Shown piece after piece: positions 1 through 64,000 of a DNA stretch of 64,000 bases. Each line of letters begins with the position of its first letter. Positions within the stretch are counted from its first letter, which is position 1. The DNA comes from Nakamurella aerolata. Its GTDB lineage: Bacteria > Actinomycetota > Actinomycetes > Mycobacteriales > Nakamurellaceae. The notes beneath the pieces are model-generated. The model was not told where the DNA came from. It searched no databases and saw only the letters and a program-made list of their open reading frames with translations. Position numbers and translations under genes: made by a program. The DNA is taken from contig NZ_JABEND010000004.1 of the NCBI RefSeq assembly GCF_013002705.1, positions 186,001-250,000 of the forward strand. The letters are read 5' to 3'.

Positions 1-390
<390 letters not shown>

Positions 391-490
391 GTCGCCGTTT
401 CCCGCTGCCGTCCTTGACGGGCGTCGGCGGCCGCCACCCACCAGCGCCGAGGCTGCTCGGCGTTGACCACTGCGAGGACGATCCGGAGTC

Positions 491-1624
491 ATGAACGAGA
501 CCGTTGAGATCGGCATGGGCCGCACCGCCCGTCGCGGCTATCGCCTGGACGAGGTGTCGGTGGTGCCGTCCCGGCGCACCCGCTCGTCGTCCGAGGTGTC
601 GACCAGCTGGCAGATCGACGCCTACCGGTTCGAGATCCCCTTCATCACGCAACCGTCCGATGCGCTGGTCGACCCGGCCGGCGCCGTTGCGGTCAACGCC
701 CTCGGCGGCCTCGGCGTGATCGACGGGGAGGGGCTGTGGGCGCGGCACGCGCAACCGGAGCGGGAGCTGGAGAAGCTGTTGCGGCTGTTGAACTCCGGCG
801 AGGCCGACGAGGCCGAGGTGGTGGCCGCCGTGCAGCAGGCCTACCAGCCCGAGGTGCAGCTCGATCTGCTCACCGAGGCCATCGGCACCGTCAAGGACGG
901 CGGCGGTACCGTCGCCGTCCGGCTGTCGCCGCAGAACGCCGGAACCCTTGCCCAGCAAGTGATTTCGGCCGGCGTTGAGCTGCTGATCATCCAGGGCACC
1001 ATCGTGTCGGCCGAGCATGTCCAGGGCGGCGGCGGGGAACCGCTGAACCTGAAGAGCTTCATCGCCGACCTCGACGTCCCGGTGATCGTCGGCGGCTGCA
1101 CCAACTATCAGACCGCCACCCACCTGATGCGGACCGGCGCCGCCGGGGTGATCGTCGGCACCGGCGCCGGGCTCACCACCAGCACCAGCGAGGTGCTCGG
1201 CATCGAGGTGCCGATGGCCACCGCGATCGCCGACGCCGCCGCAGCCCGCCGCAGCTACCTGGACGAGACCGGCGGGCGGTACGTGCATGTGATCGCGGCC
1301 GGCGATCTGTATTCCAGCGGCGACATTGCCAAGGCCATCGCCTGCGGCGCCGATGCGGTGATGCTTGCGGATCTGCTCGCCGAATCCGATACCGCGCCCG
1401 GAAAGGGTTGGTACTGGCCGGCTTCCGCATCGCACCCGCGGCTGCCGCGTGGTGTCGCCGGGCTGATCGGCGCCGCGGACACCCCGCTGGAGCAGCTGTT
1501 GCAGGGCCCAGCGGTGGACGCCTCCGGCCGTTCGAACCTGTTCGGCGCGCTGCGCCGGTCGATGGCCAAGGCCGGCTACTCCGACCTCAAGGAGTTCCAG
1601 AAAGTCGGACTGGCCATCAGCTGA
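491..1624 (+). CDS. guaB3: GuaB3 family IMP dehydrogenase-like protein
   Basis: 377-residue (beta/alpha)8-barrel protein of the GuaB3 family, the second IMPDH-like protein found beside guaB in actinobacteria. It begins with the family-type segment MGRTARRGYRLDEVSVVPSR and has no CBS insert, consistent with the length. Phosphate-binding parts of the barrel (VIVGGCTNYQTATHLMRTG, AIACGADAVMLADLL) are clear. Where classical IMPDH carries the active-site loop GPGSICTT, this protein reads GTGAGLTTS, so I do not see the catalytic cysteine in its usual place. Function as an IMPDH or a GMP reductase-like enzyme is therefore open. The ATG follows a CCGGAG stretch closely. The stop overlaps the next start by one base, suggesting co-transcription with the ROK kinase. 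Confidence 0.9.
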   Translation: MNETVEIGMGRTARRGYRLDEVSVVPSRRTRSSSEVSTSWQIDAYRFEIPFITQPSDALVDPAGAVAVNALGGLGVIDGEGLWARHAQPERELEKLLRLLNSGEADEAEVVAAVQQAYQPEVQLDLLTEAIGTVKDGGGTVAVRLSPQNAGTLAQQVISAGVELLIIQGTIVSAEHVQGGGGEPLNLKSFIADLDVPVIVGGCTNYQTATHLMRTGAAGVIVGTGAGLTTSTSEVLGIEVPMATAIADAAAARRSYLDETGGRYVHVIAAGDLYSSGDIAKAIACGADAVMLADLLAESDTAPGKGWYWPASASHPRLPRGVAGLIGAADTPLEQLLQGPAVDASGRSNLFGALRRSMAKAGYSDLKEFQKVGLAIS

Positions 1625-2673
1625 TGATCGCCGCACCGTTTCCAGTATCCGATCCCGGCGGCTCGCCGCTGCCGATTGCTCCTGGCGGGCAACGAGTTCG
1701 CAGCGACCTGGTAGCTGCCATGGACGTCGGCGGAACGTCGATCAAGGCCGGTCTGGTAGCCGCCGACGGCACCGTGGTGCGGGAGGCAAGGCGCCCGACC
1801 GGGGCCGAGGGCGGAGTGCCTGCGGTGATCGACCGGATCCTCGGCTTCGCCGCCGATCTTGTTGCCGGAGAACAGGTCAAGGCGATCGGCATCGGGGTTC
1901 CCGGCATTGTCGATTCCGCCGCGGGCATCGCCAGGTACGCGGCCAACCTCGGCTGGCGGGACGTGCCGATCGTCCAGCTGCTGACCGAGCGGGTCGGGCT
2001 GCCGGTGGTGCTCGGCCACGACGTCCGGCTCGGCGCACTCGCCGAGGCCAGGGTCGGCGCCGGCGTCGGCGCCGCCTCGATGTATTTCATCGCTATCGGT
2101 ACCGGTATCGCCGGCGGGCAGGTGACCGGGGGAGCCGTCGACAACGGCGCCACCGGGCAGGCCGGCGAGGTTGGGCATCTGGTGGTGCGGCCCGGCGGGC
2201 GACTGTGCAACTGCGGCAACCACGGCTGCCTTGAGACGGTGTCGTCGGCCAGCCGGATCGGCCAGAGCTACTCGCTGCTGCGCGGCACCGACGCCTCCAG
2301 CACCTCCGCCCGCGAAGTCGCCGAGCTGATGCAGGCCGGCGACCCGATCGCCATCCAGGTCTGGGACGACGCCATCGCCGCGCTGGCCGACGCGCTGGCC
2401 GCCGTCACCGTGCTCACCGACCCCGGCCGCATCGTGCTCGGCGGTGGGCTTTCGCTGGCCGGCGAGCTGCTCACCGACCCACTGGCCGAGGCGTTGGCCA
2501 GCAGGATGACGTTCCGCAGCCCACCGCCGATCGCGGTGACCCAGCTCGGCGACCGCGCCGGTCTGGCCGGCGCCGCCATCCTGGCCTGGGATCACCTGCG
2601 GCATCAGCCGTCCACCCTGGGCGAGAGCATGTCGGCGGTAGCGGCGGGTGAGGGGGGCACGGCCGATGACTGA
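1624..2673 (+). CDS. ROK-family sugar kinase (GlcNAc or glucose kinase type)
   Basis: 349-residue ROK kinase that would phosphorylate a hexose or N-acetyl amino sugar using ATP. Visible are the N-terminal phosphate-binding motif MDVGGTSIKAGLV (about residue 36), the GIGVPGIVD segment, and GHDVRLGALAEA, whose Asp sits at the catalytic-base position. The ROK zinc signature GEVGHLVV ... CNCGNHGCLE is also present. The ATG at 1624 overlaps the guaB3 stop (TGATG). An in-frame upstream extension inside guaB3 is possible but unlikely. The stop overlaps the nagA start by eight bases. Because the next gene is a GlcNAc-6-phosphate deacetylase, an N-acetylglucosamine kinase role is inferred; glucokinase is the alternative. 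Confidence 0.88.
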   Translation: MIAAPFPVSDPGGSPLPIAPGGQRVRSDLVAAMDVGGTSIKAGLVAADGTVVREARRPTGAEGGVPAVIDRILGFAADLVAGEQVKAIGIGVPGIVDSAAGIARYAANLGWRDVPIVQLLTERVGLPVVLGHDVRLGALAEARVGAGVGAASMYFIAIGTGIAGGQVTGGAVDNGATGQAGEVGHLVVRPGGRLCNCGNHGCLETVSSASRIGQSYSLLRGTDASSTSAREVAELMQAGDPIAIQVWDDAIAALADALAAVTVLTDPGRIVLGGGLSLAGELLTDPLAEALASRMTFRSPPPIAVTQLGDRAGLAGAAILAWDHLRHQPSTLGESMSAVAAGEGGTADD

Positions 2674-4033
2674 GAATCAAGCGCGTCCTGAGCGCACTGA
2701 ACGTCCGGAGCACCCGGCAGGTCCTGAGCAGCCGGCAGGTCCGGAGCACCCGGCTCGTCCTGAGCGCGCGATGCTGTTCACCGGCGGCAACATCGTGACC
2801 CCGACGGCGGTGATCCCGGACGGTTGGCTGCTGGTCTCCGGCGGCCGGATTGCCGCGCTCGGCACCCTGCCGCCCGGCGGTCTGGTGCCTGCCGACCCGC
2901 GCATCCCGGCCGACGCCGAGCAGGTGCCGCTGGCCGGGCGCTGGCTGCTGCCCGGCTTCATCGATCTGCACGTGCACGGCGGCGGTGGCGCCGCTTTCGA
3001 CTCCATCGCCGACGACCCGACCGCCATCGAGCGCGGTCTGGCGCTGCACCGCCGGCACGGCACCACCCGCTCGCTGGTGTCGCTGGTGACGGCGCCGCTG
3101 CCGTCGCTGACCCGCACCACGGCGGCGGCAGCCGAGTACGTGGCCGGCGATCCGCACGCGCTCGGCCTGCACCTCGAGGGTCCTTTCCTTTCCGAACTGC
3201 GCCGCGGGGTGCATCCTGCCGAGCTGTTGCTGGACCCGGAACCCGCTGCGCTGCAACAGTTGCTGGACGCCGGCGCCGGGCAGGTCAGGGTGCTGACGCT
3301 GGCGCCGGAACGCCCCGGCGGGCTGGACGCGGTGCGGCAACTGGTCGACGCCGGAGTGCATGCCGCCGTCGGGCATTCCGATGCCGGGTACGACGTCGCG
3401 GCCGCGGCGTTCGCCGCCGGCGCCGATCTGGTGACGCATGCCTTCAACGGCATGCGACCGCTGCATCACCGCGACCCCGGAATCGTTGCTGCGGCGATGG
3501 ATTCGCCGACCGACGTGGTGATCGAGGCGATCAACGACGGCGTGCACCTGCACCCGGCGACCGTGCGACTGCTGCGCTCGATCGCGCCGGATCGGCTGGC
3601 GCTGATCACCGACGCGATGGGCGCTGCCGGCGCCAGCGACGGTGAGTACCGGCTGGCCGGGTTGCCGGTTCGGGTGGTGGACGGCACGGCCAGATTGGTG
3701 CCGCCGCCGGATGCCCCGGTCGGAACCGTTGGTTCCATCGCCGGTTCGACGCTGACCATGGACCGCGCCGTTGCCCTTGCGGTGCAACGGGTTGGCATGC
3801 CGGTGCTGGACGCGGTGAACGCCGCCTCGCTGGTGCCGGCCCGGCTGCTCGGGGTGACGGACGACTACGGCAGCGTGGCGACCGGCAGGGTCGCCGACCT
3901 GGTGATCGCCGACGCCGACTTCACCGTCTGCGCGGTACTGGCCGCCGGCCGGTGGGCGGACGAGCGCCGGATCGGGTCCGGCCCGGCCCCTGCCCAACGC
4001 GCCACGTCGCGGTCCGGCGGTGGGGCCGGATGA
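2666..4033 (+). CDS. nagA: N-acetylglucosamine-6-phosphate deacetylase
   Basis: Amidohydrolase-superfamily enzyme that removes acetate from GlcNAc-6-phosphate, giving glucosamine-6-phosphate for glycolysis or wall synthesis. Metal and substrate motifs are present in order: FIDLHVHGGGGAAFDS, GLHLEGPFL, AAVGHSDAGYD, THAFNGM and ITDAMGAAG (catalytic Asp). The ATG at 2666 overlaps the kinase stop; a GTG at 2648 in the same frame is the alternative start. Residues 5-35 form an extra Pro/Glu-rich repeat (PEHPAGPEQPAGPEHPA type) not needed for the fold, encoded by near-identical 12-21-base repeats. The kinase, deacetylase and following TPR gene form one overlapping operon. No permease or glucosamine-6-P deaminase is beside it. 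Confidence 0.93.
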   Translation: MTENQARPERTERPEHPAGPEQPAGPEHPARPERAMLFTGGNIVTPTAVIPDGWLLVSGGRIAALGTLPPGGLVPADPRIPADAEQVPLAGRWLLPGFIDLHVHGGGGAAFDSIADDPTAIERGLALHRRHGTTRSLVSLVTAPLPSLTRTTAAAAEYVAGDPHALGLHLEGPFLSELRRGVHPAELLLDPEPAALQQLLDAGAGQVRVLTLAPERPGGLDAVRQLVDAGVHAAVGHSDAGYDVAAAAFAAGADLVTHAFNGMRPLHHRDPGIVAAAMDSPTDVVIEAINDGVHLHPATVRLLRSIAPDRLALITDAMGAAGASDGEYRLAGLPVRVVDGTARLVPPPDAPVGTVGSIAGSTLTMDRAVALAVQRVGMPVLDAVNAASLVPARLLGVTDDYGSVATGRVADLVIADADFTVCAVLAAGRWADERRIGSGPAPAQRATSRSGGGAG

Positions 4034-4893
4034 GCTCCGACGAGGTCGAGGGCCTGATCGCCCGAACCTGGCGGTTCGACGCCCCTGAGGACTCCGCGGC
4101 GCAGTTCGCGCTGCTGGCCGATCGGGCCGACGCCGGTAGCTGTGCCGCCGTTGTGCTGCGCTCCCAGCAGGCCAGGGCGCTCGGGCTGGCCGGCCGCGTC
4201 GCCGAGGCCGACGCGCTGCTGGACGAGTGCGAGAGCCACATCGGCACAGCGGAAGCTGAGGGTGCCAACCGTCGTCATGCCAGGGCACGGGTGTTGATCG
4301 AGCGGGGGCGGCTGCGCAACTCGACCGGCGAACCCGCCGCCGCGGCGCCACTGTTCGAGCAGGCCGAACAGCAGGGGTCCGCGGCCGGGGTGCCGGGGCC
4401 GGCGCTGGACGCCGTGCACATGCAGGCGATCGTGGCCGGGGCGCTGGGCGATCACCAACGTGCCGAGCGGCTGAACCGACGAGCCCTCGCGGCGGCCCGC
4501 AACAGCGCCGACCCGGCCGCCAGGGCCTGGGCCGGATCGCTGCTGAACAACCTGGGCTGGACCCTGTTCGACACCGGCAGGCTGGACGAGTCGCTCGAGG
4601 TGTTCACCGAGGCGGTGGCGGTGCGCGCGGCCGATCGCGATGCCGGCGGCCGGGATCGCACCGCCGAAGCGGAATGGGCGGTCGGCCGGGCGCTGCGGGA
4701 GTTGGGCCGCACCGACGAGGCCGGCGCGCTGCAGCAGCGGTTGCTGCGGCGCACCGCCGACCCGGCCGTTGCCGCCAGCCCTGGCCTTGCGGGGCTGATC
4801 CGCGAAGAACTCGCGGCCCTCGGATCGCCGACCCATGCAGCCGCGGCGGCTCGCGGCATCCGTCATGACCAGGCGGACATCACCCTCACCTGA
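4030..4893 (+). CDS. Tetratricopeptide-repeat protein
   Basis: 287-residue helical-repeat protein. The ATG at 4030 overlaps the nagA stop (ATGA), which argues for this start over the longer frame beginning inside nagA. The sequence is made of TPR-like helix pairs, for example QARALGLAGRVAEADALL near residue 45, NLGWTLFDTGRLDESLEVF near 180 and GRALRELGRTDEAGALQQR near 220. There is no signal peptide, membrane segment or catalytic domain. It is probably a cytoplasmic scaffold or partner-binding protein. Its tight coupling to nagA hints at a link with amino-sugar use, but no partner can be named from sequence. Confidence 0.75.
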   Translation: MSSDEVEGLIARTWRFDAPEDSAAQFALLADRADAGSCAAVVLRSQQARALGLAGRVAEADALLDECESHIGTAEAEGANRRHARARVLIERGRLRNSTGEPAAAAPLFEQAEQQGSAAGVPGPALDAVHMQAIVAGALGDHQRAERLNRRALAAARNSADPAARAWAGSLLNNLGWTLFDTGRLDESLEVFTEAVAVRAADRDAGGRDRTAEAEWAVGRALRELGRTDEAGALQQRLLRRTADPAVAASPGLAGLIREELAALGSPTHAAAAARGIRHDQADITLT

Positions 4894-4936
4894 TCGGCCG
4901 CCCGAACTCGTCCGCAAGCTCGTGATTGCCGCTGGA

Positions 4937-5680
4937 TCAGGCGCTGTAACCCTTCGGCGGGATCAGGGTGGCGAACTGGTTGAACGAGAGCCAATAGGTC
5001 GCCGTCGGGGCGAATCCTGCCGAGTCGGCGATCAACACGTCGCGGGTGTCGGGGTTGTACCCGATGGCGGTGAAGTAGTGCCAGATCGTGTAGTTCGGGT
5101 AGCCCGGCGGGTGATTGTTGGCCGGTGCCACGATGTTTGCCACGATCGCGTACCCGGAGTTGATGTCGAGGGTGACGTCCCGCCACAGCAGATCCCGCTG
5201 CGCCTGGGTGGGCGGATCGTTGGGCAGCTCCTTGGTCTCGTACCAGCCGACGTAGCCGGACAGCACCCTGGTGACCTGCCCGATCCAGTCGGTGCCGTTG
5301 GTGGTGGTCGGCAGTTCGTTCGCCAGCTGCTGCTGGGTGCGGTAGACACCCCGCGCCGACAGCGCGATCCTGGTGGCAGCCGGGCCGCACCAGTAACCGG
5401 TCTCCTGGTACTGGAAGTCGATGTTCAGCACCACATTCGCCTGGGTGGACGCGGCGTCCAGCTGCTGCCGGACCTGCCGTGCCAGCTCAGGTGTGTTGCG
5501 CCGCAACGCGGTTGCTGGAATACGTTGTGGCTCAGCTGTTGTGAGGGCGCCCGCGGTGGGAGCCGGAGCCTGGGCCGGCGCCTGGGCCTGCGCCGAGCGG
5601 GAGCCGGCCAAGGTGACGGCTCCCGATGCGGCAACAGCTCCCGCGACGGTGAAGAACCTGCGGCGATTGGGTGCGGTCAT
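4937..5680 (-). CDS. Exported C39-like cysteine peptidase (Tat signal)
   Basis: 247 residues starting at the ATG at 5680 (an in-frame start at 5725 exists but lies before the signal peptide). The N-terminus NRRRFFTVAGAVAASGAV is a twin-arginine signal, followed by an Ala/Pro/Gln linker. The mature part resembles the C39_2 papain-like family: GYWCGPAATRIALSA carries the likely catalytic Cys (about residue 98), and the segment around IWHYFTAIGYNP holds the likely His (about 200), followed by DVLIADSA with the supporting Asp. It would act outside the membrane, possibly on peptides or peptidoglycan stems; the substrate is unknown. It is monocistronic and convergent with the TPR gene, and a GAGAGG-like ribosome site precedes the ATG. 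Confidence 0.8.
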   Translation of the reverse strand: MTAPNRRRFFTVAGAVAASGAVTLAGSRSAQAQAPAQAPAPTAGALTTAEPQRIPATALRRNTPELARQVRQQLDAASTQANVVLNIDFQYQETGYWCGPAATRIALSARGVYRTQQQLANELPTTTNGTDWIGQVTRVLSGYVGWYETKELPNDPPTQAQRDLLWRDVTLDINSGYAIVANIVAPANNHPPGYPNYTIWHYFTAIGYNPDTRDVLIADSAGFAPTATYWLSFNQFATLIPPKGYSA

Positions 5681-5842
5681 CGGTGGCGACCTGCCTCTCG
5701 GTGATCGACAGAACCCGCCGCGCACATTTGTTACGGCGGCACTGCCGTACGGGTAGCTTTCCTACATCGCGAGCCTATGTCCATCCGCCGGGGGTGGCGA
5801 GTGCTGGGGCATCACTCGTCCGCGTGAAACCTGCGCCGGCGG

Positions 5843-5911
5843 CTACCGTCAGGAAGCGGTGAGCGTCAGGGGAAGCGGTTGCCGTCAGGAAGATGGTTAC
5901 CGTCAGGAAGC
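5843..5911. repeat. Short imperfect tandem repeat (about 18 bp, four copies)
   Basis: Four imperfect copies of a unit centred on ACCGTCAGGAAGCGGT occur just downstream of, and touching, the 3' end of the MerR gene. The units differ by several substitutions. No dyad or coding role is apparent; it looks like local slippage. Confidence 0.6.
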
Positions 5912-6289
5912 AGCGGCGCCGGCGGGTGGGAGCTCGTGTTCCGCGGTGGCGATCACGTCGTCGAGGACCGCGCGCGAGGTGCGCAGGTCCCTGATGGTCC
6001 GGTCGATGCGCCGGCGCTCGGAGCGCAGATCGTCGAGCAACTGCTGGGTGGCCAACTCGTTCGGCCCGCCGTCGGCATCGCGCATGCACGGCAGCAGTGC
6101 GGCGATCTTCTTGCTGTGCAGCCCGGCCGCGAACAACTGCTGCAGCAGGATCACCCGGTCCACCGCCCGCTCGTGGAACTCCCGGTGCCCACCAGGGGTG
6201 CGCTCGGACACCAGCAGCCCCTGCTGTTCGTAGTACCGCAACGACCGCTCGCTGACTGCAGTGCGATGCGCCAACTCTCCGATGCGCAT
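5903..6289 (-). CDS. MerR-family transcriptional regulator
   Basis: 128-residue MerR protein. The N-terminal winged helix-turn-helix is complete (MRIGELAHRTAVSERSLRYY, then EQQGLLVSERTPGGHREF) and is followed by the coiled dimerisation helix. The C-terminus (LPCMRDADGGPNEL...) is short and has a single Cys, so a metal- or thiol-sensing role is not obvious. It is transcribed divergently from the deacetylase gene. A palindrome ACAT-GG-ATGT sits between a candidate -35 and -10 of that gene, the usual position of MerR operators. The regulator therefore probably controls the deacetylase and perhaps itself. The ligand is unknown. Confidence 0.88.
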   Translation of the reverse strand: MRIGELAHRTAVSERSLRYYEQQGLLVSERTPGGHREFHERAVDRVILLQQLFAAGLHSKKIAALLPCMRDADGGPNELATQQLLDDLRSERRRIDRTIRDLRTSRAVLDDVIATAEHELPPAGAAAS

Positions 6290-6340
6290 GGTGACCTCCG
6301 GGCCCCGAGCAGTGGTGGACTCGCACTGGTGGATCCAGGC

Positions 6341-6372
6341 TTGAACCTTACATGGATGTCACATTTTACCGT
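6341..6372 (+). promoter_or_regulatory. Candidate MerR-type promoter/operator for the deacetylase gene
   Basis: TTGAAC (6341-6346) and TACCGT (6367-6372) are separated by 20 bases, longer than the normal 17 as in MerR-controlled promoters. The spacer holds the inverted repeat ACAT-GG-ATGT (6350-6359). Transcription would begin near 6379, where an ATG lies, implying a leaderless mRNA. This is assigned from sequence only. Confidence 0.5.
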
Positions 6373-6378
6373 CGAGCC

Positions 6379-7230
6379 ATGACAACGGAACTCTTCGCTT
6401 ACCACCCGATCAGCGACCGCCCCGCCCTGCACTGGCCGGAAGGCAAACGCGTTGCCTTCTATGTCGGTCTCAACATCGAGCACTTTCTCGATGACCGGCC
6501 GTCCACCAGCATCTGGCCGAGCCAACTGGTACCGGATGCCCTCAACTACGGGTGGCGCGACTACGGCGCCAGAGTGGGCATCTGGCGCACCATCGACATC
6601 CTCGACCGCCACGGCGTCAGGGCCAGCGCGCTGCTGAACTCGATGGTGACCGATGCCAATCCGCAGATCGTCGCCGCCGGGGTTGAGCGGAACTGGGCGT
6701 GGCTGGCCCACGGCGCGACGAACTCGACGCTGCACACCGGGCTGGAGCTGGAAGCCGAGCGCACGCGGTTGACCGAGATTGTCGACACCATCGAGTCCGC
6801 CACCGGCACCCGGCCCCGCGGCTGGATGGGCCCCGGACTCACCGAGACCGCCAACACCCCGCGGTTGCTCGCCGAGCTCGGGCTGAGCTACCTGCTGGAT
6901 TGGACCAACGACGACCAGCCCTACCGGCTGACGGTGCCTGGCATGCTGAGCGTTCCGTACTCCGTCGAGCTGAACGACCTGATCCTGTTCCAGCGCGGGC
7001 TGACCGGACCGGATTTTCTGCAGATGGTGCAAGACCAGTACCAGGTACTGCGCGACGACGCCGCGAACGGCGGCCGGGTGATGGCGTTGGCGCTGCACCC
7101 CTTTGTGATCGGGCAGCCGTTCCGCGCCAAGTACCTGGACCTGGCGCTGGAATACCTGGTCGCGCAGCCAGACATCTGGATCACCACCAGCGACGACATC
7201 GCCGAGCACTTCCAGCGGACCGCTGGATAG
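6379..7230 (+). CDS. Polysaccharide deacetylase / PuuE-like hydrolase
   Basis: 283-residue protein of the NodB-fold polysaccharide deacetylase superfamily, of the branch that includes PuuE-type allantoinases. Visible are the first strand VAFYVGLNIEHF (metal-site position), WLAHGATNSTLH (equivalent of the His motif), a central EIVDTIESATGTRP helix and GWMGPGLTETANTP (third motif). It has no signal peptide, so a cytoplasmic C-N hydrolase is more likely than a wall deacetylase. An in-frame ATG at 6352 would lie inside the proposed operator, so the ATG at 6379 (MTTELFAYHP) is preferred. Divergent from the MerR gene, which probably regulates it. The substrate is not evident. Confidence 0.82.
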   Translation: MTTELFAYHPISDRPALHWPEGKRVAFYVGLNIEHFLDDRPSTSIWPSQLVPDALNYGWRDYGARVGIWRTIDILDRHGVRASALLNSMVTDANPQIVAAGVERNWAWLAHGATNSTLHTGLELEAERTRLTEIVDTIESATGTRPRGWMGPGLTETANTPRLLAELGLSYLLDWTNDDQPYRLTVPGMLSVPYSVELNDLILFQRGLTGPDFLQMVQDQYQVLRDDAANGGRVMALALHPFVIGQPFRAKYLDLALEYLVAQPDIWITTSDDIAEHFQRTAG

Positions 7231-7237
7231 CGCTGTC

Positions 7238-7286
7238 CCGGCCGACCGGCCGACCGGCCGGCCGACCGGCCGGCCGACCGACCGGC
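7238..7286. repeat. Simple-sequence repeat of CCGACCGG units
   Basis: GGCCGACC/CCGACCGG units repeat about six times directly after the deacetylase stop. The tract is self-complementary in parts and could fold; no gene is present. Confidence 0.7.
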
Positions 7287-7311
7287 TGGCGCCGCGTGGC
7301 TGGCGCCGCCT

Positions 7312-7342
7312 GGCTGGAGCATCCCGGGTTTCAGCTCCAGCC
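7312..7342 (+). terminator. Possible hairpin after the deacetylase gene
   Basis: GGCTGGAGC (7312-7320) pairs exactly with GCTCCAGCC (7334-7342) across a 13-base loop. There is no T tract after it. The right arm is also the first bases of the tandem-repeat unit, so a terminator role is uncertain. Confidence 0.35.
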
Positions 7343-7880
7343 GCAGAACCAGTCGGTTTCGTGACGGATCGGCTCGCCGGGGTGTCGGTTCTGCTGGTGG
7401 TGCTGAAAGTTGCGGCTCAGACCTGCGCGGCCAGGCGGCGCCAATGCGCCCCGGTTCATCACCTGCTGCAGCAGTGCTCGTTTTCCGGCGGGTTCGGTGG
7501 GAGATCGGCCGCTGGTGCAGCGTTTGATGAATCGGCGCGGTGTGGGTGCTGCCGGGTTTTCAGCTCCAGCCGCAGAACTGGGCGTTTTCGTGGTGGATCG
7601 GCCGGCCGGGGTGTCGGTTCTGCTGGTGGTGCTGAAAGTCGCGGCTCAGAGTCGGGTGGCCAGGCGGCGTCGATGCGCCCTGTTCATCATCTGTTGCAGC
7701 AGTGTTCGTTTTTCGGCGGGTTCGGTCGGAGATCGGCCGCTGGTGCAGCGTTTGATGAATCGGCGAGGTGTGGGTGCTGCCGGTTTTCAGCTCCAGCCGC
7801 AGAACCGGTCGTTTTTGTGGCGGATCGGACGGCCGGGGTGTCGGTTCTGTCGGTGGTGCTGAAAGTTGCGGCTCGGACCG
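7331..7880. repeat. Large tandem repeat, unit about 228 bp, about 2.4 copies
   Basis: Units begin at 7331, 7560 and 7787, each opening with CAGCTCCAGCCGCAGAAC; the first two are full length (229 and 227 bases) and the third stops near 7880. Copies differ by scattered substitutions and small indels. Unit lengths are not multiples of three, so translation frames change between copies. I see no conserved protein, so it is probably non-coding. Together with the flanks, 7231-7927 holds no supportable gene. Confidence 0.8.
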
Positions 7881-7927
7881 GGCGCGCGGCCGCATGTGGA
7901 CGTCGATGGTGCGGCAGGGCGGCACTG

Positions 7928-8188
7928 TCAGCGGTGGCGGTAGACGCGTAATCCGGCGGCTTTCAGCCTGGCCAGCAGCTCGCGGGATTCCACGGCCACC
8001 GCACCGGCTTTCACCAGGGCGTCGTGCCGGTCGGCGGGGACGTCGTAATGGTCGGCGTCGAAGCCGCGCTCGGGAAGGCCGGCCGCCCTGGCGAAGGCGT
8101 GCAACTCGTCCAGGCTGGTGTCGCTCACCAGATGTGACCACAGCCGCCCGTGCGCCGGCCAGCGCGGCGGGTCGATCAGCACCGTCAT
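7928..8188 (-). CDS. DUF4031 domain protein
   Basis: 86-residue protein beginning MTVLIDPPRWPAHGRLWSHL, the hallmark opening of the DUF4031 family, with RGFDADHYDVPADRHDALVK in the middle. The family is widespread in actinobacteria and has no established function; the compact size and conserved His/Asp residues are compatible with a small enzyme or nucleic-acid binding protein. The ATG at 8188 overlaps the upstream acetyltransferase stop by four bases, so the two are translated from one message. Confidence 0.85.
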   Translation of the reverse strand: MTVLIDPPRWPAHGRLWSHLVSDTSLDELHAFARAAGLPERGFDADHYDVPADRHDALVKAGAVAVESRELLARLKAAGLRVYRHR

Positions 8189-9183
8189 CGGGTCCGCCTG
8201 GCGTGCGCCGGATCGGGAGCCGTCCAGTACCGGTACTGGTGATGCAGCGTCATGCCGGCCTTGCGGTAGAGGGCGATCGCCGGCGCGTTGTCGCCGCGCA
8301 CTTGCAAGTACAGTGCCGTCCGCTGCTCGGCCGCGTGCCGTGCCGCCTCCTGCAACAGCGTTGCGGCGACCCGCTGCCGACGGGCGGCCGGGTCGACGTG
8401 CACCGAGAACAAACCCGTCCAGCCGGCGTCGGTGGCGGTGCGTGCCACCCCCAGCACCTGGCCGTCTCTGCTCAGGGTGAAGTACTCGGGCGCCGCCGCC
8501 AGAGCCAGCATGGCGGCAAACACCTTGCGGTGCAGTCGTTCCCGGTCGGTTGCCCCGTTCCACCAGTGGACGTCAGTTGCCGGCGCCATGGCGACAGTGA
8601 CGCCGTCGGGTGGGGTGCTCAGCGTGGCCACCGCCGCCGCGGGATCGGCCGTCATTACCCAGGTCGGCGCGGACGGTTCCCAGCCCCGCTGCCGGGCATG
8701 CTCGGCCACCGGCCCGTCGGCCACCTGCACCCGCGCCGGCAGATCCCTTGCCGCGTAAAACTTCTCCACCTGGTCGAGCGCCGCGGGAATCGGCAGTCCC
8801 GGATCGCCGATCGGCAGCGCCGAGTTCGCCCGCATGGTGAAGCCCGCGCCGGCCCGCAGCGTCCACTCGCCGAGCCGCTGCACCTGTAGCGGCGGCAGGC
8901 CGGACGTCATCAGCGTCTGCAGCGCGTCAGGACTCGTCCCCAGCAGCTCGTCGACGGGGCGCCGCCGGAACGCTGCCGGCGGCACCGGCTTGGCTGCCGT
9001 CACGTTGCCGCGCGGTACCCGCACATCGCCGCGGCGGGTGCGCACGGTGAGCGTCTCCCGATCGGCGCCCACCAGCTGACCGAGCGCATCGGTCTGCCCG
9101 CCAGGGATGCGGTGCCGTATCACCACCCGGCCGCCGATCGGCGCGGCATCGGGATCGCCGGGGTGCGGGGGCTGCTGCTGCAC
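8185..9183 (-). CDS. GNAT acetyltransferase with N-terminal SH3-like domain
   Basis: 332 residues. The first ~85 (GGRVVIRHRI ... GDVRVPRGNVTAAKPVP) look like the small beta-barrel preceding some mycobacterial GNAT enzymes. The middle is a degenerate GNAT-like half and the C-terminus a complete GNAT fold: TGLFSVHVDPAARRQRVAAT contains the acetyl-CoA loop (R-x-x-R-V-A), followed by YLQVRGDNAPAIALYRKAGM. It would acetylate an amine on a small molecule or protein; the substrate is unknown. It overlaps DUF4031 downstream and is divergent from the PatB-type gene with only 63 bases between. Confidence 0.82.
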   Translation of the reverse strand: MQQQPPHPGDPDAAPIGGRVVIRHRIPGGQTDALGQLVGADRETLTVRTRRGDVRVPRGNVTAAKPVPPAAFRRRPVDELLGTSPDALQTLMTSGLPPLQVQRLGEWTLRAGAGFTMRANSALPIGDPGLPIPAALDQVEKFYAARDLPARVQVADGPVAEHARQRGWEPSAPTWVMTADPAAAVATLSTPPDGVTVAMAPATDVHWWNGATDRERLHRKVFAAMLALAAAPEYFTLSRDGQVLGVARTATDAGWTGLFSVHVDPAARRQRVAATLLQEAARHAAEQRTALYLQVRGDNAPAIALYRKAGMTLHHQYRYWTAPDPAHARRTR

Positions 9184-9246
9184 CGCTTGTGCCTATCACG
9201 CCGCCACCCCGCATGAGGTGGTGGGCCGTCATGAGAGTGTGAATCC

Positions 9247-10539
9247 ATGCACTCGGCCGCCAACGCACAAGGAGACCTTCCCGCCGCCGACGCACCGACC
9301 GCCGACGCCGCGACCGCCGACGCCGCGCCGACCGCAGCGGAGGATTTCGACGAGCAGCTGGACGCACTGTCGGCCGAGACCCTGCGTGGCCGCGGCGGCC
9401 TAAAGTGGGCGATCACCCAACCCGGCGAGCTCGCCGCCTGGATCGCCGAGATGGATGTGCCGATGGCGCCACCAATCAGCGCGGCGTTGCATCGATCGAT
9501 CGACGACGGAGCGGTGGGCTACTTGCCGCCGGCGGCGGCGGAGGCGTTCGCCGGCGCGGTGGCCAGGTTCGAGGCGGAAAAGTTCGGCTGGAACGTCGAT
9601 CCGGACGCCGTGGTGCCGCAAGCGGACGTGCTCGCTGCCCTGGAGCTCGCGGTCCGCCGGCTGCTTCCGCCCGGCGGCAAGCTGATTCTGCCGACCCCGG
9701 CCTACATGCCGTTCCTGTCGCTGCCGCCGTTGTGGGGCATCGAGGTGCTCACCGTCGGTTTGCTTCCCGATCCGGAAGCATCCGGCGGCTATCGACTCGA
9801 TCTCGACGGGATCGACGCGGCGTTCGCCGCCGGCGGCGCGCTGCTGGTGTTGTGCAACCCCTACAACCCGGTCGGCAAGGTGTTCGGGCGGGGCGAGTTG
9901 GCGGCGCTCACCGAGGTGGTCGATCGGCATGGTGGCCAGGTGTTCGCCGACGAGATCTGGGCGCCGCTGGTTTATCCCGGCAACAGCCACGTCCCGTACG
10001 CCAGCACCTCGGCCGCCGCGGCCGAGCACACCATCACCGCGGTGTCGGCGTCCAAGGCATGGAACCTGCCTGGACTCAAGACCGCAGCCGCCATCGTCAC
10101 CGGCACTGCCGGCCGCGCCGCCGTTGGTGAACTCGGCGACTTCGCCGCCCACGGCGCCGCGCTGCCAGGGCTGGTCGCGAACACCGCAGCGTTCAACCAG
10201 GGCGGACCGTGGCTGCGGCACACCCTGCGCTATCTGGACGGCAACCGGAACCTGCTCGCGCAGCGGCTGGCCGGACTCGCCGGCGTCGGCTTTCGCCGGC
10301 CGGACGCCACGTACCTGGCCTGGCTCGATCTGCGGGCGTTCTCGGCACCGGACGGGACGGTGCGGGGCACACCGATCGGTGCGTACCTGCGGGAACGCGC
10401 CGGCATCGTGGCGGTGGACGGAACCGATTGCGGCGCACCCGGATTCCTGCGGTTGAACTTCGCCATGCCGCGGCCGCTGCTGGCCGAGCTGGCCGACCGG
10501 CTGGCCACCGCCCTCGACGACCTGCCGCGCACCGCGTGA
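9247..10539 (+). CDS. PLP-dependent MalY/PatB-type aminotransferase/C-S lyase
   Basis: 430-residue fold-type I PLP enzyme. The segment LKWAITQPGELAAWIAEMDV is the characteristic opening of MalY/PatB C-S lyases. VLCNPYNPVGKVF contains the substrate-contact Asn, VFADEIWAPLVYPG the PLP-ring Asp, and SASKAWNLPGLKTA the Schiff-base Lys. It probably cleaves cystathionine or related thioethers to homocysteine or a thiol, pyruvate and ammonia, although amino transfer is possible. The first 30 residues are a low-complexity repeat (PTADAATADAAPTA). The stop overlaps the GTG of the following exporter, so export of a product or related amino acid is plausible. Confidence 0.87.
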   Translation: MHSAANAQGDLPAADAPTADAATADAAPTAAEDFDEQLDALSAETLRGRGGLKWAITQPGELAAWIAEMDVPMAPPISAALHRSIDDGAVGYLPPAAAEAFAGAVARFEAEKFGWNVDPDAVVPQADVLAALELAVRRLLPPGGKLILPTPAYMPFLSLPPLWGIEVLTVGLLPDPEASGGYRLDLDGIDAAFAAGGALLVLCNPYNPVGKVFGRGELAALTEVVDRHGGQVFADEIWAPLVYPGNSHVPYASTSAAAAEHTITAVSASKAWNLPGLKTAAAIVTGTAGRAAVGELGDFAAHGAALPGLVANTAAFNQGGPWLRHTLRYLDGNRNLLAQRLAGLAGVGFRRPDATYLAWLDLRAFSAPDGTVRGTPIGAYLRERAGIVAVDGTDCGAPGFLRLNFAMPRPLLAELADRLATALDDLPRTA

Positions 10540-11813
10540 GCAACAGCTGGCAATCGCTACCCGCCGTTGCCGCGGTGCAGCGCCGCACCGTCCGGTTGTT
10601 GGTGGCCGCGCAGATCGTCGGCGGCATCGGGATCGGCGCCGGTGCCTCACTCGGCGCCCTGCTCGCCGAGGACGTCACCAACTCGGAGACCTGGGCGGGG
10701 CTGGCCCGCACCGCCAGCACCCTCGGCGCGGCGCTGGCCGCCGTTCCGCTGGCGCTGCTGGCCACCCGCAAGGGCAGGGGGCCGGCGCTCGGCTTCGGCT
10801 GGGCCACCGCCGCCGTCGGCGGGGTGCTGCTGGTGGTGGCGGCGGCCACCCACTCCACCGCGGTGCTGGTGCTCGGCATGCTGATGTTCGGCTCCGGCAC
10901 CGCCACCAACCTGCAATCCCGTTATGCCGCAACCGATCTGGCGCCGCCGGACAAGCGCGCACGGACGCTCTCGCTGGTGGTGTGGTCGACCACCATCGGT
11001 GCCGTCCTCGGCCCCAACCTGGGCGGCCCCGGCGAGTGGGTGGCCGATCGGCTCGGGTTGCCGGTGCTGGGTGGGGCCTTCGTCATCTCCGCGGTGGTGC
11101 TCGGGGCCGGCGCGGTGTTCATGTGGGTGCTGCTGCGCCCCGACCCGCTGACGCTGGTACGGGCGCATACCCCCGTCGACCCGGCCGCGCCCACCGGCGG
11201 GGCGGGTGGCGTCCGGGCAGCGCTGCGGGTGGTGGCGAAACTGCCGACGGCCCGGTGGGCGCTGCTGGCGGTGGTGCTCGGGCACTGCGCGATGGCTGCG
11301 GTGATGACCATGACGCCGGTGCACATGAATCACCATGGCGCCTCGCTGCAGGTGGTCGGGCTCACCATCAGCGTGCATGTGCTTGGCATGTACGCCTTTT
11401 CGCCGTTGGTCGGCATGGCCTGTGACCGCTTCGGATCGACTGCCGTGATCGTGGTCGGGCAGCTGCTGTTTCTCGGGTCGGCGCTGGCCGCCGGGCTGGG
11501 CCAGACGTCGATGACGTGGGTGACGATAGGGCTCGGGCTGCTCGGGCTCGGCTGGTCGTGCAGCCTGGTCGGCGGCTCCACGCTGCTGACCGCGTCGGTA
11601 CCGGTGGAGCACCGCACCGCCGTGCAGGGCGCCTCCGACATGGCGATGAACATCGCGGCCGCCGTCGCCGCGGCCGGATCCGGTCCGGCGCAGGCACTCT
11701 GGGGCTTCGGCGGGCTGAACGCGATGGCCGCGATCCTGACGTTGCCGGTGCTGCTGGCGCTGGCGGTGACGGTGCTGACCTCCTCGCAGCGTCGCGCCGG
11801 CCTGCCTGGTTAG
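10536..11813 (+). CDS. MFS transporter
   Basis: 425-residue major facilitator with twelve predicted helices, starting at GTG 10536, which overlaps the PatB-type stop (GTGA). Hydrophobic segments begin with LLVAAQIVGGIGIGAGASLG and continue with ALAAVPLALLATRKGRGPAL, holding the loop 2-3 basic motif in a variant form. The second half starts around ALLAVVLGHCAMAAVMTMTP. The cytoplasmic centre (RPDPLTLVRAHTPVDP) is short. Translational coupling suggests it exports or imports something tied to the PatB-type enzyme; the substrate cannot be predicted. Confidence 0.85.
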   Translation: MSNSWQSLPAVAAVQRRTVRLLVAAQIVGGIGIGAGASLGALLAEDVTNSETWAGLARTASTLGAALAAVPLALLATRKGRGPALGFGWATAAVGGVLLVVAAATHSTAVLVLGMLMFGSGTATNLQSRYAATDLAPPDKRARTLSLVVWSTTIGAVLGPNLGGPGEWVADRLGLPVLGGAFVISAVVLGAGAVFMWVLLRPDPLTLVRAHTPVDPAAPTGGAGGVRAALRVVAKLPTARWALLAVVLGHCAMAAVMTMTPVHMNHHGASLQVVGLTISVHVLGMYAFSPLVGMACDRFGSTAVIVVGQLLFLGSALAAGLGQTSMTWVTIGLGLLGLGWSCSLVGGSTLLTASVPVEHRTAVQGASDMAMNIAAAVAAAGSGPAQALWGFGGLNAMAAILTLPVLLALAVTVLTSSQRRAGLPG

Positions 11814-12108
11814 ACTGAGCACGCTGACCGACGACGGTGGCTAGGGTTCCGCCGGCTGCGCGCGCCCCTTTGTTGACAGTCTCGATGACGGTCTGGTCGA
11901 CAAGCGGGCGGCAGCCGGGCAGGTCCGAGCGCCACAACCGCGTGCTCGCACCCGCGAGCCGCGAACACCTCAGGGACAAAAGCCCGGGGAGGGACCGGTC
12001 GGCGCCGAGAGTGCCGTCGCGTCGACGGTTGCCCGGTGCCGAACGGATGGTGATTCGTCCGGGGCCGGCGGCCGAGGCGCACGGTATCCAGCGCAGAAGG
12101 AGCCGTCG

Positions 12109-13725
12109 ATGGGTCAGCCCCAGCAGCAAACAGAGTCAGTGAACAGCCAGCCGCCGGCACCCTCGCACCGGCCGGTGCTGGTGGTCGACTTCGGCGCCCA
12201 ATACGCGCAGCTCATCGCCCGGCGGGTGAGGGAAGCCGGCGTCTACTCCGAGATCGTGCCGTCCGGCACGCCGCTGCCGCAGCTGCTGGCCCGCGACCCG
12301 GCAGCCATCATCCTGTCCGGTGGGCCGTCCAGCGTGTACGCCGACGGCGCCCCGCAGATCGACCAGCGGCTGTTCGACGCCGGGCCACCGGTGTTCGGCA
12401 TCTGCTACGGCTTCCAGGCGATGACGACGGCGCTGGGTGGCCGGGTGGACCGCACCGGTCGCCGGGAGTACGGCTCGACCACGCTCACCAGAACGTCCGG
12501 CGACGCCGGCGCGGAAAGCGTGCTGCTGCAAGACGTTCCGCCGACGGCGCAGGTCTGGATGAGCCACGGCGACTCGGTCGCCCAGGCCCCGGACGGGTTC
12601 ACCGTCACCGCAGCGACCGCCGACACCCCGATCGCCGCCTACGAGAATCTGCAAAGGCGGCTCGCCGGGGTGCAGTACCACCCCGAGGTGATCCACAGCC
12701 AGCACGGCCAGGATGTGTTGCGGCGCTTCCTGTTCGACATTGCCGGCCTGCAGCCGGACTGGACTCCTGGTGAGATTCTGGCCGAGCAGGTGGCCGCCAT
12801 CCGCGCCCAGATCGGCGACGCCAAGGTGCTGTGCGGGTTGTCCGGCGGGGTCGACTCGGCGGTGGCGGCCGCGCTGGTGCACCGGGCCGTCGGCGACCAG
12901 CTCACCTGCGTGTTCGTCGACCACGGGCTGCTGCGCCAGGGCGAGCGGGAACAGGTGGAGCGGGACTATGTTGCGGCGACCGGCATCAAGCTGGTCACCG
13001 TCGACGCCTCCGAGCGGTTCCTCGGAGCGCTGGCCGGGGTGAGCGATCCTGAGACCAAGCGCAAGATCATCGGCCGGGAGTTCATCAGGGTGTTCGAGCA
13101 AGCCGCCGCCGACATCTCCGAGGCCGAGGGCGGCATCCGATACCTGGTGCAGGGCACGCTGTATCCCGACGTGGTCGAATCCGGCGGCGGCAGCGGCACC
13201 GCCACCATCAAGTCGCATCACAACGTCGGTGGGCTCCCCGAAGACATGACCTTCGAGTTGGTCGAACCGCTGCGCACGCTCTTCAAGGACGAGGTGCGCG
13301 CGCTCGGCCGCACCCTCGGCCTGCCGGAGGCGATGGTGGCGCGGCACCCGTTCCCCGGGCCGGGACTCGGGATCAGGATCATCGGCGATGTGACGGCCGA
13401 ACGGCTGGAGACGCTGCGGGCGGCGGACGCCATCGTCCGCGAGGAGATGACGGCCGCCGGCGTCGACGGAATGATCTGGCAGTGCCCTGTTGTGCTGCTG
13501 GCGGACGTGAGAAGCGTTGGGGTGCAAGGCGACGGCCGCAGCTACGGGCACCCGATCGTGTTACGGCCGGTGTCGAGTGAGGACGCGATGACGGCCGACT
13601 GGACCCGGCTGCCCGACGAGCTGCTCGCCCGGATCTCGCACCGGATCACCGGTGAGGTGGACGAGGTGAACCGGGTGGTGCTGGACATCACCAGCAAACC
13701 GCCGGGCACCATCGAATGGGAGTGA
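12109..13725 (+). CDS. guaA: GMP synthase (glutamine-hydrolysing)
   Basis: 538-residue two-domain enzyme converting XMP to GMP with ATP and glutamine. The class I glutamine amidotransferase half shows [15 protein letters not shown], the nucleophile elbow GICYGFQAM and the [10 protein letters not shown] His/Glu pair. The ATP pyrophosphatase half begins with the PP-loop [16 protein letters not shown]. The C-terminus [10 protein letters not shown] is the classic GuaA ending. A good ribosome site, AGAAGGAG (12095-12102), precedes the ATG by six bases. The 295 bases upstream hold no gene; a TTGACA at 11873 may be a -35, but I find no convincing -10 and no riboswitch-like fold. Confidence 0.97.
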
Positions 13726-15038
13726 GCGCACCGGAACCCGACCCGGAGCCGGGCCAGGAGCCGGCGCCGGACCGGAAGCGGGTATCGGGCCGGGGCCGGG
13801 CGTCGGACCGCGCACCGGGGCAGCGCAAAAGCCTTGCGGCACTGGTGATCACACTCGGCGCGCTGTCGGCGTTCGGGCCGCTGTGTCTGGACATGTACCT
13901 GCCGGCGCTGCCGCAGTTGCCGGCGGCGCTGCGTTCCACCGAGGCGATGGCGCAGCTGTCGCTGACCGCGTGCATCGTCGGGCTGGGCGTCGGGCAACTG
14001 GTGGTCGGGCCGCTGTCCGACCGGCTGGGCCGGCGCTGGCCGCTGCTGGTCGGCGTTGCGGTGTTCACCGCGACCAGCATCGGTTGCGCGGTGGCCACCT
14101 CCATGCCGGTGCTGATCGGGCTGCGGCTGCTGCAGGGGGTGGCGGGAGCGTCCGGGATCGTGGTCGGGCGCGCGGTGGTGGCCGATCTGTTTGCCGGTCG
14201 CAGGGCCGCCGGCTTCTTCTCCACCATGACGGTGATCAACGGTCTCGCACCGATTCTGGCGCCGTTGATCGGCGGTCAGATTCTGCGGTGGGGCGATTGG
14301 CGGCTGGTGTTCTGGGTGCTGGCCGGTATCGGAGTTGCCCTGCTGGTGGCGACCGCGCTGGTGATCGACGAGACGCTGCCGCCCCGGCGCCGGGCCACCG
14401 GCGGTTTCGGTGCTTTGGCCCGCGCGGTCGGGACGGTGCTCGGTGATCGGGTGACGATGGGGTACGTGCTGGCCGGCACCGCGGTCGCCGCCGCGATGTT
14501 CGGCTACATCTCGGCGTCACCGTTCTTGTTGCAGGACGGCTTCAGCCTGACGCCGCAACAGTTCTCGCTGTGTTTCGCGGCGAACGCGGTCGGCATCGTT
14601 GTGGCCGGGCAGACCTCTGCGGTGGCCCTGCGCCGTGGTGCCCGGCCGCTGGTGCTGCTGACGTTCGGCGTCGTCCAGGCCGCGGCCGGGGCGCTGCTGC
14701 TGATGCTGGCGGTGTGGTTGCGGTGGCCGCTGGGACCGGTGCTGATCGGGCTGTGGGTGCTGGTGTCCGCGGTCGGTCTCACGCTGCCGAACGCGTCCGC
14801 GCTGGCGATGGACCGGCACCGGCCGGTCGCCGGCGCGGCCTCCGCCGTCATCGGGCTGCTGCAGTTCGGGACGGCCGGGCTCACCAGCCAGCTGGTCGGT
14901 TTCGGCGACCGCGGCCGGGGCCTCGCACTCGGTGTGGTTGCGGTGGGCTGCGTCGCGGTGGCCGGCGTGGCGCTCGCGATGGCCCGGCGAAGCGCACCGC
15001 CGAACGACGTCAGCCGCGAGCCGACGCCCCAGACCTGA
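13716..15038 (+). CDS. Bcr/CflA-type MFS drug exporter
   Basis: 440-residue multidrug-type MFS pump. After a charged Pro/Glu/Arg-rich N-terminus of ~40 residues comes [13 protein letters not shown], the Bcr/CflA signature in helix 1, then [14 protein letters not shown] (MFS motif A) and [20 protein letters not shown] (motif C region). Twelve helices can be counted. The ATG at 13716 overlaps the end of guaA by ten bases; a GTG two codons later (13722) gives a GTGA overlap and is equally plausible. Co-transcription with guaA is likely but no functional link is obvious. Confidence 0.88.
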
Positions 15039-15134
15039 CCGGGCCGGTGTCAACGTCGGTCGGAGGGGTCAGCGGGCGGAGTGTCGGTCGGTTCTCAACA
15101 ACTCAGCCAACGCTCGCCCACACTGGGCCGGCGA

Positions 15135-15371
15135 TCAGGCGTCCGCGCCTGGCCGCCGGGGGAGCGCGGTCAGCAGCAGGATCAGCCCGACGGCGGCGAC
15201 CCCGCCGGCGACCAGCCAGCGCAGCACTCCGGAGGTCAGCCAACCGACCGAGCCGCTGAGGCCGACCACCGCGACGGCCAGAAAGATCAAGCCCCACACC
15301 AGTCCGGCGATGCTCGGGCCCGGCTGGGTAGGTTCCGAGGTCGGTCGCTGAGCGGGTTGCTGATCAGCCAC
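15135..15371 (-). CDS. Small two-helix membrane protein
   Basis: 78-residue protein starting at GTG 15371, eight bases inside the 3' end of the PspC-domain gene. A polar Gln/Pro-rich N-terminus is followed by two hydrophobic helices (IAGLVWGLIFLAVAVVGL and WLVAGGVAAVGLILLLTAL). Small proteins of this kind commonly follow PspC/LiaF-like genes in actinobacteria. It is likely a third component of the envelope-stress module; no domain name can be assigned with confidence. Confidence 0.72.
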   Translation of the reverse strand: MADQQPAQRPTSEPTQPGPSIAGLVWGLIFLAVAVVGLSGSVGWLTSGVLRWLVAGGVAAVGLILLLTALPRRPGADA

Positions 15372-17052
15372 GGCGCACCTCCAGTTGGCCAAGTCCCACA
15401 TGGGTTTTCAGGTTGATCACCGGTACCGGCCGGTTGCCCGTGCCGCGGCCGATCTGCTGCGCGGTGCGCTCGTCGGCGAAACCATCGGCCGTCTGGCCAA
15501 GGCACTTCACCGAGCCCATGTTGACCGAACATATTGCGTTGACCGTAGCGCCGGCCGGGACGATCACGGTCAGCTGGCCGGTGTTCACCTCGGCGCTGGT
15601 GTTGATCACCGCGCCGCCGGCCAGGTTGGCCTGCCGCAGGTCCAGCACCGCGTCGCCGGCCTGCAGGTGGAACTCACCGGCCGCCTGCTCCGCCGTCGTC
15701 GGCGTCCACGCGGTGCGTCCGACGTTGCCGACCCCGCCGATACCGGCCATCGACAGCAGCACGGTGATCACGGCGACCGGAACGCCCAGCCCGATCAGCT
15801 TCGGGCGATGCCCGGTGAGCGCCGCCAGCAGGATGCCGATGGCCAGCACCGCCAGCACCGCGCCGCTGATCGCCGACCAGTGCAGCCCCGGCCAGAGCCC
15901 GGCGAACATGCCGCCGACCAGCAGCGCCCCGGTGAGCAGCGCGGCGCCCAGCGTCACCCTGGTGATGGCGGTGCCGCGCCGCTGCCGCGCCAGTTGCTGC
16001 GCCGACGGCGGCGGTGGTGGCGGCTCCGGCAGATCCCAGGCAAAGGGCGCTGCCCCCAACGGATCCCACTGCGGCGGCCGGTGCGTTTCGAGGCCGGACG
16101 ACGCCGCCGTGCCGGACTCGGGTGCGGTGCCGGGCTCGGGCTCCGGTGCGGAGCCGCCCTCGGGTGCTGAGCCGCCCTCGGGACGTGCCGCCGCGGCCGT
16201 CGCCGGGTCGGCGCCGGCGGGACGCTCGGCAGTGGTGCGCTTGTGCAGGTCGACCCGATCGGAGTCGGACCTGTCCCAGAACGCCGGCTGCGGGAAGGGC
16301 GAGCGGCCGCCGGTGCGGTCGGGGTTGTGGAGATACTCGTGCCGCACCAACGCGTCGTCGGCGTTGCCCAGGCGGACGGGTTCCGAGCCGGGCCGCTGCG
16401 GATGCCCGCCGACCTTGTCGCCGAGCCGGCGGCTGAACTCTTCGGCGCGGCGGCCGACCCGTTGGCCCCACCGTTCGGCGCGGCGGCCGAGGTGCTTGCC
16501 CCACTGCTCGGCGCGGCGGCTGACATCGTCACCCCAGGCACTTGCCTTCTCGCTCCACTCGGCTGTGCTGTCGGCGAGTCGGTGCCCGGCGCCGCCTACG
16601 GTTTCTCGCGGCCGGCTCGACCTGCGTTGATGGCAGGAGTGTTTGCGGCCAAGCACCACAAAGATGACGACAGCGACCGCGGCGGCCGGCAGCAGCTTGA
16701 ACCCCAGGGTCACCGCGGAGGCCGCAGACACCAGGACAAAAGCGGCCAGCACCAGCGTCAACGGTCCGGACATCGACGAGTGACCCCGCCCCAGCATGGC
16801 CTCGGCGGGTGACACCTCGTCCTGGTCGTCGGGCAGCAGCAACCAACCGGCGGCGTACAGCGCGAGACCGGTGCCGCCGAAGATGGTGAGCACCACGAAC
16901 GCGACGCGGATCAGGATCGGATCGATGCCCAGCCCCCGGCCGATGCCGCCGGCGACGCCGGCCAGCTTGCGGTCGCGGGCCGAGCGGCGGAACCGGCGCC
17001 GTTCTGGTGCGGTGTCGCCCCAGCCGGTGGGGAACTGCCCGTCGCTGCTCAT
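15364..17052 (-). CDS. PspC-domain / LiaF-like envelope stress protein
   Basis: 562 residues from ATG 17052. Residues ~20-80 are a PspC domain (LAGVAGGIGRGLGIDPILIR, then a helix ending GWLLLPDD). After a second hydrophobic pair come three 11-residue amphipathic repeats (RRAEQWGKHLG, RRAERWGQRVG, RRAEEFSRRLG), a long low-complexity Pro/Glu/Ala region, three to four more helices, and a C-terminal beta-rich domain rich in Asn/Val/Gly (DLRQANLAGGAVINTSAEV). That C-terminus resembles the LiaF beta-helical domain. It lies divergent to a PspC-histidine kinase and response regulator, an arrangement like LiaFSR or corynebacterial EsrISR, where the LiaF/EsrI member restrains the kinase. Inhibition of that kinase is therefore the likely role. 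Confidence 0.85.
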   Translation of the reverse strand: MSSDGQFPTGWGDTAPERRRFRRSARDRKLAGVAGGIGRGLGIDPILIRVAFVVLTIFGGTGLALYAAGWLLLPDDQDEVSPAEAMLGRGHSSMSGPLTLVLAAFVLVSAASAVTLGFKLLPAAAVAVVIFVVLGRKHSCHQRRSSRPRETVGGAGHRLADSTAEWSEKASAWGDDVSRRAEQWGKHLGRRAERWGQRVGRRAEEFSRRLGDKVGGHPQRPGSEPVRLGNADDALVRHEYLHNPDRTGGRSPFPQPAFWDRSDSDRVDLHKRTTAERPAGADPATAAAARPEGGSAPEGGSAPEPEPGTAPESGTAASSGLETHRPPQWDPLGAAPFAWDLPEPPPPPPSAQQLARQRRGTAITRVTLGAALLTGALLVGGMFAGLWPGLHWSAISGAVLAVLAIGILLAALTGHRPKLIGLGVPVAVITVLLSMAGIGGVGNVGRTAWTPTTAEQAAGEFHLQAGDAVLDLRQANLAGGAVINTSAEVNTGQLTVIVPAGATVNAICSVNMGSVKCLGQTADGFADERTAQQIGRGTGNRPVPVINLKTHVGLGQLEVRRG

Positions 17053-17090
17053 GGACCCAGCCTGCCCAGGCGGCGGTCGCGGCACTATCC

Positions 17091-17132
17091 GGGATCACCC
17101 TGGTTCCGATAACCAGGGTGCACCCCGATCCC
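17091..17132. promoter_or_regulatory. Divergent-promoter palindrome between PspC genes
   Basis: CACCCTGGTT (17096-17105) and AACCAGGGTG (17111-17120) form a perfect 10-bp inverted repeat with a 5-base centre, flanked by GGGATC and GATCCC (17091-17096, 17127-17132). It is placed between the two divergent PspC-module genes, 43 bases upstream of the kinase GTG. It is a strong candidate operator for the neighbouring LuxR-type response regulator; a transcribed hairpin is the alternative. Confidence 0.6.
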
Positions 17133-17162
17133 GCGCGCCCCGGCGCATGTGAGGGTGGAGGG

Positions 17163-18464
17163 GTGAGTGTGCAGAAGCTGACCCCGGACGGGCTGCCGCG
17201 GCTGCAGCGGTCCCGTTCCGGGGCGGTGCTCGGTGGCGTCGCCAGCGGGCTGGCGGGGCATCTGCGGCTGCCGGTGCTGTGGATCCGGGTGGCCTTCGCG
17301 GTGCTCGCCATCGCCAGCGGCGCCGGCGTGGTGGCGTACGCGCTGCTGTGGGTGTTCGTCCCGCAAGCGGCCGCCGGCACCGCCGATGGGTCGGTGCGTC
17401 CGCCCAGCTCGCGGGAACGACGCCAGGCGGTCGGGCTCGGTGCACTCGGGCTGGCGCTGTTGCTGATCGCCAGCGTGCTCGGGCTGACCGGCTCGCTGGG
17501 CTGGATTCTCGGGCCGCTCGGTGTTGCGGCGGTCGGCGCCGTGTTCATCTGGCGGGAGGCGGACGACACCCGCAGGGCGCGCTGGCGTCGGTCCGCCGCC
17601 GGGTTCGTCACGCCGGGGGCCAGCGCCTGGTGGCGGCTCGGCGCCGGGGTGGCGCTGGTGGTCGGCGGACTGGTGGTGTTCGCGCTAAGCCAGTTCGACT
17701 TCGCGGCCCTGCGCTCGGTGCTGGTCGCGGTGATCCTGACGCTGGTCGGCGTCGCGCTGATCACCATCCCGTGGTGGCTGCGGCTGGTCAGGGCGCTCGG
17801 CACCGAGCGTCAGGAGCGCATCGCCGAACGCGAGCGCGCCGAGATCGCCGCCCACCTGCACGATTCCGTGCTGCAGACGCTGGCGCTGATCCAGCGGCAG
17901 TCGGAGAACTCTCGGGAGGTGTTGCGGCTGGCCCGCGGCCAGGAACGGGAGTTGCGCACCTGGCTGTACGGCCCGGCCGGCTACGCCACCGGTGCCACCT
18001 TCAGCACCGGCGCGACGGGCAGCACCGCACCGCAGGTGGATACTCAGCTGGCCTCGGCGCTGGCCACCGCGGCCGGGGAGGTGGAGGACACCTACGCGGT
18101 GAAGGTGGCGCCGGTGGTGGTCGGCGACGCCGAGATGAACCCCGGCCTCGGGGCGTTGGTGGCAGCGGCGCGGGAGGCGATGGTGAACGCGGCCAAGCAT
18201 TCGGGCGAGGCCGAGATCAGCGTGTACGCCGAGGTGGAGGACGGCACCGCCCAGGTGTTCGTGCGCGACCGCGGTAAGGGCTTCGAGCAGGACGGAATCG
18301 ACCCGGACCGGCGTGGCGTCACCGAATCGATCAGGGGGAGGATGGATCGGCACGGTGGTACGGCCACCATCCGTTCCGCGCCGGGCCAGGGCACCGAGGT
18401 GGAGCTGTCGATGCCGCTCGACGCCGGCGCCGACAAGGTCGACCTGCGCAAGAAGGAGAGCTGA
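17163..18464 (+). CDS. PspC-domain sensor histidine kinase
   Basis: 433 residues from GTG 17163 (GTG 17169 is an alternative). The N-terminus is a PspC domain (GAVLGGVASGLAGHLRLPVL, then a helix to LLWVFVP), followed by four more helices. The kinase part is of the HisKA_3/NarL-partner type: EIAAHLHDSVLQTLALIQRQ carries the phospho-accepting His (about residue 232), AAREAMVNAAKHSG is the N box and FVRDRGKGFE the ATP-binding G-box region. It should phosphorylate the regulator encoded immediately downstream (stop/start TGATG). A PspC-containing kinase with a LuxR partner is the layout of MacRS in Streptomyces and EsrSR in corynebacteria, which respond to cell-wall or membrane stress. Confidence 0.9.
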   Translation: MSVQKLTPDGLPRLQRSRSGAVLGGVASGLAGHLRLPVLWIRVAFAVLAIASGAGVVAYALLWVFVPQAAAGTADGSVRPPSSRERRQAVGLGALGLALLLIASVLGLTGSLGWILGPLGVAAVGAVFIWREADDTRRARWRRSAAGFVTPGASAWWRLGAGVALVVGGLVVFALSQFDFAALRSVLVAVILTLVGVALITIPWWLRLVRALGTERQERIAERERAEIAAHLHDSVLQTLALIQRQSENSREVLRLARGQERELRTWLYGPAGYATGATFSTGATGSTAPQVDTQLASALATAAGEVEDTYAVKVAPVVVGDAEMNPGLGALVAAAREAMVNAAKHSGEAEISVYAEVEDGTAQVFVRDRGKGFEQDGIDPDRRGVTESIRGRMDRHGGTATIRSAPGQGTEVELSMPLDAGADKVDLRKKES

Positions 18465-19213
18465 TGACTTTCGCTGGCAACGATCAACCCACCGACAACG
18501 CTGCCGGTGCCGGGGCCGGCGCGGTGCCCGAGGCCGCGGACGGTGCCGGCGCGGCCGCGCGGGGGCCGGTGCGGGTGTTTCTGGTTGACGACCACGCGAT
18601 GTTCCGCACCGGTGTGAAGGCCGAACTGGCCGGTCTGCACGACGACCGGCTCGACATCGTCGGTGAGGCCGGCAGTGTCGGCGAGGCGGTGGTGCGGATC
18701 ACCGCGGAACCGCCGGACGTGGTGCTGCTGGACGTGCACATGCCAGACGGTGGCGGCCGGGCCGTCCTCGACCAGGTGCACGGGACGCACCCCGACGTGG
18801 TGTTCCTGGCGCTGTCGGTGTCGGACGCGGCGGAGGACGTGATCAACGTGATCCGCGGCGGCGCCCGCGGTTACGTCACCAAGACCATCTCAGGACGGGA
18901 ACTGGCCGACGCGGTGGTGCGAGTGGCCGCCGGCGACGCGGTGTTCTCGCCGCGGCTGGCCGGGTTTGTGCTTGACGCCTTCGCCCAGCGGCCGGGCACC
19001 GAGGTCCGGGATCCCGAGCTGGATCTGCTCTCGCCCCGCGAGCGTGAGGTGCTCAAGCTGCTGGCCCGCGGCTATGCCTACAAAGAGATCGCCTCGCAGT
19101 TGTTCATCTCGATCAAAACCGTTGAGACGCATGTGTCTTCGGTGCTGCGCAAGACGCAGATGTCCAACCGCTACGAGCTCTCCCGCTGGGCCACCGACCG
19201 CCGCCTGGTCTAG
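18464..19213 (+). CDS. LuxR/NarL-type response regulator
   Basis: 249 residues. After an Ala/Gly-rich leader of ~38 residues the receiver domain begins VRVFLVDDHAMFRTGVKAEL; the phospho-accepting Asp is in DVVLLDVHMPDGGG. The C-terminal GerE-type helix-turn-helix reads LSPREREVLKLLARGYAYKE, then KTVETHVSSVLRKTQ. The ATG shares a base with the kinase stop. It probably binds the palindrome at 17096-17120 and controls both halves of the divergent PspC locus. The low-complexity leader may be non-native; a later in-frame start is possible, but none has a clear ribosome site. Confidence 0.92.
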   Translation: MTFAGNDQPTDNAAGAGAGAVPEAADGAGAAARGPVRVFLVDDHAMFRTGVKAELAGLHDDRLDIVGEAGSVGEAVVRITAEPPDVVLLDVHMPDGGGRAVLDQVHGTHPDVVFLALSVSDAAEDVINVIRGGARGYVTKTISGRELADAVVRVAAGDAVFSPRLAGFVLDAFAQRPGTEVRDPELDLLSPREREVLKLLARGYAYKEIASQLFISIKTVETHVSSVLRKTQMSNRYELSRWATDRRLV

Positions 19214-19240
19214 CCTGGCCCGGCCGGCGCCGTCGGCCGG

Positions 19241-19558
19241 TCAGCCGCGCGGACGGCCGAGCTGGCCGCGGCCCATCGACAGCAGCATCATGCCGAGGTC
19301 GGTGCCGGCCGGGCCGAGGTCGCGGAACTTGTCGAGCACCGCCATCTCGCGGGAGTAGACCACCCGCGGGCCGCCCATGGCTTTGCGGGCCGCGCCGATC
19401 GCGTGCGAGATGGCGGTGCGGCGCTGGATCAGCCGGACCAGTTCGCTGTCGATGGCGTCGATCTCCACCCGCAGCTCGTCGATCCCGGCCTGATCGGACG
19501 GAACCTCGATCTGCGGCAGCGGTGCTGGTTCGGCGTCCATCAGCGTCCTCGTTCTCAT
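19241..19558 (-). CDS. Chorismate mutase, AroQ-delta type
   Basis: 105 residues, all-helical chorismate mutase making prephenate for phenylalanine and tyrosine. IDELRVEIDAIDSELVRLIQ is helix 1, RRTAISHAIGAARKAMGG carries the active-site Arg/Lys residues, and VVYSREMAVLDKF follows. It matches the short intracellular mycobacterial enzyme (Rv0948c), whose activity depends on docking with DAHP synthase through its C-terminus. The equivalent tail LLSMGRGQLGRP is kept here, so the same control is likely. The start at 19558 has AGGAGA seven bases upstream; a later ATG at 19540 is possible. An aromatic leader peptide and terminator-like hairpin lie upstream on the same strand. Confidence 0.9.
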   Translation of the reverse strand: MRTRTLMDAEPAPLPQIEVPSDQAGIDELRVEIDAIDSELVRLIQRRTAISHAIGAARKAMGGPRVVYSREMAVLDKFRDLGPAGTDLGMMLLSMGRGQLGRPRG

Positions 19559-19628
19559 GGCTGTTCTCCTGGTTCGTGACGGAAACTTCGGTGGTGGGCC
19601 GAGATCCGCGGCGAGCCAGGCAAGACAA

Positions 19629-19659
19629 GAGCCCCGGATCGCTGAGGATCTCGGGGCTC
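19629..19659 (-). terminator. Attenuator terminator hairpin before chorismate mutase
   Basis: On the minus strand GAGCCCCG (19659-19652) pairs with CGGGGCTC (19636-19629); the stem continues through GATC/GATC with one bulge. It is followed by TTGTCTTG, a moderately T-rich tail. It lies between the leader peptide stop and the chorismate mutase start. Its 5' arm contains CCGAGATCC (19654-19646), complementary at eight of nine bases to GGATCCCGG within the leader ORF (19706-19698), the proposed antiterminator. Confidence 0.65.
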
Positions 19660-19674
19660 GTGACGGGTGGTGTG

Positions 19675-19743
19675 TCAGGACACGCGAACGTCAGGCACCG
19701 GGATCCGGTACCCATAGAAAAATCGCTGCACGAGGCGGGACAC
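19675..19743 (-). CDS. Aromatic leader peptide of the chorismate mutase attenuator
   Basis: A 22-codon ORF starting GTG at 19743 encodes (M)SRLVQRFFYGYRIPVPDVRVS and stops at 19677-19675. Codons 8-12 are Phe-Phe-Tyr-Gly-Tyr (TTT TTC TAT GGG TAC, 19722-19708), the end products of the pathway the downstream gene feeds. The Tyr-12 codon lies in a hairpin GGTACCGG-ATC-CCGGTGCC (19712-19694, one G-T pair). Ribosome stalling at these codons would expose GGATCCCGG to pair with the terminator's 5' arm. The layout is a classic ribosome-mediated attenuator. Initiation may be leaderless, since a TCTACT -10-like box lies six bases upstream. Confidence 0.7.
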   Translation of the reverse strand: MSRLVQRFFYGYRIPVPDVRVS

Positions 19744-19749
19744 GCCTCA

Positions 19750-19779
19750 AGTAGACCACACGCCCGCAGAACGTGGGAA
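19750..19779 (-). promoter_or_regulatory. Candidate promoter of the leader/chorismate mutase transcript
   Basis: On the minus strand TTCCCA (19779-19774) and TCTACT (19755-19750) are separated by 18 bases. The -10-like box ends six bases before the leader GTG, which would make the leader mRNA start at its own initiation codon. Both boxes match consensus only partly. Confidence 0.4.
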
Positions 19780-19874
19780 GCCCCTCCCGCGATGTGGAAT
19801 CGACCTGTGGACACCTGTTGTCGCCCCGCCGCCGAACGCATCAGCACCGCCGCTGTCGGGGTAAAGTTGCCCCG

Positions 19875-20080
19875 CTTGATCAGCGCGAGCGTGCGAGCGG
19901 AGATCGAGCACGAAGGGTGGGCCCCGTTCGTTGATGAGCGGGAGTCCACAACAGAAGGGTGGGCCCCGTTCGAAGGCGAACGGAGTTCGCCGGCTTGATC
20001 AACGCGAGTGTGCGAGCGGAGATCGAGCACGAAGGGTGGGCCCCGTTCGTTTTGTGGACGGAGTCCACAAAACGAAGGGG
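19875..20080. repeat. 119-bp direct repeat with embedded hairpins
   Basis: Two copies start at 19875 and 19994 with CTTGATCA(G/A)CGCGAG(C/T)GTG and run through GAAGGGTGGGCCCCGTTCG; a third copy of the GAAGGGTGGGCCCCGTTCG block lies at 19954-19972. Each GTTCG block is followed by sequence able to fold back on it. The most perfect pairing is 20046-20058 with 20064-20076 (13 bp, loop CGGAG); another is CCGTTCG/CGAACGG at 19966-19983. No protein is encoded. With the flanks, 19780-20301 holds no gene that I can support. It may be a dispersed family of hairpin elements. Confidence 0.7.
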
Positions 20081-20301
20081 AGTAGTTCGCCGCCCGGTCC
20101 ACATCCGGGCGGACACCGCCGTCGACATACTGAGGCCTCGGACAGGCCTCCGGCGCGGAGGGCCCGGTACCGCCGGGCTGAGCGAGACCTTCGACCAACG
20201 ACGACCCGTCGGCAGCGGCCGGCGGAGCGCCGGGGTCGAAGTCATCCGCTCGAAATTTCAGGTGCGGCAAGGATTTCACCCGGTGCCGGAGGACGGCACG
20301 G

Positions 20302-21300
20302 ATGTTGCTCGCGGTCTTTCTGCTGCTGCTCAGCGCGGCGCTCATCTATCTCGCGTGTGAATGGTTCATCAACGCGGTCGAGTGGCTCGGCGCGCGGATG
20401 CAGGTCGGCACCGTCGCGGTCGGCTCGGTGCTGGCGGCGGTGGGCACGGCGCTGCCGGAGTCGGTGGTCACACTGGTCGCCGTGCTGCTGCCGGGCAGCG
20501 ATCCCGAGGCCCGCGATGAGATCGGCATCGGCGCGGCGATGGGCGGACCTTTGGTGTTGTCCACCATCGCCTATGCGGTGATCGGCGCGGTGCTGATGCT
20601 GGTGCACCGGTCGGCGAAGGTCCGGCCGGCCGGCTCCGACGAGCTGCTGGAAGACCAGGGCTGGTTCTTCGTCATCTTCATCGCGAAGCTGGTGCTCGGC
20701 ATCGTGGTGTTCAGCTGGAAACCCTGGCTGGCCATCGCCTTCCTGCTCGCCTATGCCCTCTACGTACATCGTGAGCTGCGCTCGGCGAAGGTCGACGGCG
20801 CGCATTCCGACGAGGATCTGGAACCGCTGCGGCTGCAACCGAAACGGGGCAGGCCGGCCACCTGGGCGATCGCCGTGCAGACCGTCGGCACGCTTGCGGT
20901 GATCTTCGCCGCGAGCCAGCTGTTCGTGATCCAGATCGAGAGCATCGGGCCGCAGCTGGGCCTGGCCCCGGCGGTGACGGCGCTGTTGCTGTCGCCGATC
21001 GCGACGGAGCTGCCGGAGGTGCTCAACGCCGTCATCTGGGTCCGCAGAGGTAAGTCGGAACTCGCCCTGGCCAACGTCGCCGGCTCGATGATGATCCAGG
21101 CCACCGTGCCGTCGGCGATCGGTATCGCCTTCACCCCATGGCATTTCACCCCGACCGTGACGCTGGCGGGTGTGATGACGTTGGTGTCGATCGCGCTGAT
21201 GCTGCTGCTCGGTCGCCTCCGCAAGCTGACCGCCGGCACCATGCTGATCGGTGTGGCGCTGTACGGCGCGTTCTTCGTCGGCATGCTGATCCTGCAGTGA
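20302..21300 (+). CDS. Sodium/calcium exchanger (CaCA superfamily)
   Basis: 332-residue inner-membrane antiporter with ten predicted helices in two inverted halves. The alpha-1 repeat is VGTALPESVVTLVAVLLPGS with GIGAAMGGPL after it; the alpha-2 repeat is LSPIATELPEVLNAVIWVRR with ALANVAGSMM. The acidic residues in GTALPES and ATELPE are the expected ion ligands. A hydrophilic loop in the middle (SDEDLEPLRLQPKRG) separates the halves. It likely exchanges cytoplasmic Ca2+ for Na+ or H+. GGAGG ahead of the ATG supports the start. It is monocistronic, flanked by repeat DNA and an inverted repeat. Confidence 0.9.
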   Translation: MLLAVFLLLLSAALIYLACEWFINAVEWLGARMQVGTVAVGSVLAAVGTALPESVVTLVAVLLPGSDPEARDEIGIGAAMGGPLVLSTIAYAVIGAVLMLVHRSAKVRPAGSDELLEDQGWFFVIFIAKLVLGIVVFSWKPWLAIAFLLAYALYVHRELRSAKVDGAHSDEDLEPLRLQPKRGRPATWAIAVQTVGTLAVIFAASQLFVIQIESIGPQLGLAPAVTALLLSPIATELPEVLNAVIWVRRGKSELALANVAGSMMIQATVPSAIGIAFTPWHFTPTVTLAGVMTLVSIALMLLLGRLRKLTAGTMLIGVALYGAFFVGMLILQ

Positions 21301-21321
21301 CGGTCCTTTAATGGTCATTTT

Positions 21322-21380
21322 TGGCTTCTCGTCGCGGGAACGGCAGCGTTGCGCCGCGTGCCATCGGCAACGAGAAGCCA
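21322..21380. repeat. Inverted repeat between the antiporter and pcrA
   Basis: TGGCTTCTCGT (21322-21332) and ACGAGAAGCCA (21370-21380) match perfectly, and the pairing extends into flanking T/A runs (TTTT / ATTTT). The 37-base centre is GC-rich. It may terminate the antiporter transcript, with T residues on the far side, or be the remnant of a small mobile element. Confidence 0.55.
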
Positions 21381-21447
21381 TTTTCGGTCGTTTGGCGCCA
21401 TCGCCTGGATCGGCGGGGTCGGTGCGGCGCGCTAGCGTGGGGCGGTC

Positions 21448-24165
21448 ATGAGTTCTCTGTTCGATCTTTCCCCCGAATCCCCGGAATCCCCGGGATCCTC
21501 TGAATCCCCCGAATCCTCTGAACGCTCGGGATCCTCGGCTTCGGGGGCGCCCGTCGGCCGCAAGCCCGCCCGCACCGCCGGGCCGGGTCGCGTCGGCGAC
21601 CGCACGTCAGAGGGCGAGGCGCTGCTGGCCGGACTCAATCCGCAGCAACGCGCCGCGGTCACCCACCGCGGCTCGCCGCTGCTGGTGGTGGCCGGTGCCG
21701 GTTCGGGCAAGACCAGAGTGCTCACCAGGCGGGTGGCCTATTTGCTGGCCGCCGGCGGGGCGCACCCGGGGGAGATCCTGGCGATCACCTTCACCAACAA
21801 GGCCGCCGCCGAGATGAAGGAGCGGGTGGCCGACCTGGTGGGTGGCCGGGCCAGGGCGATGTGGGTGTCGACCTTCCACTCCATGTGTGTGCGCATCCTG
21901 CGCGCCGAGGCCGCCCACCTCGACATGAAGAGCTCGTTCACCATTTACGACGCCGCCGACACCCAGCGGCTGGTCGCCATGGTCGCCGGCGACATGGAGC
22001 TCGACACCAAGCGCACCACCGCCCGCACGCTGGCGGCGGCCATCTCGAATCTGAAGAACGAGCTGATCGACCCGGCCACCGCTGCCGAGCGCGCCGAGAA
22101 CGACTTCGAGAAGATCACCGCCGAGGTGTACGCCGGCTACCAGGCCAGGCTGCGGCAGGCCAACGCCTTCGACTTCGACGATCTCATCATGGAGACCGTC
22201 GCGCTGCTGCAGACCTATCCGGCGGTGGCCGAGCACTACCGCCGCCGGTTCCGGCACGTGCTGGTCGACGAATACCAAGACACCAACCACGCCCAGTACA
22301 TGCTGGTCCGCGAGTTGGTGGGCGGAACGGCACCGGAGGTCGACGACGGCACGGACGCACCGGCCCCCGCGGTACCGCCGGCCGAGTTGGTGGTGGTGGG
22401 CGACGCCGACCAGTCGATCTATGCCTTCCGCGGCGCCACCATCCGCAACATCACCGAGTTCGAGCGGGACTATCCGGACGCCCGTACCATCCTGTTGGAG
22501 CAGAACTATCGCTCCACCCAGAACATCCTGACCGCGGCCAACGCGCTGATCTCGCGGAACCGCGACCGCCGCGCCAAGAACCTGTGGACGGCTGAGGGCG
22601 ACGGCGTCAAGATCGTCGGCTACGTCGCCGACACCGAACACGACGAGGCCCGTTTCGTTGCAAGGGAGATCGACGCGCTGGTCGACGACGGCGCCGCCCG
22701 CTACTCCGACGTCGCTGTTTTCTACCGCACCAACGCCGCCTCCCGCGCCATTGAAGACATCTTCGTCCGCACCGGCATGCCGTACCGGATCGTCGGCGGG
22801 GTGCGCTTCTACGAGCGCAAGGAAGTGAAAGACGTGCTGGCCTATCTGCGGGCGGTCGCGAACCCGGCGGACGAGGTGTCGCTGCGCCGGGTGCTGAACA
22901 CCCCGAAGCGCGGCATCGGCGATCGCGCCGAGGCGCAGGTGGCGCTGTTCGCCGAGCAGGAACGCATCCCGTTCGCCGACGCGTTGCGCCGGGTCGACGA
23001 GATCCCGGGCATGGCAACGCGTTCGGTGAAGGCGATCAGCGGCTTCAACGAGCTGATGGCCTCGCTCACCAAGGTGATCAGTGACCCCGACCATCCGGAG
23101 TCGGTCGACGGCGACCCTGCGGACCTTGCCACCGAAGTGCTGGAGCAGAGCGGTTACCGGGCCGAGCTGGCCGCCAGCGACGACCCGCAGGACGGTTCGC
23201 GGCTGGAGAACCTCGAGCAGCTGGTGACCGTGTTGCGGGAGCAGACCGAGTTGCTGCTGGCCGCCCGCCAGGCCGCCGCCGAGGGCCTGGCCGAAGACGG
23301 TTCGCTCCCTGAGGAGTCCACCGCCACCGGTACGGCAGCCGGCAGCACCGACGGCGCAGCGGCGGCCGGCTCGATCGCCGACGAGGTGGAACCGCCGCCG
23401 AACCCGGTGGCCCCGACGGACGAGGAACTCGGCGGCGCCGCCGCCGAAAGTGAGGAGCTGGCCAGGCCGCTCGACGGCCCAGGGATGCTCGCCGGGGTGC
23501 TCGAGCAGCTGTCGCTGGTGGCCGATGCCGACGCCGTCCCGGACTCCGACGACGGTGTGGTGACGCTGATGACGCTGCACACGGCGAAGGGGCTCGAGTT
23601 CCCCGTGGTGTTCCTCACCGGCATGGAAGACGGCATCTTCCCGCACCAGCGGGCGCTGGGCGACGACAAGGAACTCGCCGAGGAGCGGCGCCTTGCCTAC
23701 GTCGGCATCACCAGGGCCCGGCACCGGCTGTATCTGAGCCGGGCGGTCAGCCGATCCGCTTGGGGACAGCCGGGTTCCAACCCGCCCTCCCGGTTCTTGG
23801 ACGATGTTCCCGATGAGGTACTCGACTGGCGCCGGATGGTGGAACACCGGCCGTTCGTCGAGCGCGACGACTTCTTCTCAGGACGGGCCTTCGGCTCCGG
23901 CCGCGGCAACGACTCGGGTGGGCGGTCGTCTCCGGTGACGGCCTCGCGGTTCGGGCAGCGGCACCCGGCGCGGGGGGCCGGCGTCGGCAACAAGCCGCCG
24001 CTCGAACTGGCGGCCGGGGACAAGGTCTCGCACGACAAGTACGGCCTCGGCACCGTGAAATCCGTTGAGGGAGTGGGGGTTCGGGCCACCGCGACCATCG
24101 ATTTCGGCTCGTCCGGCACGGTCCGGTTGATGCTGATCGGCGGCGTCCCGATGGTCAAGCTCTGA
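21448..24165 (+). CDS. pcrA: ATP-dependent DNA helicase UvrD/PcrA
   Basis: 905-residue superfamily 1A 3'-5' helicase used in nucleotide excision repair and fork maintenance. After a Ser/Pro/Glu repeat tail (residues ~8-35) come LNPQQRAAVTHRGSPLLVVA (Q motif), GAGSGKT (motif I, about residue 85), AITFTNKAAAEM (Ia), VDEYQDTN (II), GDADQSIYAFRGA (III), QNYRST (IV), LMTLHTAKGLEFPVVF (V) and YVGITRARHRLY (VI). Between ~610 and 690 sits an acidic/Ala-Gly insert before motif V. The C-terminal Tudor-like segment KVSHDKYGLGTVKSVEG, which contacts RNA polymerase in PcrA, is intact. The chorismate mutase gene nearby mirrors the mycobacterial Rv0948c-uvrD1 order. Confidence 0.96.
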   Translation: MSSLFDLSPESPESPGSSESPESSERSGSSASGAPVGRKPARTAGPGRVGDRTSEGEALLAGLNPQQRAAVTHRGSPLLVVAGAGSGKTRVLTRRVAYLLAAGGAHPGEILAITFTNKAAAEMKERVADLVGGRARAMWVSTFHSMCVRILRAEAAHLDMKSSFTIYDAADTQRLVAMVAGDMELDTKRTTARTLAAAISNLKNELIDPATAAERAENDFEKITAEVYAGYQARLRQANAFDFDDLIMETVALLQTYPAVAEHYRRRFRHVLVDEYQDTNHAQYMLVRELVGGTAPEVDDGTDAPAPAVPPAELVVVGDADQSIYAFRGATIRNITEFERDYPDARTILLEQNYRSTQNILTAANALISRNRDRRAKNLWTAEGDGVKIVGYVADTEHDEARFVAREIDALVDDGAARYSDVAVFYRTNAASRAIEDIFVRTGMPYRIVGGVRFYERKEVKDVLAYLRAVANPADEVSLRRVLNTPKRGIGDRAEAQVALFAEQERIPFADALRRVDEIPGMATRSVKAISGFNELMASLTKVISDPDHPESVDGDPADLATEVLEQSGYRAELAASDDPQDGSRLENLEQLVTVLREQTELLLAARQAAAEGLAEDGSLPEESTATGTAAGSTDGAAAAGSIADEVEPPPNPVAPTDEELGGAAAESEELARPLDGPGMLAGVLEQLSLVADADAVPDSDDGVVTLMTLHTAKGLEFPVVFLTGMEDGIFPHQRALGDDKELAEERRLAYVGITRARHRLYLSRAVSRSAWGQPGSNPPSRFLDDVPDEVLDWRRMVEHRPFVERDDFFSGRAFGSGRGNDSGGRSSPVTASRFGQRHPARGAGVGNKPPLELAAGDKVSHDKYGLGTVKSVEGVGVRATATIDFGSSGTVRLMLIGGVPMVKL

Positions 24166-24195
24166 CCCGAGGCGGCAACGCAGCGCTACGCAATG

Positions 24196-24290
24196 CGGCG
24201 CTGCGCGGTGCAAGCGCTGTGCGGTGCAAGCGCTGTGCAGTGCAAGCGCTGTGCAGTGCAAGCCCAGTGCAAGCGCAGTGCAGTGCCTGG
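24196..24290. repeat. Minisatellite of GTGCAAGCGCTGTGC units
   Basis: About six imperfect units of 14-16 bases (GTGCAAGCGCTGTGCA variants) fill the gap between the convergent pcrA and membrane-protein genes. The unit is partly self-complementary (GCAAGCGC / GCGCTGTGC). It may act as a shared 3' end or simply be slippage DNA. Confidence 0.75.
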
Positions 24291-24303
24291 TGAGCGATCG
24301 CCG

Positions 24304-24804
24304 CTAGCGGGCGGAGTCGCCGTCGCCACTGGTTCCCGGGCGGGTGCGCCACCACCAGGTGAGGCCGAGGATGGGCAGCGCCACCGGGATGAAGACATAG
24401 CCGTAGCCGAACTTCGACCACACCGTGTCGTGCGGGAACAGCGCAGGGTCCAGCAGCGACCACAGGCCGATGCCAAGCACCCCAACGAGTTCGACGCAGA
24501 CCGCGACCAGGGTGAGCGGCCGCGACCAGCGGCGCTGGGTGGCAAGGCCGACCGTCGCGGCCAGATACACCAACCCGGACAGCAGCGACAGCGAGTAGGC
24601 CAGCGGTGCCTGGTCGAACTGGGTGGCGAGTTGGACGACGGCGCGCGCGGTCGCGGCCAGCGCGAAGATGCCGTAAAGGGTGGCCAACGCCCGACGCGGC
24701 CCGCTCTCCAGATCGGTGTCGTCGGGTGCGGCGGGTGCCGGCGGCTCGGGTGTCCGCGAAGCTGGCCGGGATCCTGGCAGCTCCCGCTCGGCGGGTTCAG
24801 GCAC
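24304..24804 (-). CDS. Four-helix integral membrane protein
   Basis: 166 residues. A Pro/Glu-rich cytoplasmic N-terminus of ~35 residues is followed by four hydrophobic helices, including LATLYGIFALAATARAVVQL, SLSLLSGLVYLAATVGLA, LTLVAVCVELVGVLGIGLW and FIPVALPILGLTWWW. The pattern W(S)RPLTLVAVCVELVGVLGIG resembles a family of small actinobacterial membrane proteins that I cannot name. Its start overlaps the upstream membrane-protein gene by eight bases, so the two probably form a complex or share a role. Confidence 0.75.
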   Translation of the reverse strand: MPEPAERELPGSRPASRTPEPPAPAAPDDTDLESGPRRALATLYGIFALAATARAVVQLATQFDQAPLAYSLSLLSGLVYLAATVGLATQRRWSRPLTLVAVCVELVGVLGIGLWSLLDPALFPHDTVWSKFGYGYVFIPVALPILGLTWWWRTRPGTSGDGDSAR

Positions 24805-25162
24805 TGCCGGCCCGCCACAGCTGCCACAGCCGCAGCAGCATCACCGCGACGACCACCGCGGTGGACGCCAGAGCCACACTGCCCCAACGGGTTCGCTCCA
24901 ACCTGGCCATCCACAATCCGACCGGCAGCGGGATCAACACACCGGCGGAGTAGGCGATGAAGGTGACCGTCTCGGGTACCGATGCTGGTCCGATCAGCCG
25001 CACCCAGGCGACCACCGACTGCACGGTCAGCAAACCGGTGAGGACAGCGCCCCACCACCACTGCACGGTGTTGACCGGCCGCCGCAGGTATGCCCACAAC
25101 CCGGACCAGGCGGCCAGCAGCAGGCCGGCCGCCATCAGGGTGAAAAGAACGGGATCAAACAC
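24797..25162 (-). CDS. Small integral membrane protein
   Basis: 121 residues, essentially four transmembrane helices: VLFTLMAAGLLLAAWSGLWA, WWWGAVLTGLLTVQSVVAWV, ETVTFIAYSAGVLIPLPVGL and ALASTAVVVAVMLLRLWQLW. No catalytic motif or known domain is apparent. It overlaps the next gene, also a membrane protein, and lies 12 bases downstream of the WYL regulator stop, so all three may be one transcript. Confidence 0.75.
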   Translation of the reverse strand: MFDPVLFTLMAAGLLLAAWSGLWAYLRRPVNTVQWWWGAVLTGLLTVQSVVAWVRLIGPASVPETVTFIAYSAGVLIPLPVGLWMARLERTRWGSVALASTAVVVAVMLLRLWQLWRAGSA

Positions 25163-25174
25163 GGTGCTTGCAAC

Positions 25175-26230
25175 CTACCGGGATCGACCCGCCGCTCCGG
25201 CCGCGGCCGGCTGCCCGGCACCGCCAGACGTAGGGTCCGCCGCCGGGCCGGACGCCTGGGGTGCGGGCCGGGCGGCCAGGGTGGCTGCTCGGGCGGCGAG
25301 TCGGGACAGCTCGTCCCGCAGCGCGTCCGGGCCCAGCACCCGAACAGCGGCGTCCAGGCCGAGCAGCCAGCGTGCGATCTGCGGCAGATGCTCCGGCTGC
25401 GCGAGGATCAGCCCGGCGGCGCCGTCGGGATGCGGGGTCAGCTCCAGCCGGTACGCGGGCGCCAGCGCCCTGGCCTGGTCCGGCTCCAGCCCGAGGACGA
25501 ACTCGCAACGCAGCGGGTCCGCTGCCCAGCTGCGCACCCCTGCCGCCACCAGGTCGGCCGCGGTGGCCGCGGTGAACCCCTCGGGGAGCACAACGGCAAT
25601 GTCCGTGTGCCGCACCGTGTTCACCCGGTCGACGCGAAACACCCGCATCCCGCCCCGCAGCCGGCAGAAGCCGACCAGATACCAGTGCCCAGCCATCCGC
25701 AGCACCTGGTACGGATCGACCGGGCGCCGGGTCACCGCGCCGGAACCGGACCGGTACGCCAGCTCCACCCGGCGTCGCCGCGCGACCGCGACGCACAATT
25801 CCAGCAGGGTCTCGGCGCGGACCCGGTCGCTACCAAGCAACGACACCGGCTCCTCGGGCGGCACCTCGGCCAGTGCCGCGACGCGCTCGCCGAAGCGTTC
25901 GCTCAACACCCTGGCGAGGCGCAGGCGGGCCGATGTTGCGACGGCGGCCAGCTCCGGGTCGGCGCCGACGGCACCGAGAGCCAGCGCCAGCGCCAGGGCC
26001 TCGTCCTCGGTGAAGCGCAGCGCCAGCAGGTTCGCGTCACGCACCAACCGCACCCCGCCGCCGCGACCCCGGCGCACCGCCAGCTCGACGCCGGCCTCCC
26101 GTGCCCTGTCCAGATCGCGGCGCACCGTCCGCTCGGTGACGCCCAGTTGTTCGGCCAGTTCGGCGATGGTGGCGCCGGGCACGCCGCGCAGCAGATCCAG
26201 CAACGCCGGCAATCTGTCCACGAAACACAT
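25175..26230 (-). CDS. HTH/WYL-domain transcriptional regulator
   Basis: 351 residues from ATG 26230 (ATG 26251 is an alternative, but it would run into the proposed operator). An N-terminal DeoR-like helix-turn-helix (ATIAELAEQLGVTERTVRRD) leads into a WYL domain with RRPVDPYQVLRMAGHWYLVG and FRVDRVNTVRHTD, then a C-terminal extension domain and a disordered Ala/Gly tail. WYL domains bind oligonucleotides or small ligands and regulate stress, metabolic or defence genes. The gene is divergent from an epoxide hydrolase, with the inverted repeat TGGACA-N5-TGTCCA between them, so it probably controls that gene and itself. Confidence 0.87.
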   Translation of the reverse strand: MCFVDRLPALLDLLRGVPGATIAELAEQLGVTERTVRRDLDRAREAGVELAVRRGRGGGVRLVRDANLLALRFTEDEALALALALGAVGADPELAAVATSARLRLARVLSERFGERVAALAEVPPEEPVSLLGSDRVRAETLLELCVAVARRRRVELAYRSGSGAVTRRPVDPYQVLRMAGHWYLVGFCRLRGGMRVFRVDRVNTVRHTDIAVVLPEGFTAATAADLVAAGVRSWAADPLRCEFVLGLEPDQARALAPAYRLELTPHPDGAAGLILAQPEHLPQIARWLLGLDAAVRVLGPDALRDELSRLAARAATLAARPAPQASGPAADPTSGGAGQPAAAGAAGRSR

Positions 26231-26244
26231 TCTCGCTCCGATTG

Positions 26245-26261
26245 TGGACATTTGCTGTCCA
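26245..26261. promoter_or_regulatory. Candidate WYL-regulator operator
   Basis: TGGACA (26245-26250) and TGTCCA (26256-26261) form an inverted repeat spaced by five bases in the divergent gap between the WYL regulator and the epoxide hydrolase. An additional TGTCCA half-site lies at 26215-26220 inside the regulator gene. The position suits autoregulation. Confidence 0.45.
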
Positions 26262-26330
26262 GTTTGGTCGATAGCGTCGTCGAGGTAAGCCGACCCCGCC
26301 GCCGAGGCACCGATCGAAACGAGGCAGCAG

Positions 26331-27560
26331 ATGAGCATCACCCCGTACCAGCTCACCGTCACCGACGAGCAACTCGCCGACCTGCGCCGGCGGCTGGCCG
26401 ACACCCGCTTTCCGGACGGAGCGCCGAACCCCGACTTCGCGCGGGGCACCTCGGGGGAGTACCTGCGTGAGCTGGTGGGCTACTGGCTCAGCAGCTACGA
26501 CTGGCGCCGAGAGCAGGCGCGGCTCAACGAGATTCCGCAGTTCATCGCCGAGCTTCCGCTGCCAGAGCCGGCCGAGGCACCCGGCAGCGAGTCCGGCACC
26601 GCACCGTCAACCGGTGGGACGTCCGGCACGGTGCGGCTGCACTTTCTGCACAGGGTCAGCTCGCGCGCCGATGCCCGGCCGCTGCTGCTGATCCACGGCT
26701 GGCCGGACACGCCGTTCCGCTACCGGCGGATGCTGGATGCGCTGGCCGAGCCGGACGATCCGCAGAGCCCGGCATTCCATGTTGTCGCCCCCGCCATTCC
26801 CGGCTTCCCGCTCTCCGGCGGCCCGGCGCGCTCGCCGCAGCAGGTGGCCGACCTGTTCGCCGAGCTGATGCGAGAGCTTGGCTATCAGCAGTTCATGGTC
26901 GGCGGTGGCGACTGGGGCGCCGACATCGCCCCGCGCATCGCCAGGCAGCACCCTGACGCCGTCACCGGCTTGTTCCTCACCAACGTCGAGTACCCGACCG
27001 GGCAGGAATCCGATCTCAGCGAGGCCGAGCAGCAGTACGCCGGCTTCATCCAGCAGTGGTTCATGACCCAGGGTGGCTACGCGCTGGTGCAGTCGACCAA
27101 GCCGCAGATCGTCGGGCCGGCCCTTGCCGACTCGCCGGCCGGGCTGGCGGCTTTCCAGCTCGGGTTGATCGACACCGGCGCCGACGAGCACGACGTCGAG
27201 AGTGCCTTCGGTGGCCGGGACGAGCTGATCACCAACTTCTGCCTCTACTGGTTCAGCAACACCGCCGGTTCGGCAGCCGACATGTATTACCAGGCAGCGG
27301 TTTCCGGGCCGGGTTGGGGCGAACCGGCGCCGGCGGCACCGGCCGCACCCGCCGCCGTGGCGATCTTCCCGAGGGAGGCGCCGTCACCCCGCGAGTGGTG
27401 CGAGCGGCTGGTGAACGTGGTGCGTTACACGGCGATGCCGCGCGGTGGACACTTTGCCGCCCTTGAGGTTCCGGACGACCTCGTTGCCGAGTTGCGGGCG
27501 TTCGCCGGCCAGCTCGACGAGCCACAGTCGCAGTCGCAGCCACAGTCGCAGCCGCGGTAG
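26331..27560 (+). CDS. Epoxide hydrolase family alpha/beta hydrolase
   Basis: 409 residues. The N-terminal ~110 are the EHN lid domain (LADLRRRLADTRFPDG, YWLSSYDWRREQARLNEIPQ). The alpha/beta core has the oxyanion motif LLLIHGWPDTPF, the nucleophile elbow GGGDWGADIAPRIA with Asp near residue 193, and a C-terminal RGGHFAALEVPDDL holding the catalytic His (about 373). This matches eukaryotic-type/juvenile-hormone-like epoxide hydrolases that turn epoxides into diols. A disordered insert (residues ~85-100) and a Gln/Ser/Pro repeat at the C-terminus are extra. Divergent from the WYL regulator, which likely represses it. Confidence 0.9.
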   Translation: MSITPYQLTVTDEQLADLRRRLADTRFPDGAPNPDFARGTSGEYLRELVGYWLSSYDWRREQARLNEIPQFIAELPLPEPAEAPGSESGTAPSTGGTSGTVRLHFLHRVSSRADARPLLLIHGWPDTPFRYRRMLDALAEPDDPQSPAFHVVAPAIPGFPLSGGPARSPQQVADLFAELMRELGYQQFMVGGGDWGADIAPRIARQHPDAVTGLFLTNVEYPTGQESDLSEAEQQYAGFIQQWFMTQGGYALVQSTKPQIVGPALADSPAGLAAFQLGLIDTGADEHDVESAFGGRDELITNFCLYWFSNTAGSAADMYYQAAVSGPGWGEPAPAAPAAPAAVAIFPREAPSPREWCERLVNVVRYTAMPRGGHFAALEVPDDLVAELRAFAGQLDEPQSQSQPQSQPR

Positions 27561-27570
27561 GACGGAGCTG

Positions 27571-28872
27571 CTACACGTATCGCGGTCGGCCGGCCAGCGC
27601 GCCGAAGACCATCTGCAGCAGCCAGATCGCCAGCAGCATCAGCAGCGACGCCGTCCATCCGGAGGTCAGGTCGTGCAGCACGCCGAACGCGAACGGGCCG
27701 ACGGCGGCGAGCAGGTAGCCGAAACCTTGTGCCATCCCGGACAGTTGCGCGGTTTCGCTGCCGGTGCGGGCGCGCAGCGCAATCACGGTGAGCGCCAACG
27801 AGAAAACGCTCATCCCGATGCCGATCAGCACGCTCCACAGCAGCGGCGCCGCGGCGGGCGCGACGATCATCCCGATGACGCCCGCGATGCCGGACACTCC
27901 GAGACCGACGATCCATCCGCTCTGGCTGCCGCGGCGCGCCGCGGCAGCCGGCACCACCAGGCTGATCGGCACCGCGATCAGCGAGATCAGGCCGAGCAGC
28001 AACCCGGCGTTGCCCTTGCTCACCCCCGCGTCGATGAACACCTTGGGCAGCCAGCCCATCACCACATAGGCAATAAATGATTGGAGACCGAAGAACAGCG
28101 TGACGATCCAGGCCAGCCGGCGGCGCAGCATCGAGCTGCCGTGCGCCTTCGGGCCGACAACGCCGACCCGCGGGCCGGAACGACCGGCGGCCACCAGCCA
28201 GAGCGCCAGCGCGACGGCGGCCAGCACCGTCCAGGCGCCGAGCGCCTGCCGCCAGCCACCCAGTGCCGATTCCAGCGGCGGGCTGGCTGCCGAGCCGGCG
28301 GCGCCACCGAACTGCAGCGCTGCGGTGTAGACGCCCGTCATCAGCCCGATCCTGGCCGGGAACGAGCTCTTCACCACCACCGGCAGCAGCACGTTCGCCA
28401 GCGCGATGCCGCCCGTCGCAACCAGGGTCCCGGCGAGCACCAGCCACGACCCGTCCAGCACCCTGACCACCAGGCCGACGGCCAGCACGGTCAACGCCAT
28501 GGCGATCGCGCCGCGGATGCCGATCCGCCGCGCCAGCGCCGGCGCCGCGCCACCGGCCGCGGCGAAACACAACCCGGGCAGCGTGGTGAGCACGCTGGCC
28601 CACAACACCGACGTGCTCAGCTCACCGCGCATGTCGTCCAGCAGCGGCCCGACGCTGGTGATCGCTGGTCGCAGGTTCACCGCGACCAGCACCACTGCCG
28701 CGGCCAGCAGGGCGCCGCCGGCGACGCGGGCGCCGGCCATGCCGGTGTCGACCGGTGGGTCCGTGACGGTCGTCTCCAGGCTTGGGTCGAGCTCCAGCTC
28801 CGCGCCGGACTCCGTGCCGAAACACGCGTCCGAACGTGCGTCGACAGGTGGCTGGGCGGGCGTGGTGGTCAC
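27571..28872 (-). CDS. CynX/NimT-type MFS transporter
   Basis: 433 residues from GTG 28872 (no ATG is available in frame nearby). After a ~45-residue polar N-terminus the first helix reads ALLAAAVVLVAVNLRPAITS; the NLRPAI(T/A)S motif followed by VGPLL marks the CynX/NimT cyanate/nitroimidazole transporter branch of MFS. Twelve helices follow, ending in LLMLLAIWLLQMVFGAL. Divergent from a FadR-type regulator with 57 bases between starts, which is the likely control. The substrate, probably a small organic anion or drug, is not determined. Confidence 0.88.
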   Translation of the reverse strand: MTTTPAQPPVDARSDACFGTESGAELELDPSLETTVTDPPVDTGMAGARVAGGALLAAAVVLVAVNLRPAITSVGPLLDDMRGELSTSVLWASVLTTLPGLCFAAAGGAAPALARRIGIRGAIAMALTVLAVGLVVRVLDGSWLVLAGTLVATGGIALANVLLPVVVKSSFPARIGLMTGVYTAALQFGGAAGSAASPPLESALGGWRQALGAWTVLAAVALALWLVAAGRSGPRVGVVGPKAHGSSMLRRRLAWIVTLFFGLQSFIAYVVMGWLPKVFIDAGVSKGNAGLLLGLISLIAVPISLVVPAAAARRGSQSGWIVGLGVSGIAGVIGMIVAPAAAPLLWSVLIGIGMSVFSLALTVIALRARTGSETAQLSGMAQGFGYLLAAVGPFAFGVLHDLTSGWTASLLMLLAIWLLQMVFGALAGRPRYV

Positions 28873-28929
28873 CGAACCATGCTGGCATAGATAGGATGAT
28901 TGGATGAATGCCGTGAGCTGGGGCCCGTT

Positions 28930-29715
28930 GTGGGATTGACCACCGCGCAGCGCGCCGGCCTGGTCGACCAGGTGATCGAGCAGCTCCGCGCCGGGATCAC
29001 CGGTGGCGAATGGCCGGTGGGCGAGCGCATCCCCACCGAACCGGCCCTCGTCGCCCAGCTCGGCGTCGGCCGCAACACCGTCAGGGAGGCGGTCAGGGCG
29101 CTCGCGCACGTCGGGCTGCTCGAGGTGAGGCAGGGCGACGGCACCTACGTCCGGGCGACCAGTGAGATGGCCGGGGCCATCCGCCGGCTGTGCGCACCGG
29201 AGCTGCGAGAGGTGCTGCAGGTGCGCCGCGCCCTCGAGGTGGACGGTGCCAGGTTGGCCGGCACCGCGCGCACCGACGCCGATCTGGTCGAGCTGCGCCG
29301 GCTGCTGAAGCGCCGAGACTCCGCCTGGGACAAGCTTTCTCAGGACGCCGCGCAGGACGCCGCGCGGGATGCCGGCAAGCCGGGCCGCTCCGGCGGCAAC
29401 GCCCGCGACAGCGGCGACGAGTTCGCGCGCGCCGACACCGCGTTCCACTCCGCGGTGGTGCGCAGCGGTCACAACGACCTGTTGTTCCAGATGCATCGGG
29501 GTCTGCTGGAAGCGATCACCGCCAGCGTGGCCACCACCAGCGAGCTCCCCGGCCTCGCGGCGCCGGCTGACGGCACCCTGCCACGCCGGCAGGCCGAGCA
29601 GGTGCGGCATCGCCGCCTGGTCGACGCGATCGCCGACGCCGACCCCGACCGCGCCGCCGCGGAGGCGACCGATTTTCTCGACGAGTTGTTGGCGCTGGTC
29701 GACCCCGCCGACTGA
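28930..29715 (+). CDS. GntR/FadR-subfamily transcriptional regulator
   Basis: 261 residues from GTG 28930; a TTG at 28900 would add ten residues. The winged HTH is complete (GEWPVGERIPTEPALVAQLG, then VGRNTVREAVRALAHVGLLE). The FadR-type all-helical C-terminal domain has the metal/ligand motif DTAFHSAVVRSGHNDLL and a second HRRLVDAIADADPDRA segment. A disordered insert of ~30 residues (residues 136-165) lies between helices of the ligand domain. TAGGAT at 28892-28897 is a plausible -10. It probably controls the divergent transporter, with a carboxylate-type ligand. Confidence 0.88.
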   Translation: MGLTTAQRAGLVDQVIEQLRAGITGGEWPVGERIPTEPALVAQLGVGRNTVREAVRALAHVGLLEVRQGDGTYVRATSEMAGAIRRLCAPELREVLQVRRALEVDGARLAGTARTDADLVELRRLLKRRDSAWDKLSQDAAQDAARDAGKPGRSGGNARDSGDEFARADTAFHSAVVRSGHNDLLFQMHRGLLEAITASVATTSELPGLAAPADGTLPRRQAEQVRHRRLVDAIADADPDRAAAEATDFLDELLALVDPAD

Positions 29716-29750
29716 GCGGCTCGGCTCCGCGGCGTTGCTACCGTCGCGGT

Positions 29751-31856
29751 GTGTCCCGGCCTTCCCCCGAACAGCTGCCGACCGAGCCGTTTGCAGCACC
29801 AGCCACCAGCGGCAACCAGCGACCCGGCCGGCTGGCCATGGCCGGGACCGGGCTGCTGGCCGCCGGTGCGGTGCTGGCCGCGATCACCGCAGCGCTGGGC
29901 GTGGTGTCCGGCGACGTGCCCGACTCGGTGGCCGCCGCCGCCGCCGCGGCCCTTGCCGGGTTGCTGCCGGCGCTGATAGCGGTGGCACTGACGCTGTCGC
30001 GCCCGCAGTGGGGCGCCGCCGTCACCGCCGGTGCCGGCATCATCAGCCTTGGGCGGCTCTGCGCCGATCTCGCGGTGCTCTGGCAGCCGGCGTCGGTGGC
30101 CCGCCCCGAGCTGTTCTATCCGCTGTCCGGGCGGGCATTTCCGTTGCGCGTCAACGGTATTGCGGCCCTGCTGCCGGTCGCCGATCTGCTGATGGTGCTC
30201 GGCGGGGTGCTGGCGGCGCGGGCGTTGACCCGCTGGCTTGCCGACCGGGCCGACGACCTCGACCAGCCGGAACGTCCCAGCAACGGCGCCCTGCTCGGCG
30301 CCGGTTTCCTCGCGCTGGCGTTGCTGGGCGTCGGGGCCGCGCAGAATCCGTACGCCGGCGGGTACATCGTTGCGCGAAACTCGTTGCCCGGCACCGACAT
30401 CGGGTCGCTGGCGCTGCCGTTCGTCGTGGTGCTCATCGCGCTGGCCGCGGTGATCCTGTCCGGCACGTTGCCGCGCGCGTTGGCGGTGTCGCTGCTCGGC
30501 GGAATGGCTGCGACGGCGGTGGTTCCGGCCGTGGTGGCGCTGTGGGTGGCGGCGTCCGGTGCCCCGGTGGAGCTGACGTCTGGTCCGGTGGTGCTGTTGA
30601 TCGGCGGCATCGCCTTGACCCTCACCGGCCTGACCTCAGCCACCCGCTGGCGGCGACCCGTTGACGCCACCGGCCCGGACGCCGCCGGCCATCGCGCTGC
30701 CGGTGCCGCCGGTGCCGACGATGCGGCCGGTGACGCCGGCGGGCCGTCCAGCGATTACCTGGCGCCGACCCCTGACGCCACGCGTTGGCCGCTGCTGGCC
30801 GCTGCCGCCGCAGCCGCCGTTGCGGGAGTCGCCGCGCTGGTGGGCGCCGCTGTGCCGCGGCTGTTGGCCGACGGCGCTCGGCCGGCGGCCGCGGCCGCCG
30901 ATGCCTCCGGCGTCGGTGACGTGTTCGGCGGCGTCAGCGCCGCGGCGGGTGCGGTGCTGCTGCTTGCCGCCGTCGCCACGTTGTCCGGTCTGCTGCCGGC
31001 GGCCGCAGCACCGGGACGGTGCGGTCGCGGCGCGCTGCTGGTGCTGTGGGCGGTGCCGGCGCTGGCGGTGGCCGCACCGCTGACCGTGCTGAGCTCGTTG
31101 CAGACGGCGACGGCAGAGGCCGACCGGGCCATCGCCGGCAGTCCTGACCTGGCGCCCGAGCTCGGCGGTGTGGTGCGGTGGACGGCCGGGCCCGGCCTCT
31201 ACCTGCTCGGTCTGGCCGCGCTGTTCGCGGTGGTCGCGGCGCTGCTGGCGTTGCTGGCCCAGTCGGCGTCGGAACAATCGGCGTCGGAACAGTCGGCGTC
31301 GGAACAGTCGGCGTCGGAACAATCGGCACCCGAGGGCGAGTCGAGCGGCGCCGCGACCGACCGGTCCGACGGCGCCGAGCTCACTGACCTCTCCAAGGCC
31401 GGGCCGGCCTGGCAGCTGCCCGCGCTGGTCGCCGTCGGAGTGATCGCGACGCTGGCGTTGCTGGCACCGCCGCTGTACCGGATCGACGGGCCGGCCGGCT
31501 CGGTCGGCAACAGCCAGGGTGGCCTGTTCGACACCGGTGACGGCGCGGTCTGGGCGCAGTGGCTGCTGGCCGCGGCCTGCTGCGTTGCCATCGCGGTGAC
31601 GGCGGGCGCGCTCCGCGCCGAGGCGCCGCCCGGGCGCCGGATGCTCGCCGCCGGCAGCCTGTTGGGCGCCGCGGCGGCCACCGCGGTGCGTCAGCTGGTT
31701 CCCGCCACGGTTCCGGACGCGGTGGCCGGTGCCGGCAGCTGGTGCGGTTGGCTGCTTGCCGGTGTGCTGCTGGCCGGTGCCGTACTGCTGGTGGTGGCCG
31801 GGCGTGGGGAGTCCTATCCATCCCGAAACCGCCTGCGGCAGCGGCAGAACGGCTAG
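29751..31856 (+). CDS. Large multi-spanning membrane protein, unknown function
   Basis: 701 residues from GTG 29751. I count about fifteen hydrophobic segments, starting with LAMAGTGLLAAGAVLAAITA and ending with WLLAGVLLAGAVLLVVA. Two hydrophilic stretches break the membrane part: residues ~305-345 and ~505-545. The second contains four to five copies of SEQSA. No transporter, enzyme or secretion motif is recognisable. The C-terminal tail is Arg/Gln-rich. It precedes a lone WXG100 gene by 113 bases, but it lacks features of ESX core components (no FtsK, mycosin or EccD signature). Function unknown. Confidence 0.7.
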   Translation: MSRPSPEQLPTEPFAAPATSGNQRPGRLAMAGTGLLAAGAVLAAITAALGVVSGDVPDSVAAAAAAALAGLLPALIAVALTLSRPQWGAAVTAGAGIISLGRLCADLAVLWQPASVARPELFYPLSGRAFPLRVNGIAALLPVADLLMVLGGVLAARALTRWLADRADDLDQPERPSNGALLGAGFLALALLGVGAAQNPYAGGYIVARNSLPGTDIGSLALPFVVVLIALAAVILSGTLPRALAVSLLGGMAATAVVPAVVALWVAASGAPVELTSGPVVLLIGGIALTLTGLTSATRWRRPVDATGPDAAGHRAAGAAGADDAAGDAGGPSSDYLAPTPDATRWPLLAAAAAAAVAGVAALVGAAVPRLLADGARPAAAAADASGVGDVFGGVSAAAGAVLLLAAVATLSGLLPAAAAPGRCGRGALLVLWAVPALAVAAPLTVLSSLQTATAEADRAIAGSPDLAPELGGVVRWTAGPGLYLLGLAALFAVVAALLALLAQSASEQSASEQSASEQSASEQSAPEGESSGAATDRSDGAELTDLSKAGPAWQLPALVAVGVIATLALLAPPLYRIDGPAGSVGNSQGGLFDTGDGAVWAQWLLAAACCVAIAVTAGALRAEAPPGRRMLAAGSLLGAAAATAVRQLVPATVPDAVAGAGSWCGWLLAGVLLAGAVLLVVAGRGESYPSRNRLRQRQNG
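31262..31326 (+). repeat. 15-bp in-frame minisatellite
   Basis: Four units of TCGGCGTCGGAACA(A/G) encode Ser-Ala-Ser-Glu-Gln repeats in a loop of the large membrane protein. Unit length is a multiple of three, so copy-number change keeps the frame. Confidence 0.8.
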
Positions 31857-31969
31857 CGTCGGTGCCGTACCGAGAAAGCCGGGAGACCGGTACCGGTGGC
31901 GCAACAACCAGTACAACAAGTACGGACCGACCAGCAACGGGTTGGCTTAGCGAGTGAGGTGACGCCGAA

Positions 31970-32302
31970 ATGCAGGCAGCGGCAAGTGGTGGGGGCGGCG
32001 GGGGCGGATCGGCCGCCGGCTGCCTGGCGTTCCACAACGGCACGGCCGACACCGTGCACGGCAGCCTTGGGGGGCAGAAGAGTGCGCTGGCCGGGCTGAT
32101 CAAGGACCTTGACGGTTTCGTGCAGTCGCTGGGCGCCAGCTGGGAAGGTGAGTACGACATCTACCAGGCCATCTACAAGAACTGGAGCACCAGCGCAGAT
32201 CAGGTGCTGAAGCTGCTCGACGGTTGCTACCAGGCCATCAACGCGAGCAAGAACGCGGTGGTCGAGATGCGCACCGCCGTCGCGAAGGTCGTCCCGAAGT
32301 AG
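31970..32302 (+). CDS. WXG100-family (ESAT-6-like) protein
   Basis: 110 residues. After a Gly-rich N-terminus, two helices flank the turn motif in LGASWEGEYDIYQAIYKNWS (W-E-G), the WXG100 signature. The C-terminal helix (LLDGCYQAINASKNAVVEMR) lacks a clear Y-x-x-x-D/E export signal, and the sequence has a Cys in each helix (AAGCLAFH, LDGCYQA), unusual for the family. These proteins are type VII secretion substrates or chaperone partners that pair as helical hairpin dimers. No second WXG100 gene or ESX machinery is in the window, so it would be secreted by a system elsewhere or act as a homodimer. Confidence 0.82.
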   Translation: MQAAASGGGGGGGSAAGCLAFHNGTADTVHGSLGGQKSALAGLIKDLDGFVQSLGASWEGEYDIYQAIYKNWSTSADQVLKLLDGCYQAINASKNAVVEMRTAVAKVVPK

Positions 32303-32416
32303 CTCCCCGAACCAGCTCCGTTAAACCAGCGTCCTGAACCAGTGCCAGGACGCGCGGTCGGGGGTACCGGCGCCGGGTCCGGGGCGGCCCGGGTGGGCAA
32401 CCTCACCAGCGCTGGA

Positions 32417-32447
32417 TTGGCCCTGCCAGGTGCGCTCTCGTTAGGGT
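32417..32447 (+). promoter_or_regulatory. Candidate sucC promoter
   Basis: TTGGCC (32417-32422) and TAGGGT (32442-32447) are separated by 19 bases. A start near 32454 would leave a ~130-base 5' untranslated region before the sucC GTG. The rest of the 284-base gap (32303-32586) holds a weak GTCCTG/CAGGAC hairpin (32331-32351) and no gene. Confidence 0.4.
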
Positions 32448-32586
32448 GAATGACGGTCCATCGCAGGGCCGTGGAGTACTCGGCGAGTACGAGAGCCGCG
32501 ATCCGATTCCAGGGTGAAGACCCAGGTGCAGACGCCGGTGGCCACGACCGCGTTGGCTGCCTAACCGCATACCCCTGGGAGATCAC

Positions 32587-33771
32587 GTGGATCTGTACGA
32601 GTACCAGGCCAAGGAGCTGTTCACCAAGCACGGTGTGCCCGCTCCGGCCGGCAAGGTCGTCACCTCGGTGGACGACGCCGTGGCCGCAGCCGAAGAACTC
32701 GGCCTGCCTGTCATGGTCAAGTCGCAAGTCAAGATCGGCGGCCGTGGGAAGGCCGGTGGCGTGAAGTTCGCCGCCACCGCCGACGACGTCCGCACCCACG
32801 CCGGCAACATCCTCGGCCTTGACATCAAGGGCCATGTGACCCGGCAAATCCTGATCACCCCGGCGAGCGAGATCGCCGAGGAGTACTACGTTTCGTTCCT
32901 GCTCGATCGGTCCAACCGCACCTATCTGGCGATGGCCACCCATGAGGGTGGCATGGAGATCGAGCAGCTGGCCGAGGAGCGCCCCGACGCGCTGGCCAAG
33001 ATCCAGATCGACGCCATCAAGGGCGTCGACGCCGACAAGGCCGCCGAGATCGCCGACGCCGGCAAGTTCCCCGCCGAGGTCCGCGACCAGGTGATCGAGG
33101 TACTGCAGGGCCTGTGGAAGGTGTTCACCGAAGAGGACGCCACCCTCGTCGAGGTCAACCCGCTGGTCAAGGACGGCGACGGCAAAGTCGTTGCGCTGGA
33201 CGGGAAAGTCAGCCTTGACGACAACGCCGAGTTCCGTCATCCCGACCACGAGGCGCTGGCCGACGACACCGCGGGCGACCCGCTGGAGGCCAGGGCCAAG
33301 GAGCTCGACCTCAACTACGTCAAGCTGGACGGCGAGGTCGGCATCATCGGCAACGGCGCCGGTCTGGTGATGAGCACCCTCGACGTTGTGGCCTACGCCG
33401 GTGCGAAGCACGGCGACGTCAAACCCGCGAACTTCCTCGACATCGGCGGCGGCGCCAACGCCAAGGTGATGGCCAACGGGCTCGACATCATCCTCGGCGA
33501 CGAGCAGGTGAAGTCGGTGTTCGTCAACGTGTTCGGCGGCATCACCGCCTGCGACGAGGTCGCCAACGGCATTGTCGGTGCGCTCGATCTGCTCGGCGAC
33601 GCCGCCACCAAGCCGCTCGTCGTCCGGCTCGACGGCAACCGGGTGGAGGAGGGCCGCAAGATCCTCAACGACCGCAACCACCCGCTCGTCACCCAGGCCG
33701 AAACCATGGACGCCGGCGCCGACATGGCCGCGGCGGCGGCGCAGAACGCCTCGGCGCAGCCGAGCAAGTGA
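32587..33771 (+). CDS. sucC: Succinyl-CoA synthetase beta subunit
   Basis: 394 residues, GTG start with GGGAG nearby. ATP-grasp enzyme of the TCA cycle that with SucD interconverts succinyl-CoA and succinate with substrate-level phosphorylation. It shows the expected N-terminus ([20 protein letters not shown]), the nucleotide loop [21 protein letters not shown] (metal-binding Glu/Asn) and the C-terminal [14 protein letters not shown] segment. It lies 12 bases before sucD, as in most bacteria. Confidence 0.97.
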
Positions 33772-33783
33772 GGATCTGAACCA

Positions 33784-34683
33784 ATGTCGATCTATCTGAA
33801 CAAAGACTCCAAGATCATCGTCCAGGGCATCACCGGCGGCATGGGCGCCAAGCACACCGCACTGATGATGGAATCGGGCTCCAACATTGTCGGCGGGGTC
33901 AACGCCCGCAAGGCCGGCACCACCGTCACCCACAAGAACGCCGAAGGGCAGGACGTCGAGCTGCCGGTGTTCGGCACCGTCGCCGAGGCGATCGAGAAGA
34001 CCGGCGCAGACACCTCGGTGGTGTTCGTGCCGCCGGCCTTCGCCAAGGACGCGGTGGTCGAGGCCATCGATGCCGGCATCGAGCTGCTGGTGGTGATCAC
34101 CGAGGGCATCCCGGTGCAGGACTCCGCGTGGTTCTGGCAGTACTGTCAGGACAAGGGCAGCAAGACCAGAATCATCGGCCCGAACTGCCCCGGCATCATC
34201 ACCCCCGGCGAGTCGCTGGCCGGGATCACCCCGCACACCATCACCGGCAAGGGCCCGGTCGGGCTGGTCTCCAAGTCCGGCACCCTGACCTACCAGATGA
34301 TGTACGAGCTGCGGGATCTCGGGTTCTCCACGGCCATCGGCATCGGCGGTGACCCGGTGATCGGCACCACCCACATCGACGCGCTCAAGGCCTTCCAGGA
34401 CGACCCGGAGACCAAGGCGATCGTGATGATCGGCGAGATCGGTGGCGACGCCGAAGAGCGTGCCGCCGCGTTCATCTCCGAGAACGTGACCAAGCCGGTT
34501 GTCGGTTACGTCGCCGGTTTCACCGCGCCGGAGGGCAAGACCATGGGCCACGCCGGCGCCATCGTGTCCGGCAGCGCCGGCACCGCGCAGGCCAAGAAGG
34601 AAGCCCTCGAAGCGGCCGGCGTCAAGGTCGGCAAGACCCCGTCGGAGACCGCGCAGCTGCTCCGCGCGGTACTGCCCAGCTGA
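33784..34683 (+). CDS. sucD: Succinyl-CoA synthetase alpha subunit
   Basis: 299 residues. The N-terminal CoA-binding Rossmann domain reads [18 protein letters not shown]; the ligase half has [12 protein letters not shown] and [20 protein letters not shown]. The active-site phospho-His lies in [13 protein letters not shown] (about residue 250). It forms the heterodimer or heterotetramer with SucC. An intrinsic terminator follows 16 bases after the stop, so sucCD is a complete transcription unit. Confidence 0.97.
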
Positions 34684-34699
34684 GCTGCCACCGTCCGTC

Positions 34700-34738
34700 C
34701 GAACCGGCCCAGCCACTTGCCGTGGCGGGGCCGGTTCG
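34700..34738 (+). terminator. Intrinsic terminator of sucCD
   Basis: CGAACCGGCC (34700-34709) pairs perfectly with GGCCGGTTCG (34729-34738), with an inner CCAC/GTGG stem. It is followed by TTCGTCTTCGCTCGTTTT, a T-rich tail. The remaining DNA to 34984 holds no gene; TAAGTT at 34806 is a possible -10 for the DUF5336 gene. Confidence 0.8.
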
Positions 34739-34870
34739 TTCGTCTTCGCTCGTTTTCGGTCCGACCGCGCCGCGGCGACTTCCCACGTCGGCACACCCGA
34801 CGCGGTAAGTTACTGGCGGCACACCATGTCCGAGAACTCGGCCCGTCACGGCCGTGACACTGGGCGGTGA

Positions 34871-36385
<1,515 letters not shown>

Positions 36386-36586
36386 GCTGAGCAGTTCCTC
36401 CCGAGCATCTTCCTGAGCACGGCCATCGGGCGGTGCGTCGCAGCGGCGGCGCACCGCCCGTTGGCATCAGGGCCATGCGTTGACCGGTGTGGCAGGTCCG
36501 TGTGGGAACATGTGCAGGCGATATGGACTGGGCTCGGTGCGGCGCGTCACCGTCACGGTGCGGCGCCGCTCGTGTGAGCTAGGCGG

Positions 36587-38185
36587 GTGTCGATCACCAG
36601 CCGTCAGCTCCGCGGTACCGGGCGCGACCGTTCGCCGGCGATCGCACTCACCGTCGGTGATCAACCGGCAGCCACCACCTTGCCGTTGGCGATCGGGTTC
36701 GGGCTGCTCAGGGCGCTGGCAGCGACCGCAGCCGGGTTGATCCTGGCCTGCGGCGTCGGGGTGCTGATCTGGGCGGTGACGCCGGGCAGTCCGGACGCCG
36801 GTGCGTTGGTGCGCGGGGCCATTGCGGCGTTCGGGGCCGCCAACTTCTTGCCGCCGTCCATCGATGGGATCCGGGTCACCGCGACGCCGCTGTTGCTGTC
36901 GGCGGTCTGCTTCGGTGCGGTGGCGTCCGCCGGGAACCTGCGGTTCGGGCGGCGCGCGCCGCTGCCGGGAATGCCGGCCCAGCTGCTGGTGGCGGTGCTC
37001 ACCGGCGTGGCCTATGGGGCGTTCACGTCGGCGGCGGTGGCGGCGCTGGCCCCGCCGGGAGCGGCGGCGGAGCGGGTGGAGCGTCCCATCGCTTTCGGCG
37101 TGGTCGCAGCGGTCGCGGGTTTGACGTTGCGCGGCAAGGAGTTCCCCCGCGCGTTCCGGTCGTGGGCGCCGCCGTGGCTGCGTGGGGGGTTGCGGGCCGG
37201 CGCGGCCGCCAGCGCCTTGATCGCCGCTGGCGGGGCCATCACGTTGACGGCGGGTTTGGTGCGATCCTTCGGCACCGCAACAGATCTGGCCAGCACCGCC
37301 CCTGGATTCGGCGACGGTGTCGGCATGCTGCTGCTTGGCCTCGCCTACCTGCCCAACGCGCTGGTGGCCGGCATCGGGTACAGCTCAGGGGTCGGCTTCC
37401 TGGTGGGCGGCGGCAGCTATTCGCCGCTCGGCAGCGCGGGCGCCGAGTTGCCGGGGCTGCCGCTGCTGGCTGCGGTGCCGACCAATGCCGGCGTGTCATG
37501 GCTGGGGTTGTTGTCGACGTTGTTCCCGTTGGCCGCCGGGTTGTTGGCCGGCTGGCTGCTGACCAGGACGACGCGATCGATGACCGGTCGGCTGCTCGGT
37601 GCCGCGGTGGCGGCGGTGGTGGTCGCCGCCGTGTGCGCGCTGCTGGCCGGGGTCGCCGGCGGCGGCATCGAAGGTAGCTCGTGGGCGCGGCTCACCGTGC
37701 CGTGGTGGAGCGGCCTGCTGCTCGGCGGCGTGGTCGGGGTGCTCGCTGCCGCCGTCGGCGGCGTTGGGGTGCTCACCGGCCGGGTCGGTGCGGCCGGCGG
37801 TTCCGGCAGCTCGGCAGCGGCAAGCCATCTGACCGAGCCGATCGCCGTGGTGGCGGACGAACCCGCTGGGGGCGGCGACGCGCCAGCCGCCGAGCCCGCT
37901 GAATCCGTTGAGCCCGCTGAATCCGCTGAATCCGCAGAGCGGGTTGATGCGGACGAGCCCGCTGAGCTCGCTGCTGACATCGAGCCCGCGGACGTCGAGT
38001 CCGCAGCAGCCGCCGAGCGCCCTGAGCCCGCTGAATTCGCTGAGGGCGCCGAAGGTCCGGGCGTCCCGGACGACACCGTCGCCGGTGCAGACGCGAAAGA
38101 CGGGGGAGACCCCGCTGTCGCCGAAGATGGGGACGCCGCAGGCGGGGGGGGACGCCACAGACGGGGGAGACGCCGCAACCGCTGA
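36587..38185 (+). CDS. DUF6350 / PerM-like membrane protein
   Basis: 532 residues from GTG 36587. About ten hydrophobic segments cover residues ~25-405, among them LGFGL-type helices such as LRALAATAAGLILACGVGVL and GVGMLLLGLAYLPNALVAGI. The YLPNALVAGIGYSSGVGFLVGG stretch is typical of DUF6350. The mycobacterial member Rv0955 (PerM) supports cell division and lies, as here, between the 34-kDa antigen gene and purN. The C-terminus is an acidic Pro/Ala/Glu tail. The frame ends abnormally: after a G8 tract (38144-38151) it reads ten mostly basic residues and stops, while the acidic pattern continues one base out of phase to 38417. A true protein with ~75 more residues is likely. Confidence 0.85.
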   Translation: MSITSRQLRGTGRDRSPAIALTVGDQPAATTLPLAIGFGLLRALAATAAGLILACGVGVLIWAVTPGSPDAGALVRGAIAAFGAANFLPPSIDGIRVTATPLLLSAVCFGAVASAGNLRFGRRAPLPGMPAQLLVAVLTGVAYGAFTSAAVAALAPPGAAAERVERPIAFGVVAAVAGLTLRGKEFPRAFRSWAPPWLRGGLRAGAAASALIAAGGAITLTAGLVRSFGTATDLASTAPGFGDGVGMLLLGLAYLPNALVAGIGYSSGVGFLVGGGSYSPLGSAGAELPGLPLLAAVPTNAGVSWLGLLSTLFPLAAGLLAGWLLTRTTRSMTGRLLGAAVAAVVVAAVCALLAGVAGGGIEGSSWARLTVPWWSGLLLGGVVGVLAAAVGGVGVLTGRVGAAGGSGSSAAASHLTEPIAVVADEPAGGGDAPAAEPAESVEPAESAESAERVDADEPAELAADIEPADVESAAAAERPEPAEFAEGAEGPGVPDDTVAGADAKDGGDPAVAEDGDAAGGGGRHRRGRRRNR

Positions 38186-38417
38186 AGACACTGAAGCCTC
38201 CGAGGACGCCGCAACCGCTGAAGACGCTGAAGACGCTGAAGACGCTGAAGACGCCGAAGACGCCGAAGACGCTGAAGACGCCGAAGACGCCGAAGACGCC
38301 GAAGACGCCGAAGAGCCCGCCAGCGACGACGTCACGGTCGGCCCCGACAGCGCCGATCAACTCGACGAGCGACGCACACCGGACCCGACCGACGGCGGCC
38401 GGCACCCCGCTCACTAG
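38144..38417 (+). other. Out-of-frame continuation of the PerM-like acidic tail
   Basis: If one G of the G8 run at 38144-38151 is dropped, the upstream frame continues as GGGDATDGGDAATAEDTEAS, then (AED)n, and ends at the stop at 38417. Composition (Asp, Glu, Ala, Thr) matches the acidic tail before the run, whereas the annotated frame turns to RHRRGRRRNR. It has no start or ribosome site of its own. Possible causes are an assembly error in a homopolymer, phase variation, or ribosomal slippage. Confidence 0.65.
38220..38314 (+). repeat. 9-bp minisatellite (GAAGACGCY), about ten copies
   Basis: Near-perfect GAAGACGC(T/C) units encode Ala-Glu-Asp repeats in the out-of-frame tail. Unit length preserves frame. 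Confidence 0.85.
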
Positions 38418-38502
38418 GCTGAACCCGCCCCGCCCCGGCTGCCCGCCGGCGCCGGCGCTCAGCCGAGATGGTTCGCCCGACACAGGAGAAGGTCAACCCA
38501 CC

Positions 38503-39165
38503 GTGCCCGTCAGCGACAGCGCCGCAGCGGCCGGTGGTGAACCCCTCGGCGGCGGCGCAGGGCGCAAACGCCTGGTGGTGTTGATCTCCGGTGGCGGGTC
38601 CAATCTTGCTGCGCTGCTGCAGGCTTGCGCCGATCCGGATTATGGGGCCGCCGTGGTGGCGGTCGGTGCCGATCGGCCGTCGGCCGGCGGCCTGCGGCTG
38701 GCAGCCGACGCCGGCATCCCGACCTTTGTGCACCGGGTTCGCGACTATCCCGAGCGCACCGACTGGGACGCTGCGCTTACCGACACCATCGCCGGGTACC
38801 GGCCGGATCTGGTGGTGTCCGCGGGTTTCCTCAAGTTGGTGGGGGAGCGGTTTCTGCACCAGTTCGGTGATCGCTACCTGAACACGCACAACTCGTTGCT
38901 GCCGGCGTTCCCCGGCATTCACGGGCCGGCGGATGCGCTGGCTTACGGCGTCAAAGTGGCTGGGGCGACGCTGTTCTTCGTTGACAGCGGCGTCGACTCC
39001 GGCCCGATCATCGCGCAGGTCGGGGTGGACGTGCACGACGATGACGACGTCGACACCCTCACCGAACGCATCAAAGTGGCCGAACGCGCGCAACTGGTGG
39101 AGTACGTGGGCCGGATGGCCCGCGGCGGCTGGACCATCACTGGCAGAAAGGTAATCGTCCCGTGA
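38503..39165 (+). CDS. purN: Phosphoribosylglycinamide formyltransferase
   Basis: 220 residues from GTG 38503. It transfers a formyl group from 10-formyl-THF to GAR, step 3 of purine synthesis. After a ~20-residue Ala/Gly leader the enzyme begins [20 protein letters not shown]. It shows [17 protein letters not shown] with the catalytic Asn/His pair and [13 protein letters not shown] holding the catalytic Asp. CACAGGAGAAGG precedes the GTG closely. The stop overlaps the purH GTG by four bases. Confidence 0.96.
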
Positions 39166-40865
39166 CGACATCGACTTCCGTGAGCTCCGAGCGTGACCGT
39201 CAGCCCGACGGCCGCCGGCCGATCCGCCGCGCGCTGGTGTCGGTGTACGACAAGACCGGCCTGGCCGAACTGGCGGCGGCCCTGCAGGCTGCCGGTGTCG
39301 AGATAGTTTCCACCGGCTCCACCGCGCAGCAGATCGCCGACACCGGCGCTCCGGTGACGCCCGTCGGGCAGGTCACCGGATTCCCGGAGATGCTGGACGG
39401 CAGGGTGAAAACGTTGCACCCCAAGGTGCATGCCGGATTGCTGGCCGACCTGCGGCTGCCCGAGCATGCCGCGGCGCTGGACGCCGCCGGCATCGCAGGC
39501 TTCGACCTGCTGGTCTCCAACCTCTACCCGTTCCGGGAGACGGTAGCCTCCGGCGCCGGCCCTGACGAGGTGGTCGAACAGATCGACATCGGCGGACCGG
39601 CGATGGTGCGGGCGGCGGCCAAGAACCACCCGACCGTCGCGGTGGTGACCTCCCCAGCGGATTATCCGCAATTGATCGCGACGCTGGAGGCTGGCGGCTT
39701 CACCCTGGACGAGCGCAAAACCCTTGCCGCCAAGGCCTTCTCGCACACCGCCAGCTACGACGTCGCGGTCGCCTCATGGATGAACACGGTGCTGGCGCCC
39801 GAACCGGCGGCGGCGTCGGCGACGCAGGCGGCGGCCGACAGCGCCGAAAGTGACACGCCGGACGATGCCGGCCGGCAGCGCCCCGCCTTCACCTTCCCCC
39901 GGTGGACCGGGGCCACCTGGGAGCGGGCGCAGTCGTTGCGGTACGGCGAGAATCCGCACCAACAGGCTGCGCTGTACCGGCATTGGCGCCCAGGGCTGGC
40001 CACCGCCGAGCTGTTGCACGGCAAAGAGATGAGCTACAACAACTACGTCGACATCGATGCCGCCTGGCGGTTGGCGACCGACTTCGACGACCCGGCCGTC
40101 GCGATCATGAAGCATGCCAACCCGTGCGGCATCGCTATCGTCCCGGGTGGAGATCCGGCCAGCATCGTCGAGGCCCACCACAAAGCCCTTGCCTCCGACC
40201 CGGTTTCGGCGTTCGGCGGCGTGATCGCCGTGAACCGCACGGTGACCGGCGCGCTGGCCGAGCAGATCGCCGATGTGTTCACCGAGGTGCTGGCCGCCCC
40301 CGATTTCGACGAGGATGCACTGGCCGTGCTGACCGGCGCCGCCAAGGGCTGGCGGCAGAACCTGCGACTGCTGCGGATGCCGGCGGACGCCACACCCGAT
40401 CCGTGGGAGTTCCGGGCGATCTCCGGCGGCATCCTCGCGCAGACCAGGGACAACGTCGACGCCCCCGGCGACGACCCGGCCGGTTGGAGCCTGGTCAGCG
40501 GCGAACCGGTGGACGCCGCCACCCTGGACGATCTGGCCTTCGCCTGGCGGGCCTGCCGCAGCGTGAAGTCCAACGCGATCCTGCTCGCCAAGGACGCCGG
40601 CAGCGTCGGAATCGGTATGGGACAGGTGAATCGGGTCGACTCCTGCCGGCTCGCGGTGGAGCGGGCCGGCGACCGGGCAGCGGGCAGTGTGGCGGCGTCG
40701 GACGCCTACTTCCCGTTCGCCGACGGGCCCCAGGTGCTGTTCGACGCCGGGGTGCGCGCGGTGGTGCAACCCGGCGGATCGGTGCGCGACAACCTGACGG
40801 TGGAAGCCGCGCAGGCGGCCGGGGTCAGCATGTACTTCACCTCCACCAGGCACTTCTTCCACTGA
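39162..40865 (+). CDS. purH: Bifunctional AICAR transformylase/IMP cyclohydrolase
   Basis: 567 residues, starting at a GTG that overlaps the purN stop. The N-terminal MGS-like cyclohydrolase domain reads [39 protein letters not shown] and [14 protein letters not shown]. The C-terminal transformylase domain has [35 protein letters not shown] and [11 protein letters not shown] (catalytic Lys-His). It completes IMP synthesis, drawing on the folate pool supplied by FolD nearby. A ~20-residue Ala-rich insert (residues ~215-240) separates the domains. Confidence 0.97.
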
Positions 40866-40879
40866 GTTCCACCGAGACG

Positions 40880-40954
40880 ATGACCAGCATGTCGAGGCCG
40901 AGCATGTCCAGGCGCAACATGTCGAAGCCCAACATGTCGGGCCAGGTGCGGTAG
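40880..40954 (+). CDS. Possible 24-residue repeat peptide between purH and the pentapeptide gene
   Basis: ATG at 40880 opens a 25-codon frame, M-T-S then repeats of the type (S/N)MS(R/K)(P/R), ending GQVR and TAG at 40952. The four AxCATGTC(G/C) repeats are about 15 bases apart. The stop abuts the following ATG exactly. No good ribosome site is visible, so this may be only a repeat-bearing spacer, or a leader that couples translation to the next gene. Confidence 0.3.
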   Translation: MTSMSRPSMSRRNMSKPNMSGQVR

Positions 40955-41572
40955 ATGCGGCTCACCGAAAGTTCCTACACCGACGAAGATTTCGTCGAGG
41001 TCGACCTGCGAGACGCCAGCATCGACGGCGTCACCTTCGTCCGCTGCGACTTCTCCGGTGCCACGCTGGCCGGTGCCCTCACCCGCAGGGCATCGTTCAC
41101 CGAGTGCACGTTCGTCTCGGCCGAGCTGTACGACTGCCGGCATACCGGCAGCAGTTTCGTCGGATGCACCTTCGACCGGAGCTCGTGGCGGGGCAGCACG
41201 CTCACCGATTGCCGGCTGACCGGAAGCACCTTCACCGACTGCCCGCTGATCCCGCTGACCATCACCGACACCGACCTGTCGCTGGTGAGCCTTGGCGGCG
41301 CGACGCTGAAAGACACTGACCTGGCGGGGATCCGGCTGCAGGAGGCCAACCTCACCGGCGCCAACCTGGCCGGCTGCAACCTGGCCGGCGCCGACCTGTC
41401 CGGAGCCAGGACCGGCGGCACCGATCTGCGCGGGGCCGATCTGCGCGGCGCCCGCTGCGACGCCTCGCTGTGGGTCGGCGCCCGGCTGGAAGGCGCCCGC
41501 ATCGACGTCGACCAGGCGCTGCTGTTCGCCGCCGCCCACGGTCTGCAGCTCGCCGAACCCGCCACCGCCTGA
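40955..41572 (+). CDS. Pentapeptide-repeat protein
   Basis: 205 residues with A(D/N)LxG-type pentapeptide repeats forming a right-handed beta-helix: FSGATLAGALTRRASFTEC near the N-terminus, a Cys-rich half with F/C-T-F-x-x-C coils, and ANLTGANLAGCNLAGADLSG in the C-terminal half. Pentapeptide proteins such as MfpA and Qnr mimic DNA and bind gyrase, but many others have no known partner. There is no signal peptide, so it is cytoplasmic. The Cys/Thr-rich coils resemble the McbG/Qnr half more than cyanobacterial lumenal forms. Probably co-transcribed with purN-purH. Confidence 0.88.
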   Translation: MRLTESSYTDEDFVEVDLRDASIDGVTFVRCDFSGATLAGALTRRASFTECTFVSAELYDCRHTGSSFVGCTFDRSSWRGSTLTDCRLTGSTFTDCPLIPLTITDTDLSLVSLGGATLKDTDLAGIRLQEANLTGANLAGCNLAGADLSGARTGGTDLRGADLRGARCDASLWVGARLEGARIDVDQALLFAAAHGLQLAEPATA

Positions 41573-41598
41573 CGTCTCCGGTGTTACTTTGCTGAACC

Positions 41599-42459
41599 AT
41601 GCAGATGGCGCCGACTCCGGCCGGGCCCAACCCCGGAGCGTCCCCGCTGCCGGTGCCGCCGCTGGCCCGGACAGCGCTAGCCGATCGGCTGGTGCACCCC
41701 TACCGGATGAGCCCGTGGTGCGCCGGCACCATGTTCGCCGTCGCGCTGCCGCTGCTGACCATGCTGAACGCGGTGGCGATTCCGTTGCTGGCGAAGCTGT
41801 TCAACGCTGCGGGTGACCCACCCGGCCCCGAGCTGACGACCGACGAGGCCGACACGCTCTCCGGCATCGTCCTGCTGGCCGGCGCGCCGGCGGTGTACCT
41901 GGCGGTGGCCGCGGCGATCAACGCATGGCGGTTCGGGCGGCTGCGACGCCGGCTGCGGCAGCATTACCAGCAGCTGCTGGCCCGCCCCGATCTGCTGCGC
42001 GATCCGGCGCTGCGCCCGGCCGTCGCTGCCATGGTGACCAGCGATGCGGAGGTGTACCGACAGGACCGGCGGCGGCACGTGCTGCGGAAGGTCGGTGCGG
42101 TGTTCGGCGGGTTGCTTGAACTGCTGTCGCTGTTCGCTCCCGGTGGCGGAGGGGGCGGCGGTGGCGCCGCCGTCACCGGAGTGCGATCCGGTCAGTTCGG
42201 CTACAAGCTCTGCTGGGGCCTCGCCGCGCTGCTGGCCGTCACCGTCCCGTTCCTTGTGCTGCATCCCGGCGACCGCGGCTATCTGCTGGCGTGTCTGACT
42301 GTTGCTGCGGTGCAAGCACTCTGGTGGGTCCCGGCGCTGTGGCGCTCGCGTGCGCTGCGGTCCGTGGACGAGGTGTGGAAGCGGTCGCTGACCGAAGTGT
42401 GCGCGATCGCCGGGTTGCCCGTTCCGGCCGGCCCGTCCGAGCGCAACTTTCGGCGATAG
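41599..42459 (+). CDS. Membrane protein of unknown function
   Basis: 286 residues with four predicted helices: a pair around AGTMFAVALPLLTMLNAVAI and GIVLLLAGAPAVYLAVAAAI, and a second pair around CWGLAALLAVTVPFLVLHP and YLLACLTVAAVQALWWVPAL. Between them is a ~100-residue cytoplasmic segment rich in Arg, ending in a run of eight Gly. The N-terminus is Pro-rich. No known domain is recognised. It starts 26 bases after the pentapeptide gene. Confidence 0.68.
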   Translation: MQMAPTPAGPNPGASPLPVPPLARTALADRLVHPYRMSPWCAGTMFAVALPLLTMLNAVAIPLLAKLFNAAGDPPGPELTTDEADTLSGIVLLAGAPAVYLAVAAAINAWRFGRLRRRLRQHYQQLLARPDLLRDPALRPAVAAMVTSDAEVYRQDRRRHVLRKVGAVFGGLLELLSLFAPGGGGGGGGAAVTGVRSGQFGYKLCWGLAALLAVTVPFLVLHPGDRGYLLACLTVAAVQALWWVPALWRSRALRSVDEVWKRSLTEVCAIAGLPVPAGPSERNFRR

Positions 42460-42498
42460 CGGTAGAGCCCGCCGGGCATCGGTGGCAAGATCGCCAGC

Positions 42499-43359
42499 GT
42501 GACAGAGAACCCGTCAGCAGACAGCGCCGCACCGCCGGCACAGCGCCCGGCCCGGGTCGGTGTGCAGATTCAGCCACAACACGCCAGCTACGACCAGATT
42601 CGCCGCGCCGCGGGCGAATTGGACCAGCTCGGCGTCGATGTGCTGTTCAACTGGGACCACTTCTATCCGCTCTCGGGCGACCCGGACGGGCAGCATTTCG
42701 AGTGCTGGACCATGCTGGCCGCCTGGGCCGAATCCACCTCGCGGGCCGAACTCGGCGCGCTGGTCACCTGCAACAGCTACCGCAACCCTAATCTGTTGGC
42801 CGACATGGCCCGCACCGTCGACCACATCTCGGATGGCCGGCTGATCTTCGGTATCGGTTCCGGCTGGTTCGAAAAGGACTACGACGCTTACGGTTACGAC
42901 TTCGGTACCGCCGGCGGTCGGCTCGATGCGCTGGCCCGCGACCTGCCCATCATCGAGAACCGTTGGGAGCAGCTGAATCCGCCGCCCACCAGGAAGATCC
43001 CGGTGCTGATCGGCGGCGGCGGTGAGAAGAAGACGCTGCGCATCGTCGCCCAGTACGCGGACATCTGGCACAGTTTCGGCGATCCCGAGGTGATCACTCG
43101 CAAGCACGGCGTGCTGCGGCAATGGTGCGAGCAGGTGGGCCGAAATCCCGACGAGATCGAGCTGTCCGCCGGTGTGGCCTTCACCCCTGGGCGGCAACCG
43201 GAGCAGGCCGACGACTTCAGCAGCAACGCCCAGCAGCTGTACGACGTCGGGGTGCGGCTGCTCACCACCGGCATCGAGGCCAACGACGGGGCCTGGCCGG
43301 AGGGGCTGGCCAAGGTGCGCTCGCTGCTGGCCTGGCGGGACCAGGTGAACGCCGGCTGA
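42499..43359 (+). CDS. LLM-class F420-dependent oxidoreductase
   Basis: 286 residues from GTG 42499. Luciferase-like TIM barrel: VGVQIQPQHASYDQIRRAAG, LGVDVLFNWDHFYPLSGDPD, LGALVTCNSYRNPNLLADMA, DGRLIFGIGSGWFEKDYDAY and KIPVLIGGGGEKKTLRIVAQ. These match the F420-linked LLM subfamily to which mycobacterial Rv0953c, located between sucD and the 34-kDa antigen gene, belongs. Here the gene has moved to the other side of purH. It would transfer hydride between F420 and an unknown substrate. It implies the organism makes F420. Confidence 0.88.
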   Translation: MTENPSADSAAPPAQRPARVGVQIQPQHASYDQIRRAAGELDQLGVDVLFNWDHFYPLSGDPDGQHFECWTMLAAWAESTSRAELGALVTCNSYRNPNLLADMARTVDHISDGRLIFGIGSGWFEKDYDAYGYDFGTAGGRLDALARDLPIIENRWEQLNPPPTRKIPVLIGGGGEKKTLRIVAQYADIWHSFGDPEVITRKHGVLRQWCEQVGRNPDEIELSAGVAFTPGRQPEQADDFSSNAQQLYDVGVRLLTTGIEANDGAWPEGLAKVRSLLAWRDQVNAG

Positions 43360-43437
43360 TCCCGCCGGCGCCGCGGCGCACCGGGGCCGCGCCCGGGTGG
43401 TCCGGCCACCGGGCGCCCGGGTGAAACAATCGGTGGC

Positions 43438-44313
43438 ATGACGGCGACCATCCTGGACGGCAAGGCCACCCTCGCGACCGTGAAGGCGGAGCTCGCACAG
43501 CGGGTGGCGCGGCTGCGGGAGCGGGGTGTGGTGCCCGGCCTCGGCACCGTGCTGGTCGGCGACGACCCGGGCAGCCGGGTCTATGTGGCGCTGAAGCACG
43601 CCGACTGCGCCGAGATCGGCATCACCTCGATCGAGCGGGAGCTGCCGGCGGACAGCAGCCTCGACCAGGTGCTGACCGTCGTCGACGATCTCAACGTCGA
43701 CCCGGCCTGTACCGCCTTCCTGGTGCAGCAACCCACCGGGCTCGACGAGTTCGCCATCCTGTCCAGGGTTGACCCGGCCAAAGACGTCGACGGTCTGCAT
43801 CCGTTCAACCTCGGCGCGCTGGTGCTTGGCGAGCCGGCTCCCGAGCCGTGCACCCCGGCCGGCGTCATCGAACTGCTCCGCCGCTACGACGTGCCGATCG
43901 CCGGGGCCGATGCGGTGATCGTGGGCCGCGGTACCACGGTGGGACGGCCGCTCGGCCTGCTGCTGTCCCGGCGTAGCGAGAACGCCACGGTGACGTTGTG
44001 CCACACCGGGACTCGCGATCTGGCTGACAAGGTGCGGCGGGCCGACATCGTGGTCGCCGCCGCCGGTTCTCCTGGTCTGATCACCAAGGACATGATCAAG
44101 CCCGGCGCTGCCGTGCTGGACGTGGGGGTCAGCACCGCGGGGGTCACCAAGTCCGGCCGGGCTCGCATCGTCGGAGACGTCGCCAAGGACGTCGCCGAGG
44201 CTGCGGGCTACTTCGCCCCCAACCCCGGCGGCGCCGGGCCGATGACCAGGGCGATGCTGCTCAGCAATGTGGTGGCCGCCGCCGAGCGGCGGGCCGGGAT
44301 CACCGCGGAGTGA
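43438..44313 (+). CDS. folD: Methylene-THF dehydrogenase/cyclohydrolase
   Basis: 291 residues. It interconverts 5,10-methylene-THF and 10-formyl-THF, supplying PurN and PurH. Key segments are [20 protein letters not shown] (Tyr and Lys of the cyclohydrolase site), FLVQQPTG in place of the usual VQ(L/M)[13 protein letters not shown] and the NADP-binding [17 protein letters not shown]. The C-terminal [14 protein letters not shown] is intact, although PGGVGPMT is commoner. The stop overlaps the DUF3017 GTG by four bases, as in other actinobacteria. Confidence 0.96.
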
Positions 44314-44591
44314 GCATTCAGATGACCTCCGATTCGCAACTGCGCAGGGCCACCCCGATGCTGTCGGTGCTGGCCATCGTTGCGGTCGGACTGGTCTTCA
44401 TCTCGCTCTCGCACTGGCGGATCGGGTCGGGGCTGCTCGGCGTCGCCGCCGCCTGGGCGGCGCTGCTGCGCTTTGTGCTGCCCGACCAGAAGGCGGCGTT
44501 GTTGGTGGTGCGCAGCAAGGCTTTTGACGTCACCTTCATGCTGGCCCTGGCCGGGCTGCTGTTCGTGCTGGTGCTCTGGCGAGTGGGCTGA
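44310..44591 (+). CDS. DUF3017 membrane protein
   Basis: 93 residues from GTG 44310, overlapping folD. Three short helices ([56 protein letters not shown]) with the conserved [18 protein letters not shown] link define DUF3017, a small actinobacterial family regularly placed after folD. Function unknown. It converges with the phospholipase gene with six bases between. Confidence 0.88.
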
Positions 44592-44597
44592 CCACCG

Positions 44598-45179
44598 TCA
44601 CCCGAAGAACGCTCGATGCGCCTGTGGCGACAAGGCGACTGCCTTGTAGAACACCCAGGCCGCCTTGCGGCACGCCGTTCCCTTCAGACCCGGTTGTGAA
44701 GCGCATTGTCGCTTCATGTTGGCGTACAACTGATTGTCGATCGACGTCTTACGCACCGCTGTCATCTGGTAGCGGTGCACCTTTCCGTAGTTCCGGTAGC
44801 CGAAGTCGTGCCGTACGCACGACGGACGCAGCAGCTTCGCGTAGTACGAAGCCCCCGGAACACTCGCCATCACCCAGGAAGGCACGCTGCAGCCGTCGGT
44901 TGACCAGTCGATCTGCCTCCCGGCGATGCCGTACCAATAGCCGTACGAGCTTGTTCCGACCGGTTGGTACGCGACGGTGTAGACAATTTTCAGCACCATG
45001 ACTCGTGACAGGCCGCCAGGTGGTTCCGGGGCTGGTCGGGCCCCGGCTGCCGGTGCCACCGTGACAGTCAGCAGCAACGCGGTGAGCACCGCCATCACTC
45101 TGGCGACCAACGATCGTTGTCGGTCCCTGGCAACGGATGTGGGCCGGTCACCGCTGACCATCTTCATTGTGGACATCAC
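44598..45179 (-). CDS. Secreted prokaryotic phospholipase A2
   Basis: 193 residues. The N-terminus has a Sec signal (VARVMAVLTALLLTVTVAPA ending AGA). The mature part shows the prokaryotic PLA2 signature: DWSTDGCSVPSWV, then LRPSCVRHDFGYRNYGK with the catalytic His-Asp pair near residues 124-125. Cys residues suitable for two disulfides (GCSV, PSCV, RQCAS, TACRK) are present. It would hydrolyse the sn-2 acyl chain of phospholipids outside the cell in a Ca2+-dependent way. Several Met codons allow starts at 45179, 45176 or 45161. It is not co-directional with close neighbours. Confidence 0.88.
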   Translation of the reverse strand: MMSTMKMVSGDRPTSVARDRQRSLVARVMAVLTALLLTVTVAPAAGARPAPEPPGGLSRVMVLKIVYTVAYQPVGTSSYGYWYGIAGRQIDWSTDGCSVPSWVMASVPGASYYAKLLRPSCVRHDFGYRNYGKVHRYQMTAVRKTSIDNQLYANMKRQCASQPGLKGTACRKAAWVFYKAVALSPQAHRAFFG

Positions 45180-45300
45180 ACAACACCCCTTCGGTTTGAC
45201 GCCGGGGAGCCGTTCCCCCGGATGTCAATACACCGTGCGCCCACTCGTCTGGAATTCGTATCGGTAGGCGAGCCCAACTGGGCTGGGTACTGCGGTTCGG

Positions 45301-46311
45301 TCAGTTCGGCAGGTCGCCCGGCGGCACCTGGTTGAGCAGCGGCCGGCCGTCGCGGAAGCGGGCCAGGTTGCTGGCGAACAACTCACCGACCCTTGGCAGG
45401 TACTGCGGGCTGCCGGTGGAACCGGAGACGTGCGGGGTGATGATGGTGCGGGGCAGCGACCAGGTCGCGTCGTCGGGCTGCAGCGGCTCCCGGTAGTGCG
45501 AGTCGAGGGCGGCACCGGCCAGTTCGCCCGACTCCAGAGCGTCGGTCAGCGCGCGTTCGTCCACCAGCGCGCCCCGCGCCGGGTTGAGCAGAAAAGCAGT
45601 GCGCGGCAACAACTTCAATTGCGCCGCGCCGATCAGCGACCTGGTGGCGCTGTTCAGGGCCACGGTGAGCACCAGGTAGTCGAGATCGGCGAGGAACGGT
45701 GCCCAGTCGCCCATCGGGTACCGGTGCACCTCCAGGGTGCCGTCCGGATCGCCGGTGCCGGCTGGTGCGAAACGCAGCGGTGCCGGACCGATGGGCGAGC
45801 GGTTCATCACCGACACGTCCAGCCCGAAAGCCGTTGCCAGCCTGGCGACCTCACGGCCGATACCGCCGTAGCCGACGATGCCGACGCGGCGGCCGCGGAG
45901 TTCGGACTGGAACAGTTGCGGGCGTTGGTACTCCCTGCGGTCCGACTGGGCCAGGATGGCGGGGAGGTCCCGCTCCAGGCTGAGCATCATCAGCAGACAC
46001 CATTCGGCGATCGGGATGTCGTTGACGCCGCTGGCGTTGCTGACCCGCACCCCGCGCTCCGGGAATCGGTGCCCGGCCAGCTGGGTGTAGCCGGCGGAGC
46101 CGAGCTGCCACCAGCGCAGGCTCGTCATCGCGTTGGAGTCGGCGGGCGCGACGTCCGACAGCACCACCGTTGCCCGCGCGGCCTGCTCAGCGACCGCTGC
46201 GGGCAGCGGCTCGGCGGGGGAGATGGGCGGAATCTGCACCACCTCCCAGCCGGGTACCGATGGCACCGGAACCCCTGGAATCGCCGACAGCGCAAGCGCA
46301 GTGTCGCTCAT
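45301..46311 (-). CDS. D-isomer-specific 2-hydroxyacid dehydrogenase
   Basis: 336 residues from ATG 46311, overlapping the upstream gene stop (ATGA). The NAD-binding motif is GRRVGIVGYGGIGREVARLA. The catalytic triad positions are filled: Arg in LLNPARGALVDE, Glu in DSHYREPLQPDD and His in IITPHVSGS. It reduces a 2-keto acid or oxidises a D-2-hydroxy acid. Coupling with an enolase-superfamily dehydratase suggests a sugar-acid pathway, in which the dehydratase makes a 2-keto-3-deoxy acid. The specificity is not deducible. Confidence 0.87.
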   Translation of the reverse strand: MSDTALALSAIPGVPVPSVPGWEVVQIPPISPAEPLPAAVAEQAARATVVLSDVAPADSNAMTSLRWWQLGSAGYTQLAGHRFPERGVRVSNASGVNDIPIAEWCLLMMLSLERDLPAILAQSDRREYQRPQLFQSELRGRRVGIVGYGGIGREVARLATAFGLDVSVMNRSPIGPAPLRFAPAGTGDPDGTLEVHRYPMGDWAPFLADLDYLVLTVALNSATRSLIGAAQLKLLPRTAFLLNPARGALVDERALTDALESGELAGAALDSHYREPLQPDDATWSLPRTIITPHVSGSTGSPQYLPRVGELFASNLARFRDGRPLLNQVPPGDLPN

Positions 46312-47633
46312 CGGGTGGACCCCGCCCGCGATGCTTCGTCGTCGGAGGTCGGCATGATCTTGCCCGGCACGTCCACCCATTCCTCGTAGCCTTGGCGGAA
46401 CGGAAACTCGGCCTTGACGGCGTCGTCCAGCCGCACCCCAAGGCCCGGCTCGGTGGGGGCAAGGACATAGCCGTCGGCGTCCAGCCGCAGGCTGTCGCCC
46501 CACAGCCGGGTGTGCAGCGCCCCGCCGAGCGGCGGGATCTCCACCACCGCCGTGTTCGCGCAGGCGAAGGCGGCATGCAGGTTCTGCATCACCCCGACGC
46601 CGCCGGACCAGGCGTGGCTGGCCACCCGGGCGCCGCGGGCGGCGAAAGCCGTTGCCACCGCGACAAAGTCGGTCATCGACAGCCACGCGGCGTCCGGCTG
46701 GGCGATGTCGAAGCTGGCCGGTGCCGCCGCGGATCCTGCCGAGCCGTCCGAGCCGGCGAACGGCGCGAACTCGACGGCGGTGGTGAGCTGTTCGCCGCCG
46801 GCCACCGGTGTCGCGGTGCGTGCGGTCAGTTCCGCGTACGCCTGCGGGCCGGTCAGCCCGTCGGATCCGTTGTACGGCAGGGCTTCTTCGAAAAAGATCA
46901 GCTGGTAGGGCGCAACGGCGTCGAGCACCGCGGTCGCGGTCTCCAGGTTCCAGCGGCTGCCTTCGCTGCGGAATCCCATGTGCGCGTCCAGCATGATGCC
47001 GACGTCAGGGCCGACGTAGTCGCGGATGGCCGCCACCTTGTCGGCCTCCAGCTGCGCGGTGTGCGCCGGGGAGTCGCCGACACTGATCTGCCGACGCGAA
47101 CCGTCCGGCTCGGTGACGAACCGCCCGGCCCCCAGCTTGAAGGCGCGAAAACCGGCGTCCAGGTAGCGATCCACCTTCTGCTTCAAGGCATCCATCGGCC
47201 AGTTGCTGGCGCCGCCGGTGGCGTAGCCAAGCAGCCGGTCGTGCCGGCCGCCGCCGAGCAGCTCGTACGCAGGTACCTGGCGCAGCTTGCCGAGCGCGTC
47301 GAACATGGCGCCCTGCACGGCGCTGATCACGGTCGGCCCGACGCCGACCCGTCCCCAGAACTGGCCGCAGGTGGCCATGGCGTTGCTGAGCGCGGCGATA
47401 TCAGCAGGATCGTCCAGTGCCTGGCCGCGCAGAATCGGGGCGTAGTACTCGATCAGCGGAGCGACGACCTGCGGCAGGTGATAGCCGAGATACGTCTCGC
47501 CGACACCGACGACGCCAGCGTCGGTGTGCAGTTCCACCAGGGCCGCGCTGCGCAGCGTGCGGAACTCGAGCATGGAGGGGTCGTCGGAGATGGGGCCGGT
47601 CAGCAGGACCGGCCGCAGATCGGTGATACGCAC
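46308..47633 (-). CDS. Enolase-superfamily (mandelate racemase-type) enzyme
   Basis: 441 residues from GTG 47633 (VRITDLRPVLLTG, the usual family opening); GTG 47663 and GTG 47693 would add 10 or 20 residues. The capping domain is followed by a (beta/alpha)7 barrel with AFKLGAGRF (catalytic Lys strand), GIMLDAHMGF (metal Asp), IFFEEALPYN (metal Glu), PVAGGEQLT (third metal ligand) and VASHAWSGGVGV (catalytic His). This is the mandelate racemase/glucarate dehydratase pattern, acting on a hydroxy acid through an enolate. A short Ala/Gly-rich insert occurs near residue 305. TTGACG upstream of 47633 may be a -35 giving a leaderless transcript. It is coupled to the 2-hydroxyacid dehydrogenase. Confidence 0.85.
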   Translation of the reverse strand: MRITDLRPVLLTGPISDDPSMLEFRTLRSAALVELHTDAGVVGVGETYLGYHLPQVVAPLIEYYAPILRGQALDDPADIAALSNAMATCGQFWGRVGVGPTVISAVQGAMFDALGKLRQVPAYELLGGGRHDRLLGYATGGASNWPMDALKQKVDRYLDAGFRAFKLGAGRFVTEPDGSRRQISVGDSPAHTAQLEADKVAAIRDYVGPDVGIMLDAHMGFRSEGSRWNLETATAVLDAVAPYQLIFFEEALPYNGSDGLTGPQAYAELTARTATPVAGGEQLTTAVEFAPFAGSDGSAGSAAAPASFDIAQPDAAWLSMTDFVAVATAFAARGARVASHAWSGGVGVMQNLHAAFACANTAVVEIPPLGGALHTRLWGDSLRLDADGYVLAPTEPGLGVRLDDAVKAEFPFRQGYEEWVDVPGKIMPTSDDEASRAGSTR

Positions 47634-47732
47634 CCGCCCAGCTTTCGCGAAATCAGGTTTCACGTCAATCCACGGACTGCGGCGCCGAGGCACGGAGTGG
47701 GCGCCGGGCAGCCCGCGGCGCCGCCGGCGGCG

Positions 47733-48557
47733 TCACCAGAGCGGCAGCTCGCCGCGCACCGCCGCCGGGATCCGTTCCGGCGCTTCGGCCCGACCGGTCG
47801 CCACCAGGATGAACTCGTCCGCCGGTAGTCGGCGCAGTTCGGTGTCGGCGCCGAGCACCCCGGCCTTGGCCTCGAACCCTTGCCGCAGGGTTTGCTCGAC
47901 CCGTTCCACCGCGGCCGGCAACAGCGGCGGGGCCGCCACCTCCGGCAGGCTCCGGTGCAGGTCGCCGGCATGCACCACCAGCTCGATCAGCCTGGTCTGC
48001 AGAAAGTCGGTGAGCCGCATGGTGCCGCCGGTCACCGTCACCGTCGGGTCGTACTGGCCCAGCGCCGCCAGGGTGCGCTGCGCCTGCCCCCAGGCGGCGT
48101 CGAGTTCGCCGAGCCGGTCCGCCGCCGAGGCCGCGGCGGCCGCTCTGGTGCGCTCGGCGTTGTCGTCGGCGCCGGCGCTGTAACCGGACAGGAACTGCGG
48201 CACCGTCAGCGTTGGCCGGGCCGGTTCGTCCTGCGCCGCAACGGTTTCCGCCTCCGCACCAGGATCGGTCCCTGCGCCGGTCCCGGCCGGCGCCGGTCGC
48301 AGGGCGGCGATGGCGTCGAGCGTCCTGGCCAGGTGGGAGATCACGTCGTCGACGGACCACCCGAACAACACACTGGTCTGCTGGCGTTGCGCCGGCGAGA
48401 TGCCTTGCAGCCAACCGCGCAGCGCGCCCCACTGCGCGGCGACCAGCAGGTCGACGCTGTCGGTGCTGGCATGCGGCCGGTCCGGCGCTGGCTGTGACGG
48501 CGGTGCCGGTGAAGACGGTGCCGGTGAAGACGGGGGCTGTGACGACGGCTCTGACAC
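47733..48557 (-). CDS. Maleylpyruvate isomerase N-terminal (DinB-fold) protein
   Basis: 274 residues. A Pro/Ser-rich N-terminus (~30 residues) precedes a DinB-like four-helix bundle: FGWSVDDVISHLARTLDAIA with the first metal-binding His, RLIELVVHAGDLHRSLPE with the second and third. A smaller C-terminal domain (LPADEFILVATGRAEAPER) follows. The pattern is that of mycothiol-dependent maleylpyruvate isomerase relatives common in actinobacteria, which bind Zn and may use mycothiol. The substrate is unknown. A disordered insert lies near residues 85-105. Confidence 0.82.
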   Translation of the reverse strand: MSEPSSQPPSSPAPSSPAPPSQPAPDRPHASTDSVDLLVAAQWGALRGWLQGISPAQRQQTSVLFGWSVDDVISHLARTLDAIAALRPAPAGTGAGTDPGAEAETVAAQDEPARPTLTVPQFLSGYSAGADDNAERTRAAAAASAADRLGELDAAWGQAQRTLAALGQYDPTVTVTGGTMRLTDFLQTRLIELVVHAGDLHRSLPEVAAPPLLPAAVERVEQTLRQGFEAKAGVLGADTELRRLPADEFILVATGRAEAPERIPAAVRGELPLW

Positions 48558-48598
48558 ACCACAAACCTACCCAAGCGCCGTGCGCCAGGCCGGGCGGC

Positions 48599-50497
48599 TC
48601 AGTTCTTGTAGACGGTGTTGAATCGCTCGTCCGTTGTCGGGCTCGGCACCAGTCCCTGCACGTTCTTGGCGACGACGATGCCGGGTGGTGACGACGAGAT
48701 CGGCACCGCTGGCAGGTAGGTCGACGAGATCTTGTTGGAGAGCGTTGCGTAGGCCTGCTGCCGCTGTTTCGGATCGGGGATGGAGTCTGCGGCGGCGACC
48801 GCCTTGGACAGTTCCGCCCCCTGCGGGGTGCTCTCGGTGCCGAAGTCGTTGGGCAGCGGTCCCCAGAACGAGGACAGCCAGGAGTCAGGACTGGGGTAGC
48901 CGCCGGTCCACCCCAGCAGGTACAGGTCGGGGGTGTGGGCGTTCACCCCGTCCAGATAGCCGCCGTTCCACGGTTTGCTCACCACCTTGAGCTTGATGCC
49001 GACGGCCTCGAGGTCTTGGGAGAACTGGGTGAAGATGCTCTTCGGATCGGGCATGTACGGGCGGGTCACCTCGGTCGGCCACCAGAAGCTCAGCGTCACC
49101 GGCTTGCCGTAGTCGGCCAGCAGCTGCTTGGCCTTGTCCGGGTCGTAGCTGTAGGTGGGCTGTACCGGGTCGGGGCAGCCCGGCGCCAGCTTCGGGAAGA
49201 AGCAGTTGTTCACGTAGGCGCCCTCGGGCATCAGCGACTGCACCATCTGATCGCGGTTCAGCGCGTAGGCGATGGCTTGCCGCACCCGCAGGTCGTTCAG
49301 CGGTGAAGCGGTCTTGCGCTGCATCATTGCCAGATACAGCATGTTGAACGCCGGCTGGATGTCGATCTTGTGTCCGGTTGAGCGCAGGTCGTCCCAGTCG
49401 GCGGGGTTCGGCAGGTCGTAGCCGTCGATGGTGCCGGCCTGCAGGGCCTGCTTGCGAGCGGTCTCGTCCGGGATCACCTTGAACACCAGCTTGGCCACCT
49501 TGGCCTTGGGTCCCCAGTATTTGTCGTTGCGCAGCAAGGTGATCTGGTTGTTGGTCTTGTCGTACGAGCCGAAGACGAACGGCCCGGTGCCGGTCGGGTG
49601 CGCGGTGGCGTAGGCGGGATAACTGAACGAATCGCCGGTGGATGCGATGCCGTCGCCGTTGTACTTCTTCAGCGCGGTGGGTGACTGGATCACGAAGGTG
49701 GAATCGGCGAACACCGCCGGCAGCTTCGACGAGAAGCGGGTCATGGTGATGACGACGGTGGACGCGTCCTTGGCCTGGCAGCCGCCGTACAGGCTCGGCA
49801 CCGGAGTGCCGTCGGCATCCTTCTGACCCTTGAAACCGCCCATGTTTTCGGCCCAGAACTGCGCCTGGGTCTGGGCGACCCCGGTCTCGGAGAACATCCG
49901 GTCGTAGTTGAAGCAGACGGCATCGGCGTCCAGCTTGGTGCCGTCGGAGAAGGTGACGCCCTTGCGCAGCTGGAACGTCCAGGTCTTGCCGTCGTCGCTG
50001 GCGGTGAACTTCTCGGCCAGGCCAGGCCCGACCTCGACGGAACCGGCCTTGGTCTCCAACAGACCCTCGTACAGCTGGTGGGTGATGCGGAAGGTCTCGC
50101 CGTCGGTGGCCCACACCGGGTCGAACGATTCGGGGGCGCCGGCCGCGGCAAAGGTGAAGGTGCCGTTGGGATCTGACGGTTGGCCGGTGGTGTCGACGAC
50201 GACGGAGGTCTGGGCGGTTCCGGCGCCGCCGGTGTCGCCGCCGCTGCCCGCGGCACCGGTGTTCTGGCCGGCGTTCTGCCCGGTCGCGGCGCCGGTGGAG
50301 TTGCCGGCGTCCCGCTGCGAAGCGGCGCAACCGGAGACGATCAGCATCGCGCTGACGCCGATCGCCGTCATACCGAGCCTGCTGTGCCGGCCGGTCACCG
50401 CGGCGCGGGCGCTGCTGGTACCGCGGGCGCTGAGGGCACCGGGGGCACTGAGGGCACTGACCGCCCTGACGGCACTGAAGGAGCTGGAGAAGCGCAC
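48599..50497 (-). CDS. ABC transporter substrate-binding lipoprotein, family 5 (peptide type)
   Basis: 632 residues from GTG 50497, chosen because GGAGGT lies five bases upstream. The lipoprotein signal is long: ~33 residues of Ser/Ala-rich sequence, then RHSRLGMTAIGVSAMLIVSG with the lipobox Cys in SGCAAS. The SBP_bac_5 fold is clear (APESFDPVWATDGETFRITH, LYEGLLE, RQAIAYALNRDQMVQSLMPE). It would bind oligopeptides, nickel complexes or similar at the outer membrane face and pass them to a Dpp/Opp-type permease. No permease or ATPase genes are adjacent, so it is an orphan binding protein. A Gly/Thr-rich linker follows the lipid anchor. Confidence 0.9.
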   Translation of the reverse strand: MRFSSSFSAVRAVSALSAPGALSARGTSSARAAVTGRHSRLGMTAIGVSAMLIVSGCAASQRDAGNSTGAATGQNAGQNTGAAGSGGDTGGAGTAQTSVVVDTTGQPSDPNGTFTFAAAGAPESFDPVWATDGETFRITHQLYEGLLETKAGSVEVGPGLAEKFTASDDGKTWTFQLRKGVTFSDGTKLDADAVCFNYDRMFSETGVAQTQAQFWAENMGGFKGQKDADGTPVPSLYGGCQAKDASTVVITMTRFSSKLPAVFADSTFVIQSPTALKKYNGDGIASTGDSFSYPAYATAHPTGTGPFVFGSYDKTNNQITLLRNDKYWGPKAKVAKLVFKVIPDETARKQALQAGTIDGYDLPNPADWDDLRSTGHKIDIQPAFNMLYLAMMQRKTASPLNDLRVRQAIAYALNRDQMVQSLMPEGAYVNNCFFPKLAPGCPDPVQPTYSYDPDKAKQLLADYGKPVTLSFWWPTEVTRPYMPDPKSIFTQFSQDLEAVGIKLKVVSKPWNGGYLDGVNAHTPDLYLLGWTGGYPSPDSWLSSFWGPLPNDFGTESTPQGAELSKAVAAADSIPDPKQRQQAYATLSNKISSTYLPAVPISSSPPGIVVAKNVQGLVPSPTTDERFNTVYKN

Positions 50498-50669
50498 TGC
50501 CGACCTCCGAATCGCTCGGATGGCGCCGCACGGGTGTGCGGTGCACAGCACATCGATTCGCAGGAGGCTACGCGGCCCCGGCCCGGAAAACTATGGTCCG
50601 CACAGACATTCTCAAGATGTCACCTGTTGGAAACACGGTGACTCACAGCAGTGACGACCGTCGGGTCGG

Positions 50670-51140
50670 TCAGTTGCCCGCCGCTTCGCTGAGCTTTTCC
50701 AGCGAACCGTCCAGCTGTTCCGGGGTGACCAGCGGGAAATTGACCTTCTTCAACAGCTCGGGGTCGCTGACCTGTGACCAGTCGTAGGTGAGCTGGACGT
50801 CGGTGGAGTCCGGGCCGTTGGGGGTGAGCTCCCACACCCATTCCCAGCCAGGAGGTTCGGTGCCGGCTGGTGCGGTTTTCCAGGCGATCAGCTTGTTCTG
50901 GTCGAAGCCGACGACGGTGTTGTCGGTCTGGTAGTCGCCGCCCATGTGATCGCCGGTCATGTCCATGCGGAACACCTGCCCGGTACCCGAGATGCGCTGG
51001 GGCTTCACCGCTCCGCGGACGAAACCTGATCCGTCGAAGGACTGGTGTTTGCCTGGATCGCTCAGAATGTCGAAGATGTCCGATGCGGATGCCGGAATCG
51101 TCCGGGACACAACAACTTTGCTGTTCTGCGTGTCAGCCAT
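50670..51140 (-). CDS. SRPBCC-fold polyketide cyclase/dehydrase-like protein
   Basis: 156 residues from ATG 51140 (ATG 51149 is also possible). The START-like helix-grip fold is indicated by VVVSRTIPASASDIFDILSD at the N-terminus, NKLIAWKTAPAG and the final amphipathic helix of LVTPEQLDGSLEKLSEAAGN. The cavity would bind a hydrophobic ligand; no catalytic residues can be assigned. It is a single gene between the GH36 and binding-protein genes. Confidence 0.83.
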   Translation of the reverse strand: MADTQNSKVVVSRTIPASASDIFDILSDPGKHQSFDGSGFVRGAVKPQRISGTGQVFRMDMTGDHMGGDYQTDNTVVGFDQNKLIAWKTAPAGTEPPGWEWVWELTPNGPDSTDVQLTYDWSQVSDPELLKKVNFPLVTPEQLDGSLEKLSEAAGN

Positions 51141-51216
51141 GGCCACCATCGTGCCGCGCTCGAGGCCCGGCCGCAACGGCGCCGGCGCGGCGCACCCCAA
51201 CTCGCAGTGCCCGTCG

Positions 51217-53388
51217 TCAGCTCAGCTGCTGGATCTCGATGAGCTGCGCGGTCTGCGGCAGTCGCCGCGGCATCCAGAAACCGACAGTGGCGAGTACGGC
51301 GCCGGTGACCGGGACACCGCCGGTCGGGCCGGCGGGATCGGCGTGCGGTGCCTCACCGCCGACGGCCTGCTGCGTGAGGCCGCCGAGCCAGCTCAGCTGG
51401 TACCGCGCCTGCGGATCGAGCCCTGGCACTTTGAGGCTGGTGCCGCGGTTGCTCATCGACTCGTCCAACTGCACGACGGCCAGCAGCGCGCTGCGCCGGT
51501 CGGCGGCGATCACGCCGTTCAGCTGCACGTTCTGGTCTTCGGCCGGGGTGAACCGCACCACCCGCCCGGTGTGCAGCAGCGGCCGCCAGGTCTTGTACAG
51601 CGCGATCCACTCGGCCAGCTCCGCCAGCTCGGCCTCCGACGCCTTGGTGATGTTCCACTCGACACCGAATGCGCCGAACATGGCCACGGCTGCCCGCATC
51701 GGCAGGCCCAGCTGCCGGCGGGTCTGGTGCGATACCGGCGCCGAGACGTGTGCACCCAGGTACTCGGGGGCGATCAGCTGGCTGGTCCAGCGCTGAATCT
51801 GTTGCCGGGCAAGGGCATCCGTCATGTCCGAGGTCCAGAATCGCTGCACCTGTTCGATCACGGCAAGGTCGATCCGGCCGCCGCCGGAGGCGCAGGATTC
51901 CCAGGCCACCTGTGGGTGCCGCGCGCGGAGGTCGGCCAGCAGCGCCGCGAACGCCTCGGCCTGCCGGTGTGCCGCCGGCGCGCCGGCTCTGGTGTTGCTG
52001 CCGGCGTCGAGCAGCGGGCGGTTGTGATCCCACTTGACGTAGTCGACGGCGTTGTCGGTCAGCACCTTGTCGATCGAATCTCTGATGTGTTGCCAGGCAG
52101 CGGGATTGGTGAGGTCGACCACCTGCTGTTGCCGCTCGGGAACGGGCGTCCGGTCGCCGGTCTGCAGGATCCAGTCGGGGTGTTCGGTGAACAGGTCGGA
52201 GTCGGGGTTCACCATCTCGGGCTCGAACCACAGCCCGAACTGCATGCCTAGCTGATGCACCTTCTCGATCAGCGGAGTCAGCCCGTCGGGCCACACGGTG
52301 GGATCGACCCACCAGTCGCCGAGCCCGGCCGAGTCGTTGCGGCGCAGGTGGAACCAGCCGTCGTCGAGTACATAGCGCTCTACCCCGACCTGAGCCGCGA
52401 GTTCGGCCAACCGCAGCAGCTGCGCAAGGTCGTGGTCGAAGTACACGGCCTCCCAGACGTTCAGCGTCACCGGCTGGTGTTCGGTGTGGGCCGGCAGACT
52501 CCGCTGCCACTGGTGCAGGGCGTCGGCCAACCCGTCAAGGCCGTCGGTGCGGGCGGCGATCACCACCCACGGGGTGGTGTAGCTCTCGTCCGGCGCCAGG
52601 TCGATCTCGCCAGGTTGCAACAGTTCTCCGGCGCTCAGCTGGGCGGGTTGCCACGGGCCCCGCTGCACCGCGTGACTGGAGTTGCCGCTGGTGGCCACCA
52701 CCGCGGCGATCACCGATCCGCTGCCGAAGTCGAACCCGGGGGTACCCGCCACCAGCATCGTGGTGGAGTCGAGTCCGGGGCGGCCGAGCCGGGACTGCCT
52801 GTCCCACAACCCGTCCGCGATCCGGTGCCGCTGCGGAATCCGTTCCCGCAGATGCCGGCCGGTGAAGTCGAGCAGCTCGATGTGATCGTCGGCCAGCGGC
52901 ACCGACACCTCGAGCCCCTGCAACAGGTAGTGGTCGGATCCGGTGTTGCGCAACGTGTGCCGGGCCCGCAATGCCCCGCCGGTCAGCGTCTGCACCTCGG
53001 TCCGCAGTGCCAGCCCGGCCACCGGATCAACCGCATCGATGGTGAGCGTCCCGTCGCCGGCGGTGATCGCCTCGGTCTGCAGCATGGGTGACCAGTCGCG
53101 GCCGGCGGGGAGCGTGCCGGTGCCCGGTCGGAAACCGCGGAGCCCTGGGCGGGTGTAGTCCGGCCGGTACTGCTCGGTGAGCAGTGGCGTCCCGCGGTGG
53201 GGACCGGCCAGCGCCGCCGCTTCGGCGGGAGCAAGACTGGCCACCTCGGCAGCGGTACCGAGCAGCCGCAGCACCGGAAGCCCCTGCGGGTGTCTGGGGT
53301 CCGCGTCCAACACCACGGTGGTTGCGCTGTCGGATGATGCGGACTCTGGTGTCGGGAAAATGAGCGGCAGCGAGACCTGCTCTGGCAT
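51217..53388 (-). CDS. Alpha-galactosidase, GH36 family
   Basis: 723 residues, typical of GH36. It hydrolyses terminal alpha-galactosides such as melibiose and raffinose. The N-terminal beta-sandwich is followed by the catalytic barrel: ERYVLDDGWFHLRRNDSAGL, GLWFEPEMVNPDSDLF, the nucleophile Asp in DYVKWDHNRP (about residue 455), ESCASGGGRIDLAV, and the acid/base Asp in RFWTSDMTDALA (about 520). There is no signal peptide, so the enzyme is cytoplasmic. It is flanked by exonuclease III on one side and an SRPBCC gene on the other, with no sugar transporter nearby. Confidence 0.93.
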   Translation of the reverse strand: MPEQVSLPLIFPTPESASSDSATTVVLDADPRHPQGLPVLRLLGTAAEVASLAPAEAAALAGPHRGTPLLTEQYRPDYTRPGLRGFRPGTGTLPAGRDWSPMLQTEAITAGDGTLTIDAVDPVAGLALRTEVQTLTGGALRARHTLRNTGSDHYLLQGLEVSVPLADDHIELLDFTGRHLRERIPQRHRIADGLWDRQSRLGRPGLDSTTMLVAGTPGFDFGSGSVIAAVVATSGNSSHAVQRGPWQPAQLSAGELLQPGEIDLAPDESYTTPWVVIAARTDGLDGLADALHQWQRSLPAHTEHQPVTLNVWEAVYFDHDLAQLLRLAELAAQVGVERYVLDDGWFHLRRNDSAGLGDWWVDPTVWPDGLTPLIEKVHQLGMQFGLWFEPEMVNPDSDLFTEHPDWILQTGDRTPVPERQQQVVDLTNPAAWQHIRDSIDKVLTDNAVDYVKWDHNRPLLDAGSNTRAGAPAAHRQAEAFAALLADLRARHPQVAWESCASGGGRIDLAVIEQVQRFWTSDMTDALARQQIQRWTSQLIAPEYLGAHVSAPVSHQTRRQLGLPMRAAVAMFGAFGVEWNITKASEAELAELAEWIALYKTWRPLLHTGRVVRFTPAEDQNVQLNGVIAADRRSALLAVVQLDESMSNRGTSLKVPGLDPQARYQLSWLGGLTQQAVGGEAPHADPAGPTGGVPVTGAVLATVGFWMPRRLPQTAQLIEIQQLS

Positions 53389-53445
53389 GCGGTCGTCCTT
53401 CCGGCGGGGGAGCGTGCGCCTGACGGTATCGAGGCTCTGGGCCGC

Positions 53446-54300
53446 TCAGGTCGGTGGGTCCACCCAGGTGTAGTCGGCGACCATCGGTGAGTGGTCGCTC
53501 ATCCGCTCCGCCATGGTGGCCGAGGTGTCCACCCATGCGGCTGTCGCGGTGCGGGCCAGTTCTGGTGTGGCCAACTGGTGGTCGATGCGCCAGCCGGCGT
53601 CGGCGGCCCAGGTGGTGCTGCGCCACGACCACCAGGTGAACGGTCCCACCTCGTCCGGCCGCAGCGTTCGCAGCACATCGACCAGCCGGCCCGGCGCCAG
53701 CTGCCGGTTGATCCATTCCCGCTCGGCCGGCAAAAAGCCTTCGGAGCCACGGTGTTTGCGCCAGAACCTGATGTCGGGCTCTGCGGGAGCGATGTTGAAA
53801 TCGCCACAGAGCAGGTACTGGTTGCCGCGGCGGCTGCGCCGGATCATCAGCGCGATGCGCTGCTCCAGCAGCGCAAGGAAGCGCAGCTTGCGCAGATACT
53901 TCTCGCCGTCGACGTCGCCCTTGGGTAGGTACAGCGACGCAACGGTGAGCCCGGGCAGATCGACTTCGAGGTAGCGGCCCTGCGGGTCGAAGTCGTCCGG
54001 ATCCTCGTGCGGTGGAAGGGTTGTCGGACGACGGGCCCGGGCTGGCAGCTCAGCGAAACCGCGTCGCACGGCCAGCGGTGGTTGCCGGGTGAGGATCGCG
54101 ACGCCGTTGCGGCCGGCCCGGTTGCCGGCGTGATAGCTGAAGTGCCGGCCTGCGTGCACCTCGGGTGGAACGGCCGGCGCAGGTGCTCGAACCTCTTGCA
54201 GGCACACCACATCGGGCCGGGTGCGCTGTTGCCAGTCGAGGTAGCCGCGGCGCACCGCGGCGCGGATCCCGTTGACGTTGAAGGTGGCGACGCGCAGCAC
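53446..54300 (-). CDS. xth: Exodeoxyribonuclease III / AP endonuclease
   Basis: 284 residues from GTG 54300. EEP-fold nuclease of base-excision repair. Motifs in order are VATFNVNGIRAAVRRG, VCLQEVRAPAPAV (metal-binding Glu), GRNGVAILTR, LYLPKGDVDGEKY, LLCGDFNIAPAEPDI (Asp and Asn) and MSDHSPMVADYTW (catalytic His). It lies 20 bases after the aminotransferase gene on the same strand, and no clear ribosome site precedes the GTG. Close to trpS, as in several actinobacteria. Confidence 0.93.
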   Translation of the reverse strand: MLRVATFNVNGIRAAVRRGYLDWQQRTRPDVVCLQEVRAPAPAVPPEVHAGRHFSYHAGNRAGRNGVAILTRQPPLAVRRGFAELPARARRPTTLPPHEDPDDFDPQGRYLEVDLPGLTVASLYLPKGDVDGEKYLRKLRFLALLEQRIALMIRRSRRGNQYLLCGDFNIAPAEPDIRFWRKHRGSEGFLPAEREWINRQLAPGRLVDVLRTLRPDEVGPFTWWSWRSTTWAADAGWRIDHQLATPELARTATAAWVDTSATMAERMSDHSPMVADYTWVDPPT

Positions 54301-54320
54301 GAGTAGCGGTGCCGGGTCGA

Positions 54321-57440
<3,120 letters not shown>

Positions 57441-57478
57441 CTCGCGGCCCGCCGAGAGCTCACCGAAGGAGCACCGAG

Positions 57479-58804
57479 ATGACCGCACCCACCCGGCGCC
57501 GGCCGGAGCAGGACACCGCGGTAGCGGTAGTGGAGATCTCCGAGCCGGACCCCACCCGCAATCCGCTCACCGCCGAAGACCATCTGGCCCACGGCGGCAG
57601 CTACCGCGACCGCATGCGCGAGGCCGATCAGGGCGCTGCGGTGCGCTACAGCGAAGAGCTGGTCGGCGACGCCGAGGGTGTCGCCGACCAGGCGAAGTCG
57701 TTCGCGCAGCGGGTGCAGCAGGTGCCGTGGATCGCCCATCTGATCGCCGCAGGCAAGCGCTTCGGTGAGCGGCTCGGCAGCCAGTTCGGCGCCGCCATCA
57801 CCTACTTCTCGTTCCAGTCGATCCTGCCGCTGCTGATGGTCGGTTTCTGGGTGCTCGGCATCGTGCTGAAGGGCAATCAGACCGCGATCGACAACGTCAA
57901 AGAGAATGTGCGGCAACAGATCCCAGGCACGTTCACCAGCGACATCATCGACGCCGCGGTACAGAACGGGGCCGCGGTCGGCATCGTCGGTATCGTGCTG
58001 GCGCTGTACTCGGGTGTCGGCTGGATGTCGAACGTCAGGGCGGCCGTGCAGGCGCAGTGGCGTCCGCAGTTCGAGAAGACCGAGGCGGAGAAGCGCAAGA
58101 CCAGCTTTGTGGTGCAGTGGCTGAAAGATCTGCTGACGCTGGTCGGGCTGGGAGTCGCGCTGTTGGTGTCGGTGGTGTTGACCTCCGTCGGCGGCGCCGC
58201 CCAGTCCACCGTGCTCGGCTGGCTGGGCCTGGACGACGTGGGCTGGCTGAAGCCGGTGTTCGCCGTCGTGCCGATTCTGCTGGCCGTTGTCGCGGACGTT
58301 GTGGTGTTCGTCTGGTTCTTCCGGATGATGCGCATTCCCACCTATACCCCGCCCAAGGGCGCCGTGCTCAAGGGCGCGATCATCGCGGCGGTCGGCTTCG
58401 AGGTCGCCAAGATCGCGATGACGTTCCTGCTGCCGCGGATGACGAAATCGCCCGCGTTCCAGCTGTTCGGCTCGATCCTGGTGCTGCTGTTCTTCTTCTT
58501 CCTGGTGGCACGGCTGATCCTGTTCGTCGCCGCCTGGATCGGCACCGCGCCGCGGCCGCCGGAGCCGGAGCTGCCCGAGGTGCCCGGTCCGCCGGTGCTC
58601 GCCGACGAGGACGTCTCCCGCGGCACCGCGGCGGCCCTGGTCGGCGTCGGCACCGCGGTCGGTGCCACCGCCGGATACCTTGCCGGCGAACGCATCCCGG
58701 ACCGTCACCGCAAGCGGCTGCTTGCCAGCCTGCGGCCGACCGGCAAGGTCAGCCCGACCCGATTGGTGAAAGCCGCCCGGAGCTGGCGCGGCATCACCAA
58801 ATAG
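57479..58804 (+). CDS. YihY/BrkB-family membrane protein
   Basis: 441 residues. A charged N-terminus of ~90 residues precedes six helices of the YihY (UPF0761) family: RLGSQFGAAITYFSFQSILP, AVGIVGIVLALYSGVGWMSN with the family-typical GW, LLTLVGLGVALLVSVVLTSV, PILLAVVADVVVFVWFFRMM, AIIAAVGFEVAKIAMTFLLP and ILVLLFFFFLVARLILFVAA. The soluble C-terminus is basic. The family was once annotated as ribonuclease BN but is a membrane protein of uncertain role. GAAGGAG lies nine bases before the ATG. The trpS-yihY-dacB neighbourhood matches Mycobacterium. Confidence 0.9.
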   Translation: MTAPTRRRPEQDTAVAVVEISEPDPTRNPLTAEDHLAHGGSYRDRMREADQGAAVRYSEELVGDAEGVADQAKSFAQRVQQVPWIAHLIAAGKRFGERLGSQFGAAITYFSFQSILPLLMVGFWVLGIVLKGNQTAIDNVKENVRQQIPGTFTSDIIDAAVQNGAAVGIVGIVLALYSGVGWMSNVRAAVQAQWRPQFEKTEAEKRKTSFVVQWLKDLLTLVGLGVALLVSVVLTSVGGAAQSTVLGWLGLDDVGWLKPVFAVVPILLAVVADVVVFVWFFRMMRIPTYTPPKGAVLKGAIIAAVGFEVAKIAMTFLLPRMTKSPAFQLFGSILVLLFFFFLVARLILFVAAWIGTAPRPPEPELPEVPGPPVLADEDVSRGTAAALVGVGTAVGATAGYLAGERIPDRHRKRLLASLRPTGKVSPTRLVKAARSWRGITK

Positions 58805-58873
58805 CCGGCAGCACCACATAGCCAACATCACCACATGGCCGGCAGCGCCGGATCGCCCAGCTGAACGGCCGGG

Positions 58874-60340
58874 CTACTGCTGCCGGTCGCTGGAGCGACT
58901 GCCGCCGACCCGAAGGCCGACCACCACCGCGACAGCGCCGGCCAGCAGCACGGCGGCCAGCACCACCCAGAGCACCACCGTCGAACCCGAACTGCCGCTG
59001 CCGGTCTCGGCCGCGGCGACGGTCGGGGTCGGCGTGGTGGTTGGCAGCGTCATGGTGCTGCGCGGCACGGTGCTTGGCGCCGACAGCACGGTCCCGGTGC
59101 GGCTCGGTTCCGGTGCCGCCGACGGGGTGCCAGCGGTCGCGTCGGCGGCGGAGTTCACCAGCCGGCCGATGGGCGCGGCGCCGCGATCGAGCGCAAAGCC
59201 CCAGTCGAGCAGCGAGGCCGCCTGCATCCACTGCTTGCGGGGGTATTGGGTGCCGGCCAGCATGGTGACGACCAGTCGGCGGCCGCCGCGTTCGGCGATC
59301 CCGACGTAGGTGTTGCCGGCGGCGTCGGTGAACCCGGTCTTGCCGCCGATCCCGCCGGGATAGTTGCTGACCAACTGGTTCTCGTTGGGAATCGAGAACG
59401 CCTCGTACTCGCCGTAGCCGGGCACCTTGGCGTACTTGGTCGCATCCAGCTCGGCGAACGGTTTCAGCGTCATGTCCGATCGGGCGATCAGCGCCAGATC
59501 GTAGGCCGAGGTCATCTGGCCAGGCCCGTCCAGCCCGGAGACGGTGCTGGCGTGAGTGTCGAGGGCGCCCAAGGCTTTTGCCCGCTTGTTCATCTCTGCG
59601 ACGGTCTTGTCGACACCGCCGTTCGCCACCGCCAGCGCATGCGCGACGTCGTTGCCCGAGCCGAGCAGCAGGTACGTCATCAGCTGCTTGACGGTGTACT
59701 TGCCGCCGGGCCCGATGCCGACCCGCGAACCCTCCTGCTCGGCGTCCTCTGTGGTGCCGGTGACCACCTTGTTCAGGTCTTTGAAGTTGCGCAGGAAGAC
59801 GTTCATCGCCAGCAGCTTCTGGGTGCTGGCCGGACGGTAACGGCCGTGCGGGTCTTTGGCGGCCAGCACGTCGCCGGTGGTCAGATCGGCGATCAGCCAG
59901 GCCTGCGCGGAGATGTCGGGTGGCAGCGGCGCGCTCGGAGCAGGCACCAGCACCCCGCACTTGCCGAGCTGCTCGCCGCCGACCGGCTGCTTGGGCACCG
60001 GGGGCGGGGTGGGGGAGGCGGAGCCGGACGGCACCGCCTCCGAGGTGTCTTGCGCCACCGGGGGTTTCACCCGGCGCGCGCAGTCGCTGGAGTCCTGCGT
60101 CGTGACCGTCTCGGTCGGCGGGAGTACCGGGTTGGTGTAGTCGGCGGTTCCGGTTGCCGCTGCCCTGGCCGCGGGTGCGCCGGCGGCGGTGCTCACCGCA
60201 GGTGCCAGCGCGAAGGTGCCGGCCAGCACTGTGGCGACGGCCGCCGTCAGCGCCGCGGCAGTGGTGGCCGCGCGGCGCCGGCACCGGCGGGTCGGTGGCC
60301 GGTGCGGACCACGGGGGGCGGCGGCTGGGCGCGTCATCAT
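58874..60340 (-). CDS. D-alanyl-D-alanine carboxypeptidase (DacB/DacA type)
   Basis: 488 residues. A basic N-terminus and hydrophobic segment (AATTAAALTAAVATVLAGTF) form the signal peptide. After a Pro-rich linker the peptidase S11 domain has SxxK in YRPASTQKLLAMNV (catalytic Ser about residue 170), SGN in LLGSGNDVAHALA and KTG in GIGGKTGFTDAAG. A long Thr/Pro/Ala stalk then leads to a C-terminal membrane helix (VVLWVVLAAVLLAGAVAVVV) with a short basic end. It trims the terminal D-Ala of peptidoglycan pentapeptides at the outer membrane surface. Confidence 0.93.
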   Translation of the reverse strand: MMTRPAAAPRGPHRPPTRRCRRRAATTAAALTAAVATVLAGTFALAPAVSTAAGAPAARAAATGTADYTNPVLPPTETVTTQDSSDCARRVKPPVAQDTSEAVPSGSASPTPPPVPKQPVGGEQLGKCGVLVPAPSAPLPPDISAQAWLIADLTTGDVLAAKDPHGRYRPASTQKLLAMNVFLRNFKDLNKVVTGTTEDAEQEGSRVGIGPGGKYTVKQLMTYLLLGSGNDVAHALAVANGGVDKTVAEMNKRAKALGALDTHASTVSGLDGPGQMTSAYDLALIARSDMTLKPFAELDATKYAKVPGYGEYEAFSIPNENQLVSNYPGGIGGKTGFTDAAGNTYVGIAERGGRRLVVTMLAGTQYPRKQWMQAASLLDWGFALDRGAAPIGRLVNSAADATAGTPSAAPEPSRTGTVLSAPSTVPRSTMTLPTTTPTPTVAAAETGSGSSGSTVVLWVVLAAVLLAGAVAVVVGLRVGGSRSSDRQQ

Positions 60341-60376
60341 CGGCAGCGAGCCTAACGGGGTCAGCGTCGGCCGACG

Positions 60377-60769
60377 TCAGAGCCGGGTGGAGAACGTCAG
60401 CACGGCGAGCAACCCGGCGACCGTCGCCGCCACCAACAGCAGCGCGAAGCAGACGGCGTTGACGGTGCGTTCGCGGCGCCACCGCCCGTCCGGCGCTCGC
60501 CACCAATTCACCAGCAGCACGCCGCCGTAGCCACCCACCGCGAGCAGCATCAGCACGTCCCACGCCCGCCACCACGGCCGCGACCAGCGGGCGGCGAGCG
60601 CGTTCCAGTCCAGCTCCAGCACCCCGGGCGGCCACAGATGCAGCGCCACCAGGTGGCCGGTGACCAGCACCGCGGCCAGGCCACCCAGCCAGCGGCGCCA
60701 GCGGGTGCGGCGCGCGGTGACTGCGGGAGTGGCAGCCGCGGCGGTGGCGGCGCCCGCTGGTCCGGTCAT
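60377..60769 (-). CDS. SdhD-like membrane anchor protein
   Basis: 130 residues from ATG 60769, overlapping the SdhC-like gene (ATGA). Three helices: WLGGLAAVLVTGHLVALHLW, WRAWDVLMLLAVGGYGGVLL and TVNAVCFALLLVAATVAGLL. The central WDVLMLLAVGGYGGVLLVNW segment aligns by eye with succinate dehydrogenase anchor SdhD (WDLLLL..LHGLNGLR), but the haem-ligand His and the Arg are replaced by Gly and Leu. No sdhA or sdhB follows; dacB does. It is either a degenerate anchor or a different membrane protein pair. Confidence 0.55.
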   Translation of the reverse strand: MTGPAGAATAAAATPAVTARRTRWRRWLGGLAAVLVTGHLVALHLWPPGVLELDWNALAARWSRPWWRAWDVLMLLAVGGYGGVLLVNWWRAPDGRWRRERTVNAVCFALLLVAATVAGLLAVLTFSTRL

Positions 60770-61176
60770 GGGTTGCTCCCGAAGGCGAGCTGCGCCGGAT
60801 ACCAGAACACCGTGACTGCGAGCAGCAGCGTCAGCAGCAGCCACAGCGCGAGCATGACGCGCAGGATGCCGCCGCGATACCTGGCGGCTGCCGGCCAGTG
60901 CTGGCCGAGCAGCAGCCGCAGGCTGTCCAGCAGGAAGTAGGTGACGCCGCTGGCCAGCAGCCACTGCAGCACCGCGACCGGCAGTTCGGTGTACAGCGCG
61001 GTCAGCCGCATGAAGGCGGCCGGCGCGAACCGGGCCAGCACCATGCCGACGACCAGCAGAAACACCGTCGCGAACAGGGCTACCTGGGCCAGCCGGTGGG
61101 CCCGTCGCGGCCAGTTCGGCCCGGCTCCCCGCACCTGGCCGGACGCCGTGGGTTGGGCGTTGCGGGTGGGGGACAC
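60766..61176 (-). CDS. SdhC-like membrane anchor protein
   Basis: 136 residues from GTG 61176. Three helices, with LYTELPVAVLQWLLASGVTY, then FLLDSLRLLLGQHWPAAARY and a third ending VTVFWYP. The order LY..P..(~14)..F-LLDSLRLLL..WP...RY recalls SdhC (LYKTP ... FHALNGIRILLID ... RY), but Phe replaces the haem-ligand His and Gln the usual Asp. It overlaps the SdhD-like gene by four bases, so the two are co-translated. The sdhCDAB cluster sits near dacB and a BMP transporter in other actinobacteria, so this may be a relic or a neofunctionalised pair. Similarity is judged by eye only. Confidence 0.55.
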   Translation of the reverse strand: MSPTRNAQPTASGQVRGAGPNWPRRAHRLAQVALFATVFLLVVGMVLARFAPAAFMRLTALYTELPVAVLQWLLASGVTYFLLDSLRLLLGQHWPAAARYRGGILRVMLALWLLLTLLLAVTVFWYPAQLAFGSNP

Positions 61177-61429
61177 ACCGCCAAGGTTAACGACTGCTCG
61201 GCAGCTGCCGGTTTCGCGACCGCGGCCCTATCCCGGCCGCCGGTGGCGCTCGGATCGCCGGCGCAGCCGTAACAATCGGGTCGCTACCGCCGGCCCAGGA
61301 TTCCCTTCGGCCCGTCCCTACGGTTAGTCTCGCTCGTCCCCCAGTGCCGGCAACCGCCGGCCGCGGCCGCTGGCCGGTAGCTCCAATGGCCGTCGAGGCT
61401 TTTGACAATTGGTGAAGACAAGGATGGTG

Positions 61430-62785
61430 ATGACCGTGGGCGACCTGCGCCGCGTGTCCATCAAATTCGGTTCGGGCAAGAGCCTGCGCACTGCCGCGAT
61501 CGCCGGCACCGCGGTGCTGGCGCTGACGCTGTCCGCCTGCGGCAGCAAGGGCGGCGACAGCAACACCTCGGCCGGCGCCGGCACCACAGGGCAGACCACC
61601 GCGGAGCAGACCGGTGGCGGCGCCGCCGGCTCGGGTGCTGCTGGTTCGGGTGCTGCTGGTTCCGGTGCCGCCGGTGCTGGCGGCCAGAGCTCCGCCGGCG
61701 GTGCCGCTGGTTCGGGTGCTGCTGGTTCGGGTGTTGCTGGTTCCGGTGCTGCTGGTTCCGGCGCTCAGGGCTCCGCGGCGGCCGGCGGCGAGCAGACCGC
61801 GCCGAGCGGACCGGTCACCGTCCCGGCCGACTTCAAGGCGTGCATGGTCACCGACACCGGGGGCATCGACGACAAGTCGTTCAACGCCTCGGCGTGGGCC
61901 GGCCTGCAGGAGGTCACCGGCGGCAAGGACAGCCAGTACGTGGCATCGAAGTCCGAGTCGGATTACCAGACCAACATCAACTCGCTGGTCACCGGTTCCT
62001 GCTCGCTGGTATTCACGGTCGGCGGCCTGATGGCCGACGCCACCATGGCCGCCGCCAAGACCCACCCCAAGCAGAACTTCGTCGGCATCGACTTCGCCGG
62101 CAACGGCAGCAACATCAAGGGCCTTGAGTTCGACTCGTCCCAGGCCGGCATGCTGGCCGGTTACCTGGCGGCGGGCTACTCCAAGACCGGGGTGGTGGCC
62201 ACCTACGGCGGCCTCAAGATCGACCCGGTCACCATCTACATGGACGGCTTCGTCGAGGGCGTGCAGAAGTACAACGCCGACAACGGCAAGAACGTCAAGG
62301 TGTTGGGCTGGGACGAGGCCAAGCAGGACGGCAGCATCGCCGGCTCGTTCACCGACCAGAACAAGGGCAAGCAGCTGGCCAGCAACTTCATCAACCAGCA
62401 GGCCGATGTGCTGTTCCCGGTCGCCGGTGGCACCGGACTCGGCTCCGCCGCCGCCGCGCAGGCGGCCGGTGACACCGCGGTGATCTGGGTGGACGCCGAC
62501 GGCTACACATCGGCCCCGCAGTACAAGAGCGTCTTCCTTGCCACCGCCGAGAAGAACATCACCGGCGCGGTGAAGGTGGCCATCGAGCAGGCCGCCGGCG
62601 GCAAGTTCGACCCGAGCAACTACCTCGGCACGCTGGCCAACGGTGGTGTCGGGCTGTCCAGCTTCCACGATTTCGAGGACAAGGTCCCCGCCGAGTTGAA
62701 GACCCAGCTGCAGACCCTCGAGCAGGATCTGGCCTCCGGCAAGGTCACCACCAACTCGCCGGCCGCCAAGAAGCTCACCAAGTAG
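61430..62785 (+). CDS. BMP-family nucleoside-binding lipoprotein
   Basis: 451 residues from ATG 61430, preceded by AAGGA at five bases; ATG 61424 is an alternative. The lipobox is in TAVLALTLSACGSKGG. A ~75-residue linker of GAAGSGA repeats follows. The BMP (PnrA-like) domain has CMVTDTGGIDDKSFNASAWA, LVFTVGGLMADATMAAAKTH, QNFVGIDFAGNGSNIKGLEF and VIWVDADGYTSAPQYK. Family members bind purine or other nucleosides and work with an ABC transporter. The cognate ATPase gene follows after a strong terminator hairpin. Nucleoside salvage is the likely role. Confidence 0.93.
   Translation: MTVGDLRRVSIKFGSGKSLRTAAIAGTAVLALTLSACGSKGGDSNTSAGAGTTGQTTAEQTGGGAAGSGAAGSGAAGSGAAGAGGQSSAGGAAGSGAAGSGVAGSGAAGSGAQGSAAAGGEQTAPSGPVTVPADFKACMVTDTGGIDDKSFNASAWAGLQEVTGGKDSQYVASKSESDYQTNINSLVTGSCSLVFTVGGLMADATMAAAKTHPKQNFVGIDFAGNGSNIKGLEFDSSQAGMLAGYLAAGYSKTGVVATYGGLKIDPVTIYMDGFVEGVQKYNADNGKNVKVLGWDEAKQDGSIAGSFTDQNKGKQLASNFINQQADVLFPVAGGTGLGSAAAAQAAGDTAVIWVDADGYTSAPQYKSVFLATAEKNITGAVKVAIEQAAGGKFDPSNYLGTLANGGVGLSSFHDFEDKVPAELKTQLQTLEQDLASGKVTTNSPAAKKLTK
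61617..61770 (+). repeat. 15-bp in-frame minisatellite in the lipoprotein linker
   Basis: Repeated GGTGCTGCTGGTTC(G/C) units encode Gly-Ala-Ala-Gly-Ser, in two blocks separated by a Gly-Gln-Ser-rich break. It forms the flexible linker between lipid anchor and binding domain. Confidence 0.85.
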
Positions 62786-62826
62786 CCAGCGCACTCAGCA
62801 GCCGCGTCGTCGGCAGCACAGTCACA

Positions 62827-62869
62827 CCCGCCCGGTTCCGGCGTCCCAGCGGCGCCGGAACCGGGCGGG
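62827..62869 (+). terminator. Strong hairpin between the lipoprotein and ATPase genes
   Basis: A perfect 17-bp stem pairs 62827-62843 (CCCGCCCGGTTCCGGCG) with 62853-62869, loop of nine bases, followed by CGGCTTTTCG. It is 41 bases after the lipoprotein stop. Partial readthrough would give more binding protein than transporter, a common pattern for ABC importers. Confidence 0.8.
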
Positions 62870-62935
62870 CGGCTTTTCGTGGTATCAAACTTGCAGCATC
62901 CGTGAGTCAGCCGTCCGGCGGCGGGAGGAGCAGCG

Positions 62936-64000
62936 TTGAAGCTGGAGCTGCGCGGTATCACCAAGCGCTTCGGGCCGCTGGTGGCCAACGATGCGATCGA
63001 CCTCGAGGTCAATCCCGGCGAGATCCACGCCCTGCTCGGCGAGAACGGCGCCGGCAAGTCCACCTTGATGAATGTGCTGTACGGGCTGTACCAGCCGGAC
63101 GCCGGCGAGATCCTGCTCGACGGGGTGCCGCAGCACTTCACCGGCCCCGGCGACGCCATCGCTGCCGGCATCGGGATGGTGCACCAGCACTTCATGCTGA
63201 TACCGGTGTTCTCGGTGGCCGAGAACATCATGCTGGGCGACGAGCCCACCGGCCCGGCCGGCACCCTCAACGTGCGGGCGGCAAGAGCACGGGTGCGCGA
63301 GCTCAGCCAGACCTACGGGCTTTCGGTCGATCCGGACGCCATGGTGGAGAACCTTCCGGTGGGTGTGCAGCAGCGGGTGGAAATCCTGAAGGCGCTGCTG
63401 CGGGATGCCAAGGTGCTCATCCTGGACGAGCCCACCGCGGTGCTGACCCCGACCGAGATCGACGACCTGATGCGGGTGATGGGCGAACTCCGCGACAACG
63501 GCACCGCGATCGTCTTCATCACGCACAAGCTCCGCGAGGTGCGGCAGATCGCCGACAAGATCACCGTGATTCGCCGCGGCAAGGTCGTCGGGCAGGCCGA
63601 ACCCACTGCGTCGCAACAGGATCTGGCATCGATGATGGTCGGCCGGTCGGTATCGCTGACGGTCGCCAAGACCCCGGCCGAGCCGGGTGCCGAGCGACTG
63701 GAGCTGGCCGACGTTGCCGTCGCGGACGACCGCGGGCACGTCACCGCCAGCGGCGTCAACCTGACCGTGCGGGCCGGCGAGATCGTCGCGCTGGCGGGGG
63801 TGCAGGGCAACGGCCAGGAGGAGCTGGTCGAGTGTCTGCTCGGGCTGCGTCCGGTGCAGGCCGGCACCATCACGTTGGGGGGCAAGGACATCACCACGCT
63901 CGGGCCAAGGCAGATTCTCGAGTCCGGGGTCGGTTTCGTGCCGGAGGATCGCCAGCACGACGGGCTGGTCGGCTCGTTCACCGTCGCCGAGAACCTGGTG
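62936..64000 (+). CDS. Nucleoside-type ABC transporter ATP-binding protein (3' end outside window)
   Basis: The first 355 codons of a double-domain ATPase, starting TTG 62936 with GGGAGGAG upstream and open to the window end. The first ATPase domain has LLGENGAGKSTLMNVLYGLY (Walker A), Q-loop MVHQHFML, signature NLPVGVQQRVEILKALL, LILDEPTAVLTPTE (Walker B) and the switch His in VFITHKLREV. The second domain begins near residue 245 with VNLTVRAGEIVALAGVQGNG (degenerate Walker A) and includes FVPEDRQHDGLVG. This matches the sugar/nucleoside (RbsA/BMP-linked) family. Permease genes are expected downstream. Confidence 0.93.
   Translation, partial: MKLELRGITKRFGPLVANDAIDLEVNPGEIHALLGENGAGKSTLMNVLYGLYQPDAGEILLDGVPQHFTGPGDAIAAGIGMVHQHFMLIPVFSVAENIMLGDEPTGPAGTLNVRAARARVRELSQTYGLSVDPDAMVENLPVGVQQRVEILKALLRDAKVLILDEPTAVLTPTEIDDLMRVMGELRDNGTAIVFITHKLREVRQIADKITVIRRGKVVGQAEPTASQQDLASMMVGRSVSLTVAKTPAEPGAERLELADVAVADDRGHVTASGVNLTVRAGEIVALAGVQGNGQEELVECLLGLRPVQAGTITLGGKDITTLGPRQILESGVGFVPEDRQHDGLVGSFTVAENLV

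Follow-up and report, generated by a model that had tools for sequence, protein, structure and literature searches.

Chorismate mutase stands at the branch point towards phenylalanine and tyrosine, and its control has been studied mainly as allostery inside the complex of the enzyme with DAHP synthase. The locus described here raises the question of whether the gene is also controlled at the level of transcription, by a leader peptide rich in codons for the two end products. The window analysed is a stretch of 64,000 nucleotides from Nakamurella aerolata (contig NZ_JABEND010000004.1, positions 186,001 to 250,000), in which a chorismate mutase (CM) gene of the CM_2 type, encoding 105 amino acids, lies on the minus strand at 19241-19558 (PF01817, E = 3.7e-11). 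It is the only PF01817 match in the genome, and its nearest relatives among solved structures are the intracellular chorismate mutases (Rv0948c, E = 2.1e-22). A preliminary description, made from the sequence alone, had proposed that the four elements of ribosome-mediated attenuation lie in order upstream of this gene; direct reading bears this out, and all the coordinates given there, read on the minus strand like those of every leader feature below, are correct to within one base.

The surroundings of the gene can be described briefly. Near CM, at 21448-24165, lies a 905-amino-acid ORF that, judged by eye, resembles a UvrD/PcrA-type helicase; in Mycobacterium tuberculosis uvrD1 lies near Rv0948c in a similar way. 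Just upstream of the putative attenuator promoter, the stretch 19865-20070 contains an 87-nt direct repeat with 86% identity and a 30-nt unit present three times (77-100%), and an 18-nt inverted repeat lies at 20042-20080, also upstream of that promoter. Rfam release 15 recognises no family in the window at gathering thresholds, and 19550-19800 has no match even when E values as high as 1 are admitted. The accessible portion of PMC10977890 terms rv0948c, the cytosolic CM of M. tuberculosis, an 'M-ES gene', taken as essential in vitro.

The first element is a leader ORF of 22 codons plus stop, (M)SRLVQRFFYGYRIPVPDVRVS, which runs from 19743 to 19675 with a GTG start (19743-19741) and a TGA stop (19677-19675), and similar leaders are found in the genus and the order. 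It carries a CGA-TTT-TTC-TAT run, of which TTT (19722-19720), TTC (19719-19717) and TAT (19716-19714) are the putative sensor codons (Phe-Phe-Tyr, 19722-19714), followed by GGG (19713-19711) and TAC (19710-19708). A census of 812 short ORF starts (ATG or GTG, 10-40 codons, both strands of the window) returned two with at least four Phe or Tyr codons, three of them consecutive; each of the two belongs to this leader (starts 19743 and 19731); the Phe-Phe-Tyr-Gly-Tyr ORF is thus confirmed as the only one of its kind among them. Across 113 leaders the first sensor codon encodes Phe in 110 and the third Tyr in 108, the two being retained together in 106, and the remaining leader residues are less well retained. 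The second sensor codon is Phe in 82 leaders, Tyr in 15, Ser in nine and another residue in seven. The second Tyr of FFYGY is a Tyr in only 77 of the 113, being replaced elsewhere by His, Thr, Asn, Ile, Arg, Cys, Ser, Pro or Asp, so that the earlier proposal of a Phe/Tyr sensor stands for the Phe and Tyr of the sensor triplet and has to be given up for the last Tyr. The conserved unit, as read from the collected leaders, is Phe-(Phe/Tyr/Ser)-Tyr-Gly, and because its Phe and Tyr codons are conserved we infer that both amino acids are sensed.

The choice of codons at this site is also skewed. Of the 113 leaders, 104 use TTT for the first Phe, and the Arg codon preceding it is CGA in 61 of 66 (the two codons together occupy 19725-19720 in the window), although both are otherwise rare in 50 long ORFs from 27 named loci (16 of 786 Phe codons; 4.6% of Arg codons). 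Behind this preference may lie either a use of rare codons where the ribosome would stall or a constraint on the run of T.

A -10-like hexamer, TCTACT, lies at 19755-19750, 6 nt before the leader GTG, and marks a putative promoter. Under a relaxed rule, fixed only after the misses of a stricter one had been viewed, 101 of the 113 leaders have such a hexamer 6-7 nt before an in-frame ATG or GTG (shuffled mean 1.8, maximum 5); the strict rule finds it in 96 of 113 (shuffled mean 3.3, maximum 9). The hexamer of the window fails the strict rule and passes the relaxed one, and a generic promoter scan called no promoter at the window leader. The spacing suggests that the leader ORF is leaderless, with a predicted transcript start at or next to 19743.

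The second element is a hairpin, here called 1:2, with the sequence GGGTACCGG-ATC-CCGGTGCCT at 19713-19693; the preliminary description had placed a pause hairpin at 19712-19694. The window copy has nine pairs, and the leader RNA is more stable than all of 200 dinucleotide shuffles (z = -3.95). Its evolution can be followed in an alignment (A4) of 88 of the 89 distinct sequences among the 113 leaders, one with a shorter loop (L173) having been left out. Treated as a ten-pair helix, it has 92.6% of its cells paired compared with 86.3% after shuffling, a percentage biased towards the stem by the model and pattern used for collecting the leaders, both of which contain it. Both sides are changed in 34 cells (shuffled mean 8.0), and covariation scores 0.211 compared with 0.121 after shuffling; in each of these three measures none of 500 shuffles reached the observed value. 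Five pairs show a double change, an unremarkable number (shuffled 4.0; 156 of 500 as high), and slid versions of the partner strand gave lower values in all measures.

These compensatory changes bear on the question of what the peptide itself might do. In Nakamurella, Pseudonocardia and Rhodococcus the peptide is strikingly conserved, with Pro-Val-Pro after its aromatic residues, and it could be imagined that the nascent FFYGYRxPVPV peptide itself binds a drug, or free Phe or Tyr in the manner of TnaC, and so stalls the ribosome without any sensing of tRNA charging. However, the residues behind Phe-x-Tyr-Gly change and the stem stays paired: GYRxPVP becomes GNRTPAP with the compensated strands GGGAACCGG/CCGGCTCCC, and the compensated strands GGCTACCGG/CCGGTAGCC give PVA with the stem again intact. 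The hairpin likewise remains paired while the second Tyr codon inside it varies, and the synonymous codons of the stem are nearly fixed, with TAC for 76 of 77 Tyr, CCG for 83 of 83 Pro and CCC for 83 of 88 Pro. Since the residues behind the sensor vary while hairpin 1:2 is kept, the conservation of GYRxPVP looks mainly like an RNA constraint; an arrest peptide, disfavoured here by the way in which the peptide tracks the stem, is in our judgement very improbable.

Transcription attenuation, the preferred reading, would place a terminator between the leader and the CM gene. A terminator-like hairpin with a bulged A, GAGCCCCG(A)GATC...GATCCGGGGCTC, can be read directly at 19659-19629, followed by the T-rich tail TTGTCTTGCC at 19628-19619, as had been proposed. 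A perfect GC-rich stem of at least six pairs is present in the terminator region of 109 of 112 leaders (mean 42.2 and maximum 53 in 20 shuffled rounds), and the 10 nt past the stem contain a mean of 4.94 T in these 109 leaders compared with 1.82 in random 10-mers. The T tail of the window copy is imperfect, and a terminator scan of the window made no call for the bulged terminator of the leader. Such a tail would suit translation attenuation or coupling, in which the leader would govern how ribosomes reach the start of CM and the hairpin would not act as a terminator; a mechanism of this kind is described for mycobacterial cysteine uORFs in the available parts of PMC13236596. Against it stand the T-rich tail across the leaders, well above chance, and the position of the hairpin, which ends 70 nt upstream of the CM ATG and excludes the AGGAG at 19570-19566. 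We regard this possibility as very unlikely.

Attenuation of transcription also calls for an antiterminator, for which the candidates are strand 2, GGATCCCGG (19706-19698), and strand 3, CCGAGATCC (19654-19646), the latter forming the 5' arm of the terminator-like hairpin. The reported complementarity of the two at eight of nine positions is correct, and strand 2 of the window pairs equally well (8/9) with the terminator 3' arm, CCGGGGCTC. Among 41 leaders, strand 2 pairs at no fewer than 8/9 positions upstream of the terminator 3' arm in 38, and in 18 it pairs to at least this extent with the 3' arm as well. The strand 2/3 duplex has a mean energy of -17.85 kcal/mol within its own leader and -15.44 when arms are swapped between leaders (best of 50, -15.92), a gap inflated by the relatedness of the leaders. 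Taken singly, the leaders give strand 2 a low specificity, with 40 of 111 beating 95 of 100 shuffles. Because strand 2 proved less specific, our confidence that this is a classical ribosome-mediated transcription attenuator of the CM gene was lowered slightly, to a probability of roughly 0.86.

In such an attenuator, transcription would begin at the leader GTG or right beside it, and leaderless translation would set in with RNA polymerase still close by. A shortage of charged tRNA-Phe or tRNA-Tyr would make the ribosome stall at TTT-TTC-TAT and mask the 5' arm of hairpin 1:2; strand 2, released in this way, would pair with strand 3 before the terminator 3' arm is made, no terminator would form and CM would be transcribed. 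When both tRNAs are charged, the ribosome would reach the stop codon and hairpin 1:2 would form in its wake, whereas in leaders whose stop comes early strand 2 would be covered by the ribosome; in either case the terminator would form and transcription would end before CM.

The leader RNAs were folded in the corresponding states; the terminator finder and leader length left 110, 111, 111 and 112 of the 113 leaders for equilibrium folding, truncated RNA, strand 2/3 energies and terminator stem, respectively. For RNA truncated just before the terminator 3' arm, the 5' arm was counted as captured when its best-paired base paired with the 1:2 region at p >= 0.5, a coarse measure by which, among 111 leaders, capture is predicted in 110 when the ribosome sits on Phe-1 or Phe-2, in 109 when it sits on Tyr and in 46 without a ribosome. 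Blocking hairpin 1:2 is thereby predicted to expose strand 2. In the truncated window RNA the pairing of the 5' arm is 1.0 for each sensor codon, 0.52 in the free RNA and 0.0 once the ribosome has reached the stop codon. In that last state 95 of the 111 leaders are still predicted to pair the 5' arm with the 1:2 region, which in this model runs against a simple on/off picture. Equilibrium folding of the whole leader did not separate the five ribosome states and was dropped as a test of state: the terminator prevails in 104-107 of 110 leaders in each. Since it prevails at equilibrium in every state, the attenuation model needs kinetic, co-transcriptional folding, and such kinetics, together with a crude ribosome mask, may explain both this misfit and the one at the stop codon.

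How widely the element is shared was judged first by its own genus. All 17 genus genomes searched have CM, the simple leader motif lies upstream of it in 15, and a leader matching the covariance model R2 does so in all 17; a second CM copy in one of these genomes (L019) has no leader motif. Within the window genome, the next-best model match (E = 0.002) was judged to be chance and rejected as a further leader copy, and six such matches had no CM in their flank. A scan of named genomes with the hairpin DNA pattern TWYGGGTACCGGNNNCCGGTGCC gave 48 stretches, of which 40 have CM downstream by tblastn, in Pseudonocardia, Rhodococcus, Actinomycetospora, Mycobacterium, Mycobacteroides, Nakamurella and other genera. 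Two more (L063, L077) have leader and terminator and end before CM, and six (L060, L073, L093, L094, L096, L100), in which the leader-terminator-CM layout is absent, were set aside as chance matches. Alignment A3 retains 27 of the 48 after the removal of 12 near-duplicates, three records of the window's own genus, which was already represented, and the six chance matches; the same-genus leader L017, near-identical to L018, was also omitted.

Model R2, built from 41 leaders and not containing the CM gene, includes sequences from some lineages of the order and matches 210 of 249 genomes in a sample of the order, mycobacteria included, at E <= 0.01; it finds no match in the other 39, and PF01817 is matched in 240 of the 249. 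Of the best 150 R2 matches listed, 148 lie just upstream of a co-directional CM gene (63 matched to CM first, then 85 of the other 87); in the two exceptions (G597, G512) the match is near a contig end and the downstream side is missing. A conserved leader ORF followed by its own terminator-like hairpin might in principle be no more than a small protein gene, unrelated to the control of CM. This adjacency argues otherwise, as do the leader residues, which are the end products of the CM pathway, and the alternative pairing, which is better within leaders than between them; the small protein is an extremely improbable explanation. The attenuator reading, by comparison, gains from the alignment of orthologous upstream regions that the preliminary description had called for, in which the conserved Phe/Tyr leader ORF and the covarying stem recur. 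Among 15 CM loci from genomes with a weak or no match, six carry divergent aromatic leaders (L161, L162, L164, L166-L168), eight have no aromatic leader and one is ambiguous (L163). The idea that the window leader represents a distinct lineage of attenuator has to be abandoned; judged by these searches, the leader is an order-wide element with gaps.

Class-wide, an earlier model, R1, had matches at E <= 0.001 in 105 of 394 genomes, many of them by chance, and of 20 regions taken from these matches 11 have an aromatic leader before a CM or DAHP synthase gene; L137, L138, L146, L147, L149 and L151-L154 were rejected as plain terminators, coding regions or tRNA regions. Outside the order, aromatic leaders stand before a CM-like gene in L140-L143 and L145, where L141 and L142 meet the Pfam cut-off, L145 lies below it at 23 bits, L140 was called by tblastn at the same place (L034) and L143 from its reading frame. 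They precede a DAHP synthase gene in L135, L139, L144 and L148. One of these, L139 (G304, family f41), has a CM-type FFYGYR leader before the DAHP synthase gene rather than CM. In family f20, the leaders L135, L136, L144 and L150 combine Trp, Phe and Tyr codons (MRTAWSFWYGDGP, MRTAFWFWYGDGP), and a three-amino-acid attenuator of DAHP synthase is possible there; the enzyme was identified by family search for L135 and L144, and L136 and L150 have the same leader as L135.

The aroR attenuator upstream of aroF in Corynebacterium glutamicum was reportedly described by Neshat et al. in 2014. In the sections available of PMC11802643, PMC11525245 and PMC4046766, aroR is a Phe-Tyr-Phe leader before aroF, a DAHP synthase gene, and on this evidence it appears to be the nearest reported case to the CM leader. 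The preliminary description had mentioned an attenuated CM gene in corynebacteria; the C. glutamicum case described in these sections is aroR, and that statement is to be corrected accordingly. The two systems share a leader peptide with Phe and Tyr codons, an aromatic-pathway gene, an actinobacterial host and, as proposed here for CM, ribosome-mediated attenuation; they differ in that aroR controls DAHP synthase whereas the window leader precedes CM, and in that aroR, according to the passages available of PMC11802643, responds to limitation of Phe and not of Tyr. A genome inferred to be Corynebacterium-like has an RFYF leader before a PF00793 DAHP synthase gene and no clear leader at CM. In the window genome (95%-complete) the gene downstream of the leader is CM and not aroF as with aroR, PF00793 has no match, and the 520 nt preceding the type II DAHP synthase match hold no aromatic leader.

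Other known systems resemble the CM leader in part. The pheL/pheA leader of Escherichia coli, as outlined in the same portion of PMC11802643, joins a leader peptide and Phe-tRNA charging to a CM enzyme (CM-prephenate dehydratase), much as is proposed here, but the enzyme is fused, only Phe is sensed and the leader is proteobacterial, differences drawn from its description and not from its sequence. Actinobacterial ilvB leaders (ilvB1NC of M. tuberculosis) also have a uORF with end-product codons and competing antiterminator and terminator, and differ in pathway and leader (PMC13236596 and PMC1262725, in the parts available). T-boxes before chorismate mutase genes, such as the Trp T-box of Streptococcus thermophilus, place a CM gene under tRNA-charging control but through direct binding of tRNA to RNA, with no leader peptide (PMC2494555, from its accessible sections). 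Among amino acid biosynthesis pathways, Seliverstov 2005, in the sections available, reports conserved structures upstream of Trp, Cys and Leu genes only (plus ileS T-boxes), and no Phe/Tyr attenuator in Actinobacteria (PMC1262725). The main text, as far as available, of the mycobacterial small-ORF and attenuation papers PMC13236596, PMC9094748, PMC4633059 and PMC11133741 contains neither 'Rv0948c' nor 'chorismate mutase'. Searches of the open-licence literature found no CM attenuator in Actinobacteria and no paper with the leader peptide strings.

The element is real, conserved and probably ordinary in mechanism, and the open-licence papers searched describe none at this gene. It seems somewhat probable that this is an old Phe and Tyr attenuator of the stand-alone CM, present in most of the order from Nakamurella and Pseudonocardiaceae to mycobacteria, with a leaderless leader and a rare-codon stall at CGA-TTT-TTC-TAC, and that the attenuated step falls on CM or on DAHP synthase according to the actinobacterial lineage. 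If this is true, transcriptional control by a compact leader of about 115 nt would be added to the regulation of chorismate mutase. The covariance model can serve for annotating such leaders, and the leaders form a natural series for following the joint evolution of an RNA stem and the peptide that overlaps it.
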